Translations under genes and position numbers: made by a program
Part shown: positions 1 through 64,000 of the stretch, piece after piece
How positions within the stretch are numbered: position 1 is the stretch's first letter
How the letters are laid out: each line of letters begins with the position of its first letter
The notes under the pieces: model-generated
Seen by the model: only the letters and a program-made list of their open reading frames with translations
Database searches by the model: none
Told to the model about the DNA's origin: nothing
Origin: Sinosporangium album
GTDB lineage: Bacteria; Actinomycetota; Actinomycetes; Streptosporangiales; Streptosporangiaceae
DNA: 64,000 bases
Assembly: GCF_900100605.1 (NCBI RefSeq)
Contig: NZ_FNCN01000017.1
Span: 1 to 64,000, forward strand
Direction: 5' to 3'

Positions 1-2
1 TC

Positions 3-434
3 CTGACCGCCTACACCTTGGCGGCGGAGATGTCGGCTCGTGTGGAGGTCGCGGAGGGGGGCGGGCTGCGGGTCGCCTTCACCGGTGAGGCGGCTGCGCC
101 CGCTCGTGCTGACTGGCTGGTCGCCGAGCTGGTCTCGCGGTCGCGGCTGTGCCTGGATCAGGTGGGGAGCGCATCCGCCCCTGCGGTGGAGTGGACGGAG
201 AGCCCGTATGTGCCCCGGACATGGCGCGGATTCGTGGGGAGGGGCCGGATCAAGGCGTTCACCGCCGTGGTCTTTCCCCGGACCGGGGCACAGGCCGGAT
301 ACGTCTCGCTGCATACGCACCTGCCCGCCCCCTGCGGCGGCACCTGGCCTGAGGAGACCCATCCGAGCCTGGGGGCCGTCCGCAAGCGCGCTGAGCAGAT
401 AGCGCGCCTGTTCCTGTGGCACCTGTCGGGCTGA
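3..434 (+). CDS. hypothetical protein, 5' end outside window
   Basis: The frame is open from the left edge, so the true start is probably outside the window; the first internal start candidate is a TTG at 18 with no ribosome binding site in view. About 140 residues are visible. They contain no signal peptide, membrane segment or motif that I recognise. The composition is that of a soluble protein, with a C-terminal helix rich in Arg, Ala and Leu. Codon use is typical of the window, with G or C in most third positions. A hairpin at 490-527 closes the unit, so it probably does not depend on the TPR gene downstream. I cannot assign a function. Confidence 0.55.
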   Translation: MTAYTLAAEMSARVEVAEGGGLRVAFTGEAAAPARADWLVAELVSRSRLCLDQVGSASAPAVEWTESPYVPRTWRGFVGRGRIKAFTAVVFPRTGAQAGYVSLHTHLPAPCGGTWPEETHPSLGAVRKRAEQIARLFLWHLSG

Positions 435-489
435 TCGACAGATCAAGGTTCCCGGTGAGGGCTTGGGCGTTGGTCTGCCCTTGCCGGGT

Positions 490-527
490 GCGCCCCCGGC
501 GGTGAAGTGAGTCGCTGCCGGGGGCGC
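490..527 (+). terminator. hairpin terminator after first gene
   Basis: An 11-bp perfect stem (gcgcccccggc with gccgggggcgc) encloses a 16-nt loop. It starts 55 bases after the stop at 434. There is no T-run, as is usual in high-GC actinomycetes. Confidence 0.6.
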
Positions 528-601
528 TGCACGGCATGAAAGCACCTGGTCACTTGGGGCGGCACGGTGTCGCCCCTTCGGGAAGGGAAGAGGGGAAACC
601 C

Positions 602-1588
602 GTGCCGGATTTCGCGATCAAGGGGTATGAGCTGCTCACCGCCGCGACGCGGATGGACCTGGTGGTGCATCCGGGCCGGTGGCGTGTGAGCGACCTGTAC
701 GAGACGGTGACCGATCAGGAGGCGGCCTTCGCCACGCGGCGTGAGGCTCTGGACTGGGGCCGCTCGGAGTGGCCCGTGCTGACGGCGGTGGTCTTCAGGG
801 CGCACGTGCGCGGCTCGTTCGATCTGTCCTGGCAGATGGCCGAGGCGCTGTGGGGTCTGATCCTGTACACCAAGCCCCGTGAGTGGCTGGGGGTGTATGA
901 GGCTGGTGCGGCGTCGGCGCGCAAGGGGTCGGTACCGCTCGCGCTCCCCCGGATGCTGCTGGGGCAGTCATCGGCCCTTCAGCACGCCGGTCGCGCCAAT
1001 GAGGCGATAGACCTCGCGGAAGAGTCCCTCGGTCGTGCCCGGGATCTCGGGCACCCTCTGAGCGAGGCCGCAGCGCTTGCGGCTCTAGGCGGCCTGTACC
1101 TGCGCGATCAGCAGGGGAAGGGTAGCGCGGCGGAGCTTTTCGAGGCGGCTCGCGACATCCACCGGTCCGAGGGGCGTCCCCGGGGCGTGGCCTTGATGAC
1201 GCGCTACCTCGGAGAGACGGCGCTCAAGCTCGGACGCGCCGATGAGGCCGCCGACAGGTTCACCGAGGCGCTCGGCCTCTTCGCGGCCGAGGGTGACGAT
1301 TACAACACCGCGCGGGTCAAGACATTGCTGGGGCAGATGCACCTTGCCGGGTCCCGTCCGGATGAGGCTCGGACGCTGTTGGAAGAGGCGCTGAAGACCG
1401 CCGCACAGATCGGCGCGGCGCATCAAGAAGCGACGATAAGGCTCGGCCTGGCCGATGTGTGCGAGGCGACCGGGGACACCGAAGGAGCGGCCGAGCATCT
1501 GGAGGCGGCGCTGAGCGGCCTTTCGGAGATGGGAAGCGCGAAGGCCGATGCGGTGGCGGCCCGTCTGGAGCGGCTGCGCGCGGCGTGA
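602..1588 (+). CDS. tetratricopeptide-repeat protein
   Basis: The protein has 328 residues. From about residue 90 to the end it is a run of helical TPR-like units, with repeated patterns such as A-x2-L-G-x-L-Y-L and D-E-A-x-x-L-L-E-E-A. I chose the GTG at 602 because GGAAGAGG lies about 7 bases upstream; an in-frame ATG at 536 has no such signal. The layout, a short N-terminal part followed by TPRs with A-x-R-L-E-R-L-R at the end, resembles the C-terminal half of actinobacterial SARP/NB-ARC regulators. No DNA-binding or P-loop domain is present. It is therefore probably a protein-interaction scaffold, or a detached regulator tail. No partner can be named. Confidence 0.75.
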   Translation: MPDFAIKGYELLTAATRMDLVVHPGRWRVSDLYETVTDQEAAFATRREALDWGRSEWPVLTAVVFRAHVRGSFDLSWQMAEALWGLILYTKPREWLGVYEAGAASARKGSVPLALPRMLLGQSSALQHAGRANEAIDLAEESLGRARDLGHPLSEAAALAALGGLYLRDQQGKGSAAELFEAARDIHRSEGRPRGVALMTRYLGETALKLGRADEAADRFTEALGLFAAEGDDYNTARVKTLLGQMHLAGSRPDEARTLLEEALKTAAQIGAAHQEATIRLGLADVCEATGDTEGAAEHLEAALSGLSEMGSAKADAVAARLERLRAA

Positions 1589-1593
1589 GGTGT

Positions 1594-1628
1594 CCGGCGG
1601 GAAGGGTCCTGGCCGCTCTTCCCGCCGG
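1594..1628 (+). terminator. terminator of the TPR gene
   Basis: An 11-bp perfect stem (ccggcgggaag with cttcccgccgg) begins 6 bases after the stop codon and has a 13-nt loop. A second perfect 10-bp GC stem lies at 1732-1754. Confidence 0.75.
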
Positions 1629-1731
1629 TTCATTCGGCATGACCATACGAAACGATCGAAGGGTTTTCCTTGTCGGCGGGGGGACCGGCCGGAGGCCGCA
1701 CGCCCCCCGCAAGGGCAGGGGTAGGGCCGCT

Positions 1732-1754
1732 GCGGCGGCGCGGCGCGCCGCCGC
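1732..1754. terminator. second GC-rich hairpin in the gap
   Basis: The 10-bp perfect stem gcggcggcgc / gcgccgccgc has a 3-nt loop and is followed by an AT-rich stretch. It may be a back-up terminator for the TPR gene, or just a stable structure in the 468-base gap 1589-2056. Confidence 0.4.
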
Positions 1755-1858
1755 CTTGATACATATAAGGACAATTCGGCAATTTTCGTTGCGCCTGGTC
1801 AGACTGGTGCACTGGCCTGTGGCGGTTGTGTCGGGGCCCGGCGTGAGGCGTCGCCGTG

Positions 1859-2041
1859 AAGCCTTCAGGTCAGCACGCGGCCTTGCCGGGTTAGTTACCC
1901 CTATGAAGGCTTGAGCACTGAGGAGCGCAGGGAGCGAAGCGACCACAGCGACGAGGGAAAGCACCGGACCAAGAGCCCCCTCGCCGCGCGCCGCAGGCGC
2001 GCAATCAAACACAGCCCCCTCGCCGCGACGCGAAGCGTCGC
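1859..2041. repeat. mosaic of dispersed palindromic repeat modules, copy A
   Basis: Three modules sit side by side. Bases 1918-1967 match 28951-29000 inverted, 47 of 50. Bases 1971-2012 match 29094-29135 inverted, 42 of 42, with an internal GCGCGCC-tgc-GGCGCGC palindrome. Bases 2013-2041 match the first 29 bases of the 40-mers at 28869 and 28916, inverted, with a GCGACGC-ttc-GCGTCGC palindrome. Module order differs from the distant copy. A 9-bp inverted repeat (1859-1867 and 1904-1912) lies at the outer edge. The element fills the gap between two convergent genes. Open frames across it are artefacts. Confidence 0.85.
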
Positions 2042-2056
2042 CATTAGAGCACTCAA

Positions 2057-3019
2057 TCAAATGCGGAGGGTGGCTTTGGCCTGGTTGTCGGCCGGGCGCC
2101 GGTCGCCGAGGGATGGGGAGTGGACGGTGGCTTTGACGGTGGCTTTGACGGTGGCTTTGATGGAGGCGGCTCGGGGGTGGCCGGGGGCGGCGAGGAGCAG
2201 TTTGAGCCGCGCTGGGGTGCCGGGGCGGAGGGTGGGGAGGCGGCAGTCGAGCCGGGCGCCGGCTGTACGGCAGCGCCCGCCGGTGGCCTGCACGAGTTTG
2301 GCCTGGGGTCGGCCGTCGAGGGTGGTGCGGAGTTGGACGTGCGCGTCGGGGACGTTGCGCGGGCCGCGGTTGGTGATGGTCATGGTGATGCTGATTGCGC
2401 GGCGGCTGGGGGTGGCGTGGGGTGAGAGGCGGAGGGTGAGGTCGGCGCCTTCGTCGACGGGTGTGTCGACGCGGGCGGTGTTGTTGGCGGGTTTGTCGTC
2501 GTGTCCGGTCGTGGTGAGGGCGGCGGTGGCGTGGAGGGGGCCGCGGGCGCCGTGCCGTACGAGGCCGGTGATGGTGACGCCGCCGCGGTCGCCTGCGGGG
2601 ATGTCGCTGCTGGAGGGGCAGATGACCTCGTTGAGCGTCGCGCCGGGCCGACAGGTGGCCACGTTGACGCCGATGACGGTCACTTGGGTGGGGATTTTCA
2701 CGGTGAGTACGGGGAGTACGGCTGCGCCGGGCCCGGCGTTACGCACTTCGACGTAGTAGGTCACCATGTGTCCGGGCTGGGCGGTCGTGGGGGTGGCCGA
2801 CATGGCGACCGACAGGTCGGCTGAGGCTGCGGCCCGCTTCTTAGGCGGCCCGGAGGCGGTGCCGACAGGCGCCTCGGAGGCGGTGCCGGCAGGTTGCCCG
2901 GTGGTGGCGCCGCCGGGCGGCTCGGTGGTGGCGCCGCCGGGCGGCGTGACGACGACGAAAGCAGCTATCAGTGCGGAGAACACAGCTCCGGCGGCGACCC
3001 GCGCCGACACACGCCCCAT
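2057..3019 (-). CDS. secreted DUF11-type repeat protein
   Basis: The protein has 320 residues: an N-terminal signal peptide or signal anchor (about residues 7-24), a low-complexity Pro/Gly/Ala/Thr linker, then two beta-rich DUF11/CARDB-like domains (about 70-180 and 190-300). Typical DUF11 signs are V-x-N-A-G-P and T-N-R-G-P, and each domain carries a pair of cysteines. I place the start at the ATG at 3019, which puts a short basic stretch before the hydrophobic core; a longer frame begins at 3064. No sortase signal or transmembrane C-terminus is visible, so it is exported or membrane-tethered by its N-terminus. The gene contains two in-frame DNA repeat arrays, at 2123-2158 and 2851-2946. The function is probably structural or adhesive at the cell surface, but that is inference. 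Confidence 0.75.
   Translation of the reverse strand: MGRVSARVAAGAVFSALIAAFVVVTPPGGATTEPPGGATTGQPAGTASEAPVGTASGPPKKRAAASADLSVAMSATPTTAQPGHMVTYYVEVRNAGPGAAVLPVLTVKIPTQVTVIGVNVATCRPGATLNEVICPSSSDIPAGDRGGVTITGLVRHGARGPLHATAALTTTGHDDKPANNTARVDTPVDEGADLTLRLSPHATPSRRAISITMTITNRGPRNVPDAHVQLRTTLDGRPQAKLVQATGGRCRTAGARLDCRLPTLRPGTPARLKLLLAAPGHPRAASIKATVKATVKATVHSPSLGDRRPADNQAKATLRI
2123..2158. repeat. three perfect 12-bp tandem repeats in the DUF11 gene
   Basis: The unit gacggtggcttt is present three times without mismatch. It encodes K-A-T-V units near the C-terminus. It is in frame, so unit gain or loss would not break the gene. Confidence 0.9.
2851..2946. repeat. four 24-bp tandem repeats in the DUF11 linker
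   Basis: Four 24-bp units form two closely related pairs: 2851-2874 with 2875-2898, and 2899-2922 with 2923-2946. They encode eight-residue Pro-Gly-Gly-Ala-Thr-like or Ala-Ser-Glu-Ala-like linker repeats just after the signal segment. Confidence 0.85.
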
Positions 3020-3173
3020 GACCACTAAACCCCCGGGTTTCCAATGCTCAGTGAGCATTTTCATCCGGTTCGGGGGGCGCGATCAGAAAGCCGTGTCCGA
3101 CCAGGTGAGAGTCATCTGCCCATTTTGACCGACCGATGACCAACGGCCGGTCGTACCGGTCGCCGGAGACGGC

Positions 3174-3214
3174 GAGGGCCCCGCGTTCCCCGGTTCGGGG
3201 AGCGCGGGGCCCTC
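3174..3214. terminator. strong terminator after mdh
   Basis: A 19-bp stem with a single G-T wobble (gagggccccgcg at the base) and a 3-nt loop lies 15 bases downstream of the mdh stop on the minus strand. Confidence 0.85.
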
Positions 3215-3228
3215 AGGGGCGAAACCCC

Positions 3229-5690
<2,462 letters not shown>

Positions 5691-5840
5691 TCCCACCCCC
5701 TCACGGGCTTTGTCCTCGCCTTGAGCGGCATCGTGCTGTACCAGTGAACCTTAAGGCCCGGCAGTCCGCTCCCCATATGGCAAGCGCGCGAACTATGCAG
5801 CTCGCGAGCTATGCGAGCGATGCGAGCCATGCAAGCACTC

Positions 5841-5880
5841 GAGCGCGCCAGGCCGGGAAGGTTCCCGGCCTGGCGCGCTC
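5841..5880. terminator. perfect terminator after icd
   Basis: An 18-bp perfect stem (gagcgcgccaggccggga and its complement) has a 4-nt loop. It lies about 70 bases beyond the icd stop on the minus strand. The bases before it (5775-5840) carry degenerate 9-mers of the type atgcgagc. Confidence 0.85.
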
Positions 5881-5907
5881 GACGTCGTGCCCTGCGGCGT
5901 GGATCGC

Positions 5908-5957
5908 GCCGTGTCAGGTGCGCCGCGCCGTGTCAGGCGCGTCAAGGCCGTGTCAGG
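5908..5957. repeat. three copies of an 11-mer spanning the icd stop
   Basis: The 11-mer gccgtgtcagg occurs at 5908, 5927 and 5947. The last copy contains the icd stop (tca at 5953-5955, TGA on the minus strand). The other two lie just downstream of the gene. Confidence 0.75.
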
Positions 5958-7167
5958 CCATCTTCTTCTGCAGGTTCTCGTCCAGCGCCGCCAGGAAGTC
6001 CTGGGTGGTCAGCCACGCGGCGTCGCCGCCGACGAGCAGGGCGAGGTCCTTGGTCATCTGGCCGCCTTCGACGGTCTCGATGCAGACCTGCTCAAGCTTC
6101 CCGGCGAACTCGATCACCGCGGGGGTGTTGTCGAGCTTGCCGCGGTGCTGAAGGCCACGGGTCCACGCGAAGATCGAGGCGATCGGGTTGGTGGAGGTGG
6201 GCTTGCCCTGCTGGTGCTGGCGGAAGTGGCGGGTCACCGTGCCGTGCGCGGCCTCGGCCTCGACGGTCCTGCCGTCGGGGGTCATGAGCACCGAGGTCAT
6301 CAGGCCGAGCGAGCCGAAGCCCTGGGCCACCGTGTCGGACTGGACGTCACCGTCGTAGTTCTTGCAGGCCCAGACGTAGCCGCCCTCCCACTTGAGCGCC
6401 GCGGCGACCATGTCGTCGATCAGGCGGTGCTCGTAGATGATGCCGGCGGCCTCGAACTCGGCCTTGAACTCGGTCTCGTAGACCTCGGCGAAGATGTCCT
6501 TGAAGCGTCCGTCGTACGCCTTGAGGATGGTGTTCTTCGTCGAGAGGTAGACCGGGTAGTTGCGGGCCAGGCCGTACCGCATCGAGGCGCGGGCGAAGTC
6601 GCGGATGGACTCGTCCAGGTTGTACATCGCCATCGCGACGCCGCCGCCGGGGAAGTCGAACACGTTGAGCTCGACCGGGTCCGACCCGTCCTTCGGCGTG
6701 AAGGTGAGGGTCAGGGTGCCCTCGCCGGGGACCTTGAGGTCGGTCGCGCGGTACTGGTCGCCGAAGGCGTGGCGGCCGACGACGATGGGCTTGGTCCAGC
6801 CCGGGACGAGCCTGGGGACGTTCGACATGATGATCGGCTCACGGAAGATCACGCCGCCGAGGATGTTGCGGATGGTCCCGTTGGGGGACTTCCACATCTT
6901 CTTCAGGCCGAACTCCTCGACCCGGGCCTCGTCGGGGGTGATGGTCGCACACTTCACGCCCACGCCGTACTGCTTGATGGCGTTGGCAGCGTCGATGGTG
7001 ACCTGGTCGTCCGTGGCGTCGCGGTGCTCGATGCCGAGGTCGTAGTACTTCAGGTCGACGTCGAGGTAGGGAAGGATGAGCTGGTCTTTGATGAACTGCC
7101 AGATGATCCGGGTCATCTCGTCGCCGTCAAGTTCGACGACCGGCCCCTCTACCTTGATCTTGGGCAT
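5953..7167 (-). CDS. icd: NADP-dependent isocitrate dehydrogenase
   Basis: The enzyme converts isocitrate to 2-oxoglutarate and CO2, producing NADPH. The 404 residues and sequence fit the homodimeric eukaryote-like subfamily, not the 740-residue monomeric enzyme of many actinobacteria. Recognisable segments are [11 protein letters not shown] near the start, K-S-P-N-G-T-I-R-N (substrate site), G-R-H-A-F-G-D-Q-Y and [10 protein letters not shown] (cofactor site). The start at 7167 has AAGGGGA about 9 bases upstream. It lies downstream of gltA and the DUF3017 gene on the same strand, with 128 bases between. A perfect terminator follows. Confidence 0.97.
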
Positions 7168-7295
7168 ACGTGTGGTTCCCCTTCATGAACTGAAAATGAC
7201 CGGAAGTCCCATTGAGGCTCACTGGCCGTTGAGGCTACCCGACCGGTGTGACCCACCTGTGATGCGGCTGCCCGCTATCGGTGGTCCGTCGTCCC

Positions 7296-7571
7296 TTAAC
7301 GCCGGTAGAACATCAGGAACAGCACGGTCACCACGATCATGCCTCCCAGCACCGCGGTGGTCGCCGCGTCGTACCCGCGCCCGCGGACGGCGAGCCGCCC
7401 CGCCGCGCGGTCGCCGCGCAGGAGTCTCAGCGCCGCCGCGAGCAGCAGGGACACCGCGATGAGGATCGCGCCCGGCATCGGATAGCCGAAGCCGGCCACA
7501 CCCACGCCGATGACCGCACCCGCCAGAACCAGCGGGTACGGTCCCCATGTCTCATCTCCGCGGCGGCTCAC
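7296..7571 (-). CDS. small membrane protein, DUF3017 family
   Basis: The 91-residue protein has three hydrophobic segments (about 12-30, 33-50 and 70-88) and a basic C-terminus, so it is an inner membrane protein. Composition, length and location fit DUF3017, a family of unknown function usually found near folD and mdh in actinobacteria. I place the start at the GTG at 7571, which overlaps the gltA stop as GTGA, implying translational coupling. A longer frame from 7592 would overlap gltA by 25 bases. No catalytic motif is visible. Confidence 0.75.
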   Translation of the reverse strand: MSRRGDETWGPYPLVLAGAVIGVGVAGFGYPMPGAILIAVSLLLAAALRLLRGDRAAGRLAVRGRGYDAATTAVLGGMIVVTVLFLMFYRR

Positions 7572-8689
7572 CGCTCGTCGATCGGTATCCACTTCTGGTC
7601 ACGCTCACCGATGTATTCACTGTCTGGACGAATCAGACGATTGTCGGCATGCTGCTCGATCACATGCGCGGTCCAGCCCGACATTCGGCTGACCGAAAAG
7701 ACTGGCGTAAACAAGTCCGTCGGAATACCAAGGTAGTGGTACACCGTCGCGGCGTAGAAGTCGACGTTGGGATAAAGCCTCTTCTCCGTGAAGACCACCT
7801 CCTCCATCTCCTTGGACATGCGGTAGAACGTGTCGTCGCCTGTGGACTCGCCCAGTTCTGCCGACATCTTGCGCAGGTGGGTGGCCCGCGGGTCCTCGGT
7901 CTTGTAGACGCGGTGGCCAAAGCCCATGATCTTCTCGCCCGCGGCCAGCTTCGCGCGTACGGCCTCGGCCACCCGGCCCCGGTCGATCGACTCGAGTGTC
8001 CGCATGACCTGCTCGTTCGCGCCGCCGTGCAGGGGGCCCTTGAGCGTGCCGATCGCGGCGACGATCGCCGAGTGCATGTCCGACAGCGTGGCCGCGCAGA
8101 CCCGCGCCGCGAACGTCGAGGCGTTCATCGTGTGGTCGGCGTGCAGCACGAGGCAGGCGTCGAAGATCTCGATCTCGCGCTGGGACGGCGTGCGGCCCGT
8201 GATCTGGAGCAGGAAGTTCGCCGCGATGCCCAGCTCTGGGTCGGGTTCGGGTACGGCACCGCCGGATCTGGCCGCGTGATATCGGGCAACCAAAACGCCC
8301 TGTTGAGCGGTCAGCCGGGCGGCTTTGCGCAGGTTGGCGTCGGAGGCGTTGTCGGCCTTGTCGGGGTCGTCGGCCCCGGCCAGGGAGACCAGGGTGCGCA
8401 GGGCCTCCATCGGCTCCTGCCTGCCCGCGATCTCCGCGATGTCGGCTTCGACCAAGGCGCCGAGCGTCCTGCCCGCGGCGAGCTCCGCCCGATAGTCGGC
8501 GAGCTGCTCGGCGGTGGGGAGCCGGCCTCGCTGCAGCAGGTGGGCCGCTTCCTCGAACGTCGTGCGGCCGGCCAGGTCGTGGATGTCGTAGCCACGGTAG
8601 GAGAGGCGACCGGCCTTGCCGTCGATGTCGCTGAGCGCTGTGGACGCGGCTACGACGTCGGCGAGTCCTTTTGTGGGGTTGTCCGCCAT
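7568..8689 (-). CDS. gltA: citrate synthase
   Basis: The enzyme condenses oxaloacetate with acetyl-CoA. At 373 residues it belongs to the short type II-like group that also includes 2-methylcitrate synthases, so some propionyl-CoA activity is possible. The catalytic His residues lie in H-A-D-H-T-M-N-A-S-T and G-F-G-H-R-V-Y-K, and the L-H-G-G-A-N-E loop is intact. I prefer the ATG at 8689, since GGAGGA lies 7 bases upstream; the GTG at 8695 is too close to it. The gene is divergent from the FHA gene across 180 bases, so the promoters share that gap. Confidence 0.93.
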   Translation of the reverse strand: MADNPTKGLADVVAASTALSDIDGKAGRLSYRGYDIHDLAGRTTFEEAAHLLQRGRLPTAEQLADYRAELAAGRTLGALVEADIAEIAGRQEPMEALRTLVSLAGADDPDKADNASDANLRKAARLTAQQGVLVARYHAARSGGAVPEPDPELGIAANFLLQITGRTPSQREIEIFDACLVLHADHTMNASTFAARVCAATLSDMHSAIVAAIGTLKGPLHGGANEQVMRTLESIDRGRVAEAVRAKLAAGEKIMGFGHRVYKTEDPRATHLRKMSAELGESTGDDTFYRMSKEMEEVVFTEKRLYPNVDFYAATVYHYLGIPTDLFTPVFSVSRMSGWTAHVIEQHADNRLIRPDSEYIGERDQKWIPIDER

Positions 8690-8869
8690 GAGCACTTCCT
8701 CCGCTTTCTCCGCCCGAAGTCTACCTGTGAGCAGGCAAAATCAACCGAGGAGGTCCAGACCAATTTCAAGCAGGATTCTGCTGGAGGCAAAGGAGATTCC
8801 CTAGCGCATCGTTTGGGTAAGCCGGAGCTGTAGCGACAGTAACGGCGGGCTACCTGGGGAGGAACTGCC

Positions 8870-9526
8870 GTGGAGGGGCCGTTCATTCGCATCGAGGACA
8901 CAGGCGAGGTTGTCCCGTTGCGCCCCGAGATCACGACGGTCGGGCGAGGTCGCGGTGCTGACATTCGCCTGACGGATCCGAGTGTGTCCAGGCTGCACGC
9001 TGAGCTTGTTCGACGAGGACCCTATCTCTACGTCGTGGATCTCGGTCTGTCCCGCAACGGCACGCGGGTCAATGGCAGACCGATCGCCCGAAGGGTGCTC
9101 GACGACGGCGACGTCGTCTCCTTCGGCGCGGCGCGCTGCCGCATCGGCGGTGTCCCACGCGAGGACTTCGCACCGGAGGTCGAGCTCCGCCGCGCCGCGG
9201 CACCCGAGCTGACCCGGCGCGAAGTCGACGTGTTGACATCGCTGTGCCGACCGGCGCTGTCGGACGAGGCCTTCGTGGCCCCGGCGACGGCGCGGGAGAT
9301 CGCCGACGATCTGGTGGTGACCGAAGCCGCGGTCAAGCAGCACCTGCTGCGGCTGTACCAGAAGTTCCGGATCCCGGAGGGCACCAACCGGCGCACCCGG
9401 TTGGCCAACGAGGTCGTGGCGCTCGGCCTGGTCAGGCCCACACCCGTGGTGCCACCGCAGCGTTCGCCGAGCAGCGCGGCGCCCACCGAGGGACACACGG
9501 CGGCGGGCAGCCGCCGTGCGTCCTGA
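8870..9526 (+). CDS. FHA-domain protein with C-terminal helix-turn-helix
   Basis: The protein has 218 residues. Residues about 20-90 form an FHA phosphothreonine-binding domain with the expected G-R, S-R-L-H and N-G-T residues. Residues about 110-185 resemble a LuxR-like winged helix (L-T-R-R-E-V-D-V-L, then A-T-A-R-E-I-A-D-D-L, then A-V-K-Q-H-L-L-R-L-Y). A disordered Pro/Ser tail follows. The GTG start has GGGGAGGA in front. It is the only plus-strand gene in the TCA/purine block. A role as a phosphorylation-responsive transcription factor for neighbouring genes is plausible but inferred. Confidence 0.85.
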   Translation: MEGPFIRIEDTGEVVPLRPEITTVGRGRGADIRLTDPSVSRLHAELVRRGPYLYVVDLGLSRNGTRVNGRPIARRVLDDGDVVSFGAARCRIGGVPREDFAPEVELRRAAAPELTRREVDVLTSLCRPALSDEAFVAPATAREIADDLVVTEAAVKQHLLRLYQKFRIPEGTNRRTRLANEVVALGLVRPTPVVPPQRSPSSAAPTEGHTAAGSRRAS

Positions 9527-9531
9527 ACGTG

Positions 9532-9556
9532 GGCCGGACCGGGTTCGAATCCGGCC
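9532..9556. terminator. hairpin between convergent FHA and folD genes
   Basis: A 7-bp perfect stem (ggccgga / tccggcc) with an 11-nt loop lies in the 42-base gap. Another 9-bp stem (cacggcggc / gccgccgtg) sits at the very end of the FHA reading frame. Confidence 0.55.
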
Positions 9557-9568
9557 GGAAAACCACCG

Positions 9569-10417
9569 CTAAAGCGACCGCTCGGCTGCTTCGACCACGT
9601 TGGTCAGCAGCATCGCCCGGGTCATCGGGCCGACCCCTCCGGGGTTCGGCGCGACAAACCCGGCCACCTCCTTGACGTCCTGCGCCACATCACCGGCGAT
9701 CTTGCCGTCCACCCGCGACACGCCCACATCGAGTACGGCGGCGCCAGGCTTGACCATCTCCGCGGTGATCAGGCCGGGGACACCCGCCGCCGCCACCACG
9801 ATGTCGGCGTTGCGCACGTGTGCGGCGAGGTCGACCGTGCCGGTGTGGCACAGGGTCACCGTCGAGTTCTCCGACCGCCTGGTCAGCAGCAGGCCGAGCG
9901 GTCGGCCGACGGTGATGCCGCGGCCCACGATCACGGTCTCGGCGCCCTTCAGCGGGACACCGTACTCCTGAAGGAGCACCACGATGCCCCTCGGCGTACA
10001 CGGCAGAGGGGCATCGACCATGTGGACCAGGCGGCCCAGGTTGACCGGGTGCAGGCCGTCGGCGTCCTTGGCCGGGTCCATGCGCTCGATCAGGGCCTGC
10101 GCGTCGAGGTGGCGCGGCAGCGGGAGCTGCACGATGTATCCCGTGCACGCGGGGTCGGCGTTGAGCTCGTCGATGACGGCCCCGACCTGCTCCTGCGTGG
10201 CGGTCTCCGGCAGGTCCCTGCGCAGGGAGGCGATGCCGACCTCCGCGCAGTCGCGGTGCTTGCTGGCCACGTAGATCTGGCTGCCGGGATCGTCACCCAC
10301 CAGAATCGAGCCCAGGCCCGGCCGCACACCCCGCTCCGCGAGGGCGGCCACCCGCTGGGCGAGGTCGGCCTTGATCTTCGCTGATGTCGCTTTGCCGTCG
10401 AGAATCTGCGCGGTCAT
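9569..10417 (-). CDS. folD: bifunctional methylenetetrahydrofolate dehydrogenase/cyclohydrolase
   Basis: FolD converts methylene-THF to formyl-THF, the one-carbon donor used by PurH and PurN, which lie just upstream. The 282 residues are the family length. The catalytic Tyr and Lys lie in Y-V-A-S-K-H. The Q-L-P-L-P and P-C-T-P segments line the folate site. G-R-G-I-T-V-G-R-P is the NADP-binding loop, and P-G-G-V-G-P-M-T is the C-terminal signature. AAGGA lies 8 bases before the ATG. The 95-base gap from purH holds a hairpin, so folD may be read partly from the purine promoter. Confidence 0.97.
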
Positions 10418-10442
10418 ATCGGCGATCCTTCCAAATGATCAC

Positions 10443-10482
10443 CGGGTACGGCTCGCGCCCCGTGAGGCGACGGCCGTACCCG
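10443..10482 (-). terminator. hairpin between purH and folD
   Basis: An 11-bp stem with one wobble (cgggtacgg / ccgtacccg at the base) has an 18-nt loop. Its position suggests partial termination or mRNA processing between the two genes. Confidence 0.45.
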
Positions 10483-10512
10483 AGCGGCGTCTGTGGGCGA
10501 GTCCCGGTGGAC

Positions 10513-12060
10513 TCAGTGGAAGAAGTGACGGGTTCCGGTGAAGTAGAGGGTGATGCCTGCCCGTTCGGCCGCGGCGACGACCTCGTCGTCGCGCACCGAG
10601 CCGCCGGGCTCGACGATCGCCGTGACCCCCGCCTCGGTGAGGACCTCAAGCCCGTCGGCGAACGGGAAGAAGGCGTCGGAGGCCGCCACCGAGCCGCTCG
10701 CGCGGTCACCGGCCCGCGACACCGCGAGCCGGGCCGAGTCGACCCGGTTGACCTGCCCCATGCCCACCCCGGTGGTCGCGCCGTCCGCGGCCAGCAGGAT
10801 CGCGTTGGACTTGACCGAGCGGCACGCCCTCCAGGCGAAGGCGAGGTCGGCCAGCACCTCCGGGGAGGCCGGGGAGCCCACCTTGAGCTCCCACGCCGCC
10901 GGGTCGTCGCCGGGGGCGTCGACCCGGTCCACGCTCTGCACGAGCAGACCGCCGTCGACGCGCCGCTGCTCGATCGTGTTCGCGGGCCCCTCCGGGCAGA
11001 CCAGCAGCCGCAGGTTCTTCTTCGCCGTGAGTACGGCGAGGGCCTCGTCGCTGAAGCCGGGAGCCACCACGACCTCGGTGAACACCTCGGCGATCTGCCG
11101 GGCCAGCTCGGGCGAGACCTCGCGGTTGACGGCGATGACCCCGCCGTAGGCGGAGACCGGGTCGCAGGCGTGCGCCTTGCGGTGGGCCTGCGCCACGTCC
11201 TCTCCGACGGCGATGCCGCAGGGGTTGGCGTGCTTGATGATGGCGGCGCTCGGCTCGCTGAAGTCCCATGCCGCGCGCCACGCGGCGTCGGCGTCCACGT
11301 AGTTGTTGTAGGACATCTCCTTGCCGTGAAGCTGCTCGGCCCCGGCCAGCCCGCCGGAGTCGGCGGAGTAGAGGGCGGCTCGCTGGTGGGGGTTCTCACC
11401 GTACCTGAGCACGTCGCGGCGCGTCCACGAGGCGGCGATGAAGGCCGGCCAGTGGGTGTCGTCGGCCGGAGCGTAGCTGCTCGCGAACCAGGACGAGACC
11501 GCGATGTCGTAGGTCGCGGTGTGGGCGTAGGCGGCGCCGGCGAGGTCGCGCCGCTCGGTCTCGGTGTAGCCGCCCTCCGCGACCGCGCTCAGCACGTCGC
11601 CGTAGCGGGCCGGGTCGACCACGACCGCGACCGTGCCGTGGTTCTTGGCCGCCGCGCGGATCATGGCGGGGCCGCCGATGTCGATCTGCTCGACGCATTC
11701 GGCGTCGGACGCGCCGGAGGCCACCGTCTCGCTGAACGGGTAGAGGTTGACGACGACGAGTTGGAAGGGCTCGATCTCCAGCTCGTCGAGCTGCTTGACG
11801 TGGGCCGGGTTGGAGCTGTCGGCGAGGAGGCCGGCGTGGACCCGGGGGTGCAGGGTTTTGACCCGCCCGTCGAGGCATTCGGGGAACCCGGTCAGCGATT
11901 CGACCGGCGTCACGGGCACGCCGTACGAGGCGATCTTCGCGGCCGTGCCGCCGGTGGACACGATCTCGACCCCCGCGGCGTCCAAGCCCCGGGCGAGCTC
12001 CTCCAGCCCGGACTTGTCGTATACCGCGATGAGGGCACGCCGGATGGCGATGCGGGTCAC
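10513..12060 (-). CDS. purH: AICAR transformylase/IMP cyclohydrolase
   Basis: PurH carries out the last two steps to IMP. The protein has 515 residues from the GTG at 12060, the usual PurH length, with AAAGGA about 8 bases upstream. A much longer open frame upstream is antisense to other coding and not real. The N-terminal MGS-like cyclohydrolase domain shows [10 protein letters not shown] and S-T-G-G-T-A. The C-terminal transformylase domain shows M-S-Y-N-N-Y, the K-H-A-N-P-C-G catalytic loop and D-A-F-F-P-F. purN lies 47 bases upstream on the same strand, so the two are probably co-transcribed. Confidence 0.97.
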
Positions 12061-12107
12061 GTGGTGATCCTTTCTCTGGTCAGGTTGTGGCCGGCTCGTG
12101 TGCCGGG

Positions 12108-12716
12108 TCATGCCAGGCGAACCTCGCGGCCGGTCACCGTGAACCCCTCGCGGGCCATGCGACCGACGGTTTCGACGAGCAGGTCGCGCTCGACGGTTTT
12201 GATGCGCTCGTGCAGCGAGTCCTCGTCGTCGCTGGGCAGCACCTCGACCGCGGACTGGGCGATCACCGGGCCGGTGTCGACCCCCGCGTCCACCAAGTGG
12301 ACGGTGCATCCGGTGATCTTGACGCCGTAGGCGAGCGCGTCGCGCACCGCGTGCGCGCCGGGGAAGGAGGGCAGGAGCGCGGGGTGGGTGTTGACGATGG
12401 TGTGGTCCTTGAGCACTCTCGGCCCGAGGATCTTCATGAAGCCGGCGGAGACGACGAGGTCGGGCCGGAACCCGGCGATGCGCGAGGCGAGGGCCTCGTC
12501 CCAGGCCGCGCGGCTCTCGTGGTCGGTCACGCGTTCGACGAAGGTGGGCACCCCCGCGCGCTCGGCGCGCGCCAGACCCTCGATGCCGGTGCGGTCGGCG
12601 CCCACGGCCACGACGGCCGCGCCGTACGCCTGGTCGGACGCGGCGTCCAGAAGGGCCTGTAGGTTGGTGCCAGAACCGGAGACAAGTACTACAAGCCGAG
12701 CGGCCTGGCGAGACAC
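12108..12716 (-). CDS. purN: phosphoribosylglycinamide formyltransferase
   Basis: PurN transfers the formyl group of formyl-THF to GAR in purine synthesis. From the GTG at 12716 it has 202 residues, with AAGGAG 6-7 bases upstream; a longer frame to 12824 would overlap the divergent gene. S-G-S-G-T-N-L-Q binds the phosphate. The catalytic residues are in N-T-H-P-A-L-L-P and the Asp of V-D-A-G-V-D-T-G-P. It heads the purN-purH unit. The promoter should lie in the roughly 100 bases shared with the divergent membrane-protein gene. Confidence 0.96.
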
Positions 12717-12814
12717 GACGCACTCCTTATTCAGGGCAGACTGGTCAGCACGGTGAGGACAACGCAGCAGCCAGGGTATCCGCCCGCTCGCGGCGACGAC
12801 GAAGAGGAGGCCTG

Positions 12815-13234
12815 GTGACGACACCGGTCCAGATTCCTACCGGACCGAGGCCCGCCGAGGAGACGGGCCGTCGCGCTCTCCTGCTGTCGCTGGCGGCGTT
12901 GGCCCTAACGTTCGCCCTGCCTTTGGCCGGAGTCGCGATGGCGCTGCTGGCGCTCGGCGCGGCGAGCCGGGCCCGCACCGCGCTCCGCGCGGCGGGCAAG
13001 CCGAAGACCACCGCCCTGGCCGGGTTCACGATCTCGGTGGTGGCCTTGGTGCTGTCGGCGTCGGCGACGCTCTTCCAGGTCTACTTCGGCGACCAGCTCC
13101 TGGCCTACAGCGAGTGCCTCAAGGGCGCCGGCACGATCAGCGCGCAGCAGCAGTGCTTCTCCCAGTTCGAGGCGGCGATGAAGGCCAAGTCGCCGTTCGA
13201 CATCCAGTGGGCGCTGCGCTCGCTGGCCCCCTGA
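12815..13234 (+). CDS. small two-helix membrane protein, DUF4190-like
   Basis: The 139-residue protein has two strong transmembrane segments (about 21-50 and 65-90) separated by a basic loop with A-S-R-A-R, as in DUF4190-type proteins. About 50 polar residues with two cysteines follow and probably face outside. The GTG start has AGGAGG 4 bases upstream. It is divergent from purN and ends 2 bases before the stop of the convergent DUF6350 gene. I know of no function for this family. Confidence 0.75.
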   Translation: MTTPVQIPTGPRPAEETGRRALLLSLAALALTFALPLAGVAMALLALGAASRARTALRAAGKPKTTALAGFTISVVALVLSASATLFQVYFGDQLLAYSECLKGAGTISAQQQCFSQFEAAMKAKSPFDIQWALRSLAP

Positions 13235-13236
13235 GG

Positions 13237-14883
13237 CTAGTCGCGGTCCCAGGCGTAGGGGTCGAGGTAGATCACCTTGCCGCCCTTGTCGTCGGACTCG
13301 TCCACGATGTCGCGGCGCGGCGGACGCGGCGGGTCGGGTTTCGCCGGCTCCTCCGGCCTGCGCTGCGCCAGCGTCTCGTGGGTGGCGGCGTCGTGTTCGT
13401 CGGTCCAGTCGGCCCTGATCACCGGTATGGGCTGGGTTTCGCATTCGGTCGCGTCCATCCAGTGGCCCGGCAGGGGCTTCGGCTCGACCTGCTCGGCGAA
13501 GCCGACACGCCCGGCCACCTTGGCGATCACAGCGCCGGCCTTGCGCACGGGGGCGGCGGCCGTACCCACCTTGTCGGCGAGTGCGACGCGGCGGCGGGAG
13601 ATCAGCCACCAGTTGGCGATGCCGGCGGAGATCCCGGCCGCCACGCCGACCTCCAGCGTCACCGACAGTGTGACCTCCCAGGCCGACGGGCCGACCGCCG
13701 ACAGGCGGGCTCCTCCGAGCGGTCCGCCCGACAGCGCGGCGAGGAACCCTGCCGACAGGCCGGTCACCAGACCGCACAGGAACCCCCACAGCGGCGCGAC
13801 CTCGTAGGAGGGGGACGGCGCGATGCGCGCCACCGCCACTCCCGCCACGGCCCCGGCGGCGAACGGGATGGCCAGCACGCTCATCATCCACGGTGACATC
13901 GGCCCCGCGTCCGGCAGCGCGCCGAGGATCGGCAGGGTCGGCACTGTGCCGAGGTGCACACCGGTGGGGGCGACGAGCGTGCCCGTCCCGATGGCGAAGC
14001 CGGGGCCGGTGATGTAGGCCATGCCCCAGATGACCGTGTTGAGCAGGTAGAGCGCCTGGACGAGCGCCAGCAGCAGGCCGCCGACGAGTTCGGGGGCGAG
14101 CACCCCGGACAGCTCCGTGATCTTCCCGAAGTTGACCACGATCGCGCCCAGCACCAGCGCCAGCCCGGCGGTCAGCATGATCGTCAAGGCGACGGCCGTG
14201 CCCACCACCAGGGAGCGCACCCGCTCCGGCAGGAGCTTCAGCATGACCCGCCACGGCCCGATCGTGCGCGCCACCGCGAGCGAGCCCGCGAGGAAGGCCA
14301 GCACGAAGTGGCTCAGCACCGCCTCGCCGATGAACGGCTGGGTGATGTCGTTGCGCGCCACCAGCGCGATCCCACCGGCGAGCAGCGCGTACGGCGCCGC
14401 CAGCGAAATGCCGGCCTGCGCCACCAGGACGAGCTGGGCGCGCCGCCGGGCGTTGGCCACGTCCTTCGGCGTGCCCTTCGGCAGCCTCGCCGGGAGCCGC
14501 AGCCGAAGGTCGGCGTCGCGGGCCATCCACAGGCCCCCGCGGTAGAGCAGCAGCGCCGGCAGCACCATCAACCCCACCGGCAGGAGCCCGACCCGGCCGC
14601 CGGGGATCGCGAAGCCCGCGTGGTGGGCCGCCAGCCAGAGCTGCGCGGCCGTACGGAACACGCCGGGCAGCCCCGGGCCGAGGGCCCCTCTGGGCGCGGC
14701 GATCCACCCCACGAGCGTGAGCGTGGTGAGCACCGCGAGCCCCACACCGAGCGTCCAGGCCGCCGCCAGCATGCCCGACACGGGCAGCGGGCGCCGCGGT
14801 TCGTCGTCGTCACCCGAGACGCCGGGTATGCGGCTGAAGACGGATCGGGGGGCCGACCGTAGCTGGTCTAGTAGAGCCGTCAC
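13237..14883 (-). CDS. polytopic membrane protein, DUF6350 family
   Basis: The protein has 548 residues with about ten hydrophobic segments between residues 40 and 430, then a long charged Pro/Arg/Asp-rich cytoplasmic tail. Length, topology and position beside sucD and purN fit DUF6350, a conserved actinobacterial membrane family of unknown role. I place the start at the GTG at 14883. The frame stays open to 15069 but then runs into the sucD terminator. There is no strong Shine-Dalgarno sequence. Nothing identifies a substrate. Confidence 0.75.
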   Translation of the reverse strand: MTALLDQLRSAPRSVFSRIPGVSGDDDEPRRPLPVSGMLAAAWTLGVGLAVLTTLTLVGWIAAPRGALGPGLPGVFRTAAQLWLAAHHAGFAIPGGRVGLLPVGLMVLPALLLYRGGLWMARDADLRLRLPARLPKGTPKDVANARRRAQLVLVAQAGISLAAPYALLAGGIALVARNDITQPFIGEAVLSHFVLAFLAGSLAVARTIGPWRVMLKLLPERVRSLVVGTAVALTIMLTAGLALVLGAIVVNFGKITELSGVLAPELVGGLLLALVQALYLLNTVIWGMAYITGPGFAIGTGTLVAPTGVHLGTVPTLPILGALPDAGPMSPWMMSVLAIPFAAGAVAGVAVARIAPSPSYEVAPLWGFLCGLVTGLSAGFLAALSGGPLGGARLSAVGPSAWEVTLSVTLEVGVAAGISAGIANWWLISRRRVALADKVGTAAAPVRKAGAVIAKVAGRVGFAEQVEPKPLPGHWMDATECETQPIPVIRADWTDEHDAATHETLAQRRPEEPAKPDPPRPPRRDIVDESDDKGGKVIYLDPYAWDRD

Positions 14884-15027
14884 GTTACCGATGTTCTCAA
14901 GCTTGGCCGCCCGTCCGTCTGAGACGCGCCGCACAGGGCCACACCCATTTGCCAGAAGCACCCGATATGCAGGGATTCGCCCACCGGACGCGCCGGGACG
15001 CGGCGGGGCTGTGCCGCAGGCATGCGT

Positions 15028-15059
15028 GTGCCCCGCGTCCTTCGTGAAACGCGGGGCAC
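15028..15059 (-). terminator. terminator after sucD
   Basis: An 11-bp perfect stem (gtgccccgcgt / acgcggggcac) with a 10-nt loop lies 16 bases downstream of the sucD stop. Confidence 0.8.
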
Positions 15060-15075
15060 CGGCGCGCAAGGCGGG

Positions 15076-15951
15076 TCAGCGGGACTGCATGACCTCGCGC
15101 ATGAGGCGGGCGGTCTCGCTCGGGGTCTTGCCGACGCGGACGCCGACCTTCTCCAGGGCCTCCTTCTTGGCCTGGGCGGTGCCGGAGGAGCCGGAGACGA
15201 TGGCGCCGGCGTGGCCCATGGTCTTGCCCTCGGGCGCGGTGAAGCCGGCGACGTAGGCGACGACCGGCTTGGTGATGTGCTGCTCGATGTAGGCGGCGGC
15301 ACGCTCTTCGGCGTCGCCGCCGATCTCGCCGATCATGACGATGGCGTCGGTGCCCGGGTCGTCCTGGAACGCCTGGAGGGCATCGATGTGAGTGGTGCCG
15401 ATGACCGGGTCGCCGCCGATGCCGACACAGCTGGAGAAGCCGATGTCGCGCAGTTCGTACATGAGCTGGTAGGTCAGGGTGCCGGACTTGGACACCAGGC
15501 CGATGCGCCCGCTCGCGGTGATGTCGGCCGGGATGATGCCCGCGTTCGACGCGCCCGGCGAGGCGATGCCGGGGCAGTTGGGGCCGATGATGCGGGTCTT
15601 GTTGCCCTTGGCCGTGGCGTACGCCCAGAAGGTCGTCGTGTCGTGGACGGGGACGCCCTCGGTGATGACCACGCAGAGCGGGATCTCGGCGTCGATGGCC
15701 TCCTTGACGGCGTCCTTGGTGAACGCCGGGGGCACGAAGACCACGGACACGTCGGCGCCGGTGGCGGCCATGGCCTCGGCCACCGTGCCGAACACCGGCA
15801 GGCCCTCGTGGACGGTGCCGGCCTTACGGGCGTTGACACCGCCGACGATCTTGGCGCCGGAGGCGAGCATGCGGCGGGTGTGCTTGGTGCCCTCCGACCC
15901 CGTCATGCCCTGGACGATGATCTTGGAGTTTTCGGTCAGCCAGATAGCCAT
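15076..15951 (-). CDS. sucD: succinyl-CoA synthetase alpha subunit
   Basis: SucD is the CoA-binding and phosphohistidine subunit that interconverts succinyl-CoA and succinate with nucleotide triphosphate formation. The protein has 291 residues from the ATG at 15951. The CoA-binding Rossmann region lies at the N-terminus (V-Q-G-M-T-G-S-E-G). I-G-P-N-C-P-G-I and the phosphohistidine loop G-H-A-G-A-I-V-S-G are intact. It starts one base after the sucC stop, so it is clearly translationally coupled. A longer upstream frame would lie inside sucC. Confidence 0.97.
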
Positions 15952-15952
15952 G

Positions 15953-17131
15953 TCACACCCCAGCCGCGGCGAGTTCCGCGGCCCGCTTGGCCGCGTCGTC
16001 CATTGTGTCCACCAGTTCGACGCCCGGCAGCGCGGCGTCGGCCAGAATCTTGCGACCCAGCAGGGCGTTGTTGCCGTCAAGGCGCACGACCAGCGGGCGG
16101 GTCACCGACTCGCCGCGCTCGGCGAGAAGCTGGAAGGCCGCGACGACGCCGTTGGCCACCGCGTCGCAGGCCGTGATGCCGCCGAAGACGTTGACGAAGA
16201 CCGACTTCACGCTCGGGTCCGACAGGACGATCTCCAGGCCGTTGGCCATGACCTCCGCCGAGGCGCCGCCGCCGATGTCGAGGAAGTTGGCCGGACGCTG
16301 GCCGCCGAACTCCTCGCCGGCGTAGGCCACCACGTCGAGCGTGGACATGACCAGGCCGGCGCCGTTGCCGATGATGCCGACCGAGCCGTCGAGCTTGACG
16401 TAGTTGAGGTCCTTCTCCTTGGCCTTGGCCTCAAGCGGGTCCTCGGCGGCCTTGTCGGCGTAAGCCTCATGCTCGGGCTGGCGGAAGCCGGCGTTGTCGT
16501 CGAGCGTGACCTTGCCGTCGAGGGCCACGACACGCCCGTCGGCGGTGAGGATGAGCGGGTTGACCTCGACGAGGGAGGCGTCCTCGTCGACGAAGACGGC
16601 CCAGAGCTTCTCGATCAGCTCGGCCGAGCCGTCGAGCGCCGCCTCGGGCAGACCGCCCGCCGCCGCGATCTCACGGGCGCGGGCGCGGTCGACGCCCTCG
16701 ATCGCGGAGACCGGGACCTTGGCGACCTTGTCGGGGGTGGTCGCGGCGACCTCTTCGATGTCCATTCCGCCGGCGGCCGAGCAGATGGCCAGGAACGTGC
16801 GGTTGGCACGGTCGAGGAGGAAGGAGAAGTAGTACTCCTCCGCGATGGCGCTCGCCTCTTCGACGAGCACCTTGTGGACGGTGTGGCCTTTGATGTCCAT
16901 GCCGAGGATCTCGGTGGCCTTGCCCGCGGCGTCCGCCGCGTCCGCGGCGACCTTCACACCGCCGGCCTTGCCCCGTCCCCCGGTCTTGACCTGGGCTTTG
17001 ACGACGACGCGGCCGGTCAGCTCCTCGGCTGCCGCCCGCGCCTGCTCCACGGTGTGCGCGACGACGCCGCGCGGCACCGGGATGCCGTATTCCGCGAAGA
17101 GCTCCTTCGCCTGATGTTCGAACAGGTCCAC
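15953..17131 (-). CDS. sucC: succinyl-CoA synthetase beta subunit
   Basis: SucC carries the ATP-grasp nucleotide-binding domain and forms the active enzyme with SucD. The 392 residues are normal. M-D-L-F-E-H-Q-A-K is the classic N-terminus, V-V-K-A-Q-V is in the ATP-grasp fold, and G-N-G-A-G-L-V-M plus N-V-F-G-G-I are in the C-terminal ligase domain. It is first in the sucCD operon, so the promoter should be in the 365-base gap upstream. Confidence 0.97.
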
Positions 17132-17496
17132 GAGGGTCCGTCCTTGCTTCTCCGGCTGCTTTTACTGTGTTGACGGTCGCGCTGCGCACGATGGCTCATG
17201 CGCGCCTAGCGGCACACTCGCGTCGACCAGGCCCCGAGCGCCGTGGCGCGGCACCCGGCGATTTCCGCCAATGAAGCGTAGCCCCATCGGGCGCCTGGCC
17301 ACCCCGGTGGGTCCGCTTTAGACCTTGCCAGGACAGGGCGGCATAGGGCAGAGTTTCGCAAAATATCCACAACCACGCGGCAGAATCGCCAATATGGCCC
17401 TTCGGCCGTACGGCAGGAGCCCGCCTGGCGAGGCGCTGGATACGCCGTCAGACATGCCCTATGCCCGTGTATAGGCCCCTTGATGTGGGTGCGGGT
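17132..17496. other. intergenic region upstream of sucCD
   Basis: This is a 365-base gap without a supported gene. It must hold the sucCD promoter and the 3' end of the cobalamin-binding gene's transcript. I see only a weak 5-bp inverted repeat near 17458-17477 and no convincing terminator or operator. Confidence 0.5.
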
Positions 17497-17916
17497 TCAA
17501 AGGGAGGCAGAGGGGGGTGCGGGCACCGCGTCCTCCACCCAGGCGACGATCTCCCGCATGGTGGCCCCCGGGGGGAAGATGCGGGCCACGCCCATGCGCT
17601 CCAGCTCCGGCAGGTCGGCCTCGGGGATGATGCCTCCGCCGAAGACCACGATGTCGGCGGCGTCCCGTTCGCGCAGCAGTTCCATGACCCGGGAGAACTG
17701 CGTCATGTGGGCGCCGGAGAGCACGGAGAGGCCGATGGCCGAGGCGTCTTCCTGGATGGCCGTGTTCACGATCTGGTCGGGGCTCTGGTGCAGGCCCGTG
17801 TAGATCACTTCCATCCCGGCGTCGCGGAGCGCGCGGGCGACCACCTTCACTCCCCGGTCGTGCCCGTCCAGCCCTGGTTTGGCGAGGACGATGCGTATTC
17901 TCCCGATCGCCGCCAT
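17497..17916 (-). CDS. icmB: stand-alone cobalamin-binding protein, isobutyryl-CoA mutase small subunit-like
   Basis: The 139-residue protein consists of one B12-binding Rossmann domain. The base-off signature is complete: D-G-H-D-R-G (D-x-H-x-x-G) at the start, S-V-L-S-G-A-H in the middle and F-G-G-G-I-I-P towards the end. Size and sequence match the small subunit of coenzyme-B12-dependent isobutyryl-CoA mutase, or the free C-terminal domain of methylmalonyl-CoA mutase. I chose the ATG at 17916, with GGGAGGT 5 bases upstream. No large mutase subunit is in the window, so its partner must be elsewhere. Its place next to sucCD fits propionate or branched-chain acyl-CoA flow into succinyl-CoA. 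Confidence 0.82.
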
Positions 17917-18214
17917 CGGGACCTCCCTGCACCCGGCCCTACGGGGCCCTACCACGCAGGGTAGCCCCGACTGCCCCCAGTGATCGGGATCGGGTGGTCG
18001 CCATGTATCGGATCCGCCCGAAAATCTGCCGTTCATGCCCGGATATCTCACGCAATTGTCGGTCTCATCCGCAAAAATCTTGGGTGACGCCTCACCCGCA
18101 GCCATGAGGCCCTCCCCCCGAGAGGACTCCCCCGCCATGGGCACCCCCACCCCGCGCGCACCCCGCGCGACAGGGCAGGTCGGCGCACGCCGTACGCGCA
18201 GGTTCTCCTTGGAC

Positions 18215-18250
18215 CTCCTCCACTTTCCCGCGTGCGGGAAAGTGGAGGAG
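18215..18250. other. perfect 16-bp hairpin
   Basis: The arms ctcctccactttcccg and cgggaaagtggaggag flank a cgtg loop. It is not next to a gene end: the nearest genes are 300-500 bases away and both point outwards. It could therefore be an operator, the terminator of a small unannotated RNA, or a structural element. Confidence 0.6.
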
Positions 18251-18339
18251 AACGCGGAAAAACGCTTCGCGCGGACGGAGAACAGGACTGCATTATCTCC
18301 CCGCCGAGCGGGCGACTACCGGCGGGAGCACTCGGCGAA

Positions 18340-18363
18340 TTACACGGCCACTTACACGGCCAC
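18340..18363. repeat. tandem duplication of a 12-mer
   Basis: The unit ttacacggccac occurs twice in direct contact. It could be a pair of regulator sites about one helical turn apart. Confidence 0.7.
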
Positions 18364-18501
18364 GCGATATTGGCGGAGTGGCCGCCGTCCGCGCGGGTGC
18401 GCCGCCCAGGGGCCCGCAGACCGCCTCCCCGCCCCCGCTCCGGCGGCTCATAGGAGGCCAAGAGCCCCTGGTTACCCTACGTGAACGGTGATCCAATGGG
18501 C

Positions 18502-18531
18502 TTGGCACCCCGACGTGATCTGCGATAGAAA
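18502..18531 (+). promoter_or_regulatory. candidate promoter of first secreted paralogue
   Basis: TTGGCA at 18502-18507 and TAGAAA at 18526-18531 are separated by 18 bases. The words gacgtgatc and tagaaa followed by acaagc also occur before the second paralogue (about 19730-19758), which supports a shared regulatory element. Confidence 0.4.
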
Positions 18532-18710
18532 AACAAGCCCGACTTCGAACGGCATTCGCCGTCCATACACCATGGACCGGCACTCAGAATGCACACAGCG
18601 CCATTGAGGCTTCACCATGCGTGATTCGGATCCGGTTTCTCAGCACTAAAGCCGGGACCGTGACTATACGGTGACCTTCGCCGCATAGCCCACACCACCA
18701 TCGCCTCCCC

Positions 18711-18729
18711 CGCAGCGAGGCATTCCCAG
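18711..18729 (+). promoter_or_regulatory. conserved 5' leader, first copy
   Basis: The 19-mer cgcagcgaggcattcccag is identical to 19776-19794 and sits just upstream of an AGGAGG ribosome binding site. It marks the duplication of gene plus leader. Confidence 0.7.
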
Positions 18730-18745
18730 GAGGAATTCCACCCTC

Positions 18746-19693
18746 ATGAAACGATGGACCACCCTTGCCGCCGCGGCGCTCGCCGCCCCCGCGCTCGCCA
18801 CGGGCCCCGCGGTGGCGGCCTACGCGGCCCCCACCCAGACCACGGTCGCGGCGACGACGGCCACGGCCGCCGCGCTCACTCCGGGCGGGGCCGTCGCGCG
18901 GCAGCTCGCCGGCAAGGGCAACGTCAAGATCGTCAACTCGTCCCGGATAGCCCTGTCCGAGAAGGAGCTGAAGGGTGGCCTCACCCTTCCCAAGCAGATC
19001 ACGACCGGCGTGCTGGGCTACGGCGGCGGCAAGGTCAACGCCGCGGACTTCACCACGCGCGTCAGCATCAGCCCGGAGGTCCGTGCCGAGCTCAAGGCGC
19101 TCGACGGCGACCTTGAGGAGCTGTTCCGGCCGACCCAGGTGATCGTGGTCAACGGGGTGGGCTACCGGAACAGCGAGTTCCTCGCCAAATACCTGCCGAC
19201 CGGCAAGACGTGGATCAGCAGCCCCATCGGGGACGATCCCTTCTGGAGCCCCGCGACCGAGAACGTGGACGCCCTGTCCCCGGCCACTCTCGACGCGGTG
19301 CTGAAGTCGGCGAAGAAGGGGGCCGGGGGCACGCTCGACGGGGTCAAGACGACGCTCTACCAGGTGAAGAGCCCGCTCCGCGATCTCGCCAAGATCTCGC
19401 CCGAGATGAAGAACCTGTGGGTGGCGCTGGACGACAAGAAGTCCACCTCGACGGCGACCGTCAAGGTCTGGGTGGGGCCCGACCAGTTGCCCCGCCGCGT
19501 GATGACGAGCATCGTCCAGAAGTCGGGCAAGAACAGCTTCGTCACGACGACCAGCACGATGTTCAGCGAGTGGCGCAAGCCCGTGGCCATCACGGCCCCC
19601 GACCCTTCGCTGGTCATCGATGCCGACCAGGTGGCGCTGCCGCTGTTCCTCGACGAGGCCCCGCTGAGCCTCGACCCCAAGCGCGGTCTGTAG
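18746..19693 (+). CDS. secreted protein, LppX/LprG-like fold candidate, paralogue 1
   Basis: The 315-residue protein has a Sec signal peptide (M-K-R-W, then an Ala-rich core, cleaved about residue 28). There is no lipobox Cys, so it is probably free or wall-associated. The mature part shares K-T-W, G-G-T-x-D-G-V-K-T-T and V-K-V-W-x-G-x-D-x-L-P-R-R-V with the next gene. This arrangement, ending with a W-x-K-P-V-x-I-x-A-P strand, resembles the LppX/LprAFG or LolA-like hydrophobic-ligand fold. That assignment is from pattern only. AGGAGG lies 12 bases before the ATG, so translation may be modest. Confidence 0.75.
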   Translation: MKRWTTLAAAALAAPALATGPAVAAYAAPTQTTVAATTATAAALTPGGAVARQLAGKGNVKIVNSSRIALSEKELKGGLTLPKQITTGVLGYGGGKVNAADFTTRVSISPEVRAELKALDGDLEELFRPTQVIVVNGVGYRNSEFLAKYLPTGKTWISSPIGDDPFWSPATENVDALSPATLDAVLKSAKKGAGGTLDGVKTTLYQVKSPLRDLAKISPEMKNLWVALDDKKSTSTATVKVWVGPDQLPRRVMTSIVQKSGKNSFVTTTSTMFSEWRKPVAITAPDPSLVIDADQVALPLFLDEAPLSLDPKRGL

Positions 19694-19775
19694 CAGCTCG
19701 GCCAATGTGGTGGTTTCTCGCGTAACAAAGACGTGATCCACCCCCTGTAGAAACAAGCACCTCAAATGCCTCATC

Positions 19776-19794
19776 CGCAGCGAGGCATTCCCAG
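19776..19794 (+). promoter_or_regulatory. conserved 5' leader, second copy
   Basis: This 19-mer is identical to 18711-18729. It is followed by AGAAGGA as ribosome binding site and the same M-K-R-W start. Confidence 0.7.
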
Positions 19795-19812
19795 AAGGAA
19801 AGTTCACGTCTC

Positions 19813-20745
19813 ATGAAGCGATGGATCGCCGCCGCCGCCGTGGCTCTCACCGCACCCGCGATCGCCGCCGCCGCGGCCCCCGCCGCCGGCGCTCAGACGG
19901 CGCCCAAGGCGCCCAACGCCGCCCTCAAGGCGTTCGCCGTGCAGGGTAACGGCGCCAAGGTCACCGACTCCCTCACGACGACCCTCAAGTCCAGTGGCGT
20001 CAAGCTCTCCCTCAAGGGCAGCGCGACCGGAACCGTGGCCTTCGGCAAGGGCAGGATCACAGGGTTCGACGTGACAGGGCGTTACGCGATCACCCCTGTG
20101 TACAAGCAAGAGCTCGTCAAGGCCATGAAGGAGGCGAACGAGGGCAGCACCACCGCCCAGATCGAGAACCTCTACAAGCCGGCCAGGACCGTCGTGGATG
20201 GTGCGTCGCTCTACTACAACGGCGCCTATTTCACGGAGGCGCTGCCCGAGGGCAAGACGTGGGTGCACACCAAGCCCACGCCCGCCCCGAGGTATGAGCG
20301 CGGCTCGCTGTTCAGCGTCTTCGATGCGAAGGCGTATAACGTCATCCAGGCACGGGCGAAGAGGGCCCCCGGCGGCACCGTCGACGGGGTGAAGACGACC
20401 GTGCTGAAGAGCACCATCACCCTCGGCGAGCTCCGCAAGGTGTCCTCGACGATCCGTGAGTTCTACCCCAAGGTCACGGCTGCCGAGGCCAAGGCACCGG
20501 TCACGATCAAGGTCTGGCTCGGGTCCGACCTGCTGCCCCGCCGCGTGGTCACCACGGTGACCACGAAGGTGCCCGACCTCAAGGGCACGAACACGGTCAC
20601 CCAGGACACCAGGCTGTCCGGCTGGGCCAAGGGCGTCACGATCAAGGCCCCCGCGGCCGAGGGGGTCGCGGAGCTGAGTGACCTGGACCTCTCGGGCTTC
20701 AGCAAGATCCGCCCCTGGGACTTCTCCTCATTCAGCATCGGCTGA
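19813..20745 (+). CDS. secreted protein, LppX/LprG-like fold candidate, paralogue 2
   Basis: The 310-residue protein has an Ala-rich signal peptide (cleavage about residue 27). It is a diverged paralogue of the preceding gene: shared blocks are L-P-x-G-K-T-W, A-P-G-G-T-V-D-G-V-K-T-T and L-P-R-R-V-V-T, while most other residues differ. Again there is no lipobox Cys. Its own leader and A/T-rich upstream segment suggest separate transcription. A strong bidirectional terminator follows. It may bind a lipid or other hydrophobic ligand outside the membrane, but that is speculative. Confidence 0.75.
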   Translation: MKRWIAAAAVALTAPAIAAAAAPAAGAQTAPKAPNAALKAFAVQGNGAKVTDSLTTTLKSSGVKLSLKGSATGTVAFGKGRITGFDVTGRYAITPVYKQELVKAMKEANEGSTTAQIENLYKPARTVVDGASLYYNGAYFTEALPEGKTWVHTKPTPAPRYERGSLFSVFDAKAYNVIQARAKRAPGGTVDGVKTTVLKSTITLGELRKVSSTIREFYPKVTAAEAKAPVTIKVWLGSDLLPRRVVTTVTTKVPDLKGTNTVTQDTRLSGWAKGVTIKAPAAEGVAELSDLDLSGFSKIRPWDFSSFSIG

Positions 20746-20768
20746 TCGCACGTCAAGCCGAGCACAGA

Positions 20769-20807
20769 CGTACGGCCCGGGCCTCGATCGGGGGCCCGGG
20801 CCGTACG
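20769..20807. terminator. bidirectional terminator
   Basis: A 15-bp perfect stem (cgtacggcccgggcc and its complement) with a 9-nt loop lies between the convergent secreted-protein gene and pcrA. Confidence 0.85.
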
Positions 20808-20818
20808 GCGTGTCGGTG

Positions 20819-23071
20819 CTAGAGCTTCTCCAGCGGCGCGTAGGCCAGCAGCAGCGTCTTCTCGCCTCCGCTGCCGAAGTCGACCTTGACCTTGGTCTTC
20901 TGGTCGATCCCCTCCACGGTGACCACGGTGCCGAGGCCGAACTGGTCGTGGGTGACGCGGTCACCGGGGCGCAGTGAGGGCAGCTCGCGCCCACCCGCCC
21001 GCTTGGCGGCCGTGGGGGCGGCCTCCCGGCGGGCGGTGGCGGCGCCCCAGGCGCTCTTCTCCGGCGGGGTGCGCCAGTCGAGCAGCTCGCCCGGGACCTC
21101 GGAGACGAACCTGGAGGCGGGGTTGAACGAGGGGGAACCCCACGAGCTGCGCACGGCGGCGCGCGTCATGTAGAGCCGCTCACGGGCCCTGGTGATGCCG
21201 ACGTAGGCGAGGCGGCGCTCCTCTTCGAGCTCCTTCGGCTCGCCCAGGGAGCGCATGTGGGGGAAGACGCCGTCCTCCATGCCGGTCAGGAACACCACCG
21301 GGAACTCCAGCCCCTTGGCGGTGTGGAGGGTCATGAGCGTCACCACGCCCTGCCCGCCGTCCTCCTCGGGGATCTGGTCGGCGTCGGCCACCAGGGAGAT
21401 CTGCTCAAGGAACTCGACCAGCGTGCCCTCGGGGTTGGCCTCCGAGAACTCGCTCGCCACCGACACCAGCTCGTCGAGGTTTTCCAGGCGGCTCTGGTCC
21501 TGCGGGTCCTCCGAGGCCTCAAGCTCGGCGCGGTAGCCCGTCGCGGTCAGGACCTCGTCGGCGAGCTCGGCCGGCGGCACCTCCTCGGACTTGGCCCTCA
21601 GCTCGTCGAGCGTCGCGACGAAATCCCTGATCGCGTTGAGCGACCTGGTGGCGAGCCCGGGCGCCTCATCCGCACGGCGCAGCGCGTCCCAGAACGAGAT
21701 GCGCTCGCGCGAGGCGAACGCCTCGACCATCGCCTCGGCCCGGTCGCCGATGCCCCGCCTCGGCACGTTGAGGATGCGCCGCAGCGACACGACGTCCCCC
21801 GGGTTGCCCAGCACCCGCAGGTAGGCGAGCAGGTCTCGGACCTCCTTGCGCTCGTAGAAGCGCACCCCGCCGACGACCTTGTACGGCAGGCCGGTGCGGA
21901 TGAAGATCTCCTCGAAGACGCGGGACGCGGCGTTGGTGCGGTAGAACACCGCGACGTCGCCGGGCCGGACCTCCTCGTCGTCGCTGAGCCGGTCGACCTC
22001 CTGCGCGACGAACATCGCCTCGTCGTGCTCGTTGTCGGCGACGTAGCCGACGATCAGCGGGCCCGTCCCCTGGTCGGACCAGAGGTTTTTGGGCTTGCGC
22101 CCCTCGTTGCGGGAGATGACGGCGTTGGCGGCCGACAGGATGTTCTGCGTGGACCGGTAGTTCTGCTCCAGCAGGATCGTCTTGGCGTCGGGGTAGTCGC
22201 GCTCGAACTCCAGGATGTTGCGGATCGTCGCGCCCCGGAACGCGTAGATCGACTGGTCTGCGTCGCCCACGACGCACAGCTCGGCGGGCTCGACTCCCTC
22301 ACGCACGACGTCGCCGTCGGCGGTGCGCAGCTCCGGCCGACCCACCAGCTCACGCACCAGCACATATTGCGCGTGGTTGGTGTCCTGGTATTCGTCGACC
22401 ATGACATGCCTGAACCTGCGGCGGTAATGCTCGGCGACCTCGGGGAAGATCTGGAACAGGTTGACCGTCAGCATGATGAGGTCGTCGAAGTCCATCGCGC
22501 CGGCGTCGGTCAGCTTCTGCTGATAGCTCCGATATGCCTCTGCGAGGGTGCGCTCAAGGTGGGTGCCCGCCTTGTCCAGCGCGGCCTCGTAGTCGATCAG
22601 CTCGTTCTTGAAGTCGCTGACCTGATTGGAGAATGAGCGCGGCGGAAACCGCTTGGGGTCGAGATCCATCTCACGGCAGACCATCGCCATCAACCGCTGC
22701 GAATCGGCCTGGTCGTAGATCGAGAAGTTTGTGGGGAAGCCGAGCCTCTTGGCCTCGCGCCGCAGGATCCGCACGCAGGCGCTGTGGAAGGTCATCACCC
22801 ACATGGCCTTGGATCGCGCGCCGATCAGGCTCTCCACGCGATCCTTCATCTCCCGGGCGGCCTTGTTGGTGAAGGTGATCGCGAGGATCTCCTGAGGCTG
22901 GACATGCCGCTCGGACAGCAGGAAGGCGATGCGATGGGTGAGCACCCTGGTCTTGCCGGATCCCGCTCCCGCGACGATGAGCACGGGGCCGCCATGGTGG
23001 ATCACGGCCTCGCGCTGCTGCGCGTTGAGACCATCGAGCAAGGGGTGGTCAACAGACACTCGGGTGGGCAC
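20819..23071 (-). CDS. pcrA: UvrD/PcrA-type DNA helicase
   Basis: This is a superfamily 1A 3'-5' helicase for repair and replication-fork clearance. The protein has 750 residues, close to typical actinobacterial PcrA. The Q motif (N-A-Q-Q-R-E-A-V) precedes Walker A A-G-A-G-S-G-K-T (34-41). Also visible are motif Ia T-F-T-N-K-A-A, Walker B D-E-Y-Q-D-T, G-D-A-D-Q-S-I-Y, L-E-Q-N-Y-R-S and V-T-L-M-T-L-H-T-A-K-G-L-E. The C-terminal 60 residues form the Tudor-like extension (G-D-R-V-T-H-D-Q-F-G-L-G-T-V). The GTG at 23071 is used; a GTG five codons later is an alternative and neither has a good ribosome binding site. Confidence 0.95.
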   Translation of the reverse strand: MPTRVSVDHPLLDGLNAQQREAVIHHGGPVLIVAGAGSGKTRVLTHRIAFLLSERHVQPQEILAITFTNKAAREMKDRVESLIGARSKAMWVMTFHSACVRILRREAKRLGFPTNFSIYDQADSQRLMAMVCREMDLDPKRFPPRSFSNQVSDFKNELIDYEAALDKAGTHLERTLAEAYRSYQQKLTDAGAMDFDDLIMLTVNLFQIFPEVAEHYRRRFRHVMVDEYQDTNHAQYVLVRELVGRPELRTADGDVVREGVEPAELCVVGDADQSIYAFRGATIRNILEFERDYPDAKTILLEQNYRSTQNILSAANAVISRNEGRKPKNLWSDQGTGPLIVGYVADNEHDEAMFVAQEVDRLSDDEEVRPGDVAVFYRTNAASRVFEEIFIRTGLPYKVVGGVRFYERKEVRDLLAYLRVLGNPGDVVSLRRILNVPRRGIGDRAEAMVEAFASRERISFWDALRRADEAPGLATRSLNAIRDFVATLDELRAKSEEVPPAELADEVLTATGYRAELEASEDPQDQSRLENLDELVSVASEFSEANPEGTLVEFLEQISLVADADQIPEEDGGQGVVTLMTLHTAKGLEFPVVFLTGMEDGVFPHMRSLGEPKELEEERRLAYVGITRARERLYMTRAAVRSSWGSPSFNPASRFVSEVPGELLDWRTPPEKSAWGAATARREAAPTAAKRAGGRELPSLRPGDRVTHDQFGLGTVVTVEGIDQKTKVKVDFGSGGEKTLLLAYAPLEKL

Positions 23072-23214
23072 GTCCCTAGCGTACGGTCGGCCACCGACAA
23101 TCGCGGCACAGCCCGGAATAGTCGCCCTCCCACCCGGCGTTGCGCGTCACGGGTGCGGATATGCACCATTCTCATAGTGCTTACCCGCATTACTGAGCCG
23201 ACCAGGGAGAACGC

Positions 23215-23934
23215 ATGCTCGACGCGGCCGAGATCAACCGGGTGCTGGTGGTGACCGCCCATCCGGACGACGTGGACTTCGGATCGGCGGGCACGATCGC
23301 GCTCTTCACCGAACGAGGCGTCGAGGTGACCTACTGCGTGGTCACCGATGGCGACGCCGGCGGGTTCGACCGCGAACTGGACAACACCGGCATGGCCGAA
23401 CTCCGCCGCGCCGAGCAGCGGGCCGCCGCCAAGGCCGTCGGCGTCGAGGACGTGCGCTTCCTCGGCTACCGCGACGGCACCGTCGTCCACAGCCTCGACC
23501 TGCGCCGCGACATCGCCCGCGCCATCCGCCAGGTGCGCCCCGACCTGCTGATGACCCACAGCCCCGAACGCAACTACCAGGCCATCTCCCCCAGCCACCC
23601 CGACCACCGGGCCGTCGGCGGGGCCGCCATCGACGCGGTCTACCCCGACGCCCGCAACCCCTACGCCTTCCCCGAGCTGCTGCGCGACGAAGGACTTGAG
23701 GCGTGGACGGTCAGAGAGGTCTGGCTGTCCGGCGGCCCCACGCCCAACCACTACGTGGACATCACCGACACCATCGACCGCAAACTGGCGGCCCTCCAGT
23801 CCCACGTCAGCCAGGTCGGCCACATCGAGGGCTTCGCCGACTTCGCCCGCGGGCGCTGGAGCCAGATGGCCTCGGCCGCAGGGTTCGGGGAAGGGCGCTA
23901 CGCCGAAGCCTTCCAGGTGGTTCCCACCGCCTGA
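23215..23934 (+). CDS. PIG-L family deacetylase
   Basis: The 239-residue protein is a zinc-dependent N-acetylglucosaminyl-type deacetylase (LmbE/MshB superfamily). The metal site is complete: A-H-P-D-D near the N-terminus and H-P-D-H in the middle. Actinobacterial relatives act in mycothiol synthesis, conjugate detoxification or antibiotic pathways. This copy lacks a diagnostic MshB context, so I leave the substrate open. It is divergent from pcrA and its last 37 bases overlap the convergent membrane-protein gene. Confidence 0.88.
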   Translation: MLDAAEINRVLVVTAHPDDVDFGSAGTIALFTERGVEVTYCVVTDGDAGGFDRELDNTGMAELRRAEQRAAAKAVGVEDVRFLGYRDGTVVHSLDLRRDIARAIRQVRPDLLMTHSPERNYQAISPSHPDHRAVGGAAIDAVYPDARNPYAFPELLRDEGLEAWTVREVWLSGGPTPNHYVDITDTIDRKLAALQSHVSQVGHIEGFADFARGRWSQMASAAGFGEGRYAEAFQVVPTA

Positions 23935-26300
23935 GCCCCGACGGCGGCGTTCGGCACCGGGGGCGCGCAGGGTTCCGCGCCGCCCCCTAGTAGCCGCGCA
24001 CCGAAGGCCCGGCAGGCGGTGATGACGTCGGACGGCCGGGGCCGCCGTACGCGCGCGGCCCCGCCCTCGGAACCGACCGGGCGGGGCCGGGAACGGGAAC
24101 CGGGCACGGCCTCCGAGACCGACGCGTAAACGGCGAGGGGGACGGCCACGAGCATGGCGATGCCGGGGATGGCGGCACCGGAGTCGTTGACGGCGAAGCC
24201 GACGGCCACCGTGAACCAGGTCGACAGCAGCCCCCAGCGCAGCGCGGGGACCCGCGCGAAGGCGGCGCGCAGCGAACCCGGCGTGAACCGGCCGCCCCGC
24301 AGCACCAGCAGGAGCAGCGCCAAGACGGGCACGGCCAAGAAGGTCACCCAGTCCGCGCCCAGCGAGCCCAGCATCATCGCCATCTTGCGCTCGATCACCT
24401 CCCATGCGCGGCCCGAGACCAGCTCCTGCCAGAACGCGCCGAGGTGGCTCCGGTCGGCGGCGGGGCGCAACGAGTCCAGGAACGCGAGCGCCAGCACCGC
24501 CGCAGGTGCGGCGATCATGGTGGCCGCGGCCCGGCGCACGGTCAGGGACGTGCCCGACACCAAGGCGGCGAGCAGCACGAGACCCGGGGCGAAGGCGAGC
24601 ACCCCGCCGAAGTCCGCCCCCCAGAAAGGCGCGCCGATCACCCCCAGGACCGCACAGCCTAGGACGAGGACCAGCGCGGCGACCAGGCGCGGGCGTACGG
24701 CGGCGGCCCGCATCCGTGCCCCGATCGCCGCCAGCGTGATCAGCGTCGCGGGCACGTAGACGGCGAACGCCTCGTTGCCCAGCCCGAAGTAGCGGCCCGC
24801 GTTGATCGGGTAGAGCCCGTTGAGGTTGTTCATCTGCAGGTTCGAGCCGGTGACGAGGTCGAGCGTGAGGGTGACGCAGGTGATCCCCGCCACGGCGACG
24901 ATCGGGCGGAGCAGCCCCCGCTGGGTCAGGGCGATCCCGGTCACGGCTCCCGTCATGAGCAGGATTCCGCCGACCAGCGCGGCCTCCGGGCTGGACGCCG
25001 ACGCCCACGGCAGCAGGTTCACCAGGTGCATCGCCACCGGCACCGAAGCCCACGCCAGCGCCGCCACCCGCGCCGCGGCGAACGTCCTAGGCCGTGTCCT
25101 AGGCCGTGTCCCGTGCCCTGCCGTCCTCCGCCGCAGCCGGAATGCCAGAAGGGTGTAGCACAGGAACTGCGCGGCCACAACAGTGATGAAGAACGGCGCC
25201 GCCAGGAACTGCACGGCCCCGGCCGTACGGTCGGCGGCGGCCATGGCGGCGACGCCGTCGGAGTCCTGGGGCGCCTGCGCGGGACGCCACGACGTGTCGG
25301 TGGCCCCCTCAGGCAGGGGTATCCCGGCCGCGGTGAGCAGGGTCGGGAAGAGGTCGGTGAGCTTGACGAAGCCGGGGCGCCGGGTCCCCGCCGAGGCCAG
25401 CCTGCCCTCGGCGAACTCCCCGCCGTCGGAGGAGGGGCCCAGCGCCATCGCGGGCCGCAGGTGCGGGTCCCCGACGTCGGCCACGGCGGCGACGAGCAGC
25501 GTCGCCCCTGCCGGGGCCCGCGCCAGGACGTCCTTGACGTGCCGGTCGGCCTCCTGGACCGCCCGCTCGCGCTCGCGGCCCTCGGCTCCGCCGTACTCCT
25601 CACCACCGTTGCCGCCGGAGCTAGGGGCTGTGGCGGTGTCTGTGGCCGTGCCGGTGGTTTCTGTGCCGGTGGCTTCTGCGGCGGTGGCTTCTGCGGCGGT
25701 GGCGTGCGCCTGGGCTATGCCGTCAGCGGCGACGATGGTCACCGGGCAGGCGGTGAGGTCGGCCTCGGCGACCGTGGGGCTGTAGTGGGCGACCCGGCCC
25801 GAGGAGTCGGCGGCGGCGAGGGCCGCGCCGGGCCCGGCGGCGGAGACGCAGGCCCCGGCGCCCTTCACCGCGTCGGCGAGGCGCCCGATGGGGGCGCGCC
25901 AGAGGGTGGCGGCGTTGACGGAGCGCAGCCGTTCCCAGGCGGGGACGCGCCCGTCGGGACCGGGCGAAGCCGGGGCCGGGCAGGAGCGATCGCCGGCGTC
26001 GGCGAGAGTGCCGGCCGAGACGGTGAGCCACCCGTCCATGGCGCACGAGGGGTTGCCGACCGCCCGCACGGCGATGTTGCCCACCGATCCCTCATGCGCC
26101 AGCGCCCACAGGGTGGGTGTGCGGTCGGATGAGATGTCGTCCCAGGTCAGCCCAGGGACACCGATGAGGATGACCTGTCTTCCCGCTGCGTGGGCCGGCG
26201 GGCTCGCGATGATCCCGGCTGCGACCGCCAGCGCCACGATCCACATGATCCTGATCAGTTGCGCGGGTCCGCGAGCAGAAAGATCATGCATAGTGGACAA
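23898..26300 (-). CDS. large membrane protein with extracytoplasmic phosphatase-like N-terminal domain
   Basis: The 800-residue protein has a signal peptide or anchor (about 15-38). About 300 extracytoplasmic residues follow, starting V-I-L-I-G-V-P-G-L-T-W-D-D and later showing T-D-L-F-P-T-L-L-T-A-A-G-I-P. Both segments resemble alkaline-phosphatase/phosphodiesterase-superfamily proteins. About ten transmembrane helices follow (370-720), with L-Y-P-I-N-A-G-R-Y-F-G-L-G-N between two of them. A low-complexity Ala/Glu/Thr stretch (about 205-230) comes from 15-bp DNA repeats near 25660. It belongs to a conserved actinobacterial family of unknown function. A role in envelope assembly is inference. 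Confidence 0.75.
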   Translation of the reverse strand: MSTMHDLSARGPAQLIRIMWIVALAVAAGIIASPPAHAAGRQVILIGVPGLTWDDISSDRTPTLWALAHEGSVGNIAVRAVGNPSCAMDGWLTVSAGTLADAGDRSCPAPASPGPDGRVPAWERLRSVNAATLWRAPIGRLADAVKGAGACVSAAGPGAALAAADSSGRVAHYSPTVAEADLTACPVTIVAADGIAQAHATAAEATAAEATGTETTGTATDTATAPSSGGNGGEEYGGAEGRERERAVQEADRHVKDVLARAPAGATLLVAAVADVGDPHLRPAMALGPSSDGGEFAEGRLASAGTRRPGFVKLTDLFPTLLTAAGIPLPEGATDTSWRPAQAPQDSDGVAAMAAADRTAGAVQFLAAPFFITVVAAQFLCYTLLAFRLRRRTAGHGTRPRTRPRTFAAARVAALAWASVPVAMHLVNLLPWASASSPEAALVGGILLMTGAVTGIALTQRGLLRPIVAVAGITCVTLTLDLVTGSNLQMNNLNGLYPINAGRYFGLGNEAFAVYVPATLITLAAIGARMRAAAVRPRLVAALVLVLGCAVLGVIGAPFWGADFGGVLAFAPGLVLLAALVSGTSLTVRRAAATMIAAPAAVLALAFLDSLRPAADRSHLGAFWQELVSGRAWEVIERKMAMMLGSLGADWVTFLAVPVLALLLLVLRGGRFTPGSLRAAFARVPALRWGLLSTWFTVAVGFAVNDSGAAIPGIAMLVAVPLAVYASVSEAVPGSRSRPRPVGSEGGAARVRRPRPSDVITACRAFGARLLGGGAEPCAPPVPNAAVGAQAVGTTWKASA

Positions 26301-26473
26301 CTATAGAGGGGTAAATTGCGCCATTCTGGGCGTACGGCGGAGCCGGACATGACGCTCTCACACAGTGGGTGATTCCGGTGTTCGCCGACCTGTCATCGGT
26401 CGTCGCCCCAAGAGCGGACTTATCACCCATGCGAAAGCGGGGAGGCGGCCCCGGCGCCACGGGGGTTCCTCCG

Positions 26474-27307
26474 CTACGAACCGTCCGACGCGGAGGCGCT
26501 GAGGCGCGCGAACGCGTAGCCGAGAGAGTTGGTCGCCAGATGCAGAAGCGACGGGCCCAGCAGCCCGTTCCTGCGGCGCAGCTCGCAGAGCAGCGCCCCG
26601 GCCAGGCCCGTCACCACGACGGTGCCGGCCACCGTACGCACCACGGCCGCCCTCCCCGGACCCGGGCCGACCGGGCCTGCCGTCCGGCCTCCCTCGGATC
26701 CGGCCGGGTCTGAGGCACCCGGGTCGGCGCCTCCGGTGCCCCCGCCGTACGCCGGGGGCACCGCACGCCCGGCCGACAGCTCGGCGAGAGCCGGGTTGGC
26801 CCTGGCCATATCGATCGCCGGGAGGATGTGCCAGAGGCCGAACAGGAGCGACGAGAGGGCGGTGGCCACACGGTGTCCGTGGCGTCCGGCGAGGTGGCCG
26901 TGGAGGACGCCGCGGAACGCGACCTCCTCAAGGAGCACCGTGCCGACCGGGACCTGGAGAAGGGCCTCTTCGAGCACTCTGGCCCGGCTGAGGGAGAGGG
27001 CACGCTGATCCTGGAAGAACGGGCGCGTCTGCGGGATGGCGACCCCGGCCCCGTAGACACCGGCGACGGCGGCGGCCAGCACACCGCCGACCTTGGCCCC
27101 CCGGGACAGGCGGTGGAACCCCAACTCATCCCAGGTGTGGCCCGACCTCCTGGCCATCGCCACCAGGGCGGCCACCGCGACAACGGAGGTGAGCGGCGCC
27201 AGTCGGGGCGCGACCCGGTTGTTCAGCACGTTCGCCGCCACGAGGACGGCCAGCGATCTCCCCAGCACTTTTGCAAGGCTACGTCGCGCCTGCGGCACCC
27301 CGCGCAC
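26474..27307 (-). CDS. CAAX-type membrane protease (CPBP family)
   Basis: This is an intramembrane metalloprotease of the Abi/Rce1 (CPBP) family. The first motif E-E-V-A-F-R-G, the second region F-G-L-W-H and the third motif H-L-A-T-N are all present, separated by hydrophobic helices. A Gly/Pro-rich insertion sits between helices in the C-terminal third. The start is uncertain: the frame extends to 27430 over the end of the next gene, and GTG codons at 27307, 27298 and 27268 are all possible. I see no good ribosome binding site. Substrates are unknown; relatives act in bacteriocin immunity or protein maturation. Confidence 0.8.
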   Translation of the reverse strand: MRGVPQARRSLAKVLGRSLAVLVAANVLNNRVAPRLAPLTSVVAVAALVAMARRSGHTWDELGFHRLSRGAKVGGVLAAAVAGVYGAGVAIPQTRPFFQDQRALSLSRARVLEEALLQVPVGTVLLEEVAFRGVLHGHLAGRHGHRVATALSSLLFGLWHILPAIDMARANPALAELSAGRAVPPAYGGGTGGADPGASDPAGSEGGRTAGPVGPGPGRAAVVRTVAGTVVVTGLAGALLCELRRRNGLLGPSLLHLATNSLGYAFARLSASASDGS

Positions 27308-27374
27308 GCAAACCCCGGGCACGCGAGTTCCCGAGCACCCGGGCGCGCACGCCCCGGGAGAGAGCCGAAGCCCC

Positions 27375-28847
27375 TCAGCCGGGCCGGTCCCACGTGTGCA
27401 CCGGCTCGTTGCCGTGCATGCGCTCCACATAGTCCAAGGTCATGCGCCGCAGCGCCTCTCCACGGCCGAGGCCCGCGTAGCTCTCCGCCGTCGCCGCCTG
27501 CCAGCTCGCCCCGTTCACCCCGGCCAGGCAACGGCCCTCGATCACCCCGAGCAGCCGATCGCGGACCACAGGATCCACGCGCCACAGATCCAACCCCTCA
27601 TACGCCAGCGGCAGCAGCCGGCGCAGCACCAGCTCCGCCGCGGGAACCTCCCCGAGGTCCGGCCAGTAGATCCGCGCGTCCAGGCCGTAGCGCGCCGCGG
27701 TGAACAGGTTGTCCGCGGCCACAGCGAAGGGCATCTGCGTCCAGATCGGGCGTTCGGCGTACGGCAGTACGCGCATAAGCCCGTAGTAGAAGGCGGCGTT
27801 CGCCACAGCGTCGATCACGGTCGGACCCGCGGGAAGCACCCTGTTCTCGACCCTCAGATGGGGACGGCCGTCGACCACGGCGTACACGGGCCGGTTCCAA
27901 CGGTAGACCGTGCCATTGTGCAAGGTGAGCTCGGCCAGCTCAGGAGTCTCGCCCCGGTCGACGACCTCGACAGGATCCTCATCCTCACAGATCGGCAGAA
28001 GCGCCGGGAAATACCTGACGTTCTCCTCGAAAAGATCGAAGACCGAGGTGATCCAGCGCTCGCCGAACCAGACACGAGGCCGCACCCCCTGAGCCTTCAG
28101 CTCGGCCGGCCGCGTGTCCGTGGCCTGCTCGAAAAGGCTGATCCTCGTCTCACGCCACAACTCCTTACCGAACAGGTACGGCGAATTCGCCCCCACGGCG
28201 ACCTGCGCCCCCGCGATAACCTGGGCGGCGTTCCAGTGGGCGGGAAAGTCCTCAGGCGTCACCTGAAGATGCAGCTGCACGCTCGTGCAGGCCGCCTCCG
28301 GGGTGATGCTGTCGGCGTAGGTGTCCAACCGCTCGACGCCGTCGATCTCCAAATGCAGATCCTCGCCCCTAGCGGCGAAAATCTGCTCATTGAGAAGCCT
28401 GTAGCGGGGATTAGCGGAAAGCGTGCCCTCCCGGACATCGTCTTCTTTGAGGGTCGGCAGAATGCCGATCATCACCAGATGGCCGCCGACCGAAGCCGCG
28501 GTCTGTTCGGCCAGGTTGAGCCTTTGGCGCACCAGATCTTCGAGGTGTCTCGGCCCGTCGCCGCTGAACGAGTGGGGTGGAATGTTGATCTCGACGTTGA
28601 ACTGGCCGAGTTCCGTGGCCCAATCAGGCTGGGCGATGGCGTTCAACACCTCGGCGTTGCGCATGGTGGGCTCAGCGCGCGCATCGACGATGTTCAGTTC
28701 GATTTCAAGGCCCACGAGGGGCTGGTCGAACCCGAACCTGGACTCCCGCAGCAGACGGGCGAACACGTCGAGACAGCGTCGCACTTTATCGCGATAGATT
28801 CGCCGATCTTCGCGGCTGAACACTCGCGCCGACACGTCGCGGCCCAC
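27375..28847 (-). CDS. glutamate-cysteine ligase family protein (GCS2)
   Basis: The 490-residue protein is of the GCS2/YbdK type. The N-terminal block G-L-E-I-E-L-N-I-V and E-L-G-Q-F-N-V-E-I-N are the family Glu-rich metal/ATP sites. G-A-N-S-P-Y-L-F-G and R-V-E-N-R-V-L-P-A-G-P-T are further signatures. These enzymes join glutamate to cysteine or another amine. In actinobacteria they serve ergothioneine synthesis or unknown gamma-glutamyl products. There are no ergothioneine genes here, so I do not call egtA. AGGAGG precedes the GTG start by about 7 bases. The promoter region upstream is invaded by the palindromic repeat mosaic. Confidence 0.85.
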   Translation of the reverse strand: MGRDVSARVFSREDRRIYRDKVRRCLDVFARLLRESRFGFDQPLVGLEIELNIVDARAEPTMRNAEVLNAIAQPDWATELGQFNVEINIPPHSFSGDGPRHLEDLVRQRLNLAEQTAASVGGHLVMIGILPTLKEDDVREGTLSANPRYRLLNEQIFAARGEDLHLEIDGVERLDTYADSITPEAACTSVQLHLQVTPEDFPAHWNAAQVIAGAQVAVGANSPYLFGKELWRETRISLFEQATDTRPAELKAQGVRPRVWFGERWITSVFDLFEENVRYFPALLPICEDEDPVEVVDRGETPELAELTLHNGTVYRWNRPVYAVVDGRPHLRVENRVLPAGPTVIDAVANAAFYYGLMRVLPYAERPIWTQMPFAVAADNLFTAARYGLDARIYWPDLGEVPAAELVLRRLLPLAYEGLDLWRVDPVVRDRLLGVIEGRCLAGVNGASWQAATAESYAGLGRGEALRRMTLDYVERMHGNEPVHTWDRPG

Positions 28848-28868
28848 GCAAAACCCTCCTGTCTAAAT

Positions 28869-29162
28869 GCGACGCTTCGCGTCGCGGCGAGGGGGCTCTT
28901 AACCCGGTTCTAATGGCGACGCTTCGCGTCGCGGCGAGGGGGCTCTTAACCCGGTGCTTTCCCTCGTCGCTCTGGTCGCTGCGCTCCCGGCGCTCCTCAG
29001 TCCAAGCACCGGCGCCCCCTCGCGCTCCCGGGGTGGCCGACTCCCGAACAGAAGCAAGGCGAAAGGGCCGACTCCCGAGACCTTGGCCGAACTGTGTTTG
29101 ATTGCGCGCCTGCGGCGCGCGGCGAGGGGGCTCTTGACCCCTCGCGCTCCCGGGGTGGCCGA
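28869..29162. repeat. mosaic of dispersed palindromic repeat modules, copy B
   Basis: Two identical 40-mers start at 28869 and 28916 (period 47), each with the GCGACGC-ttc-GCGTCGC palindrome. Bases 28951-29000 (47/50) and 29094-29135 (42/42) match copy A at 1918-2012 in inverted orientation. A separate 25-mer is directly repeated at 29016-29040 and 29138-29162. The 446-base gap 28848-29293 contains no gene. Short frames in it are translations of repeats. Confidence 0.88.
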
Positions 29163-29293
29163 TTTTCCGGGAGGTGAGGCCCGGGGTGGGCGGGTCCCGG
29201 TGGGGTGTCGGTCATGGTTCTACAGGGAGTGTCCAATCCTGGGGCGCGTAAACCGGACAGAGCTGGACAAGGTGTCGGGGGTGGAGGAGGGGG

Positions 29294-29932
29294 TCAGACG
29301 AGGCGGCGGGCGTTGGCCCAGCGGGAGAGTTCGTGGCGGTTGGAGAGTTGGAGTTTACGGAGGACGGAGGAGACGTGGGTTTCCACGGTTTTGACGGAGA
29401 TGAAGAGCTCTTTGGCGATTTCCTTGTAGGCGTAGCCGCGGGCGATGAGGCGGAGGACTTCGCGTTCTCGCTGGGTGAGGGAGTCGAGTTCGGGGTCGAT
29501 GGGAGGCGCTTCGGTGGAGGCGAAGGCGTCGAGGACGAAGCCGGCGAGGCGGGGGGAGAAGACGGCGTCGCCTTCGGCGACGCGGCGGATGGCGTCGGCG
29601 AGTTCTCGGCCGCTGATGGTTTTGGTGACGTAGCCGCGGGCGCCGCCGCGGATGACGCCGATGACGTCGTCGGCGGCGTCGGAGACGGAGAGGGCGAGGA
29701 ATCGCACGTGGGCACCTGAGCCGAGGACGCGCCGGAGGACTTCCTGGCCTCCGCCGCCGGGCATGTGGACGTCGAGGAGTACGACTTCGGGCTGGAGTCT
29801 GGCGATCTCCGCGACGGCGGAGTCGACGTCTTCGGCTTCGCCGACGACCTCGACGGCGTCGCCGAGTTCGGCGCGGACGCCGGCCCGGAAGAGGCGGTGG
29901 TCATCGACGATCAGTACCTTGACGGGGCTCAC
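29294..29932 (-). CDS. NarL/LuxR-family response regulator
   Basis: The 212-residue protein has a receiver domain (1-120). The acidic pair D10/D11, the phospho-acceptor Asp in L-L-D-V-H-M-P-G and the conserved Lys in V-T-K-T-I-S are present. A LuxR helix-turn-helix (about 145-210) shows L-T-Q-R-E-R-E-V-L and K-T-V-E-T-H-V. It overlaps the kinase gene by 4 bases (ATGA), so the pair is translationally coupled. Likely targets are the inverted-repeat array at 31184-31265, including its own promoter; this is inferred from position. Confidence 0.93.
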   Translation of the reverse strand: MSPVKVLIVDDHRLFRAGVRAELGDAVEVVGEAEDVDSAVAEIARLQPEVVLLDVHMPGGGGQEVLRRVLGSGAHVRFLALSVSDAADDVIGVIRGGARGYVTKTISGRELADAIRRVAEGDAVFSPRLAGFVLDAFASTEAPPIDPELDSLTQREREVLRLIARGYAYKEIAKELFISVKTVETHVSSVLRKLQLSNRHELSRWANARRLV

Positions 29933-31146
29933 GGCGTCTCCAGCTTCATGGTCAACATCACTTCGGTGCCCTCGCCGGGCTCCGTCCGTACTCTGGCGTT
30001 TCCTCCGTTCCGCTCCATCCGGCCGATGATCGACTCACGGATGCCCATGCGGTCCTCGGGTACAGCGTCGAGGTCGAAGCCCTTGCCGCGATCTCTAATG
30101 AAGATCGTAACTTCGTCCGGTTCGGCCTCCGCATAAACGGACACTACCGGTGACTCCGAGTATTTCGCCGCGTTGACCATGGCTTGCCGGGCTGCCTGGA
30201 GTATGGCCGAGAGGCGCGGGTTGAGCTCGCGGTCGCCGACGCACACCACTTCGATGGGCACGCCGTGCGCGTCCTCTTCTTCCGCGGCGACTCTGCGTAC
30301 GGCTGCCGCCAGTGTGGCGTCGGCGTCCTGCTTGGGCTGGTAGAGCCAGTTGCGCAGTTCGCGCTCTTGGGCGCGGGCGAGGCGGCTGACTTCTCGGGAG
30401 TCGTGGGCGTTGCGCTGGATGAGGGTGAGGGTGTGCAGGACGGAGTCGTGCACATGAGCGGCCATTTCCGCGCGTTCTTCCTGGCGGATGCGCTCGCGGC
30501 GTTCTTGCCGGAGTTCTTTCCACAGGCCGGCGAGCCACGGGGTGGCGATCAGGGCCAGTCCGCCGACGACGACGCCGGTGAACAGGAGGGCGTTGCGTGC
30601 CTGGGCGAGTCCGCCTTCGGCGGCGAGGACGCCGACGGCGCCGATCACGACGAGGGCCATGCCGAGTACGGTCCTGACCCGGTTCTTGGACGCGCCTTCG
30701 GAGGCGCCGCGCATCCAGCGCTGTCTGCGTCCGGGGTCGGCCTGCTGCCAGAGGATCAGGGCGCCGATGCCGGCGACGGCGACGGGCCAGGCGGTGATGC
30801 GTTCGGCGGGTGTGCCGGTGAGCCAGCCGACGGTGAGCAGGGCGAAGCCGATGGCGACGAAGGCGGCGAGTTGGCTCCAGTCGCGCGGGGGCGGCGGGCC
30901 TTCGTGGGGGCGCTGGGGTGTGAACAGCCATATCGCCGCGTAGGCCACGACGCCGATACCGTTGACCATCGCCAGCAGGACGAAGGCAAGGCGAAGCACC
31001 ACGGGGTCGAGTCTGAGCTGCTCGGCGGCCCCTTGGGCGACTCCGGCCACCAGCCGTCCCTCCACCGGCCGCAGCAGCCGTGGATACGGGGTGTCTTCCT
31101 CGGGCGGCGCGGACGGCGCGTGGCGGAGGGTCTGTCGGTCAGCCAT
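29929..31146 (-). CDS. PspC-domain sensor histidine kinase
   Basis: The protein has 405 residues. It starts with a PspC domain (about 20-80: R-P-V-E-G-R-L-V-A-G-V-A-Q-G), followed by further membrane helices to about residue 215. Then come a HisKA_3 dimerisation domain with the phospho-acceptor in H-V-H-D-S-V-L-H-T-L and a C-terminal HATPase (N-A-A-K-Y-S, R-D-R-G-K-G-F-D). I chose the ATG at 31146 with AGGGA close upstream. A start at 31185 would lie inside an operator-like palindrome. It probably senses envelope stress and phosphorylates the downstream regulator. Confidence 0.9.
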   Translation of the reverse strand: MADRQTLRHAPSAPPEEDTPYPRLLRPVEGRLVAGVAQGAAEQLRLDPVVLRLAFVLLAMVNGIGVVAYAAIWLFTPQRPHEGPPPPRDWSQLAAFVAIGFALLTVGWLTGTPAERITAWPVAVAGIGALILWQQADPGRRQRWMRGASEGASKNRVRTVLGMALVVIGAVGVLAAEGGLAQARNALLFTGVVVGGLALIATPWLAGLWKELRQERRERIRQEERAEMAAHVHDSVLHTLTLIQRNAHDSREVSRLARAQERELRNWLYQPKQDADATLAAAVRRVAAEEEDAHGVPIEVVCVGDRELNPRLSAILQAARQAMVNAAKYSESPVVSVYAEAEPDEVTIFIRDRGKGFDLDAVPEDRMGIRESIIGRMERNGGNARVRTEPGEGTEVMLTMKLETP

Positions 31147-31183
31147 GTTCCCTGCATCGTCACATGTCAGACGGGGTAATCGC

Positions 31184-31265
31184 ATCAGGGCCGGGCCCTG
31201 ATAGGTCCCCTATAAGGGATATCAGGGCATCGGCCCTGAGCAGGCGCCCTGAGGTGTGACACCTC
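31184..31265. promoter_or_regulatory. array of inverted repeats in divergent promoter region
   Basis: Three motifs are visible. ATCAGGGC-cgg-GCCCTGAT at 31184-31202 is perfect. TCAGGGC-atcg-GCCCTGA is at 31222-31239. GAGGTGT-g-ACACCTC is at 31251-31265, preceded by another GCCCTGA. The first two share the same half-site and their centres are about 37 bases apart. They lie between the two-component system and the PspC-protein operon. Confidence 0.65.
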
Positions 31266-31325
31266 CGGGACGTCTCAGGGGTGTCCCCGATGTCAGCCCC
31301 ACCTGCGAAAGGCCACGATGGTGAC

Positions 31326-32897
31326 ATGACGGACAGCGGGATCGATCCCAGTGAGCCCGCGCAGAGGCACGGCGACGGTGAAGCCGGGGACGCGGGGACG
31401 GCGACCGCGCGGCGCAGGGAGCTCCGGCGGTGCGATGAGGGGCGCATGTTCACCGGAGTCTGCGCGGGACTGGGGAGGCACGCCGGGATTGACCCGGTGC
31501 TGTTCCGCGTCGCGTTCGCTCTGCTGTTCGTCGCCTCGGGAACCGGGCTCATGCTGTACGCGGCGGCTTTTCTCCTGATGCGCAACCCGCAGGGCCGGCC
31601 CGGCCTGGCCGGGCAGTGGACACGCCGTTCCTTCAGCGATGAGACGGTGTTCGCCCTGTTGACCGCCATCTTCACGATCGGTCTGCTGCTCAGCCTGGCA
31701 GCCGGGGGCATCGGCTTGGACACGCTGCTGGTGGGCACCCTGCTCGCCATCGCGGTGCTCGCGGCCCGCGCCCACGGAGCCGACCTGATCGGCCTGGCGC
31801 GCTCCGCGCCCGACCGGGTCGGCGCGTGGCGTGCGAAGGGCGGGGAGGCGGGGCCCGAGCCGTACGGCACCGCCGAAGCTCAGCCGCCGCGACCCGAGTC
31901 GCCGCCCGCGCCTTTGACGCCTCCGGTGCCTCACCCGTTCGCTGAGGCACCGGAGGCGCGCACACGGGTGTCGGCCCCCCTTCGAGCGCCCGCTCAGAGG
32001 GCCGAACCCGCTCCTTCGCCCGCTCCTGGGACGGTGGAGCATCCGCGGCCGGGCTCCGCCGTACCGCCGCACGGGCAGACCCTCGGCGGGCTCGGCTTCG
32101 CGGCGTCCAGCGAGCCGTTCGCCCCGCACGGTCCCTATATGCCGGGTGAAGGCGATGTACGGCGGGGGCCGTACCAGCCGCTCGATCCGCGCCGACGCGG
32201 TGAACACGTCGGCGCCTCCCAGGTGCCTCCTGTGGCGACCGCCCCGCCACCGGCGAAGGCACCGCGGACAGCGAAGAAACGGACTCGGCCGAAGTCCTAT
32301 GTCGGCGCGGCGACGCTGTGCCTCTCGATGATCGTTGGAGGTGTCGTCGTGGCGACACAGTCGGTTCCGGGAAGCGTGAACGTCCCGGTGGTGGGCGGTG
32401 CGGTTCTGGTGACGATCGGGCTCGGGCTCCTGGTGGCCACGTGGTTCGGGCGGGGAATGGGCCTGGTGGCCGCGGGCACCGCCGTGGCGCTGGTGCTGAT
32501 GGTGGGGTCGGCGGTGAGCGACACGCCGGGGAGGGGCGCGACGATGACGTGGGCTCCAACGAGTGCCGCGGAGGCGAACAGAACATACAAGCTGGGATTC
32601 GGGTCCGGCACGCTGGACCTCAGCGGCCTCGTGCTCGCGCCGGGGAGCAGGACCACGTTCGACGCGGAGGTCTCGGTCGGCGAGCTCACGGTGATCCTTC
32701 CACCGACGGTCCGGGCCGAGGTCGACGGGCGTGTCCGCATCGGGGACGTGCAGATCGGTCATTCGGTGAGGGGCGGCACGGGCGTCCGGCATCGCATGGT
32801 GCTTGAGCCGGAGGTGCCGCCTAAGGGCGCGGTGGCCACCATTGTGCTGAACGTCGTGGCGGGCATCGGCGATGTGGATGTGCGGCATGCTGCCTGA
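31326..32897 (+). CDS. PspC/LiaF-like membrane protein
   Basis: The protein has about 523 residues. An N-terminal PspC domain (about 30-90: G-R-M-F-T-G-V-C-A-G-L-G) is followed by membrane helices, a long Pro/Ala-rich cytoplasmic linker (about 170-320) and a second membrane block of three helices (about 325-405). It ends in a beta-rich domain (about 425-520: G-S-G-T-L-D-L-S-G-L, V-S-V-G-E-L-T-V-I-L-P) like the C-terminal LiaF/DUF2154 domain. LiaF proteins inhibit cell-envelope two-component systems, so this could feed back on the divergent kinase. ATG codons at 31281 and 31293 are alternative starts. Confidence 0.85.
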   Translation: MTDSGIDPSEPAQRHGDGEAGDAGTATARRRELRRCDEGRMFTGVCAGLGRHAGIDPVLFRVAFALLFVASGTGLMLYAAAFLLMRNPQGRPGLAGQWTRRSFSDETVFALLTAIFTIGLLLSLAAGGIGLDTLLVGTLLAIAVLAARAHGADLIGLARSAPDRVGAWRAKGGEAGPEPYGTAEAQPPRPESPPAPLTPPVPHPFAEAPEARTRVSAPLRAPAQRAEPAPSPAPGTVEHPRPGSAVPPHGQTLGGLGFAASSEPFAPHGPYMPGEGDVRRGPYQPLDPRRRGEHVGASQVPPVATAPPPAKAPRTAKKRTRPKSYVGAATLCLSMIVGGVVVATQSVPGSVNVPVVGGAVLVTIGLGLLVATWFGRGMGLVAAGTAVALVLMVGSAVSDTPGRGATMTWAPTSAAEANRTYKLGFGSGTLDLSGLVLAPGSRTTFDAEVSVGELTVILPPTVRAEVDGRVRIGDVQIGHSVRGGTGVRHRMVLEPEVPPKGAVATIVLNVVAGIGDVDVRHAA

Positions 32898-33159
32898 CCC
32901 GACCGGCCCGACCGCCCCGACCGCCCCGACGCGCGCTCCGGAGGGGGCTCCGACCGAGGGGCGGCGTGAGCGCCGGATGCGCCACCGGACCGACTGGATG
33001 GCGCTTCTCAGCGGCCTCCTGTTCATCAGCATGGGCGTGGCGTACATCACGGGGAGCGCCACCGACGCTTACCAGATGGTGCCCGTCCTGGTCGCGGGCC
33101 TCGGTTTCGCGGGGCTGGTGGCGATCATCGCCCGCGTCGTGCGCGGCCCCGACCGTTGA
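32872..33159 (+). CDS. small two-helix membrane protein
   Basis: The protein has up to 95 residues. A Pro/Thr/Ala-rich N-terminus and a basic R-R-E-R-R-M-R-H-R stretch precede two transmembrane helices (about 43-60 and 68-88). The start overlaps the end of the preceding gene; ATG codons at 32872, 32878 and 32887 are possible. The overlap implies translational coupling, so it should belong to the same envelope-stress unit. I recognise no named family. Confidence 0.65.
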   Translation: MWMCGMLPDPTGPTAPTAPTRAPEGAPTEGRRERRMRHRTDWMALLSGLLFISMGVAYITGSATDAYQMVPVLVAGLGFAGLVAIIARVVRGPDR

Positions 33160-33451
33160 GCGCCCGCCGAGCAGGACGGCACTAAAATTGCAGGTCAGAG
33201 CCTCGGTGAGTTCCGCACGAGCCGTCAGGGGATTGACGGGGGAGATCGAGAGCATACTTTCGCTGTATCGGCCCCCTCACGCTCATGGGCGGCATTTTGC
33301 GCGTGTGCTCACCCTCCGCGCGATACGCACCGCGGCGGGTGCGGGATGACGGCCGTGCCCGAACCCGTCGCCCGATGCAGAATGCTCATCTAGCACTTTG
33401 CACGGCGCTACCGAGAAGACACGACAAAGGCACACAGAACGGAGTCGTTCC
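33160..33451. other. intergenic region before the CoxG-like gene
   Basis: This 292-base gap is richer in A and T near 33175-33430 and contains no supported gene. It presumably holds the promoter of the next gene. I see no clear terminator for the PspC operon. Confidence 0.45.
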
Positions 33452-34261
33452 ATGGTGATGCGATTCGAGCACGAATTCTCGGTCCCCGTTCCGGTCGAGC
33501 AGGCGTGGTCCGTGCTCCTCGATGTCGAGCGCGTCGCCCCCTGCCTACCCGGAGCCACCCTCGACAGCGTCGAAGGCAACGACTTCACCGGCAGAATCAA
33601 GGTCAGAGTCGGCCCGATCACCGTTACCTACCGGGGCGAGGCGTCCATCCAGGACATCGACAAGGACGCCCACGCCCTGACCATCAAGGCCGTGGGCAAG
33701 GAATCGCGGGGCTCCGGCACGGCCGCCGCCACCGTCACCGCGCGGCTGCATTCCGAGGGCGACCACACCAAGGTCACCGTCGAGACCGGCTTCAACATCA
33801 CCGGCCGCCCCGCCCAGTTCGGCCGGGGCGTCATGGCCGAGGTCGGCGGCAAACTGATCGACCGGTTCGCCGCGAACCTCTCCGCCCTCCTGGCCGGCCC
33901 CGCACCCGAACCGGAAAGCGAGGCCGAACCCGGGGCCAAGACCGCCGAGCCTCGCACCGCAGCCCTGGCAGCCGCCGCACCCACGGCTCCCGAGGTGCCC
34001 GACACCGCCCACGGCGCCGAACTCGCCGACGACACCGAACGGCCCCACCTCATCACCGTGCCGCCCACCCCGAGACCCGCCGAGCCCTCCCGCCCGGCCG
34101 GCACCGTGCGCACCCCCCGAAGCCCCGAAGAAGAAGCCCTCGACCTCCTCGAAGTCGCCGGCGCCCCCCTCCTGAAACGCGCCGCCCCCGTCTTCGTCGG
34201 CTTCGCCGTCATCCTCACCCTCATCTGGGCCGTCCGCCGCCTCCTCGGCCGCCGCGACTGA
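33452..34261 (+). CDS. CoxG/SRPBCC-domain protein with C-terminal membrane anchor
   Basis: The protein has 269 residues. Residues 1-145 form an SRPBCC fold of the CoxG (carbon monoxide dehydrogenase subunit G) type, with F-S-V-P-V-P-V-E-Q-A-W, L-P-G-A and G-R-G-V-M-A-E-V-G. A disordered Pro/Ala/Glu linker and a single transmembrane helix near the C-terminus (about 243-260) with R-R-L-L-G-R-R follow. GGAG lies 7 bases before the ATG at 33452. No CO dehydrogenase genes are nearby, so the CoxG name reflects fold only. It may recruit an oxidoreductase to the membrane or bind a lipid. Confidence 0.8.
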   Translation: MVMRFEHEFSVPVPVEQAWSVLLDVERVAPCLPGATLDSVEGNDFTGRIKVRVGPITVTYRGEASIQDIDKDAHALTIKAVGKESRGSGTAAATVTARLHSEGDHTKVTVETGFNITGRPAQFGRGVMAEVGGKLIDRFAANLSALLAGPAPEPESEAEPGAKTAEPRTAALAAAAPTAPEVPDTAHGAELADDTERPHLITVPPTPRPAEPSRPAGTVRTPRSPEEEALDLLEVAGAPLLKRAAPVFVGFAVILTLIWAVRRLLGRRD

Positions 34262-34296
34262 CGCCTCAGAAGGCCCAGGGCCGCCTGAACATCGAT

Positions 34297-34908
34297 CTAG
34301 TTTCCTGAAGCCACCAGCTTCACAAGATCAGAGACAGAGCTAAATGGGTTATCAGGCACCCTGAGGCCATCACGGCCGGGAAACCCACAGGACTCCGCGC
34401 GCCGTATCGCCACCTTGTAGTCACCATAAGGAAATCCGACCGGCAGGTTCTTGTCAGAGATCCCGAACGACTTGAGTTTGCGTCGCAGAGCCTCTTGGTC
34501 CACATAGGACCTATGATCCGCATAATGCCAGAGAATCCATAGGTCAAAACAGGGATTACTTATCGCCATACTTATGGAGAGGCGGTTCGCCTCTCTCAGA
34601 GCAGCTTCGAGGAGTTGGTGCCTGTCGACATCCACCACACACCAGACATGGTCGTAACGCTCACCGGGGTGCGCTTTCCGATACAGGAAGGACGCCCGCT
34701 CCACAACTCTCAGAGGATCGCGACCGATTCTTTCGACGTCAAGCTTGTAGACGTCGACACCGGTCGCCCGCAGCAGGCGCGCAAGCCCTTTAAAGTATTG
34801 AGGCTCTGTTTTCTCCCCCTCGGCTACGATGAGAATCCTTGACTTCTCAGATCTGGTGTTCCGACGACGACGGAGATCGCCACCACGGCGCGACCCCTGC
34901 CTACTCAC
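34297..34908 (-). CDS. RloB-family protein, candidate AbiL-type defence effector
   Basis: The 203-residue protein has all RloB hallmarks. A basic leader is followed by I-V-A-E-G-E-K-T-E (acidic active-site strand at 28-35), D-V-D-R-H at 93-97 (TOPRIM-like D-x-D) and S-N-P-C-F-D-L-W at 117-124. RloB proteins pair with an AAA ATPase in restriction loci and in the lactococcal AbiL abortive-infection system, and are predicted metal-dependent nucleases. I chose the GTG at 34908, which overlaps the upstream gene by 8 bases and has AAGGA 5 bases before it. GC is visibly lower than in flanking genes (about 55-57 percent in two 60-base lines I counted). Confidence 0.85.
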   Translation of the reverse strand: MSRQGSRRGGDLRRRRNTRSEKSRILIVAEGEKTEPQYFKGLARLLRATGVDVYKLDVERIGRDPLRVVERASFLYRKAHPGERYDHVWCVVDVDRHQLLEAALREANRLSISMAISNPCFDLWILWHYADHRSYVDQEALRRKLKSFGISDKNLPVGFPYGDYKVAIRRAESCGFPGRDGLRVPDNPFSSVSDLVKLVASGN

Positions 34909-36226
34909 CCTCATCCTTGATGATTGCCGAACGCAGCTCGTCAAGTGAGATCACGGGCACAGCGCCGTATCTTCCCTGAAAATATCTGCGCTCGATGTTG
35001 TCGGTCGGGCGGACTGGATATTCCGCCAGCGAGAAGAGTTCCGTGGCGCCGTCCACCCCTTTCTCTGTGAACCAGACCTCGTCTTTTTCCAGGGCGCCGT
35101 CCACCAGGGAGCCCATCAGGCTGGTCTCATGGGAGGTGAAGATGATCTGGGCACCTCGCGGGTTGAAGCCGGAGTCTTTGAACATCGCCACCAATGCTGC
35201 CGCCAGACGCGGATGCAGGCTGGAATCCAACTCGTCGACGATCAGAACACCGCCATTTTTCAGAACCGACAGCGCGGGCATCCCCAAGGCCAACCAGGCC
35301 ATTGTCCCGCTGCTTTCATGCGCAAGAGGCAGCACGAACTCCCGCCCGGGGACACCACTGGAATGCGCGAATCTTATTCGCTTCTTGAGGCCGGCAAGGA
35401 CCTCTTCGGAATTCACCGATCCTCGCGCGGACTCGTCCTCCAGAGGGAAGGTCTCCAGGAAGTGGGCCACAGCCGCAATGATCTTTTCGTCGATGTCCTC
35501 TTCGTCGAGGACGACGTCTGTTATCCCGAGGTCGGCAAATCTGAGCAGCGCTACGGCCTGAGCCAGCCTGCCTCCCCCTTCGAGGAGCCCGCGCGCCCAC
35601 ATGAACCGCGCATTCATGTCCATCTCGGTATGCTCGGCATACCGGAAATCTGAGACCAATTGGGTCCACAAGCGGCGCAGGTAGCGATGGTTACTGTTCG
35701 CTGCAGTCGACAGGTACAGCATCGGCGGCCTAAGCAGCCGGGCAATGCGTACGTTCTCCCCCTGTAGCGATCGCCCGAACTCGATCTCCGAACCCTCAAG
35801 CCCATGACGCTCAAAAAGCACCCGTCTCCGGCCAGACGGATAGCTATACAGCCACTCTCCACCAATCCCATCCACAGAGGATTCAAAGCCGTAAGTATGG
35901 CGAATCCCATCGAAAACAACGTCCAGCTCATAGAGGGAGCGACGGCCGGCCGACTTGTCATCAAGCGCAAAGGGCCTATAGGGAAACCTCTCCCTATCGC
36001 CCCACCGAGTTGCCGAATAGCGCACGGCGTCGACCATGAAGGCCAAGGCTTCGAGCACGGTGGACTTGCCGGAGGCGTTGGCTCCATAGACTCCGGCCAC
36101 CCTCGTGGTGACGGAGGCCCAGTCGCCATCAGGGGGTCTCGCCGCAGTGAGCCGTGTGCTGACCAGAGAGAGCTCCGCCTCGTCACGGATGGACCGATGG
36201 TTGACGACCCTGAATCGCAGAAGCAT
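34901..36226 (-). CDS. RloA-like AAA ATPase, candidate AbiL-type defence ATPase
   Basis: The 441-residue protein is an ABC/SMC-like ATPase of the AAA15/AAA21 group. Walker A G-V-Y-G-A-N-A-S-G-K-S-T is at 45-56, a signature-like S-S-G at 305-307, Walker B G-V-L-I-V-D-E-L-D at 326-334 and the switch T-S-H-E at 364-367. All are intact. The region between is helical with an acidic patch, as in OLD/RloA proteins. The ATG at 36226 has GGGAGAG 5-6 bases upstream; a longer frame reaches 36262. It overlaps the RloB gene, forming a compact two-gene unit. Lower GC than its neighbours suggests horizontal acquisition. Confidence 0.85.
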   Translation of the reverse strand: MLLRFRVVNHRSIRDEAELSLVSTRLTAARPPDGDWASVTTRVAGVYGANASGKSTVLEALAFMVDAVRYSATRWGDRERFPYRPFALDDKSAGRRSLYELDVVFDGIRHTYGFESSVDGIGGEWLYSYPSGRRRVLFERHGLEGSEIEFGRSLQGENVRIARLLRPPMLYLSTAANSNHRYLRRLWTQLVSDFRYAEHTEMDMNARFMWARGLLEGGGRLAQAVALLRFADLGITDVVLDEEDIDEKIIAAVAHFLETFPLEDESARGSVNSEEVLAGLKKRIRFAHSSGVPGREFVLPLAHESSGTMAWLALGMPALSVLKNGGVLIVDELDSSLHPRLAAALVAMFKDSGFNPRGAQIIFTSHETSLMGSLVDGALEKDEVWFTEKGVDGATELFSLAEYPVRPTDNIERRYFQGRYGAVPVISLDELRSAIIKDEGE

Positions 36227-36489
36227 GAGGGCTCTCCCTGCACCTAACGTGCATTTTGACAAGCAAATTAGGCGATCATGAACAGTTTGCGCTATGAAAC
36301 TGCTCTCTACCTGCTGTTATATCTCCTCCCCTGTCGGTTGTCCATGCATAGACAGCGAGCGTCAGGCTCCTGTAGATCGCCGAGTTCCTGGGATAGAGAC
36401 CCGCAAAGAACCGGTCAGTAGTCCATAAGTCCGGACACTGGCGGACTTACTCTCGGGAATAGCTCAGGTCGGGATCAACAGGGGGATGT

Positions 36490-39261
36490 ATGCCGGGCTG
36501 TAGCGTGGTCGTGATCGTGTACAACGACGCGGAGCGGCTTCCGAGGGCGGTGCGGTCGGTGTTGGGCCAGTCGCTTCGCGACCTCGAAGTGATCATCGTG
36601 GACGACGCCAGTTCGGACGGCACCGAGGGGGCGGCCAGGGCGTTGGCCGCGGAGGATCCCCGGGTGCGTTATGTGCGCAGGGCGGCGAACAGCGGCGGGT
36701 GCGGGGCTCCGAGGAACGAGGGGCTGGAGCGGGTGCGGTCGCCGTACGTGATGTTCGTGGACAGCGACGACGAGCTGACGCCACACGCGTGCAAGAGCAT
36801 GATGGCCGAGATCGAGCGGACCGGGGCGGACTTCGCGACCGGGCAGATCTCACGGCTGTACGAGACGTCCGGGAGGACGCAGCGGTACTACCCGAACCTC
36901 TACCGGCGCAGGACGGTCGACGGCATCGCGGCCGATCCGGAGATGTTCATCGACGGGTTCTCCACGAACAAGCTCTACCGCGTGGATTTCCTGCGGGAGC
37001 ACGGGCTGCGGTTCCGCGAGGATCTGCACTATGAGGACCACGTGTTCACGGCGGAGCTGTTCGCCGTGGCGCGGCGGTTCGCGGTGGTGCCGTGGCCAGT
37101 CTACCTGTGGCACCGGGCGCCGGAGGGCACGGGGCCGCGCACGTCGATCTCGCTGAGCATCAGGGAGATGGACAACGTGCGCCACCGCGTCGAGGCGGCG
37201 CGGGCGAGCGACGAGATCCTGCGCGGGCACGGGCTGGCGGAGTTGGTGCCCGAGCGGCAGCACCGGTTCCTCCGCCAGGACCTGCGGGTCTACCTCAACC
37301 CGCTGGCCGCGCGGGACCGCCTGTGGACGAAGGAGTTCGCCGAGGTGGTCCGGCCGTACATCGACGGGATCGAGCCGGGTGTGGTCGCGCGGCTGCCGCC
37401 GACGCTGCGGGTGTGCTGCCACCTGATCACGGCGGATCGCATCGACGACCTGGCGGTGGCGGCGCGGTCGCTGACGGGGCCGATGGCCCCGCCGCGGGCC
37501 GCGGTCACGGTGGACGGGCGCACCTACTGGGGGACCGAACCGGACCCCGCCCTGGACATCACCGCGCTCCGCCTGGCGGAGCTGCCGTACAGCGCGGCGC
37601 GGCTGCGCCACGAGGTTGCGGAGATGTGGGCCGACGGCACCGCGATGGTGCTGTCGGTACGCACCTACGACCCGTTCCACGTGCTCGACCGCAACCCCCG
37701 CTGGACCGCCTTCCTCCAGCTTAAGACGGGCAAGGTACGGCTTGCGCCGCGCCGCCAGGACGACGGGTCCTACCTGAGCGAGGTCCGGGTCGATCTGGCC
37801 GAGCGGACGCCGGGCCGGTTCGGCCTGGGATACACCGGGTGGCACGAGCCGAAGATCGGGTTCACCCGCGATGGGGACGGACATGTGACGACCGACCGAC
37901 TGCTGGTGGATCGGGCGCTCGAACCGGTCGAGGTGCGCGCCGCCGGGCACACGGTGACGGCCGACCGTGAGGGGGGCGCGGCCTGGCTGCGGATGTGGTG
38001 GCGGCAGGAGGGGGTGCGGCGGCGGGTCCCGCTGCTGCTGGCCGCTCGGCGCAAGGTGATCGGAAAGCTGTGCCGTACGGATGTGAAGCTCAAGGTCTAC
38101 AAGGGGCTGATCCGCGTGGTGCCGCCCCGGCCGGACCTGGCGTTGTTCGAGGCGGACTGCGGCAAGGGCTACACCGGCAACCCGCGCTACATCTACGAGG
38201 AGATGCGGCGGCGCGAGCTGCCGGTGCGCGCGGTGTGGTCGGTCGCGAAAAGGCGTGCGGCGTTCCCGCCGGAGGTGACGCTGGTGCGCCGGATGAGCTG
38301 GCGTTACATCTGGATGCTCGCCCGCGCCGGCATATGGGTGGACAGCCACAACCTCCCGCTGGATTTCCCCAAGCCGCGCGGAACCCGCTATCTGCAGACC
38401 TGGCACGGGCAGGGCATCAAGACGGTGGGCTTCGACGCCCCCGACCTGCGCTCCGATATGGACGGACCGCGGACCGCCTGGCGTGCGTCGGTGGCCCGGT
38501 GGGACGCGCTGGTGTCGCCGGGCGCGGAGTTCGAGCGGGTGTTCCTGCCGGCGAACGGCTATGAGGGGCCGGTGCTGCGCTTCGGGTCTCCCCGCTGCGA
38601 CGTGCTGGTGCGCGGTGACGAGGAGGCGGCTCGGCGGGTGAGGGAGCGCCTGGAGATCCCGACGGGAGCGCGGGTGCTGCTCTATGCGCCGACCTACCGC
38701 GACCAGCTCAAACGCTCCGGCAGGTCGGTCAGGGCGGATCTCGCGAGGATGGCGGAACGCCTGGCGGGAGAGTGGGTGGTGCTGCTGCGCACCCATCCGG
38801 TGGAACGCTACCGGGTGCCTGAGCAGCTGCGGCATTTCGTACGGCCCGCCGGATCGTATCCGGAGGTCAACGACCTCATGCTCGCCTCCGACGCGCTCCT
38901 GACGGACTATTCCTCGATCATGTGCGACTACGCGATCACCGGTCGGCCGATGCTGTTCCTGATCGACGACTGGGACGAGTTCCGGCTCGTCGGACGCGGG
39001 GTCTACCACGACCTGCCGTCGATCGCCCCCGGTCCTTGTGTGACGACGACCGAGGAGGTCGTCGAGGCGCTCGGCGACCTGGGGAGGGTCGGTGCCGACT
39101 ACGCCGAACGCTATCGGTCCTTCCGCGGGCTGTGGTGTGCGGAGGAGCGGGGCCACGCGGCGGAGCGGGTCGTCACCGCCTTCTTCGAACCCGGGCCGCG
39201 GACGGCTGCGCCGTACCGCCGCCCGCGGCCGGTGGCCGCCTCGACGGGAGCATCCCGATGA
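36490..39261 (+). CDS. fusion of GT2 glycosyltransferase and CDP-glycerol glycerophosphotransferase
   Basis: The protein has 923 residues. Residues 1-220 are a GT-A glycosyltransferase (V-V-V-I-V-Y-N-D, V-D-D-A-S-S-D-G, D-S-D-D). A linker of unclear beta-rich sequence runs to about 540. Residues about 550-900 are a TagF/TagB-like glycerophosphotransferase with Y-L-Q-T-W-H-G-Q-G, L-L-Y-A-P-T-Y-R-D and L-T-D-Y-S-S-I-M-C-D-Y. Together these would glycosylate and extend a polyol-phosphate chain at the inner membrane surface. It overlaps the next gene by ATGA and is read towards it. It is related to the 1170-residue protein at 42834-46346. Confidence 0.9.
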   Translation: MPGCSVVVIVYNDAERLPRAVRSVLGQSLRDLEVIIVDDASSDGTEGAARALAAEDPRVRYVRRAANSGGCGAPRNEGLERVRSPYVMFVDSDDELTPHACKSMMAEIERTGADFATGQISRLYETSGRTQRYYPNLYRRRTVDGIAADPEMFIDGFSTNKLYRVDFLREHGLRFREDLHYEDHVFTAELFAVARRFAVVPWPVYLWHRAPEGTGPRTSISLSIREMDNVRHRVEAARASDEILRGHGLAELVPERQHRFLRQDLRVYLNPLAARDRLWTKEFAEVVRPYIDGIEPGVVARLPPTLRVCCHLITADRIDDLAVAARSLTGPMAPPRAAVTVDGRTYWGTEPDPALDITALRLAELPYSAARLRHEVAEMWADGTAMVLSVRTYDPFHVLDRNPRWTAFLQLKTGKVRLAPRRQDDGSYLSEVRVDLAERTPGRFGLGYTGWHEPKIGFTRDGDGHVTTDRLLVDRALEPVEVRAAGHTVTADREGGAAWLRMWWRQEGVRRRVPLLLAARRKVIGKLCRTDVKLKVYKGLIRVVPPRPDLALFEADCGKGYTGNPRYIYEEMRRRELPVRAVWSVAKRRAAFPPEVTLVRRMSWRYIWMLARAGIWVDSHNLPLDFPKPRGTRYLQTWHGQGIKTVGFDAPDLRSDMDGPRTAWRASVARWDALVSPGAEFERVFLPANGYEGPVLRFGSPRCDVLVRGDEEAARRVRERLEIPTGARVLLYAPTYRDQLKRSGRSVRADLARMAERLAGEWVVLLRTHPVERYRVPEQLRHFVRPAGSYPEVNDLMLASDALLTDYSSIMCDYAITGRPMLFLIDDWDEFRLVGRGVYHDLPSIAPGPCVTTTEEVVEALGDLGRVGADYAERYRSFRGLWCAEERGHAAERVVTAFFEPGPRTAAPYRRPRPVAASTGASR

Positions 39262-40403
39262 CGGCCGCAGCAGAGAGCACGCGGCCCGCCGCCGGGCCCG
39301 GCCGCGCCGTACGTCCCCCGGGGGCGTCGCTGGTGTTCGTGTGCATGGACGCCGACACGCTGGGCGGCATTCAGCGGGTCACGCATACCGTCGCCCAGGG
39401 GCTGGCGGAGCGCGGCTACGGGGTGCAGGTGGTCGGCCTGCACCGGGCGGTCCACCCGTTCCGCTACGTCGAGCGCCCGCTGTATCACCACCACGTGATC
39501 CACAGGACGCCGTTGGGGCCGCTGGGGAGGGTGGCCAGGTGGAGGGGCGACCGGGTGCTGCGCGGGCTCTTCGACGAGCTGCCGCCCGGATTTGTGATCA
39601 TGACCTCGCCGGGGGTGGTCGCGCGGCTCGCCGAGCTGGTGCCGCCGCGGCTGCGGCGCATCGGGCAGTATCACGGCTCCTACGAGCACGCCCGCGGCTC
39701 GTGGCATCTCGGCTCTATCCGCAGGCAGTACGGCAAGCTCGACCAGGCGGTGTTCCTCAGCGAGGACGACGCCTGGCGGTTCACCGAGCACGCGTTGCTG
39801 CCGAACGCCTACGCCATCCCGAATCCGCTGCCCACCTGGCCGGACGCGGCCTCGCCGCTCACCGGCAGGCGGGTGCTCGGGGTCGGGCGGCTTGAAGGTG
39901 TGAAGCGGTTCGACCGGCTGATCTCGGCGTTCGCCGCGGCGAGCCGTGCCGTACCGGAGCGCTGGGAGCTGCACCTGATCGGGGACGGCGCGGAACGGGA
40001 GCGCCTGGCGGCGCACGCTGCCCGCCATACGGTCACCGACCGGGTGGTGTTCCGGGGGCGGGTGCCGGCTTCGGAGATGGGGGCGGAATACCTGGGCGCG
40101 GCCGTCCTCGGGATGTCGAGCGAGCACGAGGGGCTGCCGCTGGTGCTCGGTGAGGCGGCGGCGCACGGGGTGCCGTCGGTGTCCTTCGACGTGTCGGGAG
40201 GGGTGCGCGCCGCCGTCGGGGACGGCGGCGTCCTGGTGCCCCCGGCCGACGTCCCGGCCTTCGCCGAGGCGCTCACGGCCCTGATGGCCTCGCCGGACGA
40301 GCGGCGGCGCCTCGGCGACGCCGCTCGTGCCCATGCGTGGGGCTTCCACCTGCCGCACGTGCTCGACCGATGGGAGAGGCTGTTCTCCCACGTCTCGCGG
40401 TGA
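39258..40403 (+). CDS. GT4 glycosyltransferase
   Basis: The 381-residue protein has a GT-B fold: an N-terminal acceptor domain beginning V-F-V-C-M-D-A-D-T-L-G-G-I-Q, and a C-terminal nucleotide-sugar domain with G-V-G-R-L-E-G-V-K-R-F-D, L-I-G-D-G and the E-x7-E site in S-S-E-H-E-G-L-P-L-V-L-G-E. The ATG at 39258 overlaps the previous stop and has GGGAG 7 bases before it, so the two are coupled. A start much further upstream is open but lies inside the preceding gene. It probably adds sugar to the same glycopolymer. The stop codon lies in the first unit of a 13-bp repeat array. Confidence 0.9.
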   Translation: MTAAAESTRPAAGPGRAVRPPGASLVFVCMDADTLGGIQRVTHTVAQGLAERGYGVQVVGLHRAVHPFRYVERPLYHHHVIHRTPLGPLGRVARWRGDRVLRGLFDELPPGFVIMTSPGVVARLAELVPPRLRRIGQYHGSYEHARGSWHLGSIRRQYGKLDQAVFLSEDDAWRFTEHALLPNAYAIPNPLPTWPDAASPLTGRRVLGVGRLEGVKRFDRLISAFAAASRAVPERWELHLIGDGAERERLAAHAARHTVTDRVVFRGRVPASEMGAEYLGAAVLGMSSEHEGLPLVLGEAAAHGVPSVSFDVSGGVRAAVGDGGVLVPPADVPAFAEALTALMASPDERRRLGDAARAHAWGFHLPHVLDRWERLFSHVSR

Positions 40404-40472
40404 CCACTCGTGGCGGCCCCTCGCGGTGACCCCTCGCGGTGACCCCTTGTGGCGGCCCCTCGGGGTGGTCGG
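40395..40472. repeat. six 13-bp tandem repeats at a convergent gene junction
   Basis: The unit is tcgcggtgacccc or close variants, at 40395, 40408, 40421, 40434, 40447 and 40460. Units three and four are identical. The first contains the GT4 stop codon. The array fills the gap to the convergent sulfotransferase gene. Confidence 0.85.
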
Positions 40473-40474
40473 GG

Positions 40475-41515
40475 TCAGACGTATTCGGGGGACTGCGCCG
40501 ACGCCCGCGGGACGTCGGCGAGAGCGCGCTGCTCCGAGGTGAGCAGCGCCGCGACCGGGCTCGGCTCACGCAGCCGGTTGACCCGGTCGCGCAGCTCGCG
40601 GCGCAGCCGCGACGCCTTGCGCCGCTGCGCGGTGCGGTGGTAGGTGAGCTGCTGCTTCGCCGTCACGCGGGGCGCGCCCGAGAGCGTGTAACCCAGCGAT
40701 GTCAGGCGCTCCCCCAGCATCTGCTCGCACAGGGCGATCTCCCACGGCTCAAGGCGCTCCGCCCAGCTTCCGACCTTCTTCTGGTTCACTTCGGTGTGGG
40801 TGTTGCTGTGCCAGACCTTGTGCGGAGGTACGGCGACGCTGGCCGCCTCGCGCGGTGAGCACATCGCCGGGTCGAAGTCCTCGTCGAGGAACACGCACAG
40901 CCTCTTGAGCTCGCCCTCGGGGTCTGCGGTCAGATCCTCGTAACGCAGCTCGTAGTAGGTGTCGGCGGGGAGCCTGCGGGCGTGGCGGCGCCCGAAGTCG
41001 ATGGCCTCGGCCCAGGTGGCGACCGCGTGGTTGACGTCCAGGGTGTACCAGGGCATCTCCTTGAGCGAGGCCACGCAGTCGCGCCCGTCACGGATCAGAT
41101 GGATGAACTGCGCGTCCGGGAACAGCCGGAGCAGCAGGTCGATCTGCTTCACGTAGCTGGGGCGCTTGTCGCCCCACCGCGCCTTGCCGTACTTGTCGGC
41201 GTAGTCGCGGAACGCGGTGCCAATGACCGATCCGAGAGAGCCCGGCCCGTTCGCCACATGCTCGACGAACTCGGCGCCGTCGACGCCGAGGTCGCGGAAC
41301 TTGGTGGTGCGGTCTTTCGCGATCCACTCGGCCAGCTCACGCCTCGCACCCACTTCGCGCAGGTCTCCGTAGACCCGGCGGTGGTAGTAGGCGGGAATCA
41401 GGAAGCGTGTCTCCGGCGGCACCGCGATCCGCGGATGCGAGTGCAGCATGAGCTGCAGCATCGTGGTGCCGGAGCGCGGGCAGCCGATGACGAAGACCGG
41501 CCTGTCTGACTGCAT
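40475..41515 (-). CDS. sulfotransferase
   Basis: The 346-residue protein is of the PAPS-dependent sulfotransferase family (Sulfotransfer_3-like). The 5'-phosphosulfate loop C-P-R-S-G-T-T is at 12-18. The 3'-phosphate segment R-D-G-R-D-C-V-A-S and a C-terminal basic helical tail follow. Such enzymes sulfate carbohydrates or lipids. Its place between glycosyltransferase and glycerophosphotransferase genes suggests a surface glycopolymer or glycolipid as acceptor. It lies 24 bases from the CDP-alcohol phosphatidyltransferase gene on the same strand, so the two are likely co-transcribed. Confidence 0.9.
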   Translation of the reverse strand: MQSDRPVFVIGCPRSGTTMLQLMLHSHPRIAVPPETRFLIPAYYHRRVYGDLREVGARRELAEWIAKDRTTKFRDLGVDGAEFVEHVANGPGSLGSVIGTAFRDYADKYGKARWGDKRPSYVKQIDLLLRLFPDAQFIHLIRDGRDCVASLKEMPWYTLDVNHAVATWAEAIDFGRRHARRLPADTYYELRYEDLTADPEGELKRLCVFLDEDFDPAMCSPREAASVAVPPHKVWHSNTHTEVNQKKVGSWAERLEPWEIALCEQMLGERLTSLGYTLSGAPRVTAKQQLTYHRTAQRRKASRLRRELRDRVNRLREPSPVAALLTSEQRALADVPRASAQSPEYV

Positions 41516-41539
41516 GACTTGGACCCCCGTTGAATCCGT

Positions 41540-42577
41540 TCAAGCGAGCGCGTGCTCGTGGCTCTTGTCGGCCGGCCGCGCCGCGCCACGCGTGTAGAGC
41601 CACATCCGATAGACAAGAAAGATCTCGTTGGCCAGAAGCAGGGCACCGGCCCCGACGGATATCGGGACCAGCGCCCCGGCGCCGAGCAGCGGGGCGACCA
41701 CGAACACGGCGGCGTGGAACTCGATGCCGCTGATCAGATGGCTGCGCACCCGGTGCCGGGCCAGGAAGCGGTCGAACCGGCGGAACGGGCCCCCACCCTG
41801 CTCCGCCGCGGTGCCGAGCGCTCCTGCCTCGGTCGTCACCCCGGTCTCCGCGTTCTTGCCGGTAGCCCCCGCGTGCGCCGTCGACCCCGCAGGGGCCGGG
41901 CCGCCGTGCGCGGGAAGCGCGTGTACGGCCGCGGCGGTCCCCGCAGTCCCCGCAGTCCCCGCAGCCGCCGCGGCCACGGGGACCGCCGGGGCCTCCGTGG
42001 CCGAGGGCAGCGCGTCCATCTCCTCGCGCGGCCGGGGCGGGTAGAGCGCCCGGCGGTGCCGCTTGACGGTGTCCCGCACGCGCTTCATCTGAGGCGCGTT
42101 GACGTATCGGAACAGGTCGAGCACCGCGATGCCCGCACCGACCACGATGTAGAGGATGTCCCCCGTGACCGCGTATTGCCCGTAGGCGAGTCCCGCGGCG
42201 CAGAAGACCACGCGGATCCGGTCGCCCACATAGTCGAGCCACAGACCGAACGGCGTGCCCGTGCCCTTCAGACGGGCGATCTTGCCGTCCATGCAGTCGA
42301 CCATGAAGCTGAGGTAGAAAAGCAGGGCCCCGGCCCACAGGTGGCCGAGGGCCAGTGACGCGGCGGACCCCATCCCGAGGAGAAGAGAGAACACCGTGAG
42401 CCCGTTGGGCGTGATCTCCGTCCGATTCGCGACGATCAGAGCCAGGCGACAGGCAAGCGGGTCGACGGCGAACACCGTCCACCACGAGTCTCGCCGCTTT
42501 CGTGCGGCGTGGATGTCCTCCAGAGAAAAGGTCCTCATGAATGCCAGCATGACCACGTCCGGCCTATGGTCTGTCAC
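41540..42577 (-). CDS. CDP-alcohol phosphatidyltransferase family protein
   Basis: The 345-residue membrane enzyme carries the full CDP-OH-P motif D-G-x2-A-R-x8-G-x3-D-x3-D: D97, G98, A101, R102, G111, D115 and D119. Transmembrane helices lie at about 58-80, 82-95, 120-150 and 280-330. Residues about 190-265 are an Ala/Gly/Thr-rich insertion encoded partly by 9-bp DNA repeats near 41934-41965, unusual for the family. It would attach a phospho-alcohol to a lipid or polyol acceptor, perhaps the anchor of the polymer. The start is uncertain; ATG codons at residues 10 and 14 are alternatives. Confidence 0.87.
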   Translation of the reverse strand: MTDHRPDVVMLAFMRTFSLEDIHAARKRRDSWWTVFAVDPLACRLALIVANRTEITPNGLTVFSLLLGMGSAASLALGHLWAGALLFYLSFMVDCMDGKIARLKGTGTPFGLWLDYVGDRIRVVFCAAGLAYGQYAVTGDILYIVVGAGIAVLDLFRYVNAPQMKRVRDTVKRHRRALYPPRPREEMDALPSATEAPAVPVAAAAAGTAGTAGTAAAVHALPAHGGPAPAGSTAHAGATGKNAETGVTTEAGALGTAAEQGGGPFRRFDRFLARHRVRSHLISGIEFHAAVFVVAPLLGAGALVPISVGAGALLLANEIFLVYRMWLYTRGAARPADKSHEHALA

Positions 42578-42644
42578 TCTCTGTGACTCTTAGGAGATCT
42601 CCATGCCGGTTCTTGACCTTCGCCGGAAGCCGGAGACGACGAAA

Positions 42645-42674
42645 GGCGCCTCCCCCACCAAAAAGGGAAGCGCC
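42645..42674 (-). terminator. second terminator after the large GT gene
   Basis: A 10-bp stem with one mismatch and a 10-nt loop is followed on the minus strand by TTTCGTCG. This is the most classic intrinsic terminator of the window. Confidence 0.7.
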
Positions 42675-42761
42675 CATAGGCGTGCTTGAGGGCATTTTTC
42701 ACGTAGTCAGACCCGCGAGCGCTGTGCATGACCAACCTCCAGGTCAAGCGACGGCGACGCT

Positions 42762-42824
42762 CGCGTACGGCCGGAGCCCGGCCGGCCGGGAGCCCCCGCC
42801 CGCCGGCCGGCTCCGCCGTACGCG
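42762..42824 (-). terminator. long bulged hairpin directly after the large GT gene
   Basis: The arms from cgcgtacgg to ccgtacgcg pair over more than 20 bp with two single-base bulges. It lies 10 bases beyond the stop codon at 42834. Confidence 0.75.
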
Positions 42825-42833
42825 GCACGAGGG

Positions 42834-45800
42834 TCAGCGCCCGAGCAGATGGCCGACAACCCGCCCGGAGGCTCCGCCGTCGTCGTGGGGACAGAACCTC
42901 TCGCGGAACGCCGTATAGGCGTCGCCGTACCGGCCGGCGACCGCGTCGAGGTCGCGCAGAACGTCGATCACCTCGTCGGAGGTGCGGACCACCGGCCCCG
43001 GCGCGCACTCCTCCAGGTCGAAGTAGAACCCGCGGACCTCGTCGCGGTAGCGCTCCAGGTCATAGGTGAAGAACACGATCGGCCGCCGCGTGTTCGCGAA
43101 GTCGAACATCGCCGAGGAGTAGTCCGTGACCAGCACGTCGGAGGCGAGGTGGAGGTCGGCGATGTCGGGAAAGCGCGAGACGTCGATCGCGGAGGGCGGC
43201 AGCGCCTGGCGCCTGCGCTGGGTGACCAGGTAGTGGGCGCGCACCAGCACCGTGACGCCGTCCCCGAGCACCGCGTGCAGGCGGGCGAGGTCGAGCTCCA
43301 GGTCGAACAGGCACTTGCCCGCCGCCACGTACCGGTCGTCGCGCCACGTCGGCGCGTAGAGCACGACCCGGCCGCCCTCCGGCACCCCGAGCCGCCGTCG
43401 TGTCCGCCGCGCGCGCTCGGCGGCGTCCTCGCGGAAGAAGACGTCGTTACGGGGATAGCCGACCTCCAGGATCTCGCCCTGGTAGCCGAAGGCGCTGCGC
43501 ATGAGGGGGGTGGCGAACGGGCTCGGGGAGATCAGCAGGTCCCACTTCGGCACCTCGGCGCGCATCCAGTCGAGTTTCTCGGTGCGGCGGTACGGCCGGG
43601 CCGAGAGGTCGTATCCCATGAGCTTGAGCGGCGTGCCGTGCCACGTCTGGAGATAGGTCTGGCCCGGCCTCTTGTCGAACCACCGCTGCTGGCCGAAGTT
43701 GCCCACCACGTAGCGGGCGCGGGCCATCGCCTCGTAGTGGTCCCGGCTGCCGGCGAGCACGGTCCGCGTGCCGGGCGGCACGGCGAACTGGCCGTCCTTG
43801 GTGACCCACACCGCCGCGAGGTGCGGGGCGCGCTCGCGGAGGGCCTCGAAGACCGCGCGCGGATTGCACGAGAACTGCGAGCCCGCGTAGCTGTCGAACA
43901 CCACGAGGTCGCGCAGGGGTTCCCGCCGGAGGCGCGGATAGACGCTGTCGCGCAGGACCGCCCGCGCCCGCGCGCCCCGCTCGTCGTGCCCCAGCGCGTG
44001 CCGCACCCGCAGGTGCGCGGCGTCGGCCTGGTGCGTGCCCAGCGTGTACTCGTGGTGTCCCGCCACCCTCGGAGCCGGAAGCAGCGGGAAGGCGGCCCGG
44101 TCGACCACGACGGGCACCTCGCCGTCCGGCCCCTCGACCAGGAGGTCCCACAGGCCGCGCCCGAGCGGGAGTTCGCCTCCCGGGCCCGGCATGGCGGCGG
44201 GCGCGAACTCCGCGGTGAACCCGCCGTCTTCACTGCGGAAGCGCACGGCCGCCTCGTAGCTGTCGCCCGTACGGCGGCGCCGCAGACTCATGCGCTCGGG
44301 CCGCCACCCGTCCACCGCCACGTCGCCGCGCAGCACCAGCCTGTCGTCGTCTGTCCAGTGCGCCTGCCCGACCACCGGGCGCGGCGCCCTCTCGACGAGG
44401 CTGAGGCAGCCGGACAGGGTGCGGGTGAGCGCGGCCTCCCTGACGCCGTCGGCGTGCCGGGGCAGGGCCAGCCCGCCCTCCACCATCACGCGTTTCCTCT
44501 TACCGGTGCCGACCATCCAGAAGTCCCACAGCACCCCGTCGCCCGCCGGGACCGTCTGCCTCCCCGGGGCGGCCGGGCCCGTGCAGGGGAGGTCCGCGAG
44601 CGGGACGCGCGCCCTGAACTCCGACGACTTGCCGATGTGGGCCACCAGTTCGACCGGGATGTCGATCCTGTCGCGCGCTCTGCGCCGCACGAGCGACAGG
44701 CTCGCTCCCGGCGTCGGCTTCTTCAGCCAGCCGCGGAGCTCCAGCGCGTCGCCGTCCACCTCGGCGGCCGTGACCATGGCCCTGGCCTCGTTGACCTGGA
44801 GGAGGAACAGGTTGTCCTCCGAGCAGACCGGCTGCACCACCACCCGGGGGACGATCTCGTGGCCGGGGAACAGCCGCCGGTAGGCGTGCCAGGGGCCCGC
44901 GACGCGGCCGGTCCTTGCGACGCCCCGGCCCGTGACCTCCACGTGGAGTTCCCACGCGGACCTGCGCCAGCGCCGCCCCGTGCGCAGGGAGGAGAACCGG
45001 ACCGAGGTCTGGAAGCCGGCCCAGTCGTAAATGTGCGCGGCGTCCCCGGCGTCGGCGGTGATCTCCGGCCTGAGGGTGCGCGTGACGGGCAGCTCGACGA
45101 CGGCTCCCGTCGCCCGGTCCGACAGCCATAGGCGGATCTTGGTCTGATCGGCCGAGGCCGCGTTGAGCCCCTTGATGTAGGCGCGGCCGTTCAATGTGAG
45201 CCCGCCCGGGCAGGGGGTCACGTCCTCGACCCTGGAATGCAGGACCATCTCCCGGCTGAACTCATAGACGCTGTCGGGGACACCCCGCGAGCGGTCTCGG
45301 AAGAAGGGGTGTTCCACAAACCACTTCGGGCGGAACAGGCCGACGCTTTTGACCCGGGCCGAGCCCGACCGGTTCGCCTCGTAGTCCAGAACCTCAAGGA
45401 GCTCCGGCACCATGCGCCTGCGCGCCAGGTGGAACTTGAGCCGCCGGATCGAGGCCAGCCCCTCGAACACCTCGGGGTCGATGTCGGCGAGATAGGCGTC
45501 GGCGAGGTTCAGCAGCTCCCGGCGCTCGTCCGCGGAGACCGACCCCATGGCGTTCACCACCAGGTTCAGGTCGACGTCGAGCATGTAGCGGTCGTAGAGC
45601 GGCTTCAGCTGCGGGGCGTTCGACGCGAGGAAGCGGCCCACGGTGCGCACCGCCGCCATGCGGTGGACGATGTTGGGCAGTTCCCTGGCCCTCTGGGTGA
45701 TGGAGCGGTCGCCGTCCTCGCGGATGCGCCAGTAGTAGACGACGTTGCGCAGCACGTCGACGCTCCGCGCGAGCACGTGGGCCGCGACCGTGACCGGTGA

Positions 45801-46346
45801 GTCCTCGTAGAGCCCGCCCGGGAACTCGAATCCGTGGGCGTCCCAGAACGTGCGCCGGTAGACCTTGTTCCACACCGTGCGGTCTTGGAGCAGCGCGGTG
45901 AAGTCACGCACATGGGTCTTCTTGCGGGTCGCGCGAAACGGCTCGACATGCGACCACGATTTGGTGATGCCGGCCGAGCTCAACCGGCGCACGCCTCCGC
46001 AGGAGATGTCGGAGCCGGTGCGCTCCAGCGAGGTGACCAGCGTCTCGTACGCCGTGCGGGGCAGCACGTCGTCGCTGTCGGCGAAGGCCAGGTAGGTGCC
46101 GGTCGCGTGGGCCGTGCCGGTGTTGCGCGCCCGGCCGAGGCCCTGGTTCTCCTGCTCGACGATGCGAAATCTCGGGTCTTTGTCCACCCGGTTTTTGGCT
46201 ATGACCGCGCTCGCGTCCACAGAACCGTCGTCCACCAGGATGAACTCGACGTCTTTCAACGTCTGCGCCGCCAGCGAGGCCAGGCATTCCTCGAAATACG
46301 GCTCGACGTTGTAGTAGGGGACGACGACACTGAGCAAGGGCGCCAT
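42834..46346 (-). CDS. giant fusion of GT2 glycosyltransferase and CDP-glycerol glycerophosphotransferase
   Basis: The protein has 1170 residues. Residues 1-230 are a GT2 domain (S-V-V-V-P-Y-Y-N, V-D-D-G-S-V-D, A-D-S-D-D). A roughly 550-residue middle region has no family I know, but shows repeating beta-strand blocks with many Arg and Trp. The C-terminal part, from about 790, is a TagF-like glycerophosphotransferase: F-D-S-Y-A-G-S-Q-F, T-Y-L-Q-T-W-H-G-T-P-L-K, L-Y-A-P-T-W-R-D and V-T-D-Y-S-S-A-M-F-D-F. I chose the ATG at 46346 because GAGGAG lies 7 bases upstream. It should polymerise a polyol-phosphate chain. Two terminators follow it. Confidence 0.9.
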   Translation of the reverse strand: MAPLLSVVVPYYNVEPYFEECLASLAAQTLKDVEFILVDDGSVDASAVIAKNRVDKDPRFRIVEQENQGLGRARNTGTAHATGTYLAFADSDDVLPRTAYETLVTSLERTGSDISCGGVRRLSSAGITKSWSHVEPFRATRKKTHVRDFTALLQDRTVWNKVYRRTFWDAHGFEFPGGLYEDSPVTVAAHVLARSVDVLRNVVYYWRIREDGDRSITQRARELPNIVHRMAAVRTVGRFLASNAPQLKPLYDRYMLDVDLNLVVNAMGSVSADERRELLNLADAYLADIDPEVFEGLASIRRLKFHLARRRMVPELLEVLDYEANRSGSARVKSVGLFRPKWFVEHPFFRDRSRGVPDSVYEFSREMVLHSRVEDVTPCPGGLTLNGRAYIKGLNAASADQTKIRLWLSDRATGAVVELPVTRTLRPEITADAGDAAHIYDWAGFQTSVRFSSLRTGRRWRRSAWELHVEVTGRGVARTGRVAGPWHAYRRLFPGHEIVPRVVVQPVCSEDNLFLLQVNEARAMVTAAEVDGDALELRGWLKKPTPGASLSLVRRRARDRIDIPVELVAHIGKSSEFRARVPLADLPCTGPAAPGRQTVPAGDGVLWDFWMVGTGKRKRVMVEGGLALPRHADGVREAALTRTLSGCLSLVERAPRPVVGQAHWTDDDRLVLRGDVAVDGWRPERMSLRRRRTGDSYEAAVRFRSEDGGFTAEFAPAAMPGPGGELPLGRGLWDLLVEGPDGEVPVVVDRAAFPLLPAPRVAGHHEYTLGTHQADAAHLRVRHALGHDERGARARAVLRDSVYPRLRREPLRDLVVFDSYAGSQFSCNPRAVFEALRERAPHLAAVWVTKDGQFAVPPGTRTVLAGSRDHYEAMARARYVVGNFGQQRWFDKRPGQTYLQTWHGTPLKLMGYDLSARPYRRTEKLDWMRAEVPKWDLLISPSPFATPLMRSAFGYQGEILEVGYPRNDVFFREDAAERARRTRRRLGVPEGGRVVLYAPTWRDDRYVAAGKCLFDLELDLARLHAVLGDGVTVLVRAHYLVTQRRRQALPPSAIDVSRFPDIADLHLASDVLVTDYSSAMFDFANTRRPIVFFTYDLERYRDEVRGFYFDLEECAPGPVVRTSDEVIDVLRDLDAVAGRYGDAYTAFRERFCPHDDGGASGRVVGHLLGR

Positions 46347-46796
46347 GGTGGTGCTCCTCATGGAATCAGCTTGAGCGCGTGCACGGCGCGAGCCTTCGGC
46401 GGGCACCCTGACACACGCGAGCTCCTTCCGGCGCGGGCAGGGCTTGCGGGTGCGGGCTCAGCGCTATGGCGTGGCTATGGCGTGGCATGGGCGGTGGGCG
46501 TGCGGAGGGGCCGGCGAGGATTGGGGGCGCGGCCCCGGCGGTGGGGGCAAGGGGACTTTGCCGGAAATCATGTCCGCCGTCGGACGCCGGAGGCGGAGAC
46601 ATGGCCAGGTGTACTCCGTTCCTTGGCATTCACTTGACCACTTTCGCCTGATTGATCAAATGCGTAATACGCGAAGGAAGCACCGACTGACGGTAAATAG
46701 GGGAAATCTTGCCCGACTTACACCCGTGCCCTCTCCGCGGGGAAACGACGCGAGGCAGGAGCATCTAACGCAGGATTTCCACTAATAGAGAGACAC
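46347..46796. other. 450-base divergent intergenic region
   Basis: No gene is supported. The part near 46460-46500 has short gtggcatgg-like repeats. The stretch 46610-46790 is distinctly A/T-rich and must hold divergent promoters for the giant GT gene and the membrane protein. I cannot fix -10 and -35 boxes with confidence. Confidence 0.5.
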
Positions 46797-48362
46797 ATGA
46801 CACTCCTCGCGCCCATCCCCACCCGAACCGTCCAACCCCGCACGACCCGAGGGCGCCACGCACGACCCCGAGGACGCCACGCACTCCGCGGCTCCGCCGG
46901 AACCTGGACCTACCTCGCCCTCTCCCTCGTGGTCATGCTGTGGGGCTGCCTGGTGACCAGCCGGCACGTATGGGCGGGCGACTGGCCCATCCACCTCGCG
47001 ACGGTGCGCGAATTCGCCGCCGATCCCGCCGCCCCGGCCGACCCGATGACCGGGGAAGCGTCGCGGAGCCCCTACCTGTCGCCCTACATGGCGGTTCTGG
47101 GGCTCGTCTCCGCCCTCACCGGCGCCACGCCGAGGACCGTGCTCGAATGCGCCGGGCTCGTCAACCTCGCCCTGCTGCTCTGGTCGATCCGGCTGCTGTG
47201 CCGCGTGCTCAGCCCCCGGGAGGGCGTCGCCGTACTCGCCGTCGTCTTCACCCTGCTGCTGTGGGGCGTGTCGCCGCTGGAGTGGAGCGGCGTGCCGCAA
47301 CTGCGGTCGCTGTCCGACACGCTCGCGTATCCGAGCACCTTCGCCACCGCGCTCATGCTGTTGTGCTGGACGGCGCTTCTGCGGCGCAGACTCGCGGTCG
47401 CGGCTCCGCTCTTCGGGCTCATTCTGCTGGTGCATCCGTTCACGGCGGTCAACACGGCTCTCGGGGTGTTCGCCGTCATCGTCGTGCACCCGCGCACTAC
47501 CCTGCGGACCTCGGCGCTGTTCGGGCTGTGGGTGGCGGTCGCCGCGGCGTGGCCGTACGTCGACCTCACATTGCTGGTGGGTGAGGACGCGGGGTTCTCC
47601 GAGGTGCACTCGCACATGCTGGTGAACGCGCTGGGGAAGTACGGCCTGGCCCTGATCGGCGTGCCGTTCCTCATCCGGGACCGGCACCGGCCGCACGGGC
47701 GCGTGCTCCTGACCCTGTTCGCCGCGGCCACCGCCCTCATCGCCCTCGGCGTGCTGCTCAACCGCATGGAGACGGCGCGGGCCATCCCGGTGCTGGTGCT
47801 GGCGTCCCACCTCGCGCTGGCGCGGGCCCTCGGCGACGCGCTCCGGCGCGGTACGGCATGGCGCGCGGCGGCCGTGGTCACCGCGCTGTGCTGTGTCGCC
47901 GGGCTGGTCGGCGCGCGGGCGGGACTCGCGCGCATGTGGCCGCTGGACGCGATGCCGAAGGAGGACCGCCACCGGGTCTGGCGGCTTCTCATGCCGCCCG
48001 AGGGCTACGAGTTCGCCACGTCGGCGCTGCGCCCCGGGGAGACCGTGCTCGCCGGCACCTGGTGGGCGCGCAAACACGTCATGCTGATCGGCGGGTATCC
48101 GCTGCCGTCGCCGTGGCCATACCCGTACACCCCCACGTGGAAGGCGCGTCACACCGACGGGCACCGGTTCTTCGACCCCTCCGCGTCCGCCGTGGAACGC
48201 GCCGAAATCGCCCGGCGTTACGGGGCTCGCTGCGCCCTCGGGCATGACCTGCCGCCGGTGCCGGGGTTCGAGAAGGTTGCCCAGGGGCCTGCGGGAGCCG
48301 TACTGCTGTGCCAGGCTTCAGACGAGAAGATCCACCAGGAAGGGAGACAATCCCCCCGATGA
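46797..48362 (+). CDS. polytopic membrane protein, GT-C-like
   Basis: The 521-residue protein has a basic N-terminus, then about ten transmembrane helices up to residue 385, and a C-terminal extracytoplasmic part of about 130 residues. Topology and motifs such as W-P-I-H-L-A-T-V-R-E-F after the first helix, with an acidic pair A-G-D-W, resemble GT-C lipid-linked sugar transferases or related exporters. The fold assignment is tentative. Its stop overlaps the deacetylase start (ATGA), so the two act together. Position next to the polymer cluster suggests surface glycan modification. Confidence 0.7.
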   Translation: MTLLAPIPTRTVQPRTTRGRHARPRGRHALRGSAGTWTYLALSLVVMLWGCLVTSRHVWAGDWPIHLATVREFAADPAAPADPMTGEASRSPYLSPYMAVLGLVSALTGATPRTVLECAGLVNLALLLWSIRLLCRVLSPREGVAVLAVVFTLLLWGVSPLEWSGVPQLRSLSDTLAYPSTFATALMLLCWTALLRRRLAVAAPLFGLILLVHPFTAVNTALGVFAVIVVHPRTTLRTSALFGLWVAVAAAWPYVDLTLLVGEDAGFSEVHSHMLVNALGKYGLALIGVPFLIRDRHRPHGRVLLTLFAAATALIALGVLLNRMETARAIPVLVLASHLALARALGDALRRGTAWRAAAVVTALCCVAGLVGARAGLARMWPLDAMPKEDRHRVWRLLMPPEGYEFATSALRPGETVLAGTWWARKHVMLIGGYPLPSPWPYPYTPTWKARHTDGHRFFDPSASAVERAEIARRYGARCALGHDLPPVPGFEKVAQGPAGAVLLCQASDEKIHQEGRQSPR

Positions 48363-49063
48363 AGTCCCTCGCCGCCGCCGTCCTGGCCGCCACGACGCTC
48401 CTCACCCCCGGTACGGCACAAGCCGGGGCCACGGCGCCCCCCGTCAACTGCGCGAAGGTGAAGTGCCTGGCCTTGACCTTCGACGACGGGCCCGGCCCGC
48501 ACACCGCCCGGCTCCTCGACCTGCTCGCCGTGCACCGGGCCAAAGCCTCGTTCTACCTCGTCGGCAAGCGGGTCGAAGAGGACCCTCGCCTGACCGGACG
48601 CATCGCCCGGGAGGGCCACGAGATCGGCAACCACACCTACAGCCACCCGCGTCTGACCGAGCTGACCGACGGCGAGATCCTCGACCAGTGGGCCGACACG
48701 CAGCGGCTCATCGTCAAGGCCACGGGACGGCGGCCCACCACCATGCGCCCGCCGTACGGCGGGACCGACGACCGCGTGCTGGACCTCGCCGCGTCCGCAG
48801 GGCTCGCGCAGATCATGTGGACCGGCACCACGCTGGACTGGAAGCTGCGGGAGAAGAACGCGATCGAGCGGAAAGTGCTGTCGCTGGCCCGCCGCGACGG
48901 GGTGATCCTCATGCACGACGTCGTGCCCGCCACCGTCGAGGCGATGCCGTCGATCCTGACCGCGCTGAAGAAGCGGGGCTACCACCTGGTGACGGTCTCG
49001 GCGCTGCGCCGCGGCAAGCCGCTCGGGCCGGGCGAGAGCTACCCGCCGCGGCCCACGCAGTAG
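48359..49063 (+). CDS. secreted polysaccharide deacetylase
   Basis: The 234-residue protein has a signal peptide (1-22, A-Q-A cleavage) and one NodB domain. All catalytic motifs are present: T-F-D-D-G-P (motif 1), H-T-Y-S-H-P (motif 2, metal His), R-P-P-Y-G (motif 3), a W-containing motif 4 and L-M-H-D (motif 5). It removes N-acetyl groups from peptidoglycan or another amino-sugar polymer outside the cell. It is coupled to the membrane protein by ATGA overlap. The gene ends 13 bases before the convergent guaA stop. Confidence 0.92.
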   Translation: MKSLAAAVLAATTLLTPGTAQAGATAPPVNCAKVKCLALTFDDGPGPHTARLLDLLAVHRAKASFYLVGKRVEEDPRLTGRIAREGHEIGNHTYSHPRLTELTDGEILDQWADTQRLIVKATGRRPTTMRPPYGGTDDRVLDLAASAGLAQIMWTGTTLDWKLREKNAIERKVLSLARRDGVILMHDVVPATVEAMPSILTALKKRGYHLVTVSALRRGKPLGPGESYPPRPTQ

Positions 49064-49076
49064 GCCCGAGGGGGCC

Positions 49077-50627
49077 TCACTCCCACTCGATGGTGCCCGG
49101 GGGCTTGCTCGTGACGTCGAGGACGACCCGGTTGACCTCGCGGACCTCGTTGGTGATGCGGGTGGAGATGCGGGCCAGCACGTCGTAGGGGACGCGCGAC
49201 CAGTCGGCCGTCATCGCGTCCTCCGAGCTCACCGGGCGCAGCACCACCGGGTGGCCATAGGTGCGGCCGTCGCCCTGGACACCCACCGACCGGACGTCGG
49301 CCAGCAGCACGACCGGGCACTGCCAGATCTCGCGGTCGAGGCCGGCGCGCGACAGCTCCTCGCGGGCGATGGCGTCGGCCTCGCGCAGCAGGTCGAGCCG
49401 CTCGCGCGTCACCTCGCCGACGATGCGGATGCCGAGGCCGGGCCCGGGGAACGGCTGGCGCCACACCATCGCGGCCGGCAGGCCGAGCTCCTCGCCGGCC
49501 CGGCGCACCTCGTCTTTGAACAGCGTGCGCAGCGGCTCGACCAGCGCGAAGGCCAGGTCGTCGGGGAGGCCGCCCACGTTGTGGTGCGACTTGATGTTGG
49601 CCGTGCCGGTGCCGCCGCCCGACTCGACGACGTCGGGGTAGAGCGTGCCCTGCACCAGGAAGTCGACCGGGCCGTCCGCCATGATCGCCCGCTGCTCGTC
49701 CTCGAAGACCCGGATGAACTCACGGCCGATGATCTTGCGCTTCTCCTCGGGGTCGGTGACCCCCTCCAGCGCCTTGATGAACCGGTCGGCGGCCTCCACC
49801 ACGCGGAGCTTCACCCCGGTGGCGGCGACGAAGTCCTGCTCGACCTGCTCGGCCTCGCCCTTGCGCATGAGCCCGTGATCGACGAAGACGCAGGTCAGCC
49901 GGTCTCCGATGGCCCGCTGCACGATCGCGGCGGCCACCGCGGAGTCCACGCCGCCCGACAGGGCGCAGATCGCCCGGCCCTCCGGGCCGATCTGGGCGCG
50001 GACCGCCTCGACGGCGTCCTCCACGATGTTGAGCATCGTCCACGACGGCCGGCACCCGGCCGCCGCGAGGAAGTGCTCAAGCACCGCCTGCCCGTGCTCG
50101 GAGTGGAGCACCTCGGGGTGGAACTGCACGCCGTAGAGCCCGCGCTCGCGGTGCTCGAACGCGGCGACCGGCGTGTCCGCCGTCGTGGCGGTCACCACGA
50201 ACCCCTCGGGCGCGGCCGACACGCTGTCGCCGTGGGACATCCAGACGTTCTGCGAGGCCGGGAGCCCGGCGAACAGGGCGCCCTCCTCGACCACATCGAG
50301 GACCGTGCCGCCGTATTCCGCCGTGCCCGTGCGGGCCACCACGCCGCCGAGCGCGCGGGCCATGGCCTGGAACCCGTAGCAGATGCCGAACGTCGGCACC
50401 CCCGTGTCGAACAGGCCGTCGGCCACCTCCGGCGCCCCCTCGGCGTAGACCGAGGACGGCCCGCCGGACAGGATGATTGCCTTGGGGTTCTTCGCGAGGA
50501 TCTCCTCGACCGGCATGGTCGAGGGGACGATCTCCGAATAGACGTGGCACTCGCGCACGCGACGCGCGATGAGTTGCGCGTATTGCGCGCCGAAGTCGAC
50601 GACGAGGACAGTGTCGAACTCTGACAC
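49077..50627 (-). CDS. guaA: GMP synthase, glutamine-hydrolysing
   Basis: GuaA aminates XMP to GMP using ammonia from glutamine. The protein has 516 residues from the GTG at 50627, with AGGGGG 8 bases upstream; a longer start at 50651 is less likely. The class I amidotransferase triad residues lie in G-I-C-Y-G-F-Q and H-P-E-V. The PP-loop L-S-G-G-V-D-S-A starts the synthetase domain, and the C-terminal dimerisation domain ends P-P-G-T-I-E-W-E as usual. It is a single gene with its own promoter. guaB3-type coding occurs at the right end of the window. Confidence 0.97.
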
Positions 50628-50833
50628 CGAAAGAACCCCCTGAGCTGGCACCGGGCAGGGGCCCAGTTTAGCCTCCCCCGCTCAGCCCCCGTTCCAGGTC
50701 AACCCAACCCCACACTGACCATCGCAAATCACTGGCCTCTGCCGTTACAGAGGACGGTGCGATACGCGGGTGTACAGCCTCGCCGGCGGGCCGGCTGTGA
50801 CACCCACGACGCCCCTGGCACCCACGACACCCC

Positions 50834-52219
50834 TCAGAAAGGGCTCCGCTCGATGGTGTCGAGGAGGGAGTGGAGGGTCTTGTCGTCGGTGGCGGGGGCC
50901 ATGACGGCGACGCGGAGGTGGCGGACGTCGGCCAGCTCGGTGGAGGTCACATGGAATGCGCCGTCGGTGAGGAGGTGCTCGCGGAGGGCGATGTGGTCGA
51001 CATCACGACCGCCGGGAGCGTAACGGAAGCAGACGATGTTGGACTCGGGCTCGTAGGGGCAGTCGAAGGCGGGCCGCTGCGACGCCAACTCCCAGAAGCG
51101 GTGCGCGGTGTCGTAGCGCGCGGCGACGTGGTCGCCGAGGCCGCGCTCGCCGCGCCAGGCGAGGTTGAGGAAGATCTTCAGCCCCATCTCCGACTTGGTG
51201 CACTCGACGGCCCGGCCGAGCAGATCGTGCTCCTGATCCCCGTAGAACAGGTAGCTCGCCTCCTGCTGGAACGCCTTCGACAGGTCGCCGTCGCGCCGGA
51301 CGAGGACGGCGGCGGCGAGGGCGGAGGTCCGCAGCATCTTGTGGGCGTCCCAGATGACGGAGTCGGCGAGCTCGATGCCGTCGAGAAGGTGCCGGTGGCG
51401 CTCACTGAGCAGCGCGGAGGCGCCGTGGGCGGCGTCCACGTGGAGCCACACGCCGTGGGCGGCGCAGAACTCGCCGATGCCGCGCAGGTCGTCGTGGAGC
51501 CCGGTGCCGGTGGCGCCGGCGGAGGCGACCAGGGCCATCGGCCGGCGTCCGGCCCGGCGCAGGCGGTCGAGGGCGGCGGGAAGCGCGGCGATGTCGATGC
51601 GGCCGAGGCGGTCGGCGTCGAGCGGCACGACCGCCCGTCCGCCGAGGCCCATGATGCCCGCGGCCCTGGCGATGGAGTAGTGCGCGCTCGGCGGCACGAG
51701 CAGCGCGAGGTCCCGCGGAACCCCGCCCGAAAAGGCGTCCGGTACGGCATGGGCCCGCGCGGCCAGCAGCGCGGTCAGATTGGCCAGGGACCCGCCGTGC
51801 GTGAGCACGCCCTCGCCCGACGGGAAACCGACCTTGTCCAGCATCCAGCGGAGCACTTCGAATTCGACGGTGGCCGCGGACGCCCCCATCTCATAGATCG
51901 CGACGGGGTTGTTCGTCGCCCCGTGGACGAATTCGGCGAGCGCGGCGGGGAAATCGGGGGAAGCCGTCTGATGTCCCAGGTAGGAGGGGTGGTGCATCCG
52001 CGTTCCCGCCTCCAGGAACCCGTGGAGGAACTCCTGGTAGGTCTCCGGGGTCATCCCGCCTTCGCGCATCCATCGCCGCAGGTCGAGGCGTTCGGCCAGG
52101 TCGCCGGGTGGGCGGCGGCTCAGCACCGGGCCTGTGCCCCGCTGGCTCTCCTCGACGTACGCGGCGAGCGCCGCGGTGGTGATCTCGGCAGCCTGCGCGA
52201 ACTCGTGAATCTTCCACAT
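50834..52219 (-). CDS. PLP-dependent group II decarboxylase
   Basis: The 461-residue protein is of the aromatic amino acid / diaminobutyrate / glutamate decarboxylase fold. The Schiff-base lysine lies in W-D-A-H-K-M-L-R. The cofactor-stacking His is in P-P-S-A-H-Y-S and the Asp in V-D-A-A-H-G. The N-terminal region H-H-P-S-Y-L-G-H-Q-T is typical. The substrate cannot be read from sequence; relatives act on DOPA, 2,4-diaminobutyrate or cysteine sulfinate. It lies 137 bases downstream of an aldehyde dehydrogenase gene on the same strand. Confidence 0.88.
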   Translation of the reverse strand: MWKIHEFAQAAEITTAALAAYVEESQRGTGPVLSRRPPGDLAERLDLRRWMREGGMTPETYQEFLHGFLEAGTRMHHPSYLGHQTASPDFPAALAEFVHGATNNPVAIYEMGASAATVEFEVLRWMLDKVGFPSGEGVLTHGGSLANLTALLAARAHAVPDAFSGGVPRDLALLVPPSAHYSIARAAGIMGLGGRAVVPLDADRLGRIDIAALPAALDRLRRAGRRPMALVASAGATGTGLHDDLRGIGEFCAAHGVWLHVDAAHGASALLSERHRHLLDGIELADSVIWDAHKMLRTSALAAAVLVRRDGDLSKAFQQEASYLFYGDQEHDLLGRAVECTKSEMGLKIFLNLAWRGERGLGDHVAARYDTAHRFWELASQRPAFDCPYEPESNIVCFRYAPGGRDVDHIALREHLLTDGAFHVTSTELADVRHLRVAVMAPATDDKTLHSLLDTIERSPF

Positions 52220-52356
52220 GGTCGACCTCCTCTGCCGACCATCATGGCGGTTTGCGGGTTATCGGGAGATACGAAACCCATGAGCCCCATGGCCGCAATC
52301 CCCATGCGGACAGCCGCACCTGGGCTCATGCCGTACGGCGCGAGCCCGGGTCCGGC

Positions 52357-53931
52357 TCACTTCACGCCCAGCCTGCGCATGACCTTCAGCACGTCCGCCA
52401 GCGTGTCCGCGTAGCGCTCGTAACTCATGCCGGGCAGCGGTTCGAATCCCAGCCATGACGCCTGGCTGGCGACCACCTGCAGCTCGGTGTACTTCAGCAT
52501 GCCCTCGGCCCCGTGCCGGTGGCCCATCCCCGACGTCTTGCGCCCGCCCATGGGGGCGTCGTAGGACGCGTAGGCGGCAGCGTACCCTTCGTTGATGTTG
52601 ACCGATCCGGCCTTGATGCGGGAGGCGATGTCCCGCCCCCGGGTGATGTTGCGCGTCCAGACGGAGGCGTTCAGGCCGTAGGCCGTGTCGTTGGCGCTGT
52701 CGATCGCCTCGCGCTCGGAGGTGAACGGGTAGACGGCGATGACCGGGCCGAACGTCTCCTCGCGGCAGACGGCCATCTCGTCGGTGACGCCGAGGAGCAC
52801 GGTCGGCTCGTAGAACAGCGGCCCGAGGTCGGGCCTGGCCCTGCCGCCGGTGAGCACGGTGGCGCCCTTGGCGACGGCGTCGTCCACGTGGGCGCGGACC
52901 GTTTCGAGCTGGCGGAGCGAGGTGAGCGACCCCATGGTCACCGTCCAGTCGAGCCCCGCGCCGAGCTTCATGCCGTCGATCTGCTGGAGCAGTTTCCCGG
53001 TGAAGGCGTCGAGCACCGACGTGTGAACGTAGATCCGTTCGGCGGACACGCAGAGCTGGCCGGCGCTGCTGAAAGCCGCCCGGAGGGTTCCCCGCGCGGC
53101 CCGGTCGAGGTCGGCGTCGTCAAGCACGATCATCGGGTTCTTGCCGCCGAGTTCGAGCGATACGCCGACGAAGCGGCGCGCGGCCTCCACGGCGATCTCG
53201 CGGCCGGCGCGGGTGGAGCCGGTGAAGGACACGTAGTCGGCGCCGTCGAGCAGCGCGTCGCCGATCTCGGCGGGGTCGCCCAGGACGACCTGCCAGATGT
53301 CGCGGGGCATGCCGAGCGAGACGAGCAGGTCGATGGTCCACAGGGTGGACAGGGCGGTCTGGGTGTCGGGCTTGTGGACGATGGCGTTGCCCGCGATGAG
53401 GGCGGGGATGGCGTCGGTCACGCCGAGGGACAGCGGATAGTTCCACGGGGAGATGTGCGTGACGACGCCCTTGGGGTGCCGGAGCTCGATCACCCCGGTG
53501 GCGAGGGGGAAGATGCCCCGGCGCCGTTTGGGCCGCAGCAGCTCGCGAGCCTCGCGCACGTAGTGGAGTGAGCATCCCGCGACATCGACGACCTCTTCGA
53601 AGGCGTGGCTCCTGGCCTTGCCCGTCTCCCACTGGACGATGTCCATGATCTCGGACCGGCGGTCGAGGATGGCGTCGTGCAGCAGGCGGAAAGGCCGGAT
53701 GCGCTCGCGCAGCGGCATGGTGGCCCAGGCGGCCTGCGCGGCGCGTGCCGCGGCGTGGGCCGCGCGGACGTCGTCGGCGGTGGAGACGGGCAGGTCGGCG
53801 AGCGGCTCTCCGGTGAAGGGGGCGGTGATCTGCTCGGTCTTCCCACCGGAGGCCACGTGGCGGGCGACACGGCGGATCATGTCGTGGTCGAGCGGGCGGT
53901 GGTCGGTGGACATCCCCAGAGTGCCAGACAT
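52357..53931 (-). CDS. gabD2: succinate-semialdehyde dehydrogenase (NADP)
   Basis: The 524-residue aldehyde dehydrogenase fits the actinobacterial GabD2 subgroup. The catalytic Cys is in A-G-Q-L-C-V-S-A-E-R. The general-base Glu is in L-E-L-G-G-K-N-P. S-P-W-N-Y-P-L is the cofactor site and F-T-G-S-T-R-A-G-R the Rossmann turn. It would oxidise succinate semialdehyde (for example from GABA) to succinate. The symbol rests on overall likeness only. ATG codons at 53931 and 53913 are both possible; the frame reaches 53985. The divergent lipoprotein gene starts close by. Confidence 0.85.
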   Translation of the reverse strand: MSGTLGMSTDHRPLDHDMIRRVARHVASGGKTEQITAPFTGEPLADLPVSTADDVRAAHAAARAAQAAWATMPLRERIRPFRLLHDAILDRRSEIMDIVQWETGKARSHAFEEVVDVAGCSLHYVREARELLRPKRRRGIFPLATGVIELRHPKGVVTHISPWNYPLSLGVTDAIPALIAGNAIVHKPDTQTALSTLWTIDLLVSLGMPRDIWQVVLGDPAEIGDALLDGADYVSFTGSTRAGREIAVEAARRFVGVSLELGGKNPMIVLDDADLDRAARGTLRAAFSSAGQLCVSAERIYVHTSVLDAFTGKLLQQIDGMKLGAGLDWTVTMGSLTSLRQLETVRAHVDDAVAKGATVLTGGRARPDLGPLFYEPTVLLGVTDEMAVCREETFGPVIAVYPFTSEREAIDSANDTAYGLNASVWTRNITRGRDIASRIKAGSVNINEGYAAAYASYDAPMGGRKTSGMGHRHGAEGMLKYTELQVVASQASWLGFEPLPGMSYERYADTLADVLKVMRRLGVK

Positions 53932-54058
53932 ATCCGAATCGTATTGAGCTGGGGGGCCGGACACCACCAAGCCACACTGTCGCACACCCCACCCCGCGCG
54001 GGAATACGAGCCAATTGCCGCCTTTGAACCACCCTGTCATCGCATGCGTCTACGGGGC

Positions 54059-56215
54059 ATGAAGACATCGATGCGTACGGCTGTCGCCGCGCTGTCCGCG
54101 GCGGCGCTCACCGCGGCGACCGCCGCATGCACGTCGCCCGGCGACGGCCGCGGCGCGTCCCCCGCCGCGGAGCCGGCGGACCTGGGCAATGTACGGCTGG
54201 TCGCCTACTCAAGCTGCGACGACATGCTGGCCAAGCTCCGCGACAGGACGGCGGCCAACGCGGGCCCGTACGGCCTCGGCCCCGAGGTCTCGATCCAGTC
54301 CATGGACGCCCCCGCCATGGCCCGCGACGCCCAGGCTCTGAAGGCCGCGCCCGAGTCGGGTTCCGGAGCCCCCGAGCACTCCACCACCAACGTTCAGGAG
54401 GCCGGGGTCGACGAGCCCGACCTCGTCAAGACCGACGGCAAGCGGATCGTCACCGTCACCCGCGGCACCCTGCGCGTCGTCGACGCCGAGAGCAGAAAGG
54501 TCACCGCCCGCCTCGAACTCGCCGAAGACCAGGGCTACGCCCCCGCCGACCTGCTGGTCAGCGGCGACCGGGCCCTGGTGGTCTTCGCGCACGGCGGCTT
54601 CGTGGCCCTGAGCGGTGCGGCAGGCGGCACAGCGGGCGGCGCAACGGGCGGCACAGCGGGCGATGCGGCCAAGCGGGCCTTCCCCGTCGAAGCGCACTAC
54701 ATCCTGGTGGACCTCTCCGGCGCCCCCAAGGTCCTCGGCTCGCTCACGCCGAAGGGCAGCCACGTGGACGCCCGGATGATCGGGTCGACCGTGCGCCTGG
54801 TGGTGCGCAGCCGGCCGCAGTTCACCTTCCCCAGGCCGCGCCCCGGCCTGACCCCCTCCGAGCTGATCAAGCTCAACCAGGACGTCGTGCGCAAAGCGCC
54901 GATCGACACCTGGCTGCCGAGTTACGAGGTCACCGACGCCGCCGGCGCACGCCGTACCGCGACCGTGAAGTGCGAGTCGGTGGCCCACCCCGAGGACTAC
55001 ACCGGGACGTCGCTGCTCAGCGTGCACACGATCGACCTCGCGGCGGGAGTCTCGGGCGTCGAACCGATCGCGGTGGCCGCCGACGGCGACACGGTGTACG
55101 GCACCGCCACGAGCCTGTACGTGGCGAGCAATCCGCGCTGGTGGTTCCCGCCGATGCCGATCGACCCGGTGCCGCTGCCCAGGCCGGTCGAGAGGGACCC
55201 CGCCCAGCCGTCCACGCTGCCGGAGCCGACGGGGTCGGGGGTCGCCCCGGACGTCGCCCCGACCCCCGCGGAGCCGCTGCTGCCGCGGGCGTCCACGCCG
55301 TCCGCCGCGGCCTCCTTCCCGGAGCCCCCCGCCGAGGAGACCGAGATCCACAGGTTCGACATCGGCGGCGCGGGAGCCCCGCGCTACATCGCGTCGGGCG
55401 CGGTGGCGGGGCGTCTGCTCAACCAGTACTCGCTGTCCGAGCACGACGGCCATCTGCGGGTCGCGACCACGATCAACCAGGAGACCCCGTCGGGCCCGCC
55501 GAGCTCCAGCAGCGTCTACGTGCTCAAGTCCGACACTCTGGCCAAGGTCGGGGAGGTCACGGGGCTGGGCAAGGACGAGCGGATCTACGCGGTGCGCTTC
55601 ATCGGCCCGGTGGGGTATGTCGTGACCTTCAAGCAGGTGGACCCGCTCTACACCCTCGACCTGCGCGACCCCGCCGCCCCGCGGGTGACGGGCGAGCTGA
55701 AGATCACGGGCTACTCCGCCTACCTGCACCCCGCGGGCGAGGGCTGGCTGATCGGCGTGGGCCAGGAGGCGAGCACCCGGGGCCGCACGCTCGGCACGCA
55801 GATCTCGCTGTTCGACGTCGGCGATCCGGCGCGGCCGACCAGGCTGTCGCAGTACTTCCAGAAGGAGTCGGGGTCTGAGGCCGAGTGGGATCCGCACGCG
55901 TTCCTCTACTGGCCGAAGGAGGGCCTGGCCGTACTCCCGCTGAGCTCGTGGCAGCAGGGCGGCCTGATGAAGAGCGGGGCGCTCGGGCTGCGGATCGAGC
56001 CGACGAAGATCACCAAGGTCGGCCTGGTCCAGCACGAGGCCAAGCGGCCGGCGGGGGACGGCGCCGCTGACAACGTCGCCGACAACGTCTATCTCGATCC
56101 GGCGATCCGGCGTTCGCTGGTCATCGGCGACACGCTGTGGACGGTGTCGGATCTCGGCATGAAGGCCAGCGATCTCCGGACCTTCGCCGACCGGGCGTGG
56201 ATCCCCTTTGACTAA
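54059..56215 (+). CDS. beta-propeller lipoprotein
   Basis: The protein has about 718 residues. It has a lipoprotein signal (M-K-T-S-M-R-T, Ala/Leu core, lipobox T-A-A-C) so it is anchored outside the membrane. The long body matches the secreted C-terminal beta-propeller family (Beta_propel, DUF2135-free type) with signatures T-N-V-Q-E-A-G-V-D-E-P-D-L-V-K-T-D-G-K and Y-A-V-R-F-I-G-P-V-G-Y-V-V-T-F. A Pro-rich insertion (about 375-435) interrupts the blades. A 12-bp repeat array at 54623-54670 encodes Gly-Gly-Thr-Ala units. An ATG at 54044 is an alternative start. The function is unknown. Confidence 0.82.
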   Translation: MKTSMRTAVAALSAAALTAATAACTSPGDGRGASPAAEPADLGNVRLVAYSSCDDMLAKLRDRTAANAGPYGLGPEVSIQSMDAPAMARDAQALKAAPESGSGAPEHSTTNVQEAGVDEPDLVKTDGKRIVTVTRGTLRVVDAESRKVTARLELAEDQGYAPADLLVSGDRALVVFAHGGFVALSGAAGGTAGGATGGTAGDAAKRAFPVEAHYILVDLSGAPKVLGSLTPKGSHVDARMIGSTVRLVVRSRPQFTFPRPRPGLTPSELIKLNQDVVRKAPIDTWLPSYEVTDAAGARRTATVKCESVAHPEDYTGTSLLSVHTIDLAAGVSGVEPIAVAADGDTVYGTATSLYVASNPRWWFPPMPIDPVPLPRPVERDPAQPSTLPEPTGSGVAPDVAPTPAEPLLPRASTPSAAASFPEPPAEETEIHRFDIGGAGAPRYIASGAVAGRLLNQYSLSEHDGHLRVATTINQETPSGPPSSSSVYVLKSDTLAKVGEVTGLGKDERIYAVRFIGPVGYVVTFKQVDPLYTLDLRDPAAPRVTGELKITGYSAYLHPAGEGWLIGVGQEASTRGRTLGTQISLFDVGDPARPTRLSQYFQKESGSEAEWDPHAFLYWPKEGLAVLPLSSWQQGGLMKSGALGLRIEPTKITKVGLVQHEAKRPAGDGAADNVADNVYLDPAIRRSLVIGDTLWTVSDLGMKASDLRTFADRAWIPFD
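54623..54670. repeat. 12-bp tandem repeats in the beta-propeller gene
   Basis: The unit ggcggcacagcg occurs at 54623 and 54647, with a variant at 54635 and a decayed fourth unit at 54659. The array is in frame. Confidence 0.8.
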
Positions 56216-56402
56216 CACTGACTGATTCCACTTACACCGTTACGGCATAGCTTGCAAGGCTTGTCATGTTTCGGGGTGAGTGTTACCTCTTGTGCGGCAT
56301 GTGTGATCAACACGTGCGGTGGTGCATTCGCGCGGGCAACACCCCGCCCGCGCGACCCGCCTTGCAAGGCCGACGGCGGCCATGTCTGCACAGGAGGATT
56401 GG

Positions 56403-59375
56403 GTGTCCCCCCGCCCCTTGCTCAAAACCACCCTTCTCGCCGCGACAGCGGCATCACTCGCCTTTCCCCTCGCAGTGGCGGGAGCCGGTCCCGCCCTCGG
56501 CGAACCCGGCGCACCCACACGCGCAGCCGCCGACTTCCAGGGCGAGGAGCACGCCAAACCCGACCTGGACAACCGCACGGGCCGGGTGGAACCCCCCGCC
56601 TCCGCGCAGGCGAAGGCCAGGTCCACCGCCGCCACCGCGACCATCCGGTGGAACGCTCTGGGCACCCCATCCGTGATCACCAGCCCCACCCCCCTCGCCG
56701 AGGGCCTCGGAAGCGACCCCGAGCGGGCGGCCCGCGCCTACCTCAAGGCCAACGAGAACCTCTTCGGCCTCCCGGCGGCGGCCGTGGACGCGCTGGAGAA
56801 GATCGCGGTCAACCCCATCGGCGCAGGCCACGCCGTGATGCTGCGCCAGCGCTTCGGCACGCTGCCCGCCGGCCAGGACGGCACGGTGACCGTCGGCCTC
56901 GCCGACGGCAAGGTCTTCCACGTCACCTCGACCCTGTCCCGCGAGACCGGAGCGCCGCCCGCGGCGCGGATCACCGAGCAGCGCGCCCTGGAGATCGCCG
57001 CGCGCGACGGCGAGATCGACCTCGCCACCGCGGCGACCAAGGAGGCGGCGGCGGTAGCCGTACCGGCGCCCGGCGGGGTGCACAACGCGTGGCAGGTGAC
57101 GCTGATCGGGGGCGGGGAAGGCGAGCCCGCCGCGTACACCACCCATGTGGACGCGGTCAGCGGCGCCATCCTCACGCGCGAGAACCTCGTCGACCACCTG
57201 GACCCCGAGGAGGGCGGCGCGCACAGCGTGTCCGCGCACGCCCCGGAGGGTCCCGCGTGGGCGGTGTTCCCGGCCAACCCGCCCGCGGACTACTCCTCCG
57301 CCGACACGCGCGTGCTGTGGTGCCTGTCCGCCTCCCAGGCCGGATGTGAGCGCGTCAAGGCGTCCGACCCCGCCACCGGCAAGGCGTGGGACGTCGACCA
57401 CACCACGGACGGCTCCAGCGGCAGCAGCCTCGGCAACGCGGCCCGCACGTTCGAGAACCGCGCCAGCGGCGACTCCTACAGCGTCGGAACCAGGTCGAAC
57501 GCCGCCAAGGCCGACCGGGCGTACCGCTACCCGTGGACCAACCAGTGGTACGAGGCCAAGTGCGACCCGGCGACCTTCGACTCCCCCGGCGAGGCCGACC
57601 TCGAAGCGGCGATCGCCAACCTCAACGCGGCGCACAACCGCATGCACGACTGGGCGTACCGCCTCGGGTTCAGCGAGACCGCGTGGAACATGCAGACGCA
57701 TAACGGCGACCGCGGCGGCGTCGGAAACGACCCCGAGCTGGGCAACGCCCAGGCGGGTGCCCGCCTGGCCCACGTGCGCAACAACGCCAACCAGATCACC
57801 CCGCGCGACGGCATCGCCCCGGTCACGAACATGTACCTGTGGCAGCCGACCGCCGGGGGCTTCTACGGCCCCTGCGTGGACGGCGACTACGACATGTCGG
57901 TCATCGGACACGAATACACCCACGCCATCTCCGGCCGTATGATCGGCGGCCCCCTCTCCGGCTGGCAGGGCGCACAGGCCGGCGCGATGAACGAGAGCAC
58001 ATCCGACCTGTTCGCCATGGAATACCTCTACGAGTACGGCTACCGCCCCCGCGGCGAAACCCCCTACGTCACCGGCGGCTACGTCACCGGCGACGCCAAG
58101 GCCGGCATCCGCAACTACGACATGTCCCGCTCGCCGCTGAACTACAGCAACATCGCCTACGACGTGGTCGGGCAGCAGGTCCACGCCGACGGCGAGATCT
58201 GGTCCGCCACCCAGTTCGACGTGCGGCGGGCCTTCATCAAGAGGTACGGCCTCGCCACACCGAAAGTGCAGCGCGCCTGCGCCGAAGGCCACCGCCCGCT
58301 CGACGCGTGCCCCGGCAACCGGCGCTGGGTGCAGCTCTCGTTCGACGCCCTGCTGCTGATGACCAGCGGCGCGGTGTCCTACATCGACCACCGCGACGCC
58401 ATCCTCGCCGCCGACGCCATCCGCTTCGGCGGGGCCAACCAGGACATCCTCTGGAACGCCTTCGCCGGCCGCGGCCTCGGCAAGGACGCCGCCGGCACCG
58501 GCCCGAACGACCCCGACCCGACGCCGAGCTTCGCCTCCCCCCACGCCCGCAACGCCACCGCCACCCTCGCCCCCGAGGGCGAGGCGGCGAACGCGCCGAT
58601 CAGGCTGTACGTCGGGGACTACGAGAACCGCTCCGTCCCCGTGGCCGACACCGACCCGGAGACCCCGCTCGGCCCCACGTTCGAGATCACCCCCGGCACG
58701 TACTCCTTCCTCGCCACCGGCCCGGGATTCGGCCACACCAGGTTCACCGAGACCTTCACGCGGGGAGAGACCGAAACCCTCGACGTCGAACCCGCCCGCA
58801 ACCACGCCTCGGCCGCGGCCGGGGCCACCGCGACGGGCGACGGCGTCAACCACGCCGAACTCATCGACGGCACGGAGAGCACCAACTGGGCCTCCCTGAC
58901 CGGGCCGGCCGCCGGCAGGACCGTCACGGTCGACCTCGCGGGCACGGACCCCGTCAAGATCCGCCGCGTCCTGGTCAGCGCCATGCTGCGGCCCAACATC
59001 GGCGACCCGGAGGACCGCGGATCGCAGAACCGGTTCAGCGCCCTGCGATCCTTCGAGATCCTGGCCTGCAACAGCGCGGCCGGGAGCGACTGCGCCGACC
59101 CGTCGGCGTATTCGGTCATCCACACGAGCAAGGCCAACGCCTTCGACGCCCGGCGGCCCAGGCCCAGGGGCGCGGACCTGCTCGCCACGAGCTTCGCCGT
59201 ACGCCCCACCGAGGCCACCCACCTCGCGCTGCGGGCGCTCACCACGCAATGCACCGGTAACCCGGTCTACGCCGGCGAGCAGGACAACGACCCGAACTCC
59301 GCCACCGACTGCACCACCTCAAGCGCCTCCGCCGGCCAGGTCCGCGCCGCGGAACTGCAGGCGTTCACACGCTGA
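56403..59375 (+). CDS. secreted fungalysin-type metalloprotease (M36)
   Basis: The protein has 990 residues. A signal peptide (about 1-30) is followed by an FTP/PepSY-containing propeptide (to about 320). The catalytic M36 domain has H-E-Y-T-H at 503-507, the third ligand in N-E-S-T-S-D and D-G-E-I-W further on. The last roughly 180 residues (from N-H-A-S-A-A-A) look like an F5/8 type C carbohydrate-binding domain. I chose the GTG at 56403 because AGGAGG lies 5-6 bases upstream; ATG codons at 56319 and 56382 lack this. It probably degrades extracellular protein. A bidirectional terminator follows. Confidence 0.9.
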   Translation: MSPRPLLKTTLLAATAASLAFPLAVAGAGPALGEPGAPTRAAADFQGEEHAKPDLDNRTGRVEPPASAQAKARSTAATATIRWNALGTPSVITSPTPLAEGLGSDPERAARAYLKANENLFGLPAAAVDALEKIAVNPIGAGHAVMLRQRFGTLPAGQDGTVTVGLADGKVFHVTSTLSRETGAPPAARITEQRALEIAARDGEIDLATAATKEAAAVAVPAPGGVHNAWQVTLIGGGEGEPAAYTTHVDAVSGAILTRENLVDHLDPEEGGAHSVSAHAPEGPAWAVFPANPPADYSSADTRVLWCLSASQAGCERVKASDPATGKAWDVDHTTDGSSGSSLGNAARTFENRASGDSYSVGTRSNAAKADRAYRYPWTNQWYEAKCDPATFDSPGEADLEAAIANLNAAHNRMHDWAYRLGFSETAWNMQTHNGDRGGVGNDPELGNAQAGARLAHVRNNANQITPRDGIAPVTNMYLWQPTAGGFYGPCVDGDYDMSVIGHEYTHAISGRMIGGPLSGWQGAQAGAMNESTSDLFAMEYLYEYGYRPRGETPYVTGGYVTGDAKAGIRNYDMSRSPLNYSNIAYDVVGQQVHADGEIWSATQFDVRRAFIKRYGLATPKVQRACAEGHRPLDACPGNRRWVQLSFDALLLMTSGAVSYIDHRDAILAADAIRFGGANQDILWNAFAGRGLGKDAAGTGPNDPDPTPSFASPHARNATATLAPEGEAANAPIRLYVGDYENRSVPVADTDPETPLGPTFEITPGTYSFLATGPGFGHTRFTETFTRGETETLDVEPARNHASAAAGATATGDGVNHAELIDGTESTNWASLTGPAAGRTVTVDLAGTDPVKIRRVLVSAMLRPNIGDPEDRGSQNRFSALRSFEILACNSAAGSDCADPSAYSVIHTSKANAFDARRPRPRGADLLATSFAVRPTEATHLALRALTTQCTGNPVYAGEQDNDPNSATDCTTSSASAGQVRAAELQAFTR

Positions 59376-59383
59376 CCCGCCCT

Positions 59384-59410
59384 CCTGAGGGGGCGCCCCG
59401 CCCCCTCAGG
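59384..59410. terminator. bidirectional terminator
   Basis: A 12-bp perfect stem (cctgagggggcg / cgccccctcagg) with a 3-nt loop lies between the convergent fungalysin and glpD genes. Confidence 0.85.
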
Positions 59411-59417
59411 ACCGTCC

Positions 59418-61136
59418 TCAGTAGGACACGATCTCGGGCGCCCCCAGCCTGATCGCGTCGGCCTCCTGGTCGGTGTCCTGCTCCTGCGACAGGCGTTCGG
59501 CCTCGATGCGCTTGGTGTAGTACTCCACCTCGCGTTTGACCTGCTCACCGTCCCACCCGAGCGGCCCGGCCATGAGCTCGGCCGCCTCGGCGGCCACGGC
59601 CAGACCCCGGTGGAAGGTCTCGATGGAGATGTGGGTGCGCCGGGTCAACGCGTCGTTGAGGTGGCGGGCGCCTTCGCGCGTGGCCGCGTAGACGATCTCG
59701 GCCCGGAGGTAGTCGTCGGCGCCCGTGAGGGGGCGGCCGAGGGCCGGGTCGGCCTCGATGAGCAGGAGGACCTCGTCGATGAGCGAGCCGTACCTCCGCA
59801 GCAGGTGCTCGATGCGGGCCACGTGCAGCCCCGACGACTGGGCCAGCCGGTAGCGGGAGTTCCACAGCGCCTGGTAGCCCTCGGCTCCGGCGAGGGGGAT
59901 GCGGTCGGTGCAGGACGGCGGGACGCGCTGGTCGAGGCCGTGCGCCACGGCGTCCACGGCGTCACGCGCCATCACCCGATATGTCGTGTATTTCCCGCCG
60001 GCCACCATCACCAGCCCCGGCACCGGATGGGTCACCACGTGCTCGCGTGACAGCTTGGAGGTCTGATCCGACTCCCCGGCGAGCAGCGGGCGCAGCCCGG
60101 CATAGACACCTTCGACGTCGTCCCTGGTCAGAGGCACCGAAAGCACGGCGTTGACATGGTTGAGCACATAGTCGATGTCGCCCCGGGACGCGGCCGGGTG
60201 CACCTTGTCGAGGGTCCACTCGGTGTCCGTCGTCCCAACGATCCAGTGGCGACCCCAGGGGATCACGAAAAGCACCGACTTCTCGGTGCGCAGAATGATC
60301 CCGGTGAGCGAATGGATCCGGTCACGCGGCACCACCAGATGGATGCCTTTGGAGGCCCGCACATGGATCTGGCCGCGTCCTCCCACCAATCCCTGGATAT
60401 CGTCCGTCCACACACCTGTGGCGTTCACCACCTGCTGCGCGCGGATGTCGAACTCGTGCCCGTTCTCCACGTCCCGTGCCCGCACTCCCGTGACCCGCTC
60501 CCCCTCCCGCAGGAAGCCCGTCACCCGGGTGCGCGACGCGATGTGCGCGCCGTACGTCGCCGCCGTGCGCAGCGTGGTCATCACATAGCGCGCGTCGTCC
60601 ACCTGCGCATCCCAGTACTGCACAGCCCCGGTAAACACACTTTTACGCAGTGCGGGGGCCAGCCGCAGCGCCCGCCGCCTCGACAGGTGGCGGTGTCCGG
60701 GAACGCCCCGGGTGAACCCGAAGGAGAAGCCCAGCGAGTCGTACAGCGCCAGCCCCGCCCCCACATAGGGCCTCTCCCACACCATGTGGGTCAGCGGAAA
60801 CAGAAACGGCACCGGCCTGACCAGATGCGGGGCGATCCGCTGCATCAGCAGCGCCCGTTCCTGCAGCGCCTCCCGGACCAGGTCGAAATTGAGCTGCTCA
60901 AGATAGCGGACGCCGCCGTGGATCAGCTTGGACGACCGCGACGACGTGCCCGAGGCGAAATCCCGCGCCTCGACCAGCCCGACGCTCAGCCCCCGCGTCG
61001 CCGCGTCGAGCGCCACCCCGGCCCCCACCACACCTCCGCCGACGACGACCACGTCGAGTTCCAGCGAACCCATCCGCGCCAGCGCCGCCTCGCGCTCTGC
61101 GGGGCCAAGCCCCGCGGTGCCCAGTCCCGCAGTCAT
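59418..61136 (-). CDS. glpD: glycerol-3-phosphate dehydrogenase, FAD-dependent
   Basis: GlpD oxidises glycerol 3-phosphate to dihydroxyacetone phosphate at the membrane and passes electrons to quinone. The 572 residues are normal. The FAD motif V-V-G-G-G-V-V-G-A-G is followed by S-S-R-S-S-K-L-I-H-G-G-V-R-Y-L, the family signature. W-I-V-G-T-T-D-T and G-G-K-Y-T-T-Y-R are also present. The ATG at 61136 has GGGGGGA 6-7 bases upstream; the ATG at 61142 is too close to it. It is divergent from nagA across about 140 bases. It may also balance glycerol phosphate drawn by the TagF-type enzymes. Confidence 0.95.
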   Translation of the reverse strand: MTAGLGTAGLGPAEREAALARMGSLELDVVVVGGGVVGAGVALDAATRGLSVGLVEARDFASGTSSRSSKLIHGGVRYLEQLNFDLVREALQERALLMQRIAPHLVRPVPFLFPLTHMVWERPYVGAGLALYDSLGFSFGFTRGVPGHRHLSRRRALRLAPALRKSVFTGAVQYWDAQVDDARYVMTTLRTAATYGAHIASRTRVTGFLREGERVTGVRARDVENGHEFDIRAQQVVNATGVWTDDIQGLVGGRGQIHVRASKGIHLVVPRDRIHSLTGIILRTEKSVLFVIPWGRHWIVGTTDTEWTLDKVHPAASRGDIDYVLNHVNAVLSVPLTRDDVEGVYAGLRPLLAGESDQTSKLSREHVVTHPVPGLVMVAGGKYTTYRVMARDAVDAVAHGLDQRVPPSCTDRIPLAGAEGYQALWNSRYRLAQSSGLHVARIEHLLRRYGSLIDEVLLLIEADPALGRPLTGADDYLRAEIVYAATREGARHLNDALTRRTHISIETFHRGLAVAAEAAELMAGPLGWDGEQVKREVEYYTKRIEAERLSQEQDTDQEADAIRLGAPEIVSY

Positions 61137-61274
61137 GCGCATTCCCCCCGGGTACGGCTATCGCGTGCACTTCCTTTCCTACCCGTTTCCCCTACCCACT
61201 GGTAGCCAATAACCATTCTCGGTAGGCGACCCTCAGGGTCTCGCAACCTGACCGCGATCTGTGATCCTTTAACT

Positions 61275-62414
61275 ATGAGCATCACACTCGCCGACGCCCG
61301 CATTGTGACCACCGACGGTGTCCATGAGGGCTGGCTCACGATCGAGGACGGTCGGATCACCCACATCGGCCACGGCTCGGCCCCCGGGAACGGCTACCGC
61401 CTTTCCGGGCGCTACGTCGTGCCCGGGTTCGTCGACATCCACAACCACGGTGGGGCGGGCGGCTCCTTCCCCACCGGCGATCAGGAGCAGGCCGGGAAAG
61501 CCGTGGCCTTCCACACCGCCCACGGCACGACCACGCTCATCGCGAGCCTCGTGAGCGGCCCGACCGCCGCCCTGACCGAGGCCGCATCCTCCCTGGCCGA
61601 GCTCTGCGAGGAAGGGCTGCTGGCCGGCATCCACTACGAAGGGCCCTACATCTCGACCCGCCGCTGCGGAGCCCACGACCTCGCCCAGCTCCGCAGCCCC
61701 GAACCCGCCGAGGTCGAGCAGCTCATCAAGGCCGGGCGGGGCCACATCCGCATGCTCACCATCGCCCCTGAACTGCCCGGCGCGCTCGACGCCATCAGAA
61801 CCCTCGCCTCCCACGGGATCATCGCCGCCCTCGGCCACACCGACGCCACCCTCGACCAGACCCTCGCCGGGGTCGACGCCGGCGCCACCGTCGCCACGCA
61901 CCTCTACAACGCGATGGCCCCCCTCCACCACCGCGACCCCGGCCCCATCGCCGCGCTCCTCCAGGACGAACGGGTCACCGTCGAGCTCATCAACGACGGT
62001 GTCCACGTGCACCCCGCCATGATGAGGCTGGCGTTCGACGCCGCCGGCGCAAGCCGTACGGCCCTCATCACCGACGCCATGACCGCCGCCGGCATGGGCG
62101 ACGGCCGCTACGACCTGGGCGACATGGGCGTCACCGTCGAAGGCGGCGTGGCCCGCCTGATCGAAGGCGGCGCCATCGCCGGCAGCACCCTCACCATGGA
62201 CGTCGCCTTCCGGCGCAGCGTCCGAGAGGTCGGCCTCTCCCTCACCGAGGCCGCCGTCATCGCCTCCCTCACCCCCGCCACCGTCCTCGGCCAGGCCGAC
62301 CGCATCGGCTCCATCGCCGTCGGCAAACAGGCCGACCTCGTCATCCTCACCGACGACCTGCAGGTCTCCGGCGTCATGAAACGCGGCTCCTGGGTCACCG
62401 AACCCACCGCCTGA
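61275..62414 (+). CDS. nagA: N-acetylglucosamine-6-phosphate deacetylase
   Basis: NagA converts GlcNAc-6-phosphate to glucosamine-6-phosphate for chitin and cell-wall recycling. The 379 residues are normal. The metal-site motif D-I-H-N-H-G is near residue 55. G-I-H-Y-E-G-P-Y, G-H-T-D-A and I-T-D-A-M provide further ligands and the catalytic Asp. There is no clear ribosome binding site before the ATG, so a leaderless transcript is possible. nagB is not in the window. Confidence 0.95.
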   Translation: MSITLADARIVTTDGVHEGWLTIEDGRITHIGHGSAPGNGYRLSGRYVVPGFVDIHNHGGAGGSFPTGDQEQAGKAVAFHTAHGTTTLIASLVSGPTAALTEAASSLAELCEEGLLAGIHYEGPYISTRRCGAHDLAQLRSPEPAEVEQLIKAGRGHIRMLTIAPELPGALDAIRTLASHGIIAALGHTDATLDQTLAGVDAGATVATHLYNAMAPLHHRDPGPIAALLQDERVTVELINDGVHVHPAMMRLAFDAAGASRTALITDAMTAAGMGDGRYDLGDMGVTVEGGVARLIEGGAIAGSTLTMDVAFRRSVREVGLSLTEAAVIASLTPATVLGQADRIGSIAVGKQADLVILTDDLQVSGVMKRGSWVTEPTA

Positions 62415-63036
62415 GCCGCCGTACGGCCGGCCAACTCGCGCGAACGCCTCCCAGAGCGGCCCGCTCCGACCACGACCCCGACCGCCTCCGGATCAACCCG
62501 ACAGCGCCGTCGGGTTGTGAGGCGCACATCCCCCACCGCGAACACGCCGGCCCGGCCCGGTCAGCGGAAGTCGCCCGCGTGCTCCCGAGCCCCCTGGCCG
62601 AAAATGCGGCCCGGCCGTCCTATAACCTCCTCGACCGCCGGGGACACCCGCGAAAGCACATGTGAACGTTAAACATTCACACTTTGGCGACCTGCGAAAA
62701 CATGCTTCGATGTGGAGTCGCCTCGCGCCTTCCGAGCAGATAATCGGAAAACCCGCGGCCGATACCCGACGGCTCGGATTCGCCATGGCGACCACCGCGT
62801 CACCATGCACACCAAGTGCGTCAAAATCATTTATGACCGGCCATGGAACGTTACAGACGCCCTGGTCACAGCCATAGGCATGGGCAAGTGGCCACAGCGC
62901 GGCAGGCGGGCAGGCCCGAGGGCCTGGCCTCAGCGAGGCGGAGCGCCCGCGAGGTAGCGTTAAAGAATGACGGATACCGCCTGTCACTCGCGAACCCGCG
63001 TGGCGGCACGAGGCACCTCGAAAGGCGAGAATTCCC
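62415..63036. other. 622-base intergenic region after nagA
   Basis: I see no convincing gene. The part 62415-62640 is GC-rich, without a clear terminator. The part 62655-62840 is A/T-rich and contains a long inverted repeat (62661-62681). A frame on the minus strand has poor codon use and no ribosome binding site. Confidence 0.55.
62661..62681. promoter_or_regulatory. inverted repeat TGTGAA-N9-TTCACA
   Basis: The half-sites are perfect and the centre is A/T-rich (cgttaaaca). It lies about 370 bases before the VOC gene, at the start of the A/T-rich segment. It could be an operator. The spacing does not fit a CRP site. Confidence 0.4.
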
Positions 63037-63432
63037 ATGCCCATTCATTTCAACCACACCATCGTCGCCGCCCATAAGAAGGAGGAGTCCGCCCGTTTCC
63101 TCACCGACCTGTTCGGGCTTGAACCCCCCTTCGTCTTCGGCCCTTTCCTTTCCGTGGAGTTGGGGAACGGCGTCACCCTTGACTACGCCGACATTCCCGG
63201 CGAGTTCCCGGCCCAGCACTACGCGTTCCTCGTCGGAGACGCCGACTTCGACACCGTCTTCGGCCGGATCCGCGACAAGGGGCTCACCTACTGGGCCGAC
63301 CCTTACGGGGAGAAGGAGATGGAGATCAACCACCTGGACGGGGGGCGCGGGGTCTACTTCCATGATCCCTCAGGGCACAACCTGGAGATCCTCACCCGTC
63401 CGTACGGCGGAGGCTCCGGGCTGACAGATTAG
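63037..63432 (+). CDS. VOC-family (glyoxalase/dioxygenase-fold) protein
   Basis: The 131-residue protein has a single vicinal-oxygen-chelate unit pair. Metal-ligand candidates are the early His in F-N-H-T-I, the Glu in V-E-L-G, the His in Q-H-Y-A-F-L-V and the Glu in N-L-E-I-L after D-P-S-G-H. These are typical of glyoxalase I, fosfomycin-resistance and dioxygenase relatives, and the substrate cannot be told apart. The start has a purine-rich aaaggcgag upstream. It is convergent with the guaB3-type gene and separated by a terminator. Confidence 0.85.
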   Translation: MPIHFNHTIVAAHKKEESARFLTDLFGLEPPFVFGPFLSVELGNGVTLDYADIPGEFPAQHYAFLVGDADFDTVFGRIRDKGLTYWADPYGEKEMEINHLDGGRGVYFHDPSGHNLEILTRPYGGGSGLTD

Positions 63433-63463
63433 GCAATCCACGACAAGGCCCCAGAAAACGGTA

Positions 63464-63485
63464 AAGGCCCCGCGAACGGGGCCTT
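63464..63485. terminator. bidirectional terminator
   Basis: A 9-bp perfect stem (aaggccccg / cggggcctt) with a cgaa tetraloop lies between the convergent VOC and guaB3-type genes. Confidence 0.85.
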
Positions 63486-63506
63486 CGCCGTACGAGATCT
63501 GGCCTT

Positions 63507-63558
63507 ACCGATGTAGAGCACCGATGTCGCGCACCGATGTCGCGCACCGATGTCGAGC
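63507..63558. repeat. four 13-bp tandem repeats next to the guaB3 stop
   Basis: The unit is accgatgtcgcgc, at 63507, 63520, 63533 and 63546, the middle two identical. A fifth, decayed copy (gccgatgtctagc) carries the TAG stop of the minus-strand gene. Confidence 0.85.
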
Positions 63559-63569
63559 GCGGCCGATGT

Positions 63570-64000
63570 CTAGCGCGTGTGCGGGGCGACGACGACCTCG
63601 ACGCGCTGGAACTCCTTGATGTCGGAGTAGCCGGCGGTGGCCATCGTGCGCTTGAGGGCTCCCATGAGGTTCATGGAGCCGTCGGCGACGCTGGAGGGAC
63701 CGTGGAGGATCTCGGCCATGGTGCCGATGGTGCCGACCTCGACGCGGGCGCCGCGGGGAAGCTCGCCGTGGTGCGCCTCGGAACCCCAGTGGTAGCCCTG
63801 GCCGGGGGCCTCGGAGGCGCGGGCGAGCGGCGAGCCGACCATGACGGCGTCGGCGCCGCAGGCGATGGCCTTGGCGATGTCGCCGGAGTGGGTCATGCCG
63901 CCGTCGGCGACGACATGGACGTAGCGACCGCCCGACTCGTCGAGGTAGTCGCGGCGGGCCGCGGCGACGTCGGCGATCGCGGTGGCCATGGGGACGGCGA
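63570..64000 (-). CDS. guaB3: GuaB3-type IMP dehydrogenase-related protein, 5' part missing
   Basis: About 143 C-terminal residues are visible and the frame runs off the right edge. V-V-A-D-G-G-M-T-H-S-G-D-I-A-K-A-I-A-C-G-A-D is the second half of the IMPDH/GMP reductase TIM barrel. A-V-M-V-G-S-P-L-A follows. The tail with G-P-S-S-V-A-D-G-S-M-N-L-M-G-A-L-K-R is characteristic of the GuaB3 group, which lies beside guaB2 in actinobacteria and whose activity is not settled. An ATG at 63989 is an internal Met, not the start. Confidence 0.9.
   Translation of the reverse strand, partial: AVPMATAIADVAAARRDYLDESGGRYVHVVADGGMTHSGDIAKAIACGADAVMVGSPLARASEAPGQGYHWGSEAHHGELPRGARVEVGTIGTMAEILHGPSSVADGSMNLMGALKRTMATAGYSDIKEFQRVEVVVAPHTR

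Follow-up and report, generated by a model that had tools for sequence, protein, structure and literature searches.

Two back-to-back copies of a predicted operator between the divergent genes of a probable EsrISR-type envelope-stress locus in Sinosporangium album

Between a PspC-kinase operon and a divergent PspC/LiaF-like gene in Sinosporangium album lies an intergenic region that we read, with good confidence, as the bidirectional promoter region of an EsrISR-type envelope-stress system, which would be activated by its regulator from two back-to-back operators. The repeats in this region are very likely the binding sites of a control switch with which actinobacteria appear to turn on cell-envelope repair genes, those of the system itself included. 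We examined the region within the 64,000-nucleotide stretch of DNA that was analysed (the window), in orthologous loci and in 296 genomes of the class. Four things were computed here: how well the operator is conserved, its fixed spacing, its off-locus sites ahead of such genes, and how often it occurs together with the kinase. Coordinates of all features are collected in Table 1.

Table 1. Features of the locus, in window coordinates.
Feature	Position	Strand	Evidence or remark
NarL/LuxR-type response regulator (EsrR-like), presumed operator binder	29294..29932	-	Pfam Response_reg 3.8e-20, GerE 1.1e-20
Sensor kinase with N-terminal PspC (EsrS-like), 405 aa	29929..31146	-	Pfam PspC 1e-16, HATPase_c 5.7e-07
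-10-like GACGAT of the kinase promoter	31156..31161	-	Predicted +1 at 31149 (3-nt leader); position read from the window sequence
Kinase-facing operator TAGGGG-N5-TCAGGG-N5-CCCTGATG	31183..31212	-	17/19 positions; holds the first inverted repeat
First inverted repeat TCAGGGC-CGG-GCCCTGA	31185..31201		Spacer 3
Extra half-site cluster TCAGGG-N7-TCAGGG-N6-CCCTGATA	31220..31252	-	Holds the second inverted repeat; absent from S. siamense
Second (middle) inverted repeat TCAGGGC-ATCG-GCCCTGA	31222..31239		Spacer 4
Third palindrome GAGGTGT-G-ACACCTC	31251..31265	.	Perfect 7-1-7 palindromes number 13 in the window; missing from S. siamense
Main operator TCCGGG-N5-TCAGGG-N4-CCCCGATG	31264..31292	+	Faces the LiaF-like gene; covers -62 to -34 relative to the predicted start
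-10-like CACGAT	31314..31319	+	Occupies -12 to -7 relative to the predicted leaderless start; from base counts per column at 119 loci
PspC + transmembrane + LiaF-like C-terminal domain protein (EsrI-like)	31326..32897	+	Divergent from the kinase; PspC 5.9e-17
Small protein gene	32872..33159	+	Overlaps the LiaF-like gene end; tblastn match in 70/80 related loci; start codon uncertain

The first-pass annotation had placed these repeats between a PspC kinase system and a divergent PspC/LiaF operon, with PspC domains encoded on both sides. The domain matches bear this out and show the regulator of the kinase operon to be of the NarL type. The kinase and regulator genes overlap by 4 nt. Pfam HisKA_3 gave no match in the window kinase, for which weak NarX/NarQ/MacS similarity was seen. 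EsrISR-like kinases are widespread in actinobacteria: 187 of the 296 class genomes have a homolog with an E-value no worse than 1e-30, several of these matches not spanning the PspC part. In an alignment of the LiaF-like protein with 21 orthologs, PspC was found in 22 of 22 sequences and LiaF-like_C in 21 of 22 (E 0.01 or better); the window copy of the latter reached 20 of 29 bits, under the curated cut-off. The predicted structure of this protein was of low overall quality (mean pLDDT 58.8), and the C-terminal beta domain alone was used; this domain matched PDB 4qrk (E 9.4e-05), which was the best fold match and also the sole PDB sequence match. The small protein gene downstream probably belongs to the same operon as the LiaF-like gene. 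None of the six proteins scanned at the locus matched PspA.

Repeats crowd the 179-bp intergenic region. It contains six TCAGGG/CCCTGA half-sites, a number reached by 0 of 2000 dinucleotide-preserving shuffles of the same sequence (mean 0.27, maximum 3). Perfect 7-mer palindromes with spacers of 0-5 numbered five, counting overlapping registers, against a shuffle mean of 0.13 and a maximum of 4. With its six exact half-sites the window tops all 149 loci scored, the runner-up having five. Three repeats had been described here at first pass, two built on the half-site TCAGGGC with spacers of 3 and 4 and the third being GAGGTGT-G-ACACCTC; their positions are exact, and half-sites and palindromes alike exceed the shuffle expectation. 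As a functional unit, the three palindromes gave way to another arrangement, a single kind of three-half-site operator present twice in divergent orientation, of which the main copy had been missed: the interval described (31184-31265) stops where the most conserved element (31264-31292) starts.

The nearest named relative, Sinosporangium siamense of the family Streptosporangiaceae, has a kinase 89% identical to that of the window. The one genome labelled as being of the same genus (G298) carries a locus sequence identical to that of S. siamense. The third palindrome is weak as evidence, because 13 perfect 7-1-7 palindromes occur across the 64-kb window and because it is absent from the S. siamense locus. 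Being ordinary in number and missing from the nearest relative, it was discarded as an operator component and is probably incidental. The middle inverted repeat is also absent from the S. siamense locus and was dropped as a conserved site; it may be an extra weak site.

Across relatives, the strongest conserved element was TCMGGG-N5-TCAGGG-N4-CCCNGATG, facing the LiaF-like gene. Its general form, present as two back-to-back copies, is TCAGGG-N5-TCAGGG-N4/5-CCCNGATG. The footprint sample comprised regions 5' of the kinase in 80 named relatives and in further genomes of the class; 149 loci were scored (the window and 148 of the 149 others) at a threshold of 16 of 19 positions. Of the 149 orthologous regions, 132 carried the LiaF-facing operator at this threshold or better and 63 the kinase-facing operator, with 17 and 86 loci, respectively, below threshold. 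Shuffled regions, one dinucleotide shuffle per locus, gave 0 of 149 for each. By group, the LiaF-facing site was retained in 72 of 80 (L003-L082), 28 of 29 (L092-L120), and 31 of 39 loci (L121-L140 and L221-L240), and the kinase-facing site in 39 of 80, 16 of 29, and 7 of 39. Loss of the half-sites from orthologous promoters was what the first-pass annotation had said would count against its proposal, and these counts answer in its favour. We also trained a weight matrix exclusively on 31 distinct off-locus sites, all from other genomes. It scored the main operator at 34.7 bits and the second-best place in the 64-kb window at 8.2.

The operator stands at a nearly constant distance from the gene it faces. 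An ORF longer than 150 aa began 32-35 nt past the operator end at 119 of 132 loci (33 nt at 56 loci, 34 nt at 46), compared with 23 of 396 control slots. In the window, the ATG of the LiaF-like gene at 31326 is exactly 33 nt past the operator. Columns aligned on the start codon across the 119 loci revealed a -10-like box, with A-11 in 96, T-7 in 99, and C-1 in 113. At 55 of the 63 kinase-facing loci, a TGTGACGAT-like motif ended 26-27 nt past the operator, the same spacing as on the LiaF side. Fixed operator-start spacing together with a -10-like box beside the ATG suggests leaderless promoters, transcribed from the A of the ATG and activated by a proximal dimer at about -43. The longest ORF of the LiaF-like gene (538 aa) begins at a GTG at 31281 and overlaps the operator; the ATG at 31326 gives 523 aa. 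Because of the promoter geometry the ATG is preferred over the GTG, which supports it as the likely true start of the gene.

This geometry bears on the sign of regulation. Fixed spacing with a proximal dimer near -43 is typical of class II activation, and the 32-35-nt spacing kept at 119 loci therefore speaks against the opposite arrangement, in which the regulator would block both promoters and stress would relieve the block. Such repression would suit an operator that overlaps the -35 region, and it has a precedent in the C. glutamicum EsrISR system, which represses the nlpC operon under stress (PMC9960051). Against it, three known-regulon genes including esrI are upregulated under secretion stress (PMC6975037). 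We consider repression very unlikely and favour activation. The geometry also weighs on a reading of the inverted repeats as RNA hairpins in leaders, acting by attenuation or as a riboswitch, for which the perfect, GC-rich inverted repeats of the intergenic region speak. All of the repeats lie upstream of the predicted transcription starts, and the direct repeat and the fixed spacing are kept across relatives. The region contained neither an Rfam match nor a terminator-like site, on which grounds an RNA element was ruled out; we regard its probability as negligible.

To follow the operator beyond its own locus, we searched the 296 class genomes for the 19-position pattern, allowing up to one mismatch and using the reversed pattern as control. 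The pattern matched 85 times in 53 genomes, the reversed pattern 0 times in 296. Of the 53 pattern-bearing genomes, 52 belonged to the 187 that have a kinase homolog and one to the 109 that have none (Fisher p 8e-11, on raw counts that ignore genome size and phylogeny). The lone match in a kinase-less genome (G205) fell within a 388-codon stop-free stretch. Since 41 of the 85 matches sit at the kinase locus (32 by coordinates, nine judged by a long PspC gene downstream), this co-occurrence is partly trivial; the other 44 lie elsewhere. At one mismatch, 135 of the 187 kinase-bearing genomes had no match, and by our own count three of 27 genomes in one family (f18) had one.

These data also help to decide which protein reads the element. 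We strongly infer that it is the linked response regulator. A different factor, such as a sigma factor of the ECF type or a regulator encoded elsewhere, might instead read it and count the two-component system as just one target. The aligned promoters have no recognisable -35, a GATG tail occupies the place of the -35, and no sigma-70 consensus promoter was matched in the region, all of which would accommodate such a factor. However, direct plus inverted half-sites spread over 29 bp look more like the target of a dimeric NarL-family regulator than like a -35/-10 pair, and the pattern occurs almost only in genomes that have a kinase homolog. The regulator itself is 75% and 77% identical to two aligned orthologs from other families, its HTH being near-invariant in the three aligned sequences from three families. 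A different factor is thus unlikely, and the linked regulator remains the preferred reader.

We examined the genes 3' of all 44 off-locus sites. Pfam matches included PspC (8), DUF4097 or Toastrack (6), DUF1707 (5), DUF4870 (5), MMPL (3), HAAS (2), beta-lactamase (2), ABC ATPase (2), and a CAAX-type protease (1); one HAAS protein scanned singly was just under the cut-off. PspC, Toastrack, DUF1707, or HAAS genes followed the element at 21 of the 44 sites, and five sites preceded one 148-149-aa membrane protein with no Pfam match in the copy scanned. By our own sorting ten sites had no clear envelope target, one of them preceding a GAF/ANTAR protein. A start codon lay 32-35 nt past the operator at 19 of the 44 sites (control, 27 of 264), and the other 25 had no start codon of an ORF of at least 75 aa at that distance. 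Proteins with DUF1707 and DUF4870 (L205, L208, L210, L214, and L244) recur 3' of the operator. Because four of these five have no start codon at 32-35 nt, their mRNAs may have leaders. Two sites from one genus (L215 and L216, in G209 and G200 of g78) share similar operator and promoter-like sequences with no obvious protein downstream and possibly precede a small RNA or small ORF.

The same predicted operator is carried by distant genes and by the regulator's own locus, there at both divergent promoters. The evidence leans towards a single class-wide, PspA-free, phage-shock-like regulon, in which an EsrR-type regulator would read a 29-bp three-half-site operator placed between about -62 and -34 in leaderless promoters. 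Its predicted members are PspC, Toastrack, SHOCT-like (DUF1707), HAAS, and small membrane protein genes, plus the kinase and inhibitor of the system itself.

Within the S. album genome (7.06 Mb, 97 contigs), the strict pattern TCAGGGC-N2-6-GCCCTGA found this locus alone and had no second place; relaxing the pattern exposed the regulon. The relaxed pattern gave eight matches, two at this locus, one before a gene for a 147-aa membrane protein and five without a convincing target. Another pattern scan of the genome gave five matches, two of them on C31 and C65. Spacing-constrained scans were noisy (19 and nine matches versus five and two for the reversed-pattern controls), and from these we kept, beyond this locus, only the sites before a PspC gene and a DUF1707/DUF4870 gene. 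The former is a weaker copy (three mismatches) 5' of the PspC gene at C43:10563, and the latter has two mismatches and lies on C44, where the scan with five matches had located it as well. In total, three of the four PspC genes of S. album have the operator, counting the weaker copy; the fourth (L282) has none.

The 147-aa membrane protein gene with an upstream operator lies at C43:60856-61299 of the S. album genome (G000; L089, L141). Its 147-149-aa protein was matched in 33 of 61 family genomes, with no Pfam match in the relative's copy that was scanned. An upstream operator was recognisable by eye in 21 of 25 loci and lacking in the four most divergent (L162-L165). Divergent homologs of the gene were tried as a negative control, which was not clean, as 30 of the 32 genomes searched have a kinase homolog. 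The protein is a candidate new envelope-stress protein.

From sequence comparison we infer the following course of events, in which regulator binding, activation, inhibition by the LiaF-like protein, the transcription starts and the kind of signal are all predictions. The divergent PspC/LiaF-like membrane protein would inhibit the PspC kinase until envelope stress lifts this block, and the freed kinase would phosphorylate the NarL-type regulator. Regulator dimers would then bind the proximal inverted pair TCAGGG-N4-CCCNGA, centred at about -43; a third half-site, in direct orientation, lies farther upstream. Bound in this position, the regulator would recruit RNA polymerase in a class II manner to promoters with a -10-like box and no recognisable -35, yielding leaderless or nearly leaderless mRNAs. 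The predicted targets at the locus are the kinase operon and the LiaF-like inhibitor, which would provide negative feedback. Distant targets would be PspC, Toastrack, DUF1707/DUF4870, HAAS, and small-membrane-protein genes. A closed envelope-stress feedback loop, as proposed at first pass, is probably right in kind and matches the EsrISR arrangement; it is not new in kind.

The EsrISR-type gene arrangement and its feedback loop are already known in kind. What appears to be new is the predicted operator anatomy, the leaderless class II-like geometry and the class-wide regulon. We identified no description of the operator among the literature matches listed, which were judged mostly by title and the start of the abstract; Kleine 2017, the original EsrISR paper, may report an EsrR motif. 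With a defined operator and a fixed promoter geometry, the regulon should become predictable in EsrISR-bearing genomes. DUF1707/DUF4870 proteins, DUF4097 lipoproteins, and the 147-149-aa membrane protein gain a testable role in envelope stress. The idea of a PspA-free phage-shock response, as set out in PMC11237479, becomes directly testable.

Among actinobacterial NarL-type regulators, that of MacRS from Streptomyces coelicolor has a defined binding consensus (PMC9739842). The window kinase scored 94 of 300 bits against the MacS model, far under its cut-off. The MacRS consensus is palindromic, and its site sequence differs from the TCAGGG operator. Section 7 of that paper and the accessible part of PMC8594442 contain nothing on the present system.

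The LiaFSR and VraTSR systems of Firmicutes combine a LiaF-like_C membrane protein, a sensor kinase, and a LuxR-type regulator, and the S. album locus resembles them in all three. However, the LiaFSR genes form one operon, whereas the LiaF-like gene of S. album diverges from the kinase and regulator genes. The LiaFSR kinase is not known to carry a PspC fusion. LiaFSR targets the PspA homolog LiaH, unlike the S. album locus with its lack of a PspA match among the six proteins scanned. The Firmicutes operon is named liaIHGFSR (PMC11237479). Section 26 of the same source describes a PspA-free, Lia-like actinobacterial system in which genes for a PspC-kinase and a REC-HTH protein stand opposite a divergent PspC(/Toastrack) gene and share their promoter region with it. 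This is the gene arrangement found here; that section describes neighbourhoods and neither operator nor regulon.

The closest counterpart, likened by description, is EsrISR, with its PspC sensor kinase, linked response regulator, and adjoining gene for a PspC-type inhibitor. EsrISR is cg0706-cg0709 of Corynebacterium glutamicum, formerly CgtSR7, with HisKA_3 reported for the kinase CgtS7 (PMC3353115); EsrI inhibits EsrSR and the locus is autoregulated (PMC7283102). The system has been bench-tested in C. glutamicum and is reported to be activated by antibiotics such as bacitracin and vancomycin (PMC7283102, PMC6975037, PMC9960051, PMC10963414, PMC9239133, PMC3353115). Its regulon is reported to include ABC transporters and a gene annotated 'putative stress responsive transcriptional regulator' (PMC7283102, PMC6975037, PMC3353115, PMC9239133). 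Two features set the S. album locus apart from EsrISR as described: its membrane protein adds a LiaF-like C-terminal domain, and an operator with a predicted leaderless geometry is defined here. The divergent placement of the gene and the presence of PspC are shared, as C. glutamicum EsrI is divergently encoded and has PspC.
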